A stretch of 42,152 nucleotides of DNA from positions 1 to 42,152 of IMG/VR virus record IMGVR_UViG_3300005613_000139. One strand, 5' to 3'. Origin of the DNA: a virus. Under the pieces are notes generated by a model that searched no databases, was not told the DNA's origin, and saw nothing but the letters and a program-made list of their open reading frames with translations. The translations under genes and the position numbers were made by a program. Position 1 is the stretch's first letter. Each line of letters begins with the position of its first letter. Shown piece after piece: positions 1 to 42,152 of this stretch.

Positions 1-889
1 AGGCTCTGCTAAAAGAATTAATGATTTACAAAATAATGTATTAAAAAACAATCAAGAGAAAGAAAAGGATATTGAAAAGATTAAAGAAGATTATATAAAA
101 GAAAAGAGAGCTAACGAAGATAAGTTAAAAGAAGAACAAGAGAGACTTGCTGATAAAATGATAGCACAAACTCAAGCTTTAGAGGCTAAAGTGTTAAATG
201 ACCAGAATATAAAAAGAGAAAGTATTAATACATCTATAACTAGTTGAAGTTGGTTTAATAGAAGTGAGGCTGAGAAGATTAGACTTGCTAAACAAGCTTG
301 AATGGATATTAGAGATATTAATGCTATGGAGAATAAAATAAAGAATGATAGTATAATTACTCACTCGGCGGAAATAATGCCTAAGTGATATGTTCTTACA
401 AATGATGAAATGAGTAGTATTAAATGAAGTGTAAATTCATTAGTTAAATCTGGTTATTCTATGGAAGAAGCTGTTAGACTTTCGTCTGAAGAAACTCTTA
501 AAAATAATCCAGAATACATTAGAAATAATGATATAAGAAAACTTAAAGCTGAAGTTGACTTCAGAACATTAAATGCTAAGCTAGCTCCTAAATCAGGAGG
601 TAGTAAAAGAGATATCAATACAGTAGTTAAATGAAAGGATGGTATATACTATTGAATTGATAAGGATTGATTATCAGCATTTCCTATAGCTAAATTAGAT
701 GCAAACTGAAATGTTACGCCATTAGAGTTCTTTACTTCTTCTGAATCGACAGAAAGTTGAGATATAGATTTCAGTAAGCTTACATGAAAAGAACAGCCTG
801 AGGAATCTCCTTCGGCAACAACTATTAATGACATAGGTAGTTTTCAATATATTTGAGAAATTACATGACAAGGTAGTTTACATCATTAA
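1..889 (+). CDS. Coiled-coil virion protein, 5' end outside window
   Basis: Open from the window edge (first full codon at base 2) to TAA 887-889. The first ~75 residues are a Lys/Glu-rich heptad-like coiled coil (KEKDIEKIKEDYIKEKRA), followed by a Gly/Ser segment and a C-terminal region with short strands. Thirteen or more in-frame TGA codons require UGA=Gly. It is followed after 12 nt by the 1439-residue virion protein in the same frame and probably the same transcript. The frame matches that of the open gene at the right edge (41800-42152), so the two would be one protein if the sequence is circular. No family is recognised; a tail or fibre-associated role is inferred from position only. 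Confidence 0.7.
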
Positions 890-901
890 TAATAAAAAAT
901 A

Positions 902-3900
902 ATGTCATACTTTGATTTAAATAGTGAGGAGAGAAAGAAATATTTGGAATATTCCTCTACTGACTATAGCGAGCTATATAACCAAAAAGAAGAGTGAGAA
1001 CTCTTTGATATAGCGAAGACGCTTAGAAAAAATAACGATTTAAAAGAAACTTCTTTTAATAAAGATGACTGAGAGACTTATAGAGACTTTATATATACAA
1101 AGCCTAAGTCTTGAAGTATATCTGATATGATGATGTATGCTCCTCAAAATGTAAAAGAGGAGATGATTAATTCACAAATAAGAAATAGCACAACATGAGA
1201 AATATTATCTGATGCAGGTAGAAATATAAAAGAAGGGGCTTCTAAGGCTCTTTCTTGATTTGCCTGAACATTAGATAAGGTTGATGATATTTTAATTAAA
1301 AAATGAATAGGTTGATTAGCCGTTACTGCTTCAATAGTATATAGTAATGCTAAAGAGCTTAAAGACAGTTTTATAGAAGATAGAGACTTTGATTTCCTAA
1401 AAACAGAGAAAACTGTTATGGATACAAAGGAAGCTGTAGAATATGCTTTTTGAACTAAATTAGAATTTGGTGATTATTTAGACTTTAGAACTTCTGATGA
1501 GAAGAGAAAAGAAATTATACAAAATAAATCAGTAGCAGAACAGCAAGTATTTAAAGAACTTGATAACACTGCCTTAATGATTGATATATCATCTGGTATA
1601 TTAGCTTGAGTAGGTAGTAGTAAAGCATTAACTACATTAGCTAGAAAGTGAGGAGTTGTTGGTAAAACTGCTAAAGTGTTGGATAAAACAATTAACCCCT
1701 CTCTTTCTAATATGGCGAAAGCATGAGCTTTAGTAGCTTGAGCTGCTATACCATATTATTGAGTTACGGGTAAATGGATATTCGATTGAGACTCTGCTGC
1801 GACACAATGAGCTATGATAGTAATGTGAAGTTTATGACTTAAACTTGGTTGAGATGCTTTATGAAGTGTCTTATCAAATAGAGAATTTAGAAAATGAGTT
1901 CAAAACTTCTATGAGAATGGTAAGAATGTATTATGAGAGAAAATAGAAGACTTTGCTGCTAGTAGATGAGTTATAACACAATTTACAGATAATGCAGGTA
2001 AATCATATACATGAAAAGAAAGGAATGCTATATATAAAGATATGATAGAACTTGAGGCTTCTCAAAAATCTTTTGATGAATTATGAGATAAGTCATTTAA
2101 GTTTGACACTCCCGAATATACCTTTCAATGAGATATATTAAAGAGACTCAAAGATAAATGATTAGTTGTAGTTGAATGAATAGATAAAGGTAATGTCTCG
2201 CTTAGATTTACAGATGAAGCATGAGAGATTAGATTTGGGGCTAATAAATATAACCCTGATAAACCTATTAAAATACATTATCCACCTGACTTATGGAAAC
2301 AAGTTACATGAGAAGATGTATTAGCTAAACCTAAAACTGATATAGAGAAAGTTACATCAGATGGTGTCTCGGCGAGAGTTACTCCTGAAGAAACTATTAT
2401 AGATGAACTAGTAGCAAATAAGGTGGCAGGAATTAAGAAAGCTAAAGACTTAAATAAGCGTACACTTTCTGAGAGATATGAAGACATAATTAAAAGAGTT
2501 GTTAAAACTTGAACTAGAAGAATTGGTGAAGCTTTATGAGATAAGCCAGCTAAACTAACTACACTTAGAGGTGCAGATAGGAAAATCCAAAGAGAACTTG
2601 AGGGATATGAAATGAATGGTAAAACTGAGTTTATTAAAAACAAATTAGATAAGGTAATAGAAACATTAGATGAGAGAGAATATATGGAATTCTCAGAATA
2701 TCTATTTGCTAAAAGTAGATTTGAGAAATGAAAAATATTCAAAAACTCAACAGGGAAAGAATTACAAACAATTAGAGTTGACTCTAAATGAAACAAAGTT
2801 AAATACACAATGGAGGATATGGATAAACTTACTAAAGGACTTGATTGAAAATATTGAGATTTAGCTAAGAAACTATATAAACTAAATGATGATGTATTAG
2901 AGTTTGAAAAGAATATGTGAGTTAGAACAGTTGAAGAGATAGAAAACTTCAAGAATAAAAATCCTTTCTATATGCCTGATAAACTAGAAAGTGAAGAAAT
3001 AGAAAAGTTTGTTAAAAGAAAAGGTTTTAAACCAGAAGCCATTAAACTTGGTAAACCACTTAAATGAGGTACACTTGAATATGAATTCAATCATAATAGT
3101 GTAGACAATCTATATAAGCAGCTTTCTTATAGAATGTATATAGCTAATAGAACATGAAAGATTGGTGTAATGATGAAGTTTTGAGAGCCATTATGAACTG
3201 TTAAAGTTGTTGAGGAAACGGCGAAGAAAACAGCAGATGAGTGAATCGTAGAAACTTTCATTAACTGAGAAAAGAAGCTAGTGAAAATGCCTAAGATGTT
3301 TATAGAAGAGATTGATAGAGATGATATGCTTTCTTCTTCTATAGCTATGAGAACTATGTCGGCGGTAACTTCATTAGTTAAAGCACAGGCTACATGAGTG
3401 TTAGCCCCTTGATTTCAATTACTAGCTCCTACATATGAAGTGTTAAACACTGGTATGAAAGCATGGGCTAATTGAAACACATCAGATGTATTTAGATATT
3501 TTAGAAATATTTATACAGCTATGTGAGGAAAGAATGCTAATAGTTTTATTAATTCAAAAGAAGGTAAAGAAGCCGTAGAATGACTTATGGATTGGTATGG
3601 TGGTAATTGGTCACATATTAAATTATTGACTAATGAGCTAGTTTGAGACTCATATTGAGAACTTAAATGAATGACTAAATCTAGTAAGGTTTGGAGTAAG
3701 GCAAAAAACTGAATACACTTCTGACATAATATAGAAAAAAACACATCAAGAATGCCTATCTATTCTACTATGCTAGAGAAGTTCTTTAAAGAACAGAAAC
3801 TAGGTGTAAAGGATTGGCAAAAGATGCTAAAGGAAAGTTGATTTGATAAATGAGAAGCTGGTAGTATAGCTAAGCTTAGTAAGGCTTTAGATGATATTTG

Positions 3901-5221
3901 AGTTAGCCCTAGGCAAGCTTGAACAATAACTAAACAAGTGTTTAATTATACAGTTTGAACTAAATCATTAAGAGAACTATGAAGAATATTTCCATACTTA
4001 TCTACAACTATTGCGGCGAACACTTCTATCAAACAACTACTAGAAGATAGTCCTAGAAAAGCCCTATGACTTATCTGAGGTATGTGGATGATATGAGATA
4101 CTATAGCTTCATATAATAGTTGAACAACTTGAATGTTTGGACTACTAAAAGAAGACTTGGATAAACAAGATAAGTTTACTAACGCTCCTACATATCAAAC
4201 TCATACAGTTGGTTTTCTAACCTTCGGCGAGGAACTGGATGAATTATTACCAGTGGCTAAAAATACTAACTTCCTTAGATGGATGTTTCCTATGATAGCT
4301 GAAGCTAAAAAATCAGAAATAACATGAGAAGGAATAAATATGAGTGAGTCTATGTGAACACTTATTAAAGATGTTTCATACATGGTAGACTTAAATAATG
4401 AATTATTCCCTTGAGTTAATACTTCTTCTTTAGTTCCACATTGAATTAAACAAGTTATTGAGGTGGCAACTAATACAGACTTATTCTTTGGTTCTCCTAT
4501 AACTAAAGACTTCGAGAAATATCCATTACAAGATAAACAATGAGCTAGTAAGCTTGCAATTAAAACTGCAAATATAATAGCTAAAATGTCTTGATGAGAA
4601 ATGAATGAGGTTGGACTTATGGAATGAGGAGTGCAATTCTCTCCTAAAGCTGTAGATAGAATGTTTAAAATTGGTGACCCTCAAAATAAGATAACTTCAC
4701 TTATTAGTGACGCTATATCAAGAATTGAAACATGAAAAGCTGATGAAGCTACAAGTAGAAATATGTATAACTTATTTAATAGAGTTTATAAATCTTCTTG
4801 AACAGCAACCTCTAGTATATATGATAAGAGAAATGAAAATAAAGAATATAACACTATAGTTAATACAACTATTAGAGATGCTGTGCAGAAAGCTAAAACA
4901 GTAGAAGAACTTGAGAAAATATATAAACAGCAAATAGATAGGTTCTCATCTCTAAGTAAAGATGAACAAGATAAAAAGAAAAAACTTATTAAACAAGAAA
5001 CTAAACTTAAAATTATAGAAATAAACTATGATAAAGAATTAGCTACTATGACCAGACTTCTTTCTTGAGAGAAGATGGCAGAATTTCTTTTTACTAAACA
5101 TTGAATTTGAGATAATCTTGCTAATAGAGTACAAGACTTATATAATGCTAGAAATGATTGATTAATTTCAAAACAGAAAGTGGCGAATTTCAATAAGAGG
5201 TTAAATGAACTTCTTAAATAA
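902..5221 (+). CDS. Very large virion protein (1439 aa), LPD38-like C-terminal region
   Basis: One uninterrupted frame of 1439 codons under UGA=Gly, with about 80 in-frame TGA. Hydrophobic Gly-rich stretches lie around residues 240-330. The segment near residue 1020-1090 (IFPYLSTTIAANTS, then SPRKALGLIGG and a hydrophobic stretch) resembles the LPD38 domain of large phage polyvalent proteins, which in podophages are internal or injected virion proteins. The C-terminus (about 1320-1440) is Lys/Glu-rich and helical. Start: ATG after an A/T leader (TAATAATAAAAAATA) with no Shine-Dalgarno, as for most genes here. It is the last gene of the rightward arm. The family assignment is by eye; internal virion or ejection protein is an inference. 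Confidence 0.85.
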
Positions 5222-5230
5222 TAGTTAAAT

Positions 5231-5268
5231 AAAAAAGACCCGAGCGTAATGCTTAGGTCTTTTTTTTT
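5231..5268. terminator. Bidirectional rho-independent terminator
   Basis: Stem AAAAAAGACC/GGTCTTTTTT with an inner GAGC/GCTT extension, so both strands end in a U-tract. It lies exactly between the convergent stop codons at 5221 and 5276, so it ends both arms. Confidence 0.9.
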
Positions 5269-5273
5269 ATGTC

Positions 5274-8200
5274 TTATCCCGAACAACTTTCACAGTTATC
5301 TAATTCTAATGATTGACTTCTAACATAATATATTGTTTTAAGTCATTGTTTCCATGCCTTCATATAATATTTATATAAGTCGGCGGGAGAAGTCTTTTGG
5401 GGATTAATCATCCATTCAAAACTAACTGATTGGTCAATCCATTTCTGTATTGCACTAACTACATCTATAACTCCTCATAGTTCCATATTAACATATTCTG
5501 GATAGAACCAGAAGGTTTCAGGAGAGAGGTTAGGTGCTACAGTAACAGTTGGTGTTATAGCATTAGTCTCTACAAAGTATTTCTTATATATAGGTACAAC
5601 TCAAGCTGACGTTCATACAACAAGCCCTGTGGATGTGTTTGGTGCTGGAGCTGAGTGATAACCGAAACGTGTTCAATATTTCATCATATCCTGTGCAAGC
5701 TCTAAATTAAATGTCTTTGCTACTGGCTGTCAATAAGCGATAGCGTTTGACCATTCACTTCATTCAAACTCTGGATAGGCTCAGCGTTCCTTCGCTAAGT
5801 CAACACTAGCTCTTAATGTTTCATAAGCCAGGTTTTTATATACCTCATCTATAGCTTCTACACTCTCAGGAGTTCAATACATAAGTTTATTCTCGGCGAA
5901 GTATTGCGCCACTCACAAAGTTCATAATCATACAGCTCTATATTTCTTAGCTGTTATTTCAGCTTCCTTTATAGGATAAGCATTCAAATCAATAACATTA
6001 TCAAGACAACGCATAGCAATAGGAACAACCCTTGCGAAGTCTTCTCTAGTATGAACTTTTGCAATATTAATACTAGCAAGATTACATATAACAGTATCAC
6101 CAGACTGATACTTAATACTAATAATTCAATCATCATCTTCTTCAGTTATAAAAGTATTTTCACTTTGATTCTGAGCAATTTCCGTACAATTCCCAGTTAG
6201 TATACCATTAAACATCCCCATATTTCTTTTAGGTTCTGTAAAACAATATGTGTCATGTAATCATTCAACTTCACTAATTCAAGTTATCTTTACAAATTGA
6301 TTAGCTTCTCTTTGAGGCTCTTTTCATTCCCATTTAAGTCTGAATGTTTTAAATCATAATTTACCTAGTTGATTTAATCAATTAGCTGTTATTAATAATC
6401 TATATACAGCTTTGCATTCATATAACATATTTTCTCCACTACCATCATTCTTAGGCATAGGTTGCATTCAAGCGTCTTTCATCTTAGTAATTTTAGCATT
6501 AACTCATAATGTTTGCAACATTAATTGAATTTCTTTTAGGAAATCTAAGTTTGTATTTGCTAATTGTAAAGATTCTGTTCAATTATTATTAGTAATAGTT
6601 CCATCTGCATCTGCAAATCAAGCTAACCAATCTAGTCGATGTTGCATTATATTTAATGCGCTAGGCACTGTATATTTAGGCTGTAGTCCATATCATTCAG
6701 CAACTAATCTATCCTGCTCTTTATTTTCTTTAAAATCAAATAAGAACATATGTTCTAGTTTTTTCTTTTCTCAATATAAATAAATCCTTTGCTTATTATT
6801 CTTAATCTCACAACCATCTCATGAATAGAATCAATTTTCATATCCTCTCATAAATGGTTCAGTTCAATGAATTATAGGTAATTCAAATTTCTGTAGTTTA
6901 TCTCATAACTTCAACTCTCAAGCTCTTATTTCTTCTCATTTATCGTTGTAAAATTTATGATAGGGAGTACATTCTATGGATTGTCAAAATGATGTATCAA
7001 TTTTAATAAGTTCTTGGTCTGTATTAGTTTTAATAACATCAACATCACTCCATTCTTCTCAATTCCATATAGTTTGTTTTGTTCCTTCTAAATCTTTTAT
7101 GTCAAAATATCAACCATTTGTCATTATTTTTGTATCTCATTTAACACATAAGTTAGAACAATAGATAGCTCCTGCGTGTTTATTCGGATTTAAAGCATTA
7201 GCTGTGTCTCTAAAGAAAGCATAAGGCATTCAGGTTTCAACTACACTCTTTAAATAGGTTTTAAATAGGTTTTTAGCTGGTTCAGTGTGCCTTATTTTCA
7301 ATCAAGGCATTTGTTCTAGTTCTTCATAGAACTTATCAAACTCTTCTCAGAAATGGTCTTGTAGTCTCCTACCTGTAACTTCCTCAACTTCTTTAGGACA
7401 GAACATTGTCCATTGTTCACCTTCTTCCATTCTTTTAAAGAATAGGTCTGGGAAACTAACAGCAGGGAATATATCAAAACTCTTACTTCTTATATCTCAT
7501 GTTTCTGTTTGTAAATCTAGAAAGGAGTATATATCGGCGTGGAATATATCAAGTGTTACACTGATTGCTCAAGCTCTTTTTCCCATTTGATTAACAGCTA
7601 TACCAGTGTCATTAATAACTTTTATCCACGGAGTTGTTCATCAACTTAATCAATAAACTCATTTAATCATACTACCCTTAGCCCTAACATTTCACATATA
7701 TACTCACAGTCCTCATCAGTTCTTTGATATTTGAGCCATATTCTCTATATTGTGGTAGATGCTTCTTAAATCATCAGCAGGAGATAGAATAAAACAACTA
7801 CTAAGTTGGCTATTAGGTGTACGTGCATTTAATAGAGTTGGAGTCGGTAGACTTATTTCCGCCGAAGCTGTCATATCATATAGGTTCTTAACAAACTCAA
7901 GTCTATTTTCATCTGCTTCAGGTATTCATAGAAACATAGCATTTACCATATACATATGTTGTGGCATTTCTCTATATTCTCAATTCCTTTCTATTAGATA
8001 ACGTTTCTCATACATATTCACTGTACCATGAGTGTAATCTAAATCATAACTTTCATTTATATATTGTCATAGTTCTTTTATTTCTTCATCGGAATATGTT
8101 TCTAATATTTTCTTATTATATAATTCCTTCTCTGTATAATCGTGTACTAGTTGTACTAAATAGTCTGAGTTATAACATTCATACGAAGGAAAGCCTGTTG

Positions 8201-8477
8201 CTCTACTCCATTTCTTATATAGGTTTTTAATCATAAATCTACCAGCAATATTTTGCCATTTAGTATTCTCTGGCGAGATAAGGTCAATAGCTGATTTAAT
8301 TATCATCTTAGTTATATCTTCTGTGCTTATTCCATCCACTAAGTAGTTATGTAAATTCTCTTCTAATTTTGAATAAGGGCAAGCTGTATTTAATCAATAG
8401 CTTACCCTCTTGTAAAAGGTTTCAATCTTTGCCCAATCAAACTCTTTTTTGTTTCAATCTTTTTTTGTTACTTGCAT
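5274..8477 (-). CDS. nrdA: Ribonucleotide reductase large subunit with intein
   Basis: 1067 codons, of which residues 444-763 are an intein; the spliced protein is 747 aa, normal for class I NrdA. It begins with an ATP-cone ([16 protein letters not shown]). SSCFI carries the first redox Cys, NQMGKRAGA is in the barrel, SNL/CTEI carries the thiyl-radical Cys with flanking N and E, and VICNLASIN the second redox Cys. The C-terminus has the YYVR tyrosine dyad and a CESC tail that is re-reduced by thioredoxin-type donors. These are all family-level assignments from visible motifs. No NrdB is seen in the window, so a host small subunit or one outside the window would be needed. The ATG was chosen for its A/T leader (AAATAAAATA); an in-frame ATG at 8570 would add 31 residues including CSCGMSGVC. 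Confidence 0.95.
6189..7148 (-). other. Intein with LAGLIDADG endonuclease inside nrdA
   Basis: 320 codons. The N-terminal splice block starts CVKGDTKI (Cys1), and block B is IECTPYHKF. The endonuclease blocks are FYSGDGC and LAGFADADG. The C-terminal block is [14 protein letters not shown]...FNGILTGN with terminal Asn followed by Cys+1. The +1 residue is the catalytic thiyl-radical Cys of the reductase (SNL|CTEI). The penultimate residue is Gly rather than the usual His. Gly codons inside the intein, including one in LAGFADADG, are TGA, so the intein is adapted to this code. Splicing should be required for reductase activity. Confidence 0.95.
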
Positions 8478-8611
8478 TATTTTATTTGTGTTATTACATA
8501 CGCCCGACATTCCGCACGAGCAAATAAGTTTAGGTTTAGTTGCACATTGGCGAGGAATAGATATATCCATCGTAGTAGTACATATATGTCTATGTATAGG
8601 AGATGGATTAT

Positions 8612-8914
8612 TTATTTTCTTAATCATTGTAGCCAGTCTATCATTCTAGTAGTAAATTTTAATCTACTATTAGATAATTTAATATAATTATTAATATCTT
8701 CATCAATTCTTTTAGCTTTTAATTCAAGATAGTAATTAATAGATATTATTTCTGAACTAGTATAATTTTTCTTATTATCTAATGTATAAAAAACCATTTC
8801 AATTCATGCTTTATTCTGAATTGTTATTCATTCTATTTTATATCTCTTTGCAGTATATGCTGGTCGTCATTCTTGTAAAAATACTTGCTCTCATATTTGA
8901 TATTTAGTTTCCAT
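8612..8914 (-). CDS. Hypothetical protein, 100 aa
   Basis: ATG to TAA with five TGA read as Gly. Charged, mixed alpha/beta; N-terminal METKYQIGEQVFLQEGRP, C-terminal helix ending DWLQGLRK. The start follows AAAATAAATAAT. It lies one base after the stop of the upstream gene and 134 nt before nrdA. No family recognised. Confidence 0.75.
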
Positions 8915-8915
8915 A

Positions 8916-9215
8916 TTATTTATTTTCATTAGTTATAAACTTAGGAGCAAATCATAACCATAGAGAATTAAATTTCTGTTCTCTAATTTTCTTATTATAT
9001 ATTCTCTTTGTATTCTCTAAGAAATGTTTTCTCACTTCCTTTTGTTCTTCTTCTTCATCTCCTTCCACTCATTCCTCTATCCAACTAGTAATATGTTTTT
9101 GAACTTCTGCTACATTCTTTTCATCTTCATGATTAAAAAATAGTAGTGTGTCTGTATATCTGTCTAACAATATATTTATAAATATTGTTAATAGTTTAGT
9201 GTCTTTATTTTGCAT
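8916..9215 (-). CDS. Hypothetical acidic/basic helical protein, 99 aa
   Basis: Frame with two TGA, mostly predicted helix, with an acidic run (EGVEGDEEEEQKE) followed by a basic helix (KRIYNKKIREQK). It is translationally packed against the next gene (1-nt gap). No family recognised. Confidence 0.75.
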
Positions 9216-9226
9216 TTATTATGTTA

Positions 9227-9292
9227 TTATTTAGTAAAACCTCTCAAAAACGTCCCTTCTAAGAAGTGGTAATAGTTTTTAGGACTGTACAT
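9227..9292 (-). CDS. Possible 21-aa peptide
   Basis: ATG to TAA, MYSPKNYYHFLEGTF..., ending 11 nt before the next start, in the only sizeable gap between neighbours here. Short and without recognisable homology; it could equally be a leader or chance. Confidence 0.25.
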   Translation of the reverse strand: MYSPKNYYHFLEGTFLRGFTK

Positions 9293-9346
9293 ACCTGAGA
9301 GCTACTAACGTCTGTTATAGCTCATTTAAATGGGTGTTATGAACAT

Positions 9347-10213
9347 CTATGCCCTTTTCCATATAAATCAATATGATTGTTTATATTTTCAATCACAAGC
9401 ATTATATATATTACTATTATTATATCATAATACTCTTTCAACTTCCATAACTCATCATTCCCACTCTTTTATTAATTCTCATTTTAATGAATATTGATAA
9501 ACTGTTTTTCATCATATAATATGTCTTCATTTTTTCACCTTATCATCTATATTATCTTGAGCTGTTCAAATAAATAAATTAGTAGCTACATTATTATAAG
9601 GATTATCATCTATATGACATACGTGCATTCATTCTATATCTCATATAAATGCTTCTGCGACAAGTCTATGTATATATTCTTTTTTAGATTTTCAAATTGT
9701 TATTTTATAATATCAATTTCAATTATCTACTCATGTTAATATTTTTCAATTTCGTCCTTTAATTCTTCATTTACTACTAACTATATATCATTTATATAAT
9801 CCAGATTCACGCCACACTTCTTCTCATTTTTTAATAGCTCTTCTCTGTTTATTTTCTTGTTGAGTTTTTATATAATGACATTGATGACATAATGCTTCAA
9901 ATCAGTCAGCTCATACAAAACATCTCTCTATCCAATTATCATATGTAGTAAATCCAGTTACTGGTACAACCTCTCTTATATGGTCTGCTTGTATATTCTT
10001 TCTCTTTTTTTTCTTTCAAGCTTCAGGAGGAAGTGTTAATGGTCAAACAGTTCAGCATTGCTCACATTTATATTTACCTCTCCCCACTCTTGCTCTAGCT
10101 ATAGCTTCTTGTTTGGGTTTCCGCCAGCGTGAAGCTTGTCTAAGTGCTGATATAATACGGCTCTTAAACTCAGCGGGGGATAGGTTAGTATCAAAAGGTT
10201 TTGTTTTAGTCAT
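9347..10213 (-). CDS. Double HNH homing endonuclease (HNH + NUMOD4/HNH_3/NUMOD1)
   Basis: 288 aa. The N-terminal ~110 residues are a phage-type HNH nuclease: KYKCEQCG...ADHIREVVPVTGF...EALCHQCH, with two CxxC zinc pairs. A second nuclease follows: NUMOD4-like (EEVWRESGLYKGYIVSSKGRI), HNH_3 (IHRLVAEAFIG...MHVCHIDDNPYNN) and a C-terminal NUMOD1 DNA-binding module (VYQYSLKGELIKEWEG...YGFIWKRA). The frame is continuous only with UGA=Gly. The ATG was chosen because it overlaps the upstream stop (ATGACTAA); ATG 10231 is an alternative. The two nuclease types look fused, possibly from an insertion of one gene into another. Confidence 0.85.
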
Positions 10214-10481
10214 TAAATCATTTTTTATCATTACCAAATATTTGTCTAGTGTGTATCATCCTATCTAAATTGTCTCTTTCTCTAGTATTAGTTATTATTC
10301 ATTTAACTAATTTATCTGTTGTCATACTTTCAATTTCATCTAATATAGAGAGTAGGTAGTCTCTTTGCATATTCGCAAATTTAAGCTCCTTTACCGATGT
10401 AGTAAATAATGAATTATAATGGTCTTCCATTTCTTTATAATATATATACCACCTTTTGTAGTATTGTTTATTCTTTTTCAA
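10206..10481 (-). CDS. Hypothetical helical protein, 91 aa
   Basis: Helical, rich in Lys/Tyr at the N-terminus (KKNKQYYKRWYIYYKE), then LLSILDEIESMTTDKLVK and a C-terminal basic tail reached through a TGA=Gly. It starts at TTG overlapping the end of the upstream gene by 14 nt; ATG 10430 would give 74 aa. Function unknown. Confidence 0.6.
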
Positions 10482-10749
10482 TTCTAATTTTATTAAGAGG
10501 TAATATTTTATTATGTATTTTTAATGTGTTGTCTTTCTTATATCTACTCCTCACTTCCACTTCAACAGTGTTGTCGCCGAAGTCTTTAGTTATAACTCAT
10601 TCATATAGTCTGAAATTATCATGCTTAGGAGCTATATAATATATATGTTCACCCACTATTGTTTTCTCTTTTTTAGGTTTCTTTTTGAGTTTGTTTAGTT
10701 TTCTTCTCTCTTTATCTGAAACCAACACACCATCTATTTCAACTGCCAT
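10468..10749 (-). CDS. Hypothetical protein, 93 aa
   Basis: MAVEIDGVLVSDKERRKL, then a Lys-rich linker and a beta-rich C-terminal half (HIYYIAPKHDNFRLYEGVITKDFGD). One TGA. It carries one TCGSCGA word. Overlaps the next gene. No family recognised. Confidence 0.75.
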
Positions 10750-10754
10750 ATATA

Positions 10755-10928
10755 TTAAGTTATATTCTTAAGTGCTTCCTGACTTTGTAAGTCATTAGGG
10801 AGTTTTTTTATATGTTTCTTAAGTTTTCTTATCTTATTAGTAAGTCTTCTATTAGTTGCAACATATATTTTTCTTCTTGTTATTTCTGCGGCAGATTTCT
10901 TTCCACCACGTTTTCCTGAATTTGCCAT
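10755..10928 (-). CDS. Small basic protein, 57 aa
   Basis: MANSGKRGGKKSAAEITRR..., about one third Lys/Arg, helical, a likely nucleic-acid binder. Ends 5 nt before the next ATG. No TGA codon. Function unknown. Confidence 0.7.
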   Translation of the reverse strand: MANSGKRGGKKSAAEITRRKIYVATNRRLTNKIRKLKKHIKKLPNDLQSQEALKNIT

Positions 10929-10935
10929 AATGTTT

Positions 10936-11127
10936 TTAATTAGCGTTATAAACTTCTTTTAAATTGTACACAGTTCCTTTTACAACCTGTGCGAAATACA
11001 TAGCCTTTAGCCAGTTTTCTTGTCTATCATCTAATGTAAATTCTTCTTTCATATCTCCTCAATCTTTGTCTTTAAACATCACTCTATATCATTTCCCTTT
11101 CTTAAACAGTTTCCGTTTCTTTTTCAT
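10936..11127 (-). CDS. Hypothetical protein, 63 aa
   Basis: MKKKRKLFKKGKGYRVMF followed by an acidic middle and a helix (ENWLKAMYFAQVVKGTVYNLKE). Four TGA read as Gly. Overlaps the 3' end of the RecB-like nuclease gene by 26 nt. No family recognised. Confidence 0.7.
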
Positions 11128-11989
11128 TTGCTTTTTTATAGTTAGCAATTAAATGTTTCTGTAGTCTTACAGCTTCGCCAATTTTCTCTTCAGGTGTCTT
11201 ACCTTCCATATCAGTTTCTTCTATTATAACAGAAGCTTTACTATAAGCCTCTCATGGAATTACTGTCTGTACTTCTATCTGCATAGTGTCATAGTTAATA
11301 AATAAAGTGAACTCTGGCGGTAGTTTTACATCCTTCGCCGCATATGATGTTAGTAGCTCTTCTATTTCCTTGTCTGGTGTAATAGGAAATTCAATCAGCT
11401 TCATTCAATGTTCATGTAAATAAAGTAGTTCTATTCTATCAACTTTTATGCCTTCAGTTTCATATAATGCCTTAGCATATAAACTCATCTGTAATTGCAC
11501 TTTCTTTTTTTTCTTTGTTGCTATAGCTGGTATAGTTTCCTTAGGTTTCAGTTGTGGAAATCTCTTCTTACATATACCATATGTTTTGTAATCAGCTAAC
11601 ACCCACTTTCATTCCTTATCTTGATATAATAAATCACAACTTCATTGATAGCGATTCTTCGAATCACAAACATATTTCTCTGTATATATTTCTCTCGGCG
11701 AGAGGGTGTCTAACCATTCAGCTCATGCATCATATTCTAAAAATACACCTTCTTTATGTAATATTCATATATCTGTGCGTCAATATAGTATATATTCCTC
11801 AAGAGCATTATGTACAAGTGTTCACATATCCTGTGCATACTTCAGATATAACTCCTCGCGGATGTTGTTCTTATATAACCAATCTTTATATCTCTTTTCA
11901 TCTTCAGTTCATTTAAAAGGAAATTTATATGAGACAATGTTACTTACTCTTTCGATTCCTTCTTTGTAATTTTCTGGAAGATTTGTCAT
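11102..11989 (-). CDS. RecB/Cas4-like PD-(D/E)XK exonuclease
   Basis: 295 aa. The motifs of the RecB nuclease family occur in order: GTLVHNALEEY (His motif, about residue 58), GSCDLLYQDKEGKWVLADYKT (motif II Asp and DxK) and QLQMSLYAKAL (QxxxY motif IV). Such phage enzymes act in replication-linked recombination or end processing. It sits among replication genes. The C-terminal ~50 residues are charged and helical. The upstream zinc-ribbon gene overlaps its first 50 nt. Confidence 0.85.
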
Positions 11990-12185
11990 ATTCTTTTAGT
12001 TTAAGTTTTATTTCTTTATAATCTATTTTTTCTCAACAATCAGAACAATATCTACACATATCATATAATCATCTCCTTCAATCTAAAAAATCGGTTGCTA
12101 TTATATATTTTCTATAAAATTGATGGTTATTATGTCAATATAATTTATAAGTGTAATCATTCATAGACTTATTTTCCTCAACCAT
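11940..12185 (-). CDS. Small zinc-ribbon protein, 81 aa
   Basis: MVEENKSMNDYTYKLYGH..., with a CRYCSDCG knuckle in the middle and a basic tail (SSRKLQRRNRKSK). The tail overlaps the next gene out of frame by 50 nt. Start after AATTAAT. Function unknown. Confidence 0.6.
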
Positions 12186-12202
12186 ATTAATTATATCGTC
12201 TT

Positions 12203-12658
12203 CTATTTTTTTAGAGTGTCAGCATCTATTATCTCTCATAGTGTTTTAGTTATATAATTTATAATTCTCTTATCCGCTCTCATGCCCTTCTCATAATCAG
12301 CTTTAATAGCTTTCATATGACTTATTGTCATATCCTTTAAAGGTTTGAACGTTTGTTCTTCTCTTCAGCTCTTTCAGCGAGTTCACCATAATAAGTTTTC
12401 TGCTTTAGTGAAATCATCTCAAAGCTCTAATCAACTAGCTCTCCATTGTGAATAAGCAATTAGGTCTCAATCTTTAAAAAACATAGCAGGGCTATATTCC
12501 TCTTTTTGTATATATAAATCAACTTCGTCTCATGTAAAACGATGATAAAGAAACTCACAATTAGAGCATTCCCACATAATAACTCAGTCGTAGTCTCCTG
12601 CTATTTCAATTCAGGTTATGTTTTCACTTCCACATTTTTTACACTTATGTTCATTCAT
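12203..12658 (-). CDS. Zinc-ribbon protein, 151 aa
   Basis: N-terminal ribbon HKCKKCG...WECSNC, then an acidic middle and a C-terminal helical region rich in Lys. About ten TGA=Gly. It ends with TAG, 17 nt before the next zinc-ribbon gene; the pair may act together. Transcription or DNA-binding function is only inferred from the ribbon. Confidence 0.8.
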
Positions 12659-12683
12659 ATTTATTTTTTTATTATATGGTCAA

Positions 12684-12739
12684 GGAGGGCGGCATTCCGT
12701 CACTCACCTCCAAGAGAGAGGAGAGGGGTTAGTTCTCCT
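12684..12739. other. Two adjacent hairpins in an unusually G/C-rich spacer
   Basis: GGAGG...CCTCC (12684-12711) with an inner CGG/CCG, and AGGAGA/TCTCCT (12719-12739). They lie between the small membrane gene and the zinc-ribbon gene. No U-tract on the leftward strand, so a structured mRNA leader or processing site is as likely as a terminator. Confidence 0.4.
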
Positions 12740-12740
12740 A

Positions 12741-12830
12741 TTATTTCTCCTTCTTTTTAGGGAAGAAGAATATTACTAATAACACAAATAGAAAGCATAA
12801 CACTTTAATCCACAATAGTAGTCTTTTCAT
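12741..12830 (-). CDS. Single-pass membrane miniprotein, 29 aa
   Basis: MKRLLLWIKVLCFLFVLL..., one hydrophobic helix of ~20 residues with a basic start and a Lys-rich end (PKKKEK). This architecture fits small phage inner-membrane effectors. Translation is not proven; the composition and the position between the tRNA and the zinc-ribbon gene are the support. Confidence 0.5.
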   Translation of the reverse strand: MKRLLLWIKVLCFLFVLLVIFFFPKKKEK

Positions 12831-12858
12831 ATTAAGCCTCATTGGTGTAATAATAGTT

Positions 12859-12941
12859 TGGTCGGAAGCGGCTGGACTCGAACCAGCAATCTCCAGAGGG
12901 GTAAAGTCCTCTAGCGCATTACCATTTATGCTATCGCCCCG
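12859..12941 (-). tRNA. tRNA-like gene with abnormal anticodon arm
   Basis: Canonical D arm (GCAT/ATGC with AAATGGTA loop), five-base variable loop, T arm (GCTGG TTCGAGT CCAGC) and encoded ACCA end. Two departures: the acceptor stem pairs only with a bulged C, and the anticodon arm is CTAGAGG/CCTCTGG around an 8-nt loop ACTTTACC. With a standard 5-bp stem the loop has 12 nt instead of 7. The anticodon is therefore ambiguous (UUA would read UAA; UUU would read Lys but lacks U33). It is not the UCA needed for UGA=Gly. Confidence 0.65.
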
Positions 12942-13030
12942 TTATATGAGCCTATTTTTAAGTGAGGCTCTTACACTGATTTTCTTTGGTAAGTTCGTTA
13001 CCACCTGTAAGTGAAACCACTAAATTTCTA

Positions 13031-13348
13031 TTAATCAGGATTTTTGTACCCCGCTAGCTGGGCTAGGAATAATAAGACGTCTAATATTATTTCCCTTGTT
13101 TTACGTCTAGCTCTACTGTATGCCATCTGAGCCGTCTTGGATAGTTTTAATCTGCGTCTCAGGCTACCACTCATTTTTCCAAAACCAGCAGGTATATCGC
13201 TGGAAAAGGAATGGTCATTTCCTACCAAGCTCCAATGAGCCATGTTTCTTTGCAAAACTAACAAAAGTGTAGTGATAGGGCATTTATATATATTATCTAT
13301 AGGCTGTTGCTCCAAAATCTGCATATACTCTCTTAGTCCAACTATCAT
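13031..13348 (-). CDS. Hypothetical basic protein, 105 aa, no UGA
   Basis: Preceded by a strong AAGGAGG, rare in this window. C-terminal half basic (GSLRRRLKLSKTAQMAYSRARRKTRE). All its ~7 glycines use GGN, none TGA, and base composition is higher in G+C than neighbours, so it looks like an acquired segment or a partly structured RNA region. Overlaps the 3' end of the next upstream gene by 56 nt. Function unknown. Confidence 0.5.
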   Translation of the reverse strand: MIVGLREYMQILEQQPIDNIYKCPITTLLLVLQRNMAHWSLVGNDHSFSSDIPAGFGKMSGSLRRRLKLSKTAQMAYSRARRKTREIILDVLLFLAQLAGYKNPD

Positions 13349-13607
13349 TATCCTCCTTAGGATAATCTTTTACCAACGCATCAGCTTTTTCTATTTCCTT
13401 TAGTTTTTCTTTACATCCTTTTTTAGAAAGGAATAGGTCAGTAGATTCCACTGTTCTATTATATTCATCTTCTTTAAACAGTCCCCCAGGAACATATTTA
13501 ATTAAGTCATATGTAGTTCTCTTTTGATATGTATGTATAGCTATTATTTCAGCTCTATACCCTTGTCTATCTTCTATTATATACACTTCATCTCCAATTT
13601 TAAACAT
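13293..13607 (-). CDS. Hypothetical protein, 104 aa
   Basis: MFKIGDEVYIIEDRQGYRAEIIAI..., an N-terminal SH3-like beta pattern, then a charged helical half. All glycines are GGN, like the following gene. It lies directly downstream of ssb in the same transcript. No family recognised with certainty. Confidence 0.7.
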   Translation of the reverse strand: MFKIGDEVYIIEDRQGYRAEIIAIHTYQKRTTYDLIKYVPGGLFKEDEYNRTVESTDLFLSKKGCKEKLKEIEKADALVKDYPKEDNDSWTKRVYADFGATAYR

Positions 13608-13635
13608 AATTATTATTAATTATAATATAAATTTA

Positions 13636-14154
13636 TTAGAAGGGAATATCCTCCACACTTATTTCTTCTTCAATAGCACTTCCTTTCTTAAAGAATACAC
13701 TCTTATATTTTACGGCTCATTTCTTTCAGTCTTCTGTTTTATCAAAAGCTAATTTAAAAGCTTTAGTATCAAAGGTTTTAAGCACTTCTGATAAGTTAAA
13801 GAAGTTAGTTCATTTAAGTGTAATCTCTACTTCTTCTCATTTATTATCAACTCCAATCACTTTTATATGTATTTTACCACCAGTAGCTTCTATAGCTTCT
13901 TTATTATATGGTCATTCATATAACACACCAGTTTTAGTTCTCACTTTCAATTCATTTTCACCTTCTCTAAAACTTTCTATATCGTTAGAATAAATTGGTA
14001 AATTACCAGCATCATCCCAACCTTTCACTGTATAACTTACATTCTTTACAGCTATTTCATCGAAGCTGTATTTATTAGTTGTTTTGTCTTCTGAATTATA
14101 ATATTCAAAAAATCAAGCATCACTTGCTCATTTCCATTTCAAGTACTTAGTCAT
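13636..14154 (-). CDS. ssb: Single-stranded DNA-binding protein
   Basis: 172 aa. Beta-rich, with an acidic C-terminal tip SVEDIPF that matches the DDIPF-type tail by which SSBs recruit replication partners. Length and position beside nucleases and the DnaB operon fit. An ordinary bacterial OB-fold signature is not obvious, so it may be a phage-type SSB. Nine TGA=Gly. Confidence 0.75.
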
Positions 14155-14178
14155 AATTATTATTAATTAGTATATAAA

Positions 14179-14655
14179 TTATAGGTACTCCCATAAGTAT
14201 CATCATCAATGATTTCCTCTACTTAATGCACACCTAATTCAAGGATAATTTTTTTCTATATCCTTTATCGATTCCCATACTTTAATTAACTTTCAATCTT
14301 TAGTTAATTGTTTCATTTTTTTAAAAGCAGGTTTTTTTAATCATGTATCATATGCGTGCTGTATATTCTGTTGACTAGTAACATATTCTAAATTAGATAT
14401 ATTATTATTTAATTTATTTCAATCTTTATGATTTACTTGCATTTTATTAGTTCATAAAAAACATTCTGCTACTAATCTATGAATATAGAATTTTTTTCAT
14501 ATTCAATCTTTATATAAATAAACAAAATAATATCAGTTTGCTATTGATGGTTTTAATATTCTCTCTTTTGAGAGATTATAAGCGTGTCAATTCCAAACTT
14601 TTCTTTCTTTAGATATAACTGTTCATATATGATTAACTTTATATTTTCATTCATA
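14179..14655 (-). CDS. HNH homing endonuclease, NUMOD4 start out of frame
   Basis: 158 aa from ATG 14655. HNH_3 core FYIHRLVAECFLG...MQVNHKDGNKLNN, then NUMOD1 (QLTKDGKLIKVWESI...GGGYLWEYL). The expected NUMOD4 start (MLYLDVIGYEGKYK) lies directly upstream from 14680 in another frame. One extra A in an AAAA run near 14640 separates it from VNHIGTVIS. Either a frameshift mutation, slippage, or a sequencing error. A free-standing mobile endonuclease between ssb and small genes. Confidence 0.8.
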
Positions 14656-14708
14656 TCATATTACATCTAAGTATAACATATTTATTATTGTTATTAATAT
14701 ATAAAAAA

Positions 14709-14807
14709 TTATTTGTGTTTTTGTTTTTTTTGTAAAAAATTATCAAGCTTCTTAAAGCTTTTATCTGTACCAACATATCACATCATTAGTTTTTCTAACT
14801 TATTCAT
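14709..14807 (-). CDS. Small basic protein, 32 aa
   Basis: MNKLEKLMMGYVGTDKS... ending in a Lys/Gln/His tail. Its start overlaps the upstream stop (ATGAATAA), a sign of coupled translation. Function unknown. Confidence 0.5.
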
Positions 14808-15276
14808 TCTTCTTGTTTAAATAATAAATTTTATAAGCTATATTTCTAAGCTCATCTTTTGGTACTACAATTCATTTCACTCTTCCTCAGTCTCATCCAC
14901 TCTCTATTATTCTAGCTCAGCGAGATGTTTTACTAGAGTTAGCATTGCATTCATTCATTCTATTTTCCACCCATCTCCTAAGGAATTTCATATTGATGAG
15001 TAAGGCTTCTTCTCAATCAGTATGTATCCACCATTTAACAGGTATTTTTTCTTCTTTATAAACTCAGCTCCGCTTTCAATTACATTCCACTTCTAAGAAG
15101 TAGTTTCAGTATTTATATGAGGACACATCATATTTAACTTCGGCGGAATGTTCTACTATCAATAGGTCAGCTTCTTTCTCTTTTGGATTTTTAAATAGGT
15201 GTAAGTCCTCACTAAGAAGCTCTATAATAGTTTCTTCCATATCCATTCATTTCTTTAAATCTTCTTTAAAAGGCAT
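14800..15276 (-). CDS. PD-(D/E)XK endonuclease, phage resolvase-like
   Basis: 158 aa. The motif AEVKYDVSSYKYGNYFLEVE, followed by CNGKRSGVYKEE, matches the phage nuclease pattern (E-x-K ... GN-x-x-iE, SGi) seen in Holliday-junction or repair-type endonucleases. Neighbours are gmk, dnaB and ssb. The start overlaps the gmk stop by one base (TAATG). Nine TGA=Gly. Confidence 0.7.
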
Positions 15277-15791
15277 TATTTATTTTCAATTATATCAGCA
15301 AGGTGAGTTGCATCTAAACTTCAGTCAAGTATTTTACATTTAGGAGAAGGAAAAAATAAATCAAAATCATTAGAACGTTCTTTTTTAGTCTCCTCTTCAT
15401 CTCCTCTTTTAGCAAGTCTCTCAGTTTGAGTTTGTTTATCTATATCTAAATAGTAACTCTTATATTCAACTCATTCTCTTTTAAATTTCTTTGTAAGTTG
15501 TTGTCTTCCTTCTGGGTCAACAATTATTACTACATTCTTCATCTTCGGCAAGAATTTAGAAATAGAATACCACGCTCAATTAAATTCCATATGTTCCAAG
15601 AAGTCTCAATTACCTAATTTAGTTAAGAATTGCTCTCTAGTTAGAAACACATAATCATCTAACTCCTCATCTCCTCTAGGCTTTCTAGTAGTAAAATGTT
15701 GTGGTGATGCCCATCCTCTATGTATAAGTTCTTCTTGTAATGTTGTCTTGCCACTTCAACTAACTCCTGTCAGTAATACTATTTTATTCAC
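15276..15791 (-). CDS. gmk: Guanylate kinase
   Basis: 171 aa from GTG 15791. P-loop GVSGSGKTTL (one Gly is TGA), then HFTTRKPRGDEELDDYVFL, the TTR-x-PR-x-x-E-x-x-x-x-DY-x-F guanylate kinase signature. Converts GMP to GDP using ATP, feeding the ribonucleotide reductase. The frame is open up to ATG 15884, but a promoter-like sequence (15826-15853) lies in that extension and it does not resemble the family, so the GTG is preferred. Confidence 0.9.
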
Positions 15792-15825
15792 ATATTCTTT
15801 GGTTATATTATATTCTATATATATT

Positions 15826-15853
15826 ATATTATAAAAATACACTTCCTTGTCAA
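15826..15853 (-). promoter_or_regulatory. Promoter TTGACA-N16-TAATAT
   Basis: Consensus -35, 16-nt spacer and -10, sharing the TTGACAAGGA start with the promoters at 25819 and 32254. Drives gmk and leftward genes from within the end of dnaB. Confidence 0.6.
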
Positions 15854-15865
15854 AAGATTTTTCAA

Positions 15866-17197
15866 CTAAATAGCTGTTGCCCATTTTTCTATAAGTTCAT
15901 CAGAAGCTTCTGTATATCTAATTCCTTTATTGAAATTAATAAGAAACTGTTTCTCTATTCCATCTACTCATAGTCTATTCTTTGATATATAAAAGGTGAT
16001 AGCTTGCTTTCACATGAACTTTTGTTTAGACTCATCACTACCATTTTCAAAAACTATCTGTTTATAATCATAAAAAGGTTTATGGTAAAACATATGTATA
16101 CTAACATCAGTATTATTACGTAACTTCGCCGAACCATTAAATCATTTGTGCATCTTAATTTTAGTCTCATCATCATCCTTGTTTAGATTAGAGAGGTCAA
16201 TCCATGCTATGTCTTGGTGTTTCTGTATAAACTCCTTTATTTCATCTGCATAAGCATCATATTTCTCTTTTTCTGGAAGTCTGTGCATATGAACAAGTCA
16301 TACATAATCTAATATAACTACATCAGGCTTTTGTTTTATCACTTCCCTCTTTATTTCTCATATATTAAAGAGTTGGTCTGTTAATATAAAATTGTCTTTA
16401 TGTTTCTTTAAATAGTTATAATCAGGTTCTATTTGTCCATATTCTATTGCATTTGGATTACACTCCTGCACAGTAGAAAGGAATTTAATATATGTTGTTT
16501 CTATACTATTTTCTAAAGAAACAAACAACACCTTAGCTCATTGATTAAGTAGATTATACACAACTTGATAAACTAAATTAGTTTTACCAACTCAACTCGG
16601 CGCACCTATTCTATATGTCTTACTTTTCCTTATTCATTTAGTATATCTATCTAACCAATCTAATCACCAACTCCATCATAAGAGGTCTTTTCATTTATTT
16701 TCTTCTATATGTTTTTGTAAAAGCTCTATATTGTTTTCTGTGTTGGTAGATTTACTTACTCCTTCGGCGAGTATTCAGCTTACGCTGTCATAAGTTTTAG
16801 TTACATCTTCATCTAAACTCTCTGAATTGTATCAGATGTTTTCTAAAGCTCTAGCATTCTGTATTATTCCTCTCTTTCTATATAGCTCTCTAAGTTTATG
16901 TGCATATGTTTTCCAACTAGTAGTATTTGCATATTCAGTGAGTTCAACTAAGTATGTCATACCACCTATTGATGATAAAGAACCCTTCTCTTCTAAATAG
17001 TTTTTAACAGTTACTAAGTCTACATTACTACCTTCTAATAAGAGAGTGTATATAGCCTTAACTATTTTATATGTATGGCTATTATAAAAGTATTCAAGTT
17101 CTCCTTCCATCATAAATTCCTCGGCGAGAGGCTGGTCAATTAACATACATCACAATAAACTTTCTTCTATCTGTTTATCATTTGGTAGTTGCTTCAT
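15866..17197 (-). CDS. dnaB: Replicative DNA helicase, DnaB family
   Basis: 443 aa. An N-terminal DnaB helical domain (IEESLLGCMLID...; GMTYLVELTEYANTT), a linker, then the RecA-like motor with Walker A GAPSGVGKTNLVYQ near residue 200 and Walker B VVILDYVGL. Unwinds DNA at the fork. No primase or polymerase is seen in the window, so host enzymes are probably recruited. Its start follows AAGGAG at good spacing, one of few Shine-Dalgarno sites. Its end overlaps the upstream frame of gmk. Confidence 0.93.
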
Positions 17198-17200
17198 GGT

Positions 17201-17545
17201 TTACTTCTCCTTACAAATTAAATTAATTACTCACAGGTTACAAGCCTGAATATCATCTATAGCTATATCTGGTTTTATATCAGGTTCAAATATATGCTTT
17301 CAATCTTTATCTTTTCATTTATGATTTTTAGAAGCATATCAATCTACCTCATCTTCTAATCATAATTTTGATACTACATATCTTGCCCAATCTTCTCATC
17401 TTCAGCTCCATACTATAATCTTCACATTTTTAAAACTAGAAAGCACTTGTAATAAAACTACTATTCGTTCGTTCATAATTATTTCCTCTGTGTCATTTCT
17501 TATCAATGTACCATCTACATCAAATGCTATAGTTAGCTTATTCAT
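17201..17545 (-). CDS. HAD-family phosphatase
   Basis: 114 aa. Motif I AFDVDGTLI, motif II IIVWSGRG, and the metal motif PDIAIDD near the C-terminus: a compact HAD hydrolase without a large cap. The substrate is unknown; phage examples dephosphorylate nucleotides or DNA ends. It ends 3 nt before dnaB. About ten TGA=Gly. Confidence 0.85.
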
Positions 17546-17711
17546 ATTTCTCTTTTAGTAATAAAAGCATCTTACTTCTCTCACTTACTTCGTGAGTTAG
17601 TTCGTTTAGTATTTCACACATCTCGTGTAGTGTTTTGTAAGCATCAGCTCAGTTTTCTAGCTCCTCTTCTAGGTATTCAAATTGCATTCATAAGTTTTGT
17701 AGTTTTGGCAT
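17538..17711 (-). CDS. Small coiled-coil protein, 57 aa
   Basis: MPKLQNLGMQFEYLEEELENG..., nearly all helix with heptad hydrophobics (EILNELTHEVSERSKMLLLL). Overlaps the HAD gene start by 8 nt. Function unknown. Confidence 0.7.
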
Positions 17712-17722
17712 TTGTTGTTTGG

Positions 17723-17908
17723 TTAAATATTATTCTTTTTCTTAACTTCTATAATACACGATGTTCCTAAGTGTCGTTCACAAGGTATAGATAGTGTACA
17801 TCAGTCTTCACATTGAGGTAAATTTACATATCAATAATGATGATTTGAGTAATAATCATAAAGACAAGAATATGTGTCTTTTCATAAAGTTTTTATATAG
17901 CTACTCAT
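17723..17908 (-). CDS. Cys-rich small protein, 61 aa
   Basis: MSSYIKTLGKDTYSCLYDYYSNHHYG..., five Cys and several His (QCEDGC, PCERH, TSC), a possible metal-binding fold. Four TGA=Gly. Function unknown. Confidence 0.65.
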
Positions 17909-17921
17909 GTTTATTTTATTA

Positions 17922-18359
17922 TTAAATTAAGCCTTTATGTAAATTTGTAAGTGTTTCTATTTTATCTTTATTTAGTTTTTTAGATAGTTTTTCTAGTGTT
18001 TTTGCTTTCTCTTTATATTGTTTTTCTATGCTGTCAAGTTCTTTAGCTTCCCTTTCTACCTTATCTAGTAATTCAAATTCATCTTGTAATTCTCAATAAT
18101 ACTTCTTTATATGTCCTGAAGGTACATCAAGAAGTGTTTCTCAATTTTTTAATAATAAACAATATGTATCTGGGTCAAAAATATCTTCTTTATCTGTATA
18201 ACTAAGTATTAATCATACTTCTCATATCTTATCAGAATCAAAACTATATGTCGTCTTCTTTATTATTACTTTATCTAATAGATTATATTCTCATTTTTTT
18301 GTATCTTTCCGTTCTTGGTATTCATTAATAAATACTTTTTCAGAATTATTCCAAAACAT
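17922..18359 (-). CDS. Hypothetical protein with C-terminal coiled coil, 145 aa
   Basis: The N-terminal ~90 residues are beta-rich (GEYNLLDKVIIKKTTYSFDSDKIG), and residues 95-140 form a Lys/Glu/Leu coiled coil. Five TGA=Gly. It ends 11 nt before the next gene. No family recognised. Confidence 0.75.
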
Positions 18360-18363
18360 ATTA

Positions 18364-18552
18364 TTATATTATTACATTAAGTTGTTCTCTTGCCCAAGCT
18401 TCCACTTCTTTTAAAGGCTTTTCTTTTAATATTTCCATCTTCTCTTCTTCCGTCACTTGTACTAGCTTATGTTTAGTAGGTGGTTGGTGGAAGTTGTGCG
18501 TAGCGACTTCTATTGTTCAGTCAGGTAATTCTCATATTAGTAAGGTTGGCAT
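18364..18552 (-). CDS. Hypothetical protein, 62 aa
   Basis: MPTLLIGELPDGTIEVATHN... with a C-terminal acidic helix. Its first 18 bases (MPTLLI) are part of a repeat that recurs at 18993 and 21912, where it is followed by an early stop. Function unknown. Confidence 0.7.
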
Positions 18553-18566
18553 AGGTTATTTGGTTA
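18536..18566. repeat. Boundary repeat, copy 1 (31 bp)
   Basis: Sequence shared with 18993-19023 and 21912-21942. On the leftward strand it carries the last codons of one gene (LTK-stop) and the first codons (MPTLLI) of the next. Confidence 0.8.
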
Positions 18567-18774
18567 AATAAATATTTTTAGACTTATGAAATTTAACATT
18601 AGTAAATCAATATTGATTGGCAATATTCTTTACATATTCTTTATTTTCTTTAGTCATATGTTTTTCTAAGTATGGAGGATATACAAAATCTGCGGTTGTT
18701 TTAGGAGGCTGTTTCAGTGTATTCTTTGTATTTTGTATTAATTGTCACATCTCCTCATCTGATAATCAAAACAT
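18556..18774 (-). CDS. Hypothetical protein, 72 aa
   Basis: MFGLSDEEMGQLIQNTKNTLKQPP..., helical with a basic C-terminus ending NIYLTK inside the boundary repeat. Three TGA=Gly. Function unknown. Confidence 0.7.
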
Positions 18775-18783
18775 AATCTTTAC

Positions 18784-18966
18784 TTATTCTTTATCAAATA
18801 AATCTTTTATTTGAGAGTATTCTCAATATCTTCATAGTAAATATGCTTCTTCTTGCAATCACTTTTTTTCTATAATAGAACAACATCTAGGACAAAAATT
18901 TTCGTGAGTTTCTACTAACTCTATAAAACATAATTTACAAGTTTTTATTTCCTTATTATCTATCAT
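18784..18966 (-). CDS. Small zinc-finger protein, 60 aa
   Basis: Two Cys pairs (CKLC, CPRCC) about 18 residues apart followed by a helix (LQEEAYLLGRYGEYSQIKDLF): treble-clef or ribbon type. Function unknown. Confidence 0.7.
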
Positions 18967-18981
18967 ACTATTTTATTTAAA

Positions 18982-19027
18982 ATTTAAAATCTATTAGTAA
19001 GGTTGGCATAGGTTATTTGGTTAGGAA
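18982..19027. repeat. Boundary repeat, copy 2 (46 bp, identical to copy 3)
   Basis: Perfect 46-bp match to 21901-21946. It contains a 10-codon mini-ORF MPTLLIDFKF and the end of the methyltransferase gene. Confidence 0.9.
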
Positions 19028-19824
19028 TTACTTATTCTATCTTTAGCTATGTTAAAATAATTTTCATCTAGTTCTATTCAAATAAAATCTCTATTTAAGT
19101 TTTTACAAGCGACTCAAAAACTTCAATTTCACATTGTAAAATCAGCACAATAATCTCATTTATTAGTATATGTTTTCAATAAATACTTACATAACTCGAC
19201 TGGCTTCTGTGTAGGGTGATTTTTTCATTTCGGACTTTTATCTCTATTAAATTTTTGTATAGTTAAAGGTTCTCTTTCTCAATTATTTTCAGTCCATATA
19301 GATAAACTATCTTTAGAATATGCTAAATTTGAAGTTCATTTTCAACTCATACAAGAGTATGGTTCTCCTTTTGTTTTTTGAGGATAATATGTCATATAAT
19401 CTTTTTCTGTTGCATTTTTTCAAGCATAAGTTGTTGCTTTTTTTGAAAAAACTAAGATGTGTTCGTGACACCTTCAAGGCTGTCTTTTGATGCTAGTAAA
19501 GTTCGTAAAATTATCTTTTTGCCAAATCCACTCGTATTTATATTTTAAATCCCATCTATATTTATTTTGTAATTCTATACTTTTATATAATAATATAGAA
19601 CTAAAAGGATTTGTTGCTGTAAAACATATTATTCAGTCATCAGTTAGTATTCTATTTGCTTGAACAAAAAACTCCTCTAAATCAATTCATACATCCCAAC
19701 TATTTGCAGTAATTCTTTTTATTTTACTATCTGAATAAGGTAAGTCTGCAAAAATAAATTTTACACTATCATTTAGTATAGTTTTCATGCTTTCTAATGC
19801 TTCTCAGTGTACTAATATTTCCAT
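19021..19824 (-). CDS. DNA methyltransferase (N4/N6, beta-class order)
   Basis: 267 aa. Catalytic motif IV appears early as DLPY (residues ~26-29, a DPPY variant). A target-recognition middle follows, then NHPTQKPVELCKYLLKTY and the AdoMet-binding DFTMGNGSFGVACKNLNRDFIGIE near the C-terminus. This order is typical of beta-class amino-methyltransferases. No partner restriction enzyme is seen, so self-protection against host restriction is likely. The stop lies in the boundary repeat. About ten TGA=Gly, including in TMGNGSFG. Confidence 0.9.
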
Positions 19825-19826
19825 AA

Positions 19827-19961
19827 TTATTTTATTTTAAAATTTATAAATCTATCTTGTGGTGTTTTTGATATATAAATACTTAATACTCATAATCAAA
19901 CTAAAAAATCTTTGTATAATTTTGTGTTTATATTTATCTCTATTTTTGCTATATCTCACAT
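19827..19961 (-). CDS. Hypothetical protein, 44 aa
   Basis: Starts ATG TGA (Met-Gly): MGDIAKIEININTKLYKDFLVG..., so it is only visible under UGA=Gly. Hydrophobic middle, basic end. It sits 2 nt before the methyltransferase start. Function unknown. Confidence 0.6.
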
Positions 19962-19979
19962 ATTGTTTTACTTTAAATA

Positions 19980-20183
19980 TTAAGTATTTTTTTCCACCAT
20001 ACTATCTTGTATCTTCTTTAATAAATCTTTTAAATATACTCTTTGTGATAATAATGCAGAATCCATTGTTGTGTACTCAGAAGATAATCTTATTTTGTCT
20101 CTATAATATTGTTGCTCTCTTGCATCTCTATCATTATTTATTGCCATTATTTTTTCTTGCAATTCTTCTATAATATCTATCAT
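19980..20183 (-). CDS. Hypothetical coiled-coil protein, 67 aa
   Basis: MIDIIEELQEKIMAINNDRDAREQQYY..., helical throughout. Overlap-free packing with neighbours (1 nt after the upstream stop). No TGA. Function unknown. Confidence 0.65.
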   Translation of the reverse strand: MIDIIEELQEKIMAINNDRDAREQQYYRDKIRLSSEYTTMDSALLSQRVYLKDLLKKIQDSMVEKNT

Positions 20184-20184
20184 A

Positions 20185-20352
20185 CTAACTTTTTTTAAGT
20201 GCTAAATTTTCTCTAAATAATTGACTATTTAATTCTTCATAATCATCAATAGTTTTTTGTTTTTGTTCTACTATTGTAATTAATTTCATTATATTTTCAT
20301 ACAATTGTTCTTTATCCATTTCTTCTAAACATTCTCAATTTATTAGTTTCAT
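20185..20352 (-). CDS. Hypothetical coiled-coil protein, 55 aa
   Basis: MKLINGECLEEMDKEQLYENIMKLI..., a long helix with heptad spacing, ending LALKKS at TAG. Function unknown. Confidence 0.65.
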
Positions 20353-20374
20353 ATTCTTTTACTTATTTAATAAA

Positions 20375-20545
20375 TTAATTACAAGGCTCTTTACAATCAG
20401 AGCATAGTCCTATCTCTCATATCAAACTAGCTCAACAACAGTCTGACAGTTCTTCTATATCAAAGCTTTCATTTTGACATCAAGGACATATAGGTAGTTC
20501 ATATTCGTAGGTTTCTTTACAATTATCACAAGTGCTTATTACCAT
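20375..20545 (-). CDS. Double zinc-ribbon protein, 56 aa
   Basis: Cys pairs CDNC, CPGC, CC and CSDC, forming two ribbons. Three TGA=Gly lie in knuckle turns (CPGCQ, CCGAS), as expected for glycine. Function unknown. Confidence 0.75.
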
Positions 20546-20562
20546 CTTCTCTTATTTAAAAT

Positions 20563-21891
20563 TTAAAACCTTTTTCTATCCCATCTTCAATCATATTCTA
20601 TAAACTTTCATTTATCTAGTATATATAATGTATCTTCTTTTATCTTTATTCAATCAACTTGTCTAACTTGTACATTTATAATATTTTTAAAATTATTGTC
20701 ATATTCAGTTGCAACTAACCAAGCTCATGTTCTTCATCTAACCTTAGATTTACACCCCCTTATCAATGCTATTGAATTTTTCCCATTAGCAACTGAGGTG
20801 CTATAGCGTTCATTAGCAACTGATGTGCTATAGCGTTCATTAGCAACTGATGTGCTAGAGTCTCCATTAGCAACTGATGTGCTATAGCGTGCATTAGTAA
20901 CTGATGTGCTAGAGTCTCCATTAGCAACTGATGTGCTAGAGTGTTCATTAGCAACTGATGTGCTATAGCTTCTATTAGCAACTGATGTGCTAGAGTGTTC
21001 ATTAGCAACTGAGGTGCTATAGTGTTCATTAGCAACTGATGTGCTATAGCTTCTATTAGCAACTGATGTGCTAGAGTGTTCATTAGCACTCTTTCTTTGC
21101 TCGTTAATGTTATTATTAAAATAATTTAACATATTATCAATACAGAAATTCCATTTAATCGAAAAATCTGATTTAACTTCTAATAATTTTTTAACATTTA
21201 ATAATCAAAATCACTCATATTTGTTTCAATCTTTATCTTTTATTTTATCCAGACTATCTTGGTAAGCATATCAATTATATAAGTCATCACAAGTTAAACC
21301 CTTATCTATGCTATCTAATTTATAATATCATAAATTTTTCATTTCATTTTCTCATACAGTCATTCATATTTCTTCTAAAAACTCAACTATATATTTTACA
21401 TATTTTGGATGAATGCTTCAATTTCATTTGCCTTTTATCTGATTATCTTTTTCTAATGTAGCATGTGGTAGGTTTTTTCCATCCCTTAATGAATATATTT
21501 CTACATTACTTCTATCATAATAACTAGCTACACAATTACTCATTAATTTTCATTCTCTTTGATAGCATTCCTTACTTATTAGTTTTACAATTTTAAATCC
21601 ATCGCCGAAGTCTTTTAATATTTCATAATCTTTTCCTGCAACTTCATTATCTTTACTACTTGCATTCTCTATAAGTTTCTTATTCCAAGCATTTGTTTTT
21701 TCTAATATTGTTTTATAAGATATGTTCTTATATTTCTTTTTATTAGAATATACAAAATCTAATATATGTTCAATTTCTGTTTGGTTTTCTTCACTATTTT
21801 CTAAATGCTTTTTTAATTGATTAGTGATAAAGAATAATCAATACTCATTTCATTCTTGAAATTCATTTACATATTGTATATATTTGTTCAT
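20563..21891 (-). CDS. PcfJ-like protein with nonapeptide repeat tract
   Basis: 442 aa. Residues ~110-205 match the PcfJ family: CYQREGKLMSNCVASYYDR, EIYSLRDGKNLPHATLE, then GKGNGSIHPKYVKYIVEFL. PcfJ proteins occur on conjugative plasmids and phages, and their role is not settled. Residues ~268-368 are eleven 9-residue units (consensus NExxSTSVA) encoded by 27-bp direct repeats. A short domain follows (GRTGAWLVATEYDNNFKNII). The repeat tract is in frame and open in a second frame too. About 20 TGA=Gly in the flanks but none in the array. Confidence 0.85.
20784..21086. repeat. 27-bp minisatellite, ~11 units
   Basis: Direct repeats of cattagcaactgatgtgcta-type units differing mainly at the two codons before STSVAN (EH, RS, GD, ER, AR). 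No spacers, so not a CRISPR array. Likely to change copy number by recombination. Confidence 0.95.
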
Positions 21892-21900
21892 ACTTCTTTT

Positions 21901-21946
21901 ATTTAAAATCTATTAGTAAGGTTGGCATAGGTTATTTGGTTAGGAA
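21901..21946. repeat. Boundary repeat, copy 3 (46 bp)
   Basis: Identical to 18982-19027. Contains mini-ORF MPTLLIDFK and the last codons (LTK-stop) of the following gene. Confidence 0.9.
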
Positions 21947-22450
21947 ATACTTTATATATTCTTGACTTTTTTCAGCGAATGTTCAATATTTCTTATAATA
22001 ATTAAATCTATCTCTTTTTATCTCTAATTCCTTTTGTTTTATATCTTTTGAATATTTCATTGCTTTATCTGCTAATTTTAATGCCTCTTTTATATCTTCT
22101 GGTATTTCTTTTTCGTTTTTAACTGGGAATTTCTCTTCCTGGATTTGCTTAAATCTAGTTTCATATAATCGATGTGTTAATAAAGCTATAATATCTCTTC
22201 TTGGAAAATAATCATCTGTTATATTAAATCCTCTATAAATATAATCCGTTAAGTGTTCTATAAAATCTCCTATTCTTCTTTGTTGTAATTCCGCTTGAAA
22301 TGCTGTAGTACAGGTTGTCTGCGAAAAAATGTCCAAAATTAATTCGTGGCTTATGTCATATCTAAGCACTTTATCTAAATCCTCCTCTAATCTAATATAG
22401 ATAATTTTTCAAAGATGTTCTTGGTTATCTGAAATATCTATACGAAACAT
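21932..22450 (-). CDS. Hypothetical protein, 172 aa
   Basis: Helical and charged: MFRIDISDNQEHLGKIIYIRLEE-type start, middle PRRDIIALLTHRLYE, and a Lys-rich C-terminal helix ending KYFLTK in the boundary repeat. Few TGA (2). No family recognised. Confidence 0.75.
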
Positions 22451-22456
22451 AATCTC

Positions 22457-22675
22457 TTATTTAAAATTTAAAACCTTTTCTATTTGCTTATTAATCCAAA
22501 GCTGTCTATCTATTCAGGGCTTTGTAGCCTCATATTCTTGTGCTTCTCTAGCTGTTAAACTAAGGAATATACGCTTTCTTGTTTGTCCTACTTGTTTATA
22601 GGCTGGATTGTCTGAGTCTTCTATTATTTCAGGTGGAATTTCTGGGCGGATGATTGTGTCTATTGTTTTAGTCAT
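22457..22675 (-). CDS. Hypothetical protein, 72 aa
   Basis: MTKTIDTIIRPEIPPEIIEDSDNP..., Pro-rich start then a helix. Its last codons (VLNFK) and stop lie in an A/T motif (TTTAAATTTTAAATAAGAG) that also precedes the gene starting at 20545. Function unknown. Confidence 0.7.
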
Positions 22676-22964
22676 TTGAAAGTATGTTATTAATAAATGT
22701 GTCAAGAGCTTCTTGACCTTCTCTGATAGCTATTGCTTGGTCTTTAGTTAAAAAATCTACACTTAAAGCAATTCAGTCTGTATAATTATTTTCCTTATGT
22801 AAACCTCTAGCTATTGCTTCTATAAATGGTTTGGAAGTGATGAGTTCTAAATAATTTCTTTTATCATCTGCTATAAGTTTTATATTTGTAATAGCATATC
22901 AATAAATAGTAATATTTAATCCATTATCTATAGCAAACTGTATATATCTTTCTATTGTTTTCAT
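22668..22964 (-). CDS. Hypothetical protein, 98 aa
   Basis: MKTIERYIQFAIDNGLN..., alternating helices and strands. Similar in layout to small phage proteins of unknown role; the stop overlaps the next start (ATGACTAA). Three TGA or GGN glycines. No family recognised. Confidence 0.7.
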
Positions 22965-22965
22965 A

Positions 22966-23238
22966 TTATTTCATTAGTTCATATAAATATTCTACGGGTT
23001 TGTCTAGATTAAGTAAAAGCCACTTTATTTCTACTTCTGGAAATGTGTCCATAAACTTATCCATAAACTCCTGAGTAAAAATTATTTCTCTTACATCTAC
23101 ATATCATAAAAAATCAGTTTCAGGAACGCGTGTATAAAAACATTTATGCCATTCTCTTTTTGAGAATTTAATTCATCTAGGATATACTTCATACCCTATC
23201 TTATCACATATTTCTTTTAACATTTCATGTTCTGTCAT
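22966..23238 (-). CDS. Hypothetical protein, 90 aa
   Basis: MTEHEMLKEICDKIGYEVYPRG..., followed by VDVREIIFTQEFMDKFMD and a C-terminal helix. The pattern resembles small phage proteins with paired helices around a beta hairpin; no family recognised. It packs one base from the next gene. Confidence 0.7.
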
Positions 23239-23259
23239 ATTATTTCATATTATCAATTA

Positions 23260-23724
23260 TTATTTAACTATTTTAATATTCTTCCCTAAAGCCTTACATA
23301 TTTCTTCAACTGTCATTTCTTCTTGTCTTTCCTCAGCTTCAATATCTATTCAACTGATTTGTTTAAAAATATCAGCGTCAAAGTTAGGGAGTGCTTTTAA
23401 TTGTTCAGTTTGTTTTTCTCTTTCTTCTTGTGATAAAGAATTATAACTGTTTTTAAATGCCTCTTGATACTCATAACTTTTTAAATAACCTCCAGTCGTT
23501 TTGTAATTGTCGCTATGCTCCTCTTTTTCTTCTTCAGTCATTTCACTTTCACTTATCCATCTAGTTAAACCAAAATAACAAAAGCTTGGGAATTGTATAT
23601 CTTCTCTTTTTATATCAGTCTCTTTTCAAAATATTCTCACCTTTGGCTCATCTATATTAAAATATCCTATATTGTAGTCTCCTGTGTTCCAGTCTCCTGT
23701 GTTGCAGTCTCCTGTGTTATTCAT
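23260..23724 (-). CDS. NTGD-repeat protein, 154 aa
   Basis: Starts with four tandem five-residue units (NTGDC, NTGDW, NTGDY, NIGYF) encoded by AACACAGGAGACT-type repeats. These resemble the NTG-repeat segments found in variable phage proteins beside PcfJ-like genes. The rest is charged and helical (MTEEEKEEHSDNYK, QEEREKQTEQLKAL). Function unknown. Confidence 0.75.
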
Positions 23725-23741
23725 AATATTATTATTAAAAA

Positions 23742-23891
23742 TTAAAGGGCATCAATTATCATTTCAACTGTATCTCTAAATCATTCTACACTTGCTAAAT
23801 ATTTGTCTGGACAATGTGGGTCTGTATCCATAGTGTCTGCTAAATTACTTAGTCAGGTATGCACGAAGTGCCATCAGTATTCTGTTTGCAT
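23742..23891 (-). CDS. Hypothetical protein, 49 aa
   Basis: MQTEYGWHFVHTGLSNLADTM..., three TGA=Gly, ends DTVEMIIDAL. Function unknown. Confidence 0.6.
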
Positions 23892-23911
23892 ATTATTATT
23901 GGTTATATAAA

Positions 23912-24145
23912 TTATAATGTTTTTATATATTCTTCTTTACTAAAATATATCTCATTCTCTTTATATCTTTTTAGATATTCACCTTTATTTCTTACATCTA
24001 TTAAATACTCTATTTCAGTTTTCTTTCTAATAAATATATCAATTGCATTTATCTTTACTTTTCTTAATTCTATTTTACCCTTCCAAATATCATTTACCAT
24101 TACATACACTTTATCTCATACATTATATTTTGTTGTTATAATCAT
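23912..24145 (-). CDS. Hypothetical protein, 77 aa
   Basis: Starts MIITTKYNVGDKVYVMVND: an SH3-like beta start (NVGDKVYVM) with basic beta strands after it. Similar starts occur in genes at 8914 and 13607. Function unknown. Confidence 0.7.
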
Positions 24146-24168
24146 TTATTCTTATTATTAGTTATAAA

Positions 24169-24450
24169 TTATTTCTTCTTAATATGACTATGATATTCAA
24201 GTCATTTATATAAAGCTAACACTCTCTGAATGTCTCTTATAAAGTCTCCCTGTAACACTGCTCTATCATCCTCTAATATTCTCCTCACCTTATCATTAAC
24301 ATCTCCATCGGCGAAGAGAGTGTGTATAGCTCTGTGTTCCACTACTCTTATTCTATCTATATTATCTGGATGGTTAGTTCCCCCCTTGTTTTTAGGGAGT
24401 TTGTGGTGGTTGGAATAATTTTGTCTATTTCTTTTATTATGCTTACTCAT
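24169..24450 (-). CDS. Short HNH-type nuclease-like protein, 93 aa
   Basis: The core NHHKLPKNKGGTNHPDNIDR, then VEHRAIHTLF, matches an HNH beta-beta-alpha fold (HH...N...H...H) without zinc Cys pairs. The C-terminal helical half is unassigned. Probably a small mobile or packaging-type HNH; activity is inferred. Confidence 0.7.
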
Positions 24451-24457
24451 AGTTGTT

Positions 24458-24619
24458 TTAATAAATTTCTATAGCCCTCAATCTAATCTCCTCTAATATA
24501 TCTATCAATATTCAGGCAACTTGTGGAGAGGAATGTAAGGCTTCTTCACATTCCTTTTTTAGTTCATATAGTTCCTCATCTCACATTAATGATAAAGAAA
24601 CCAGTTTATTTGTTTCCAT
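24458..24619 (-). CDS. Hypothetical helical protein, 53 aa
   Basis: METNKLVSLSLMGDEELYELKKECEE..., two helices. The 103 nt downstream (24620-24722 on the other side of the start) hold no gene, only AAAACC-type short repeats. Function unknown. Confidence 0.65.
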
Positions 24620-24722
24620 AATGTATATTATATAGCATTTAAAGGGGGGTAGGAGAGGTTTTAATAGGTTTTAGGTAGTTACATAGCTTAGAGGGTTTTA
24701 AATATCTCTGAGAGGCTGTTTA

Positions 24723-25493
24723 TTAAAACCCAACATCAACATTGTTAATGTCTATTGCTTTCTTTTCTTCTCCTATATAATCAATAAAAGGTTTATAATA
24801 CTTACCTTGTTTAGTATTGGAATAGAAGTATTGTACCGCCATAATGTATGTTTTCTCTGTTTGTCTTAAATAGTTATTGGCGGAGGTTAGTAGTTCTTCT
24901 TTTGTATGTGTTTTTAACAACTGCTCTATATAAAGCTTCGCTTGTGCAGACTTAGTATATTTCTTTTTATCTGAAGGAATCTTTTTATAATAGTTGTTAT
25001 ATATTTCGTTAATAATAGCTTGTCTATTATTATTATTATTATTATTATTATGTTTAATATTACTATATATAATATTACTATTGTGTATTCATTTCGATAC
25101 ACCTAGTGTATTATTCTGTACACCCCTAGTGTCTCATTTCGTACACACTTGTGTATCATTTTGTACACACCCCTTTCAAGAGCTAAATATATATTCTCTA
25201 GTCTTCTCTGTCGGCGAGTAGTAGGGCTTGTTCTCCTGTACTATCTTCTCTAAAAGCTTAAGCTCTATTAGTCTATTTACTATTCTTAATATAGGTTGCT
25301 TAGTTTTAAAGGCTAACACAGGAAGGTCGGCTAAGACCTTTCACACCCTCACTTCGTAATATGTGACATTTCCTACAGAAATGTTCCTCGCCCAGTTATT
25401 AGCTTTCAATATATAATCTAGCACCAATCATTCATTGATACTTAATCAGTATTCAATTAGCTGTGGTTGGTACACACTTATATAATTCATCAT
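24723..25493 (-). CDS. Replication initiator candidate (winged helix, DnaD-like layout)
   Basis: 256 aa. The N-terminal ~100 residues look like a winged-helix replisome organiser: LSINEGLVLDYILKANNWARN, a beta hairpin, then KTKQPILRIVNRLIELKLLEKI. A low-complexity linker holds four iterons (25083-25173) and an eight-Asn run from an AAT repeat. The C-terminal domain is helical (KYTKSAQAKLYIEQLLKTHT). An initiator with its own binding sites in the middle of the gene is a known phage arrangement (lambda O). Start is at one of two adjacent ATGs. Confidence 0.7.
25083..25173. repeat. Iteron array inside the initiator gene
   Basis: Four copies of a ~21-bp word, consensus GTGTMTYATTTYGTACAC, starting at 25083, 25106, 25129 and 25151. 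The 22-23-bp spacing is not a multiple of three, so the constraint is on DNA, not protein. Two more copies are at 31609 and 31664. Probable initiator-binding sites and origin. Confidence 0.75.
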
Positions 25494-25495
25494 AA

Positions 25496-25639
25496 TTAGT
25501 CTTGTTTATTAATTATAGTCTTTATATCTCCATATATTACATCGGCGAACTCAGTAAATAATTCTCTAAGTTCTTCCCTCTTATCTGGTAATACATTATC
25601 CTCTATCCATTCATTTATTTTTTTAGTTATTTCTGGCAT
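25496..25639 (-). CDS. Hypothetical helical protein, 47 aa
   Basis: MPEITKKINEWIEDNVLPDKREELRE..., acidic helices, ends INKQD 2 nt from the initiator start. No TGA. Possibly works with the initiator; inference from position only. Confidence 0.65.
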   Translation of the reverse strand: MPEITKKINEWIEDNVLPDKREELRELFTEFADVIYGDIKTIINKQD

Positions 25640-25655
25640 ATTATTATGTGTTAAA

Positions 25656-25811
25656 TTATAAAGCGTTCCTCATAATTCTTTCCCTTTCTTCATCCACTTC
25701 CCACATTTCTGTCACCCCATATTCCTCTTTGATTTCTTCGTATAGCTCTATATTGTCTTCGGCGAGAGCTTCATCTAAACTCTCTTTGATGTCATTCCGT
25801 GTTTTACTCAT
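25656..25811 (-). CDS. Hypothetical acidic protein, 51 aa
   Basis: MSKTRNDIKESLDEALAED..., strongly acidic helical. Its ATG lies at the predicted +1 of the promoter 25819-25846, so its mRNA may be leaderless. First gene of the initiator transcript. Confidence 0.7.
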   Translation of the reverse strand: MSKTRNDIKESLDEALAEDNIELYEEIKEEYGVTEMWEVDEERERIMRNAL

Positions 25812-25818
25812 ATTATAT

Positions 25819-25846
25819 ATAATATTAAAAATTACTTCCTTGTCAA
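25819..25846 (-). promoter_or_regulatory. Promoter TTGACA-N16-TATTAT
   Basis: TTGACAAGGAAGT, 16-nt spacer, TATTAT; predicted +1 about 25811-25812, on the ATG of the next gene. Confidence 0.7.
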
Positions 25847-25852
25847 AGGTTT

Positions 25853-26374
25853 TTAACTGTTTTCTAGTATGTTCAATAATTGTGTACAACCTTTTTTATA
25901 TTGTCCTTCTAGTTTCCACTTATTATTTACCACTACATACTCTTTTGCTTTTGTTCCACTACTCTGTATATATCTATTACTCTCAGCTCCATTCCATTGT
26001 ACAGCTATTACATTCTTACTTCAGTCAATTAAAAAACTATTTGAATTATTGTCTACTGAATATGGATAATGATGATAAAGAAGTCTTAAACTATCTTCCC
26101 ATCACAGCTCGTTTGTACTCCCATAACTCATGGAGTCCTTATTAACTTCGGCGAGTATTGTGTTAAATTGTTCTGCTTCAGAAATTTTCTTATTACTTTG
26201 TCTCTTTAATACCACTGTAATAAGTCCATCCTCATCCTCTATTATTCAATAATAGTTGCTAATTTCATAATTAGTATTTAATATTCCTCAATGGTAAGTC
26301 TTTTGTTTTATCTTTACTATCAACTTATCTATTGGATGATTAACAGTTGCTTTTAGTTTAATTATATTATTCAT
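25853..26374 (-). CDS. Hypothetical protein, 173 aa
   Basis: Beta-rich: MNNIIKLKATVNHPIDKLIVKIKQ..., with WEDSLRLLYHHYPYSV and a C-terminal basic segment (VVVNNKWKLEGQYKKG). Mixed TGA/GGN glycines. No family recognised. Confidence 0.75.
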
Positions 26375-26379
26375 ATTTT

Positions 26380-26583
26380 TTATATTTTATTAATTGCTAA
26401 TAGTTCTACATCTAATTCCTTAGCTGTTCTAGGCTCATCAAATTGCCCTCTATTTGAGTTCATAGCTCTCACTATAGCCTCTTCTATTTTCTCATTATTA
26501 GGGCTTCCTTTAATATTAATAAGCCCTTTATATATACCATAAGCCTCAGACGAAGCTTCTACGAAATAAACGTTTGTTTCCAT
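26380..26583 (-). CDS. Hypothetical protein, 67 aa
   Basis: METNVYFVEASSEAYGIYKGLINIKG..., beta start then helix (EKIEEAIVRAMNSN). No TGA. Function unknown. Confidence 0.65.
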   Translation of the reverse strand: METNVYFVEASSEAYGIYKGLINIKGSPNNEKIEEAIVRAMNSNRGQFDEPRTAKELDVELLAINKI

Positions 26584-26584
26584 A

Positions 26585-27112
26585 TTATTTTCTTAATTTA
26601 TAAATTTCCTTTGTTAGCTTTGTAATTTCTCTATTAATTTCCATAATTCTATCTGCTTTCCTAAAAGATTCTTTTAAGTCTGCATCTAATGGCTTAATTT
26701 TCATAAGCTTTTGTATTTTTTCTAAATATTCTCTATCTTTTTCTTCCTGCTTTTTTCTTTTTTGTTCTTTCTCTTCTTCTTTTCTTATCTTTTCCTTCTC
26801 TTCTTGTTGCTCTATATAATATTTGACTATTTCCTTTTGCATAGGAGATAGTCAAGATGTTGATATATACCAAGTAATTCAATCATACTTATAATAATAG
26901 CTATCAACATAAGCTGACATTGTATTAATATCACAGGATTTAGATATATGAAAAGAGCCAGTCCTTTCTCATTTAGGCAAAGAAGGTGAGGTGTAATATA
27001 AATTACTATCCTTCTCTCTCACTTTAAATAGTCAATTAGCTATATCATTCTCAACTAATTCCTTTACCATACTTTCATATTTCTCTTTAGGTGTTTTTTT
27101 AAACCATCACAT
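26585..27112 (-). CDS. Hypothetical protein with long charged helix, 175 aa
   Basis: Starts ATG TGA TGG (Met-Gly-Trp). Residues 1-90 form a mixed domain (YYTSPSLPKGERTGSFHI); residues 95-175 are a continuous Lys/Glu coiled coil. Next to the lysis enzyme gene. Function unknown. Confidence 0.75.
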
Positions 27113-27115
27113 AAT

Positions 27116-27919
27116 TTAATAAAAATAATTAATATAAATTTGTCTAGCACTCATAGCTTTTTTTGCATACCATGTTCAATTATATGCATGATAATGGTAT
27201 CTATATAAGCACGCCATCACTCATTCCTCTCAAGCATTAAAACCATCTCTTGCATTGTAATTGTCGGCGTACCATCAACATCTCTTACTTCCTCATTTAC
27301 TATATTCCATAGCTTGATAGACTTGTCTATCATACATCCATTGTAGCTGTGGCTCTACTTCTGGTGCTATATTCCATTTTCTTAGCGTTTGCACATATCA
27401 ATAAGCATAAGGGTTTCATACATATTCTCTGAAATTAGACTCAAAATTAACTATAGCAAACCTGTTTACTATTTGTCTATCATTCCATCAAACAGCTCTC
27501 CATTTTTCTATATGACTCTTCGGCGGTATGCTTATGTTGTGGTCTCATGCTTTAGCACATTTCTCCTCTCCTATCGCTATTGTTCTACTTGTTTTACTAT
27601 ACTGATTATAACATCCTATTACTGTTGTAGTGTCAAACAACTTGTCTATAATGAGGTCTTCCTTAGCAGGTTGCTCCTCTTTCTCTTGTCCATAAGCTTC
27701 GGGTATAAGTTCTTTTTTTGCTTCCTTTATTAAATTAGCTTTCATTATTGTAGCTACAATTAGGCAGGCTACAAGGGTTATAAAGGCAATAGTAATTGCT
27801 TCTATTATAGGGTTTTTCTTTCTTTGCTCCCTCGCTATCCTATTTAGTATATAACTTGGTGATAAAGAAACTCCCTCTTTAGCTGTATGTGTTTTATTAT
27901 TTTTTCTTATCCATTTCAT
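27116..27919 (-). CDS. Membrane-anchored lytic transglycosylase-like lysis protein
   Basis: 267 aa. A basic cytoplasmic N-terminus (~40 residues), one transmembrane helix (AITIAFITLVACLIVATIM), a periplasmic or extracellular linker, then a C-terminal enzyme-like domain. Within it, FAIVNFESNFREYVGNPYAYGYVQ fits the SLT motif (catalytic Glu in ES, then G-Y-V/Q), and GEEGVMACLYRYHYHAYNG follows. It probably cleaves peptidoglycan. Lytic transglycosylase identity is by motif only. Confidence 0.65.
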
Positions 27920-27929
27920 TTTTATTTGG

Positions 27930-28256
27930 TTAGTAATATAATGGCTCTAGTCACAGTTTAACTAGTAGTATATTTAGTCTTATTGTATTATAAAACTTGT
28001 GGTTTGTTTTCATTTCTCATCTTATGTATTTATATTCAAGCCTAATAAATTCTTGTCTTGTGTTCGGCACGAGTATTTTATATGTTTTTCAGTTATACCA
28101 ATAGTTCGTATATGTCTCGTTGTTTACCTCATAGCTGTAATAGTCATAGCATTCGCCGTCTGTCATACAGCTAGCGTTTGTTTTTTCTAGGCTCAATATG
28201 GCAAAGAGAGCCATACATATAGCTGTTAGCATTGCTATTTTTTCATAGTATTTCAT
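27930..28256 (-). CDS. Secreted or periplasmic small protein, 108 aa
   Basis: Signal peptide-like start (KIAMLTAICMALFAILSLEKTNAS) followed by a Tyr-rich mature part with CMTDGEC. It sits directly before the lysis enzyme gene, and could be a spanin-like or envelope protein. Function unknown. Confidence 0.65.
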
Positions 28257-28267
28257 AATGTTTTTGG

Positions 28268-28525
28268 TTAGTATATAAATTTTATTTTAGTTTTTCAAAA
28301 GCTGATTATATTTCAGTCCTTTTTGCACTCCTTTCAATTTAATTTTCTAGTAATTATTCTATAAGTTTGTTCTAAATCTATATTAAATATATCAAAGCGT
28401 TCATAATGTCAAAATAGTTTTTCAAATTGTTTATTATTACATAGAATAATTTTATCTTTTTTACCCTCTTCAGTTAATGTATAACTATTAATTATACCTG
28501 TTGTGTCTATTGTTAATCTTTTCAT
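28268..28525 (-). CDS. Hypothetical protein, 85 aa
   Basis: MKRLTIDTTGIINSYTLTEEGKKDKI..., beta-rich. Four TGA=Gly, including GKECKKDGNIISFGK. Function unknown. Confidence 0.65.
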
Positions 28526-28546
28526 AATGTAGTTTTATATTAATAA

Positions 28547-28654
28547 TTAAATAATCTCTATATTACTCGCATAGCTTCAACCTTCGGCGAGAGAGTTTTG
28601 TATTATAATTGCTTCGTTATAGTCTTTTGTATATTGTTTATCTATTTTATACAT
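28547..28654 (-). CDS. Duplicated small protein, copy A (35 aa)
   Basis: MYKIDKQYTKDYNEAIIIQN then SLAEGGSYASNIEII. Nearly identical to the gene at 28963-29067, with a shared ~100-bp block and A/T leader. Both copies carry a TCGGCGA word at the SLAE codons. Function unknown. Confidence 0.6.
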
Positions 28655-28665
28655 ATTAATTTAAA

Positions 28666-28944
28666 TTAGTTATTATTTTTCCATTCCTCCATACCTTTTT
28701 TATTTGTTGTATCATATCCGAAATAGTCTAAAAAGGCGTTTATATGGCTAGCTGTTGTGTTACTATACCATCAATACACTTCCATTGTATCCATAAGTCA
28801 TTTACTAGTACATCTAGCAACCATTGTATCATAACTCCATAGCTCACTAACTGTCTCGCCAGTAGGTAGTTTTATTTCTACCACTTTACATTTTCAGTAA
28901 AAAGATTTTCTTCAATTTACTGGTGTTAATTCATATGTTTTCAT
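28666..28944 (-). CDS. Hypothetical protein, 92 aa
   Basis: MKTYELTPVNGRKSFYGKCKVVEIKL..., beta start then helix; ETVSELWSYDTMVARCTSKG and HINAFLDYFGYDTT. Resembles small phage proteins with a conserved SY-D core, no name assigned. Flanked by the two duplicated genes. Confidence 0.7.
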
Positions 28945-28962
28945 ATTGTTTTATATTAATAA

Positions 28963-29067
28963 TTAAATAACCTCTATGCTCGCGTAGTTTCAATTCTCGG
29001 CGAGAGAGTTTTGTATTATAATTGCTTCGTTATAGTCTTTTGTATATTGTTTATCTATTTTATACAT
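28963..29067 (-). CDS. Duplicated small protein, copy B (34 aa)
   Basis: Same first 24 residues as the gene at 28547-28654, then SLAENGNYASIEVI. Part of a tandem ~118-bp duplication (28536-28655 and 28951-29068) either side of the 92-aa gene. Confidence 0.6.
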
Positions 29068-29076
29068 AATGTTAAA

Positions 29077-29451
29077 TTATAAATTATTCTTTAATGTAAA
29101 AAATGCTTTTGCTAAATTATTCCAGTAATTTTCTAAAAATTGGTCTTCTTTATTTTCTATATATTTATCATCTTTACTATTGATTTTCAGCACTCAATCT
29201 TTTTTAGCTTTTTCTAGTATATCATAGTTATAAAACGGCACTGTCAAAACTGTTGGTAAACCTCTCAACCATTCAGAAAATAAAATTACTTCGTTTATAT
29301 GCTCATTATTTTTATGTATATATTCTCTTTTAAATATGTTATAAGTAGTTTTTATTTTATCATAGTTATAACAATCATTGTTTATATCATACTCACTTAA
29401 ATCAATACTATTTAATATAGTATTTTCGTAAAATGTTTTTGTATTATTCAT
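29077..29451 (-). CDS. Hypothetical protein, 124 aa
   Basis: MNNTKTFYENTILNSIDLSEYD..., helical with SEWLRGLPTVLTVPFYNYD; continues through one TGA to a C-terminal helix. It is the first gene after the structured leader at 29565-29886. Function unknown. Confidence 0.7.
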
Positions 29452-29564
29452 AATGTAGTTTTATATTATATATTAAAAGTTTTGTCTATATATTGTATAT
29501 AATAAACAAAAGACATACTATATATAATGTATATATAATATGTTTTTCTATTTATTATTATATG

Positions 29565-29886
29565 TCTTCAGGGTTAGTTCGCCGAGACAAACTACTTTCC
29601 GTTTCCCTGTAGTTTATAGACTCAGGTCGTCTTTATGTTCATTAACATCATCTATTCTATATATGCATCCCCTTTTGACTAGTATTAAAAGCGAATACTT
29701 AGGCTGAGGAGCTACCTCATTTACTCTTACCTCTTAAATTTTCTTTATATCCTTTAAAAATCACTTATATAGAATAGATGATGTTAATGAACCTTATATA
29801 GTGTTCTAGTGTTCTAAGCTCTTTTATATATACTTGCTAATGTTAAGCGTGTAAGCTTTGTTATAGTGTATATATTTTTATGAGCT
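29565..29886 (-). ncRNA. Structured leader or non-coding RNA
   Basis: Transcribed from the promoter at 29893-29920. It contains a perfect 27-bp inverted repeat (29637-29663 with 29766-29792, 102-nt loop). In the loop is a hairpin TGAGG/CCTCA, and just past the stem an AAACTAC/GTAGTTT hairpin and a TCGCCGA word. No convincing ORF inside, and G+C is higher than the flanks. It could be a phage regulatory RNA, an attenuated leader for the gene at 29451, or an origin structure. Confidence 0.5.
29637..29792. repeat. 27-bp perfect inverted repeat
   Basis: Arms 29637-29663 and 29766-29792, core CATCATCTATTCTATATA and its complement. No mismatches. Confidence 0.95.
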
Positions 29887-29892
29887 GTAAAC

Positions 29893-29920
29893 ATTATATT
29901 CTTTTTAGTTATTTTGTCAA
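29893..29920 (-). promoter_or_regulatory. Promoter TTGACA-N16-TATAAT
   Basis: Perfect sigma70-type -35 and -10 hexamers, 16-nt spacer, leftward; predicted +1 about 29886. Best promoter in the window. Confidence 0.8.
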
Positions 29921-30377
29921 AAGATTTTGTAAAAATCTGATTACCTTTTTTTTATTTTTTTTTATTTTGTTAATTGATTATATCTATTTCAATTAAATAT
30001 AAAATATATTTGTCAGTTTTTATCTTTTCTTTTCCAAAACTTGCAAGGTACGCAAGCTTGTAAATCATCTCTTTTAAATATATCTCATATTATATAGTTA
30101 TATATTCTATATATTCTATTAAGAATTATATTGTTTATATTGTTTATTATTAACATAATATTTTGGTTATTAAGTAAATTGTGTTATTTATATATCTAAT
30201 TAAAAGAGTTAATTTATATATGCAATATGCTTAAGCTATTTAATTGATATACGAGTATTATATTGTTTTTTAAAAGGAATGCAAGTTTTTTTTAGAGTTT
30301 TTTTATTATATTAATATAATCTAGTTATAAACTAGTCACATACTACATATATAAATATATATAATATGCAAATTAAT
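29921..30377. other. AT-rich non-coding stretch
   Basis: No gene under code 25 on either strand. Long A/T runs, a TTGCAAGGTACGCAAGCTTG imperfect palindrome near 30045, and many TATATA steps. It separates the structured leader from the two small genes further right. Confidence 0.6.
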
Positions 30378-30641
30378 CTATAATCATTTTGTAAACTCTA
30401 TTCTATTATACATTTTAAATTTACTCATATAATCTTTTAAATTTACTCAATTATCTAGCTTTTTTTGTAAGATTATTAATTGTTTTTTTAATAACTCTAT
30501 ATTACAAGCTCAATAACTAAATGCTCATTTTTTGTTATATATATCATATACAATATAGCAACCAGCAGACCAACCATTATTATATTCAAAATCTATATTT
30601 ATTATTTTATTATTTTTGATACTTATTCATGTTAATATCAT
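30378..30641 (-). CDS. Hypothetical protein, 87 aa
   Basis: MILTGISIKNNKIINIDFEYNNG..., beta-rich N-half with GCYIVYDIYNKKGAFSYGACN, then a helix. Five TGA=Gly, ends GL at TAG. Shares an upstream leader (TATAATATAACTATAATAAA) with the next gene. Function unknown. Confidence 0.7.
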
Positions 30642-30672
30642 TTTTATTATAGTTATATTATAAAATATTATT

Positions 30673-30912
30673 CTATTTATTTATTTTATTTAAAAAACTG
30701 CTTTTTAATGTTTTTATACTATCATATAAAAAATTGTAATCTATTTTATTATAATTATTATATTTAATTTTATTACAATATTCAATATATAAATTTATAT
30801 ATTTTATATTTATAATATTATAATCTATTAAAATACAGTTTCATGCGTCTACTTCATGTATATCGCCGTTTATTGTATCTATATATAGTTTATCTTTTTT
30901 AGTGTATAACAT
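30673..30912 (-). CDS. Hypothetical protein, 79 aa
   Basis: MLYTKKDKLYIDTINGDIHEVDAG..., Asn/Ile/Tyr/Lys-rich, ends at TAG. The upstream leader duplicates that of the 87-aa gene. Function unknown. Confidence 0.6.
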
Positions 30913-30942
30913 TTTTATTATAGTTATATTATAAAATTTATT

Positions 30943-31010
30943 TTAGAAAAGCTTAAAATCTATTAAGGTTATATATGTTATATGGTTATAATGTTTTACG
31001 CTTTTCTAAG
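30943..31010. repeat. 10-bp inverted repeat (TTAGAAAAGC/GCTTTTCTAA)
   Basis: Perfect arms 30943-30952 and 31001-31010 around an A/T-rich 48-nt loop, upstream of the leftward small genes; possible leader hairpin. Confidence 0.6.
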
Positions 31011-31608
31011 TATCATTATAAGAAAATAAAATATATTGCAAACTTTTTTTTAACTTTTTTATTAAAAGACTATATATTAGCTTTAATTAGCTAAAAAGAA
31101 AATGTTTGTAAATAAATATTAATAAATATACATTATTGATATTTGTAGTTAGAAAAATATTATTGTTCTAATATTGTGTACGTAAGTTGGTTTACATTGT
31201 AAAGCAGGTTTATTTATGTTACTAATATTATATTATGTTAAGTGTTATTGTATATAACCCAGTATCAGAGCCAAATAATTTACTGTAAATAGTATTATGT
31301 TAAGTATTTACTATAAAGTATTTATTATAAACTATTTACGCTAGATTTGCGCGAGAATTATTCTTTTTAAAAAGTGGATTAATTTATTGTATACATTTTT
31401 TGAACATTATATAAGAGTGTAGGTATTGTAAAGCTAATGCTAAGATATAAGGGGGAGGGTATGTTCCCCTTGTAAATATTTGAGTGGGTAGTGGATATTA
31501 TATATATACTAACACTAGCACATTTCAAAAAAAATAATAAAACACTAGCACATTTCAAAAATAAAACAGAACACTAGCAAACAACATAAAAATAACATAA
31601 GTCAATAA
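31011..31608. other. Non-coding stretch with short repeats
   Basis: No supported gene. Holds AGTATTTAC/TATTTATTATAAAC-type tandem words (31290-31340), a hairpin AAGGGG/CCCCTT (31449-31471), and three ACACTAGCA words (about 31510-31580) just before the iterons. Candidate origin or control region. Confidence 0.5.
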
Positions 31609-31684
31609 GTGTCTTATTTCGTACACACCTTTAAACCTACTATAGGACTCAAAAAGCATTAAGGTGTCTTATTTCGTACACCCC
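31609..31684. repeat. Two external iterons
   Basis: GTGTCTTATTTCGTACAC at 31609 and 31664, same consensus as the four copies in the initiator gene 6.4 kb away. Possible second origin half or initiator-controlled promoter site. Confidence 0.7.
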
Positions 31685-32159
31685 CTCTCGCCGAAAAGCA
31701 TAGAAAATGGTAAAAAAGCATAGGCTGCAAAGCTCTATATATAGCCAACTTAAAAATAAGGGGGCTTAGTAATGGGACGTATGAGGGTGTATTAAAATGG
31801 ATACACTATATATATTATATATATTATATAAGAATATATTATAATAGAATATATGTTATAACATATTATGTTATTATATTAACATATACTCTTATATATT
31901 ATTATTTCTTAGTGTTTTTCGTGCGTCTCACTTCGTTCGCCGAGGAAATAATAATTTTCTATATAGAGGAAGGAACGTAGTGTATGACGTCTTATCTATT
32001 CTATTCTATAACCTATCCTGTGCTGTAAGCAAGCTAATGTTATTAGACAATCACTTCCAGCATATATAGCAAATGGCGCTTTTTTTTATTTCTCGTCTGT
32101 TTCACAGGTTCTAATATGGTGTTAAAATGCATTTTAAGGGGTGTTAGAGAAACGTTAGT
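31685..32159. other. Non-coding upstream region of the late arm
   Basis: No supported gene; only a 20-codon ORF at about 31706. Contains TATATA-rich palindromes (31800-31900), two TCGCCGA words (31686, 31935) and an eight-T run near 32074. Confidence 0.5.
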
Positions 32160-32188
32160 AGCTTTTTGGTATGAACATACCTAAAGCT
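32160..32188. promoter_or_regulatory. Long hairpin or operator before terL promoter
   Basis: Nested inverted repeats AGCTTT..GGTATG-AA-CATACC..AAAGCT, 66 bp upstream of the late promoter. As DNA a dyad operator, as RNA a stable hairpin. Confidence 0.5.
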
Positions 32189-32253
32189 ATATTAAGTTGC
32201 TTAGAGAGCAAATAAATAGTGGTTATGAGTGTGTTGGCTTAAACTGGGGATGG

Positions 32254-32281
32254 TTGACAAGGAGCTAATTTTTCATAGTAT
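32254..32281 (+). promoter_or_regulatory. Late promoter TTGACA-N16-TAGTAT
   Basis: TTGACAAGGAGCT with a 16-nt spacer and TAGTAT; predicted +1 about 32288, the A of the terL ATG. Same TTGACAAGGA start as 25846 and 15853. Confidence 0.65.
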
Positions 32282-32287
32282 AGATAT

Positions 32288-33792
32288 ATGAAGGAAATAG
32301 AAAACAAGTCTCAACAAGAAATTGAGATTTTATATAATAAGATATTAGAGAGAAAGAAAAACTATTGAATAATAGACTTCGTTCCGCACGAGAAGCAACA
32401 ACTTCTTATTGATGCTATAAGTAAGCTACATAATGTAGAGGGTAACTTATTACCAGTATATACTTGGTTATTGTTTCAATGAGGTAACTGAGCATGAAAG
32501 ACAGCTATAGCTTTATACATAGCTGTACTATTTGCGTTATGAAATTTAACTAAGGAATACAACCTACCATATATAGGAAGTAAGAAGAAAATATTTATAT
32601 GAACTGAATCGGGGGAGAACTTAAAAAACTCAATTATGCCCTATCTCACATGAGAGTTTAGTAATATACGTATTCCGCCAGAAGCTATTAAGAAGATAAA
32701 CCAAGATAACTGAATAGTAAAGAGAATAACTCTACATAATTGATGTATAATAAATTTCTTTACATACGACCAAGGGCGTAAGAGAATACAAGGTACGAAT
32801 GGTGACCTCTATCTATTAGATGAAGAACCAGTTGATACAGCTATATTCACAGAAGCTTTAGCTCGTACCAGAAATAAATGAGTACAGATGTTATTGTCGT
32901 TTACACCATTAAGTGGTTACACGGCGAGTTATGAATATTTCTATGAGCAAGAGAGTGAGAAGATAAGAGAGAGAAGTTATGTACAACTTGTCAACTCAAA
33001 TGATAATCATCATGCTGACCATACGTGGGCTGATTGATTAACTCCGCAAGAAAGGAAGATGAGGCTTGAATGACTATTTACACCACCAAGTGGACTAGTC
33101 TATCCCAACTTCAATAGAGACAAACACACTCTCCCTTACTTCGACCCGAAGGAATTGGGTAATGTACGTTTCTATGCAGGACTGGATTTCTGAGTTAGTC
33201 ATCCGATGGCTTTCACACCGATAGCTGTAGATGAGGATGAGAATTTATATATATTTGATTTAATATATGAATCTGAGCTTCTAATAAAAGACCTAGCTAA
33301 AAAAATAAGAGAGATGGAAGCTAAGTATTGAATTGAGTTTGAATATATAATAGCTGACTCCGCAGGTAAGAGAGAACGTACAGAATTAAAGAACTACTGA
33401 ATAGACACTGTCGCCGCAGATAAATGGAGCAAGGGTGAAAACTGAGACAGTAATAGAAGAGCTTGAATAATGAAAGTTAATCAACTTCTACATGATGGTA
33501 AAATATATATAGCTGACCATTTAAAAGAAGCTATAAAGGAATTTGAAAATCACCATTATAAAGACTGATGAAAAAAAGACTGACAAGTGGAGAAGATACA
33601 GGATGACTTCTTGCGAACGTTCCCTGTCTTTAACGAGATGGGGAACAAAAATTGGATAGTTTACGCTATTTCATATTTTCATATAGACCTCCTAAGTATG
33701 TGACTAAAAGAGAATTGGAATATGCTAAAAAATATAAAGAAAAGTACAATCCTAGAGCTAATAAACAGAGTGGAAGAAATAAGCCTTACTAA
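32288..33792 (+). CDS. terL: Terminase large subunit, frame interrupted at 33614-33654
   Basis: Packaging ATPase-nuclease. Walker A FQGGNGAGKT at ~63-72 (three Gly by TGA), Walker B YLLDEEP near 175. The nuclease has Asp1 in AGLDFGVSHP and Asp2 in IIADSAG. The third acidic motif is split: ...KIQDDFL is followed by a 41-nt insert, after which DSLRYFIFSYRPPKYV continues in a different frame to TAA 33790-33792. Joining 32288-33613 to 33655-33792 gives 487 aa with the family-typical DD-x-LD-x-LRY. Reading straight through gives an unrelated tail to TAA 33811 that lacks the third Asp. Confidence 0.92.
33614..33654 (+). other. 41-nt hairpin insert in terL, bypass-like
   Basis: Lies between TTG (33611-33613) and GAT (33655). 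It ends with a second TTG (33652-33654), so take-off and landing codons match. The insert holds a 12-bp hairpin, 33619-33646 (GTTCCCTGTCTT / GAGATGGGGAAC, three wobble pairs, loop TAAC), then AAAAA before the landing codon. 41 nt is not a multiple of three, and an in-gap TAA occurs in the downstream frame. It resembles the translational-bypass elements of T4 gene 60 and of some yeast mitochondria. Confidence 0.7.
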
Positions 33793-33915
33793 GCTTCAAT
33801 TAGTATATTAATTAACCAAGACACCGTAAGGGGTCATCCTGTAGAAAACACAAAAGTCAATTTGGTTTGGTTTAACCATATAAAAAAATAAACCATATTA
33901 ATTAAAACAACAACT

Positions 33916-35700
33916 ATGGCAAGAAAAAAACAACAGAGCCTTCATTATGTAGAGGAACGCTTATTAATATTGAAAGCTATTAAAGCTGAGGACTGACTAG
34001 ATAAGGAAGTGCCGAAGTATAGAAAGTTAGCTAAAGTTAAGAGACTTACTGATAAGAGCCAAGATAAATCAGACTATGCAACTAATGTAGGTTTTAGTGT
34101 TAAAACAACTAAAGATGCAGAATTACTTGCTTGAATGCAGGAATATAATTTCATACCCCTATCTGACGAAGCTAGAAAGAAAGTTGAGTTATTAAAAAGA
34201 ATATGGAAATATCATTGGATTACATCTAAAACAGATAAGAGGTTAAGTAGAGTTGTGCCAGAGAGTACAACAACTTGAACAGGTTGGATGTATGAAGGAC
34301 TTAAAACAATTAAGAGAGAAATTAATGAACCTACTAAAAATGATGATGGTAGTATAAGTTTTGAAAAAAAGGAAGTGCCTACATACGATTGAGTATGGTG
34401 TGAATTCATACCATTTGAAAACTTCTTTATTGACTGAACTGATATAGAAAATTCTAATGAAGCTATATGGGTGAAATTTTGGGATAGGCAAGAGTTCATA
34501 AATGAACACAGGCTTATGCCTTGATATAATACATCTAATATACCATTGGGTAAGGACTACACATATGTATGAAGTGATTGAGACCCAAAGAAATGACAAG
34601 ATGATGAAACAATAGTAACAGAAATTAGATATTATAATAAATCAAAAGACCAATTTATAGTGTTGGCGAATTGAAAAGAAGTTAAGAACTCAGCAATACC
34701 ATTTACACATAAAGAACTTCCTTTTATGCCTTTCTATGATTATCCAGTAGAGGATAGAATATGGGGTATGTGAGAATTTGAACTATTAGCAGAAGATATT
34801 ATATATAAGGATGCTATAAGAAGTTTAAGTATAGATGTTATAAAAGCTCAAATGTGAGTGGTGGCTGTAAATGATGATATAGATTTCGATGAGACTACAT
34901 GGGAATATTGACCATTCTCTTATATGAAGGTGAACGACATCTCAGGGATAAAACATTTCTCGCCGAACATATCAACTAATGCAATAGATAATGCAGAACA
35001 AAAAGTAGATAATGATATAATTAGTAAAACTGGTGTTGATTTCAAAAGTCAACTATTATCTCCTAATGAGACAGCAACTAGAACCGCAGCTAAGAGTCAG
35101 AGCAGTAAGAAACGTATAAACCTAAACTTAAAAATAAATGGTTACAACTTCTTTGAAAGACTTGCTCGTCTTAGACTTAGTAATATAAGACTATGGCATA
35201 GTAATAAAGATAAGGTGGAAATACCTGTTGAAGGTGGTAACATAAAAGAAGACTGAACATTTGAACCAATTAATGGTTGATATGGTTCACTAACTGTTAC
35301 ACCTGATATGATAACTGAAGAATATAACATAGTACCTATCACTGATTCAATATTATGAGCCACTGAAGAAAGAGAAAAGAATAAAGCTATTGAAGCTGTA
35401 CAACTTCTTTCTTGAATGGTATGAGCTGATTGAAAACCAGTGTTTGATTGAACTAAACTTTGAGAATTTCTAGCTGATAGACTACATATAGATTTTATAA
35501 AACTATCATGAAAAGAATGAGCTAGTAAAGACCCTTCTTCAATATTAGATGAAATTGATAAACAAGACAAGTGAATTAGTACATGAGCTAATGACCCATC
35601 AAGTCCAGATTTCATTCCACCAGAACAAAGAAGTGGAGCGAGTAAATGAGTAAGTTTATCATGACAACAAGTGGTAAGTGATTCAGATATACTTTCATAA
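33916..35700 (+). CDS. Portal protein
   Basis: 594 aa. The position after terL, the length and the layout fit a phage portal: a helical N-terminus, beta-rich wing with conserved Trp/Tyr-rich segments (WCEFIPFENFFIDG, VEDRIWGMGEFELLAEDIIYKDAIRSL), and a long C-terminal helix region (NIRLWHSNKDK, SSILDEIDKQDK). It forms the DNA channel in the capsid vertex. About 40 TGA=Gly. The 104 nt upstream have no gene, only a GGTTTA/TAAACC inverted repeat. Confidence 0.8.
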
Positions 35701-35713
35701 TAATGCAATAAAT

Positions 35714-36319
35714 ATGATTACAGAAGAGAGAAGAAAAGAAATATTAGAAACAGCTCCTTATTGATATAATAAGGATTGAAGTGTAAAGATGATGGCTAAG
35801 AGACAATGAGCCAATCCTAGATGAATGAGAAATAAGAACTGAAGAAAGAAAGGGAGTAAAAACTCCTCATCAATGCTTACAGAATGAACTGTTAATGCTG
35901 TTATGAGAATGATGGCACAATGAGCTTCAGAGATTAAGAATGATGTAAATAAGAAACAATGAATAAAGAAGTTTGTTCCTCTTAGTATGGCGGCGGCGTG
36001 TAGAGAGCTTTGAACTAACCAATCTGTGGTTATGTATCACATTAAAAAAGACCCAAGCCTAAGTAAAATGCTGACAGAATATAGAGAAAACAAACAAGAG
36101 CTAATGAAATTTGTCGCCGAGGATAATCTAAGTAGATGACTTAATTGAGAGCTTAACTTAGAAGACAAAGAGCTAGTAGACCTCTCACTTAAAGTATTAG
36201 AGAGAACTGATAAAGCATATAATCCTCGTATTGAAATTGAACAGACAAATAAGTCACTAAATTTCAACATACCTTTAGAAGAGCTTGAAAAGCAATTCAA
36301 AGAGCTAGTCAATATATAA
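35714..36319 (+). CDS. Terminase small subunit candidate
   Basis: 201 aa. Basic N-terminus (RNKNGRKKGSKNSSS), a helix-turn-helix-like middle (VPLSMAAACRELGTNQSVVMYHIKKDPSLSKML), and a C-terminal helix (ALKVLERTDKAYNPR-like SLKVLERTDKAYNPR), the pattern of phage small terminases. Placed after the portal, not before terL, which is unusual but known. Role in packaging-site recognition is inferred. Confidence 0.6.
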
Positions 36320-36329
36320 TAATAAACAT

Positions 36330-36566
36330 ATGGATAAAAACGAATATTTGGATTATTGTAAAATGATAGACAGTTATCAAAAGATAGACCTCACAAAAGA
36401 GGAAAAGAAAACCCTTGAGGCTTTTGATAATGATATAGCGAAAAAACTTATTAATGATACACTTACATCATTAACTAAGAAAATGTTAACATGAGAAATT
36501 AGTTCGGATTTTTTGAAAGGAGCTACTTTCTCTCTTAACAAATTTAGTAAGTATTTTAAAGACTAA
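36330..36566 (+). CDS. Hypothetical head-region protein, 78 aa
   Basis: MDKNEYLDYCKMIDSYQKIDLTKEEKK..., all helical; one TGA. Between the small terminase candidate and the scaffold-like gene. Function unknown. Confidence 0.7.
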
Positions 36567-36581
36567 TATTAGCGTTTAAAT

Positions 36582-37304
36582 ATGGAAAAAGATTGAGATA
36601 AATCTGTTGATACAGAAGTTTCAAACAAAGAAACTCAGGAGGCTAAAGCTAACCCTGAAAACAATATAGATTATGCAAAAGCCCATAAAGAAGCTCAAGA
36701 CGAGCTTAGTAAAAAAGGTGAAGCATTAATTGAGGCTAACCTGAAGCTTGCTGAAATAAATCCTAAGTCAATTCTTGACATGGATAGGAAGATGCAGAAT
36801 AAGGTGGTTAAGAAACTTTATTGATATGAAAATATCGAGGAGTTAAAGCTCATCCAGGGTGATGAATTCTACAAGGAGAGTTCTGACGAAGATGAGGACG
36901 ATGACGATAATAAGTTATCATCTCTTGAGAAGGAAGTGAAAATACTTAAATATCAAAGAGAAAAAGGTGCATTAGAATGAGCATTGGAAAAATTTAAAAC
37001 CGCACACCCTTGATTGGTTAAAGATGACACTGCTTTGGAAAAAATAAAAACAGAACTGGAATACATTTCAGAAAGTTTACCCGCAGAAGATAGAGTGAAG
37101 AGAGCTGCTAAAATAGCACTATGAAACACTATATCAGATACGGATGCTGCTTACCTTGCTATGCAAGATGTAAGTATGTGAGGTACTTCTTCTAGTCAAA
37201 AAACCGAAGAAAAAGCGAAAGAGAATGATGATGTAAATGATATATTTTCTTGAGTGCTGAAGGCTAAAAAACAAAAAGAAGAATACCTAAAGAAAATGAG
37301 ATAG
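36582..37304 (+). CDS. Scaffold-like protein
   Basis: 240 aa, very acidic and helical (DEDDDDNKLSSLEKEVKILKYQREKG in parts), no protease motif, just before the decoration and capsid genes: the classic place and composition of a capsid scaffold. The N-terminal half has a coiled coil with an EDEDDDD patch; ends KAKKQKEEYLKKMR at TAG. Confidence 0.65.
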
Positions 37305-37356
37305 GAAATATTTTCCTTTTCAATAAAAATATTTTAATAACTAAAAAATAACAAAA

Positions 37357-37761
37357 ATGGCTGGAAAATTAAGAAAAGTATGAGCTGTTATTGGTAGTGA
37401 AGGTAAAATTGGTTCTAACTCACTTGCTGTTGTAGGATGAGACCTAGTATCAATAAACGCTACTTGATTTGTAGCTAAGTCTACAATCGCTGCTACAACT
37501 CCTGTTATAGAATGAGTTGTACTTGGTGAAAAAACTTTTGCTTCAGATAATGAAACAGTTGCTCAAGCTACATTAGACTATGCTGTAAAATCAGACGAAA
37601 TGAGAGTTGAACTACCAACTGTAACTGATTTAACACAAGCACATATCAATGATAAATTTGATATAAATGCTTCACAACAAGTTGTATTAACAGCTGCTTG
37701 AACACAAGTTCAATTAGTTGAAATAGTTAGCACTAGAGTGGGTTCTTTCAAACTACTATAA
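37357..37761 (+). CDS. Head decoration-like protein
   Basis: 134 aa, beta-rich and low in charge (MAGKLRKVGAVIGSEGKIGSNSLAV...). It sits right before the major capsid gene, where decoration or head-stabilising proteins usually are. About half of its Gly codons are TGA. Family not certain. Confidence 0.55.
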
Positions 37762-37797
37762 TTCTTGAAAGATTTTTATATTATAATTAAATAAACA

Positions 37798-38859
37798 ATG
37801 GCAGTATTTACAAACACTGGTCTATTGACTACTTCAGAAGGTTTTAAACTTATAAGAAGTAATATAGAAAAGATTGTTGATGAATTAGACTTAGACCCAA
37901 CACTTGATGGTGTTGCTGAGGCACTATGATTCGTGAACACTCCTGTAACTAGACCAGACTGAAAAATTACATCACTTAAAGGTGTTCTTGACTTAGAAGA
38001 AATTAATGAACTAGATGAACTTCCTTTACTAAGTGATGAAGAATGACCTGAAAAAGGGTATGAATTAAAAAGGTTTGGTGGAAAATTTGCTTTCTCTAAA
38101 GCTGTAATGAAATGGTTAGATAAAGCTCAATCAGATTCTACTATACCTGGAGATGTTAAAATGGAAATAAGTAAAATGGCTAACCAATTTACAAGACTTT
38201 CAGCTAGAGCTAGAAAATCTAGAAACTTCTTAGCAACTAAATTGTTAACAGAAGGTTTCACTTCTTCTGCTGCTTTCTGACCTTGAAGTGCCACTCCTTA
38301 CGGACAACCATTATTCTCTGCTTCTCATCCAATAGGAACAACTGGTGCTACACAATCTAATTTAGAAACTGGTGCATTAACTCAAGTTAAACTTGAAGCT
38401 GCATTAACTAAATTAAGAAATATGAAAGATGGTAATGGAACTAAAGTTGGTTTCGCTGCTTCTTCATATACATTAATAGTTTCTCCAGCTGGTGAAGCAA
38501 ATGCTAGAAAAATCTTAAACGATGGTAGTAAATTTGCTGCTCAAGTTGATGACACAGCTGTTAATAACGATGTTACTCTTTCTATCTTCCAATGGGATGG
38601 TTTCAGAATTAATTTAATGGTATTACCAACTTTAGGACAACCTTCTAAATCTGGTACTGTATGAACTGATACAATGTGGTTCGTATTAAATCATGAACTT
38701 GCTGCTGAATTAGAAGCATTTAGATTTATACCATTATATGAAGCTGAAATAGATTCATATAGAGATGATAGTTCAAAAGTAAGTTACATCGATATAGATG
38801 CTTCATTTACTGTTGACCACTACAATCCGGAATGTATCGTTGGGTCTTTGGGAGTCTAG
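37798..38859 (+). CDS. Major capsid protein
   Basis: 353 aa. It resembles the Mu gpT/HK97-type coat: an N-terminal helix, ARARKSRNFLATKLLTEGF, the YGQPLFSASHPIGTTG loop, LVSPAGEANARKIL-like strand (LIVSPAGEANARKIL), and a C-terminal beta segment. Only six of ~30 Gly codons are TGA, far fewer than in terL, portal or tail genes, with GGT preferred. The last eight codons (IVGSLGV-stop) use GGG, TTG, GGA and TAG and are duplicated at the end of the following HNH gene. Confidence 0.85.
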
Positions 38860-38885
38860 TTTAAGCCATTTCTAACTAAATAATT

Positions 38886-39449
38886 ATGCCAAAAAGATTA
38901 AAAGTAGACCAGTGAGATAGGTTTTGAAAATTAACTATTATTAGAGAATTAGATAAACATATCTATCCTAGTTGAAAAACTAGAAGAATTTTTAAATGTA
39001 TATGTGATTGTTGAACTTTTAAGGAAACAACATTAAATCATTTAAGAAGCTGAGCTACTAAATCTTGTGGCTGTATACATACAGATTATTTAAAAATTAG
39101 AGTCGGCGAACAACATCCTAATTACAAATGATGAATGGAATTAAAATCTAAAATCAGAAGTAGTGATTTATATAAAAAATGGAGAAGTGAATGTTATGAA
39201 AGAGATAATTATACTTGTCAAATAAGTTGACAAAAGTGATGAGATTTAGTAGTACATCATTTAAATCCGTTTGCATTATTGGTAGATGAATATTGAGAAG
39301 ATAATTTAGTTTTATTTGATTTAAATAATTGAATAACTATAACTAAAGAATTACATAATCAATTTCATAAACAATACTGACAGACATGATTTACTAAAGA
39401 AGATTTTTTAGAATTTAAAGAAGTTATCGTTGGTTCACTAGGTGTATAA
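38886..39449 (+). CDS. HNH homing endonuclease inserted behind the capsid gene
   Basis: 187 aa. N-terminal zinc module (FKCICDCG...SCGCIH), then HNH domain: ERDNYTCQISGQKGGD, VHHLNPF, ELHNQFHKQYG. The C-terminus is IVGSLGV-stop, which copies the end of the capsid protein with synonymous codons. About 20 TGA=Gly. A free-standing mobile nuclease, apparently inserted in the capsid gene 3' end. Confidence 0.9.
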
Positions 39450-39483
39450 TCAATTTCTAACGGAATTAATTAGTATATCGGGC

Positions 39484-39502
39484 GAGGGAGCTAGTCTTCC
39501 TC
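39484..39502 (+). terminator. Possible terminator hairpin after HNH gene
   Basis: GAGG-G-AG/CT-T-CCTC hairpin followed by CTCCTAAATTT; weak U-tract, so termination may be partial. Confidence 0.35.
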
Positions 39503-39530
39503 TCCTAAATTTATTAATTAATATTAGTAT

Positions 39531-39797
39531 ATGAGTTATCAAAAACAACTAATTAAACAAGCTCTAATGAATGTTAGGAAAACTAATGATTCGGCGAGAA
39601 TAGAAGAGGCTAAGAAAGCTATATGAAATAGTAATCTTAGGGAAGTTAAGGGAATTTGAGAAGCTACATTAGCTAAGCTTAATGAATTCTGAATAAAGAC
39701 AAAAGAACAACTAAAGAGTTTATGAGAAGATGGACTTAAAGAGGTTAAACTCAATCCACTTTCTTTTAAGAGTGTTATTAATTTTTTAAGACAATAA
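39531..39797 (+). CDS. Helix-hairpin-helix protein, 88 aa
   Basis: The core REVKGIGEATLAKLNEFGIKT is a canonical HhH (GIG then a hydrophobic helix), followed by KEQLKSLGEDG. HhH proteins bind DNA non-specifically. Placed between capsid and tail fibre genes, it may be a virion-packaged DNA-binding or connector-associated protein; inference. Confidence 0.75.
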
Positions 39798-39801
39798 TAA
39801 T

Positions 39802-41781
39802 ATGCCTTTAAATAATATTAAAAATTACAGACTTGAAGACTGAGATAAGCTAGATAAGCTTCCAGTTATGACACTCACAGGTAAGGCTTGATTTTGATTA
39901 TGAGTAAATGTATGAGAAACAGCTTTTGAGTTTATACCTCTTACATGAAGTGGTGATATGACTAGAGCTGTATACGACCCAAATACTAAAAATGCAGATG
40001 CTTTTGATAGCTCAAATCACGACTATGATAATACAACAAGTTGATTAACAGCTACTAATACTAAAGAAGCAATAGATGAGGTTGCAGCTTCATGAACTCC
40101 TGCGGCGAGTGCAGTAACTTTCGACCCATCAACTTCTTGATTAACTAAAACTAATGTACAAGACCAGCTTGTTGAAATGTCTTTTAAATATCAAGACACA
40201 ACAGTTGATGTAAACCCTGTCTTGCCATGGATAACATATCATGTAGATGCAGCAGCATGAGATATAACTATGACCCTTCCAGATGTAACAGCAGCAAATG
40301 ATAATGCTGTATATAAGATATTTATGGAAGGTAATACTAATAACGTTATTATTACAACAGCTAGTTGAACAGATTTAATATGAAGTGCAACATCACAAAC
40401 AATAGTAAATATCAATAAATGAATTACTGTACAAGCTGATAATACATCTTGAAAATATCATATTATACAAGATTCAAGACCAGAAGCTATATCAAGTTCT
40501 ATTACTTATCTATGACTTACAGAATCTAGTTGAATAAGTACATATAATCTCTTAGCTACATCAACAGATGACCCTAACTATTCTGTAACACCAACAGACC
40601 AAACAACATGAGCTATTACATGAGCAGCACAATTAGTATGATGATGGATAAGTCAAGAGGGGACAATAATTGGTAGTAACTGAACTAATTTTAGTATATG
40701 ATTTAATGTAAGGAGAGTATCATGAAGTTGAATAGCTAATTTCTATTTAGAAATCTATCATAGAACATCTTGATGAACAGAAACATTATTATGAACATCA
40801 TGAATTTCATCTTCTATTACAAGTGCAACTTATGAACAATTAGTGACTAGTTGAGTGTTGACTACTATTAATTTTACAGCAACAGATAGAGTGCTGTTTA
40901 AATTTTATGCGAATAGAACATGATGAGGTTCAGACCCTGTTTATGATGTACAATTAGAATGAACTTCTCCAGCACAATGAACAATAACAGTACCATCTGG
41001 TGCGATAGCACATGATAGTTTAGCTTGAATAAATGAAGCATGAGCATGAATTGCTAATTGACATATAACAGCTTCAGCACAAACAATAGCTTGAGATAAA
41101 ACATTTAGTTGAACTATATCAGCAAGTAATTTAAGCTGAACCAATACATGAGACCAAACTAATATAACATGAACTTCATGAGATACTAACGCTCTTAACT
41201 CAGCTACTACAACAGTAGATGTAAGTTCAGCAACAGCTCCTACTATATGACAAGTATTAACAGCAACATGAAGTACAGCAGCAACATGGCAAACTCCAAG
41301 TGCATCAACTCCACAAAAAACTGTATTTATTTCAGCACAAGACTTATTTTCAGAATCAGTTACATCTATTAGCCAAACCTTCTCAGTTCCTATAATATCT
41401 CTTGTAAATGGGTCAGATACATCTTTAAGGGCAGCTATAATAGTTCCTGAGGTTTCTCAAACTATAAGTAGTATCGAATTAATGTTTTTTAATACTACTC
41501 CTTCAACTAATCTATATATGAGATTTATAACCTGATTTATAGATTATAGTGCTATGCCAGTTGCGTGAGTAGAAGATTGAACAGATACATTTAGTACATA
41601 TACGGTTTGAAGTACTGATAATAGATGGGAAAGTATTACAGTTCCATCAGGAGCTTATGACGCTCATACATTAACTGCGTGAGATATATTATCATTTCGT
41701 ATACAAAGAGATGCAAGTAATGCAAGTGACACTTATGAGGCTTCATTACTAGTAGCTTGACTATATATTACTTATGCTTAA
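39802..41781 (+). CDS. Tail fibre or receptor-binding protein
   Basis: 659 aa, low charge, Thr/Ser/Ala/Gly-rich beta structure with many short repeats. The segment SNLSGTNTGDQTNITGTSG is a known fibre or collar signature, and IGQVLTATGSTAATWQTPS is the common repeat before a C-terminal tip domain. The N-terminal ~50 residues probably anchor to the virion. About 70 TGA=Gly. It likely carries host-recognition domains in the C-terminal ~190 residues. Confidence 0.8.
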
Positions 41782-41799
41782 TTTTTAATTTAATATACT

Positions 41800-42152
41800 A
41801 TGAATCTTAATTTAGCGATAGAATACATATACCCAGATATACAAAGATGACCTGATTATGAGGTATCTAACCAAAATGATGGTAATTGAGATACTATTGA
41901 ATGGCATACAGCTAAGTATACACAACCTACCCAAACAGAACTAGAAGCAGCATGGGCAGAGGTAGAAACAAATAACGCTATAATAGCTGCTAAACAAGCT
42001 AAGTCAGAAGCTATTAATGCTTCTTTATGAGCTAAAGATAAACAAGATGCTATTATTAAACAAATCAATCTAATAGCTTCAACATTAGACACAATTACTT
42101 CAGACACACCAGACCAAACAATTATAACAGAGGCAAAAACTAAATTTGCAGA
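41800..42152 (+). CDS. XkdW-like fibre chaperone, 3' end outside window
   Basis: 117 codons open to the edge. Starts IEYIYPDIQRGPDYEVSNQNDG, then TIEWHTAKYTQPTQTELEAAWAEVE: the XkdW or tail-fibre assembly pattern, directly after the fibre gene as expected. An Ala/Lys-rich helix follows. The open frame continues into base 2 of the window if the ends are joined, giving a ~413-aa fusion-like protein with the coiled-coil gene. Confidence 0.75.

Follow-up and report, generated by a model that had tools for sequence, protein, structure and literature searches.

The question raised by this locus is whether a phage gene for the terminase large subunit (terL), interrupted by 41 nucleotides immediately ahead of the codon for a putative catalytic residue, can still give rise to a full-length protein. 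The gene is found in a virus record of 42,152 bases, which was analysed in full and is called the window here; its open reading frames require UGA to be read as glycine (genetic code 25) in order to stay open, and its hosts are bacteria that use UGA in this way. The first part of terL (plus strand, 32288-33613) contains 442 codons under code 25 and ends with the residues KIQDDFL; it matches Terminase_6N of Pfam (1.5e-7), which covers the N-terminal ATPase part, and the PHROG terminase large subunit (1.7e-28). At the upstream junction the sequence is GAT GAC TTC TTG, ending at 33613. The insert follows (plus strand, 33614-33654; CGAACGTTCCCTGTCTTTAACGAGATGGGGAACAAAAATTG) and, being 41 nt long (2 modulo 3), disrupts the frame. 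The second part (plus strand, 33655-33792) opens with GAT AGT TTA CGC TAT in a frame other than that of the first, is translated as DSLRYFIFSYRPPKY...NKPY and is closed by TAA at 33790-33792. A preliminary description had reported KIQDDFL ending in TTG, then 41 nt in which a 12-bp hairpin and another TTG are found, then a new frame, and the sequence is indeed as described.

Comparison with L001 and L002, the two nearest relatives, which also use code 25, share the gene order and are 57-58% identical, indicates what the uninterrupted gene looks like. In both, the insert is absent, DDFLDALRYFIFGYK is unbroken and DDFLDALRY is continuous. The 45 codons following the insert align without gaps to the tails of both relatives over their whole length (45/45), with 21 identical residues and a shared stop position; the alignment to L001 scores 123, against a maximum of 49 for shuffled sequences. 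As noted in the preliminary description, deletion of the insert gives DDFLDSLRY. Conversely, if translation simply continues in frame 0, it does not stop at once, but proceeds for 65 codons to 33811 (plus strand, 33614-33811), producing a tail that scores like shuffled sequence, lacks similarity to TerL and fails to align, in agreement with the earlier view of it as unrelated and devoid of the motif.

The TerL nuclease is a C-terminal RNase H-like domain, whose third aspartate is found in the motif D-A/S-L-R-Y. Terminase_6C of Pfam is matched by the L001 (4.5e-5) and L002 (4.5e-7) proteins and covers the aspartate of D[A/S]LRY, while the frame-0 protein of the window has no match at E <= 1. 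The identification of this residue as the third of the nuclease rests on the Terminase_6C match together with established TerL biochemistry, and in the window this aspartate lies in the second part; an AlphaFold model of L001 TerL was too poor (pLDDT 40) to place the residue and was left unused. Identity between the window and its relatives falls from 60% before the insert to 47% after it; since the same drop is found between L001 and L002 (from 86% to 78%), the second part does not display any clear additional decay. The rest of the head region is also preserved. The portal gene (plus strand, 33916-35700) is the next gene after terL, as in the relatives, and is intact, full-length and 55-56% identical to its counterparts; the adjoining head genes are intact, syntenic and uninterrupted. 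The spacer between terL and portal (33793-33915) is 123 nt long, about 100 nt longer than in L001 and L002 (about 12-30 nt). A single terL is present, and the duplicate intact copy that would have undermined the earlier proposal was not found anywhere in the 42,152-base record.

The insert is a singleton among the searched sequences, and no relative carries it. The search covered IMG/VR, GTDB genomes and phage records, a scope that possibly leaves records very near the window outside it. No second copy is present in the window, and neither an exact nor a stem-degenerate search found any match in IMG/VR; distant blastn of the region against phage records returned nothing relevant. A scan of IMG/VR for terL genes with 20-50 nt inserted between DDFL or DDFF and D-x-L-R-Y, covering only motifs starting with a GAT codon, found 57 stretches, and those with an open upstream frame were not terminase-like. 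Searches for relatives with protein, portal, C-terminal and central-motif patterns gave only L001, L002 and two distant matches with 25-31% identity; some of the automatic patterns contained glycine and would miss glycine encoded by TGA, and the later ones left glycine positions open. No relative was found in GTDB genomes, nor by sequence in the PDB. The search did not bring to light any relative combining the insert with a decayed terL, a finding that would have spoken against a functional gap, nor the recurrence of the hairpin that the preliminary description had suggested looking for: there is no copy of the insert elsewhere in the window, and the terL genes of L001 and L002 lack it.

The insert has the layout CGAAC-GTTCCCTGTCTT-TAAC-GAGATGGGGAAC-AAAAA-TTG and is richer in GC than the genome (44% vs 30%). 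Its central part forms a 12-bp hairpin (plus strand, 33619-33646; arms 33619-33630 and 33635-33646) with a UAAC loop and three G-U pairs, starting 5 nt past the TTG that ends the first part and 2 nt past the CGA codon that follows it. At -17.1 kcal/mol, it is part of the fold that ranks second in strength among all 41-nt folds on the two strands of the window, with a local z-score of -3.35, and it exceeds chance expectation; the other strongest hairpin (26822-26856) lies inside a plain coding ORF and was discarded. A smaller predicted hairpin, GGAUAGU/UUAC/GCUAUUU (plus strand, 33654-33671), is weak taken alone, but occupies the position where T4 gene 60 has its 3' stem-loop. The gap is bounded by matched codons: the putative take-off codon TTG (Leu; plus strand, 33611-33613) and the putative landing codon TTG (plus strand, 33652-33654), the sole UUG of the insert. 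TTG is infrequent as a codon (60/11,491, or 0.5%), as compared to 1.8% of trinucleotides.

With TTG in the ribosomal P site, the A site would be occupied by CGA (plus strand, 33614-33616). Among the 11,491 codons of the listed ORFs, no other sense codon is as rare as CGA (6) and CGG (3), whereas CGA is counted 50 and 72 times in the two remaining frames; in the late module the two codons are absent (0/3,031). One of the six in-frame CGA codons is found in an intein-like region of the ribonucleotide reductase (RNR) large subunit gene and one in the ORF of an HNH endonuclease. CGA is not strictly unused genome-wide, but its rarity is what a bypass model would ask for. The chance of finding it at the junction from base composition, estimated post hoc, is roughly 0.3-1.5%. 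The relatives differ in this respect, with CGA at 20/2,757 codons in L001 and 3/2,060 in L002; the former figure indicates that some code-25 hosts decode the codon. In related bacteria CGA is predicted to be reassigned to Trp (PMC8629427), and the in-frame avoidance of CGA and CGG across all ORFs of the window resembles that of code-25 bacteria with predicted reassignment. The window also contains a tRNA-like gene (minus strand, 12864-12940; Rfam 35.4 bits) with no encoded CCA and an enlarged anticodon arm, with either a 7-bp stem and a loop of 8 nt or 3 additional nt resembling an intron; ARAGORN calls it only when introns are allowed (Val, tac). A possible role of this gene as a suppressor was considered, and no convincing link emerged.

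A second structure joins the take-off site to the region downstream of the gene. The stretch 33597-33615 (plus strand), formed by the 14 nt before the take-off codon, the codon itself and the 2 nt with which the insert begins, is complementary to 33825-33843 (plus strand), beyond the terL stop and within the spacer before portal. All 19 pairs obey the rules of RNA pairing (three are G-U), and this helix accounts for most of the fold z-score of -4.64 calculated for 33560-33915. In dinucleotide shuffles, helices of 19 bp or more are expected 0.35 times per 42-kb strand, and those with at least 8 GC pairs did not occur in 20 shuffles; the chance that an arm falls on the take-off junction is about 3e-4 (0.35 x 38 arm bases/42,152), or about 2e-3 when a larger area around the junction is considered. 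Thus, both the local and the long-range helix are unusual for this genome. The longest comparable helices in L001 and L002 are of 12 and 10 bp. The long helix could bias movement forward by re-forming behind the ribosome; it could also serve otherwise, for example in mRNA processing between terL and portal. In a separate part of the window, a perfect 27-bp inverted repeat was noted, with arms at 29637-29663 and 29766-29792, 102 nt apart.

A reading that brings these elements together is that the 41 nt form a coding gap, bypassed by a share of the ribosomes, with TTG to TTG as a candidate for programmed bypassing; we give it an even chance. A ribosome that has translated up to Leu442, its P site occupied by UUG, would pause at the near-unused A-site CGA and at the hairpin; peptidyl-tRNA-Leu would release UUG, the mRNA would slide past the hairpin, and the tRNA would re-pair with the only UUG of the gap (33652-33654), so that decoding would restart in the new frame with GAT and yield ...DDFL-DSLRYFIF... 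Meanwhile, the upstream strand of the 19-bp helix could re-form behind the ribosome and may favour its forward motion, in a manner comparable to the 5' stem-loop of T4 gene 60. The product would be a full-length TerL with all three nuclease motifs. We infer each of these kinetic steps, as well as the viability of the phage, from the anatomy of the locus. The more specific proposal, that a bacterial-type ribosome using code 25 bypasses the 41 nt with a near-abandoned sense codon, CGA, as the trigger and with the help of a helix spanning the take-off site, is put forward tentatively, and we hold it to be less probable than bypassing as such.

Bypassing is favoured because the second frame has remained open, aligns with both relatives without gaps and shares their end codon, while the protein that is not rejoined loses its Terminase_6C signature; because no second terL is present and the head genes are intact and syntenic; and because matched TTG codons flank the gap, a strongly avoided CGA stands in the A site, the hairpin of the insert ranks in the top two of the local folds across 42 kb and the 19-bp helix sits on the take-off junction. 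Moreover, T4 gene 60 employs similar parts (PMC11194080). It is weakened by being known from a single sequence with no relative carrying the insert, by the lack of a stop codon after take-off and of any evident basic nascent peptide of the T4 kind, and by the normal use of CGA in L001 and its occasional use in L002; in addition, the model does not predict a long-range helix, and matched TTG codons would be expected, too, from an insertion that duplicates 3 bp of its target. The preliminary description had left the choice between a skipped gap and a remnant: bypassing is now the best single explanation, strengthened by CGA and the 19-bp helix, but the stop and nascent-peptide signals of T4 are not found.

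The main rival is a recent disabling insertion, in which a small palindromic element or a mobile-element remnant entered the gene with a 3-bp TTG target duplication and left terL dead, the contig then deriving from a defective or helper-dependent phage. Such an event predicts the duplicated TTG and the hairpin as well as bypassing does, and agrees with the absence of the insert from both relatives and with its GC-richness compared to the surroundings. Potential mobile elements are indeed present in the genome: the RNR large subunit gene (minus strand, 5274-8627) carries an intein-like insertion with LAGLIDADG at about aa 500-742, and an HNH_3 endonuclease ORF (minus strand, 9347-10237), which contains a single CGA out of the six and a single CGG out of the three counted, is located near it; a mobile-element origin has also been suggested for the gap of T4 gene 60 (PMC5009743). 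However, no further copy was found in the window or, as searched, in IMG/VR, neither the rest of terL nor the head genes are decayed, and the CGA at the junction and the long helix would be left as coincidences. Furthermore, the departures from Watson-Crick pairing in the stems are G-U, a pair that suits RNA only, so that the stems resemble neither a palindrome in DNA nor inverted copies produced by faulty assembly. For these reasons a disabling insertion is judged unlikely, though a serious contender. An assembly or sequencing artefact, conceivable for a single metagenomic contig known only as assembled sequence, is given a slim chance: inverted copies would be local and perfectly complementary, while here the stems hold G-U pairs and the insert matches nothing else in the window.

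The other explanations accept the insert as real and are, like an assembly error, less likely than either bypassing or a disabling insertion. In a -1 frameshift, or in transcript slippage, on the A5 run (33647-33651), about 14 extra residues would be retained and the frame restored, giving peptides from RTFPVFNEMGNK joined to LDSLRY; the arithmetic is favourable, since 41 nt plus one repeated base make 14 codons and AAAAA abuts the new frame, but C AAA AAT does not fit the X XXY YYZ pattern, the strong hairpin precedes A5 rather than following it, five adenines are few for polymerase slippage and the added residues would directly precede the catalytic Asp, all of which leaves this reading improbable. 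Removal of the 41 nt from the mRNA by splicing, or by endonuclease cleavage and religation, could draw on the strong local fold, in which a lower stem, separated by a 7x7 internal loop, places the two ends in proximity; it is very improbable, as the segment falls well below the length of any group I or II intron, the region has no Rfam match and the ends do not form a bulge-helix-bulge (3-nt bulges flanking 4 bp). A hit to SNORD24 in Rfam, far below the gathering score, was set aside as due to chance. Finally, two polypeptides might be made: frame 0 would give a TerL whose tail is different, and initiation at UUG 33652 a C-terminal peptide of 46 aa, the two either complementing each other in trans or regulating the amount of nuclease-competent TerL. 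A GGGG upstream of the UUG and the 65 open codons of frame 0 are compatible with this arrangement; however, the GGGG is within the hairpin stem and a lone 46-aa fragment with one catalytic residue is unlikely to fold, making it the least probable of all.

In T4 gene 60, ribosomes bypass 50 nt from GGA to GGA, with UAG following the take-off codon. The terL gap resembles it in being a frame-changing, non-coding segment of a phage gene that homologues lack, in having identical take-off and landing codons (TTG 33611-33613 and TTG 33652-33654) and in the hairpin placed right after take-off, with further predicted structure on both sides, namely the long-range pairing upstream and the weak hairpin (33654-33671) downstream. 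Differently from T4, the sense codon CGA takes the place of the stop codon after the take-off TTG, and may do its job; no strong local 5' stem-loop precedes the gap, where the upstream strand is engaged in the 19-bp long-range pairing instead, and no nascent-peptide signal like KKYK of T4, at 25-30 aa, is evident in terL. The T4 system combines matched codons, stalled take-off, an A-site hairpin and stem-loops on both sides (PMC11194080); the terL gap appears to have several, not all, of the T4 features and may be regarded as a candidate member of the same class.

Known cases of bypassing are few, and according to a 2016 review the only efficient and established ones are T4 gene 60 and yeast mitochondria (PMC5009743). 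In the mitochondria of Magnusiomyces capitatus, which contain 81 inserts, an unused codon is found in the A site (PMC5009743). The terL gap shares with this system a short block in an otherwise normal gene, a rare or unused A-site codon and a deviant genetic code; conversely, the mitochondrial inserts form a dispersed family, while a single one with no second copy is found in the window, and the candidate described here would involve a bacterial-type ribosome. If bypassing does take place in terL, it would be a third case, occurring in a phage whose bacterial hosts have altered their genetic code, and linking bypassing to codon loss; TTG-CGA-hairpin-TTG would represent a compact and testable set of signals, codon abandonment during genetic-code drift would, with CGA as the trigger, be the source of a programmed bypass, and automated annotation would be discarding working, essential phage genes as broken. 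The suggestion that this is the first such case is valid at most with regard to code-25 phages and to CGA as the trigger, since bypassing at a UUA codon had already been proposed, though not proven, for the terminase gene of Streptomyces phage phiHau3 (PMC5009743). Also there, the broken frame is that of a phage terminase large subunit and a rare codon is implicated; the codon is a different one, no sequence is shared, and the break is not at the nuclease motif but near the N-terminal KGWG of the ATPase, the frame in the phiHau3 record breaking after KGWG at about codon 98.
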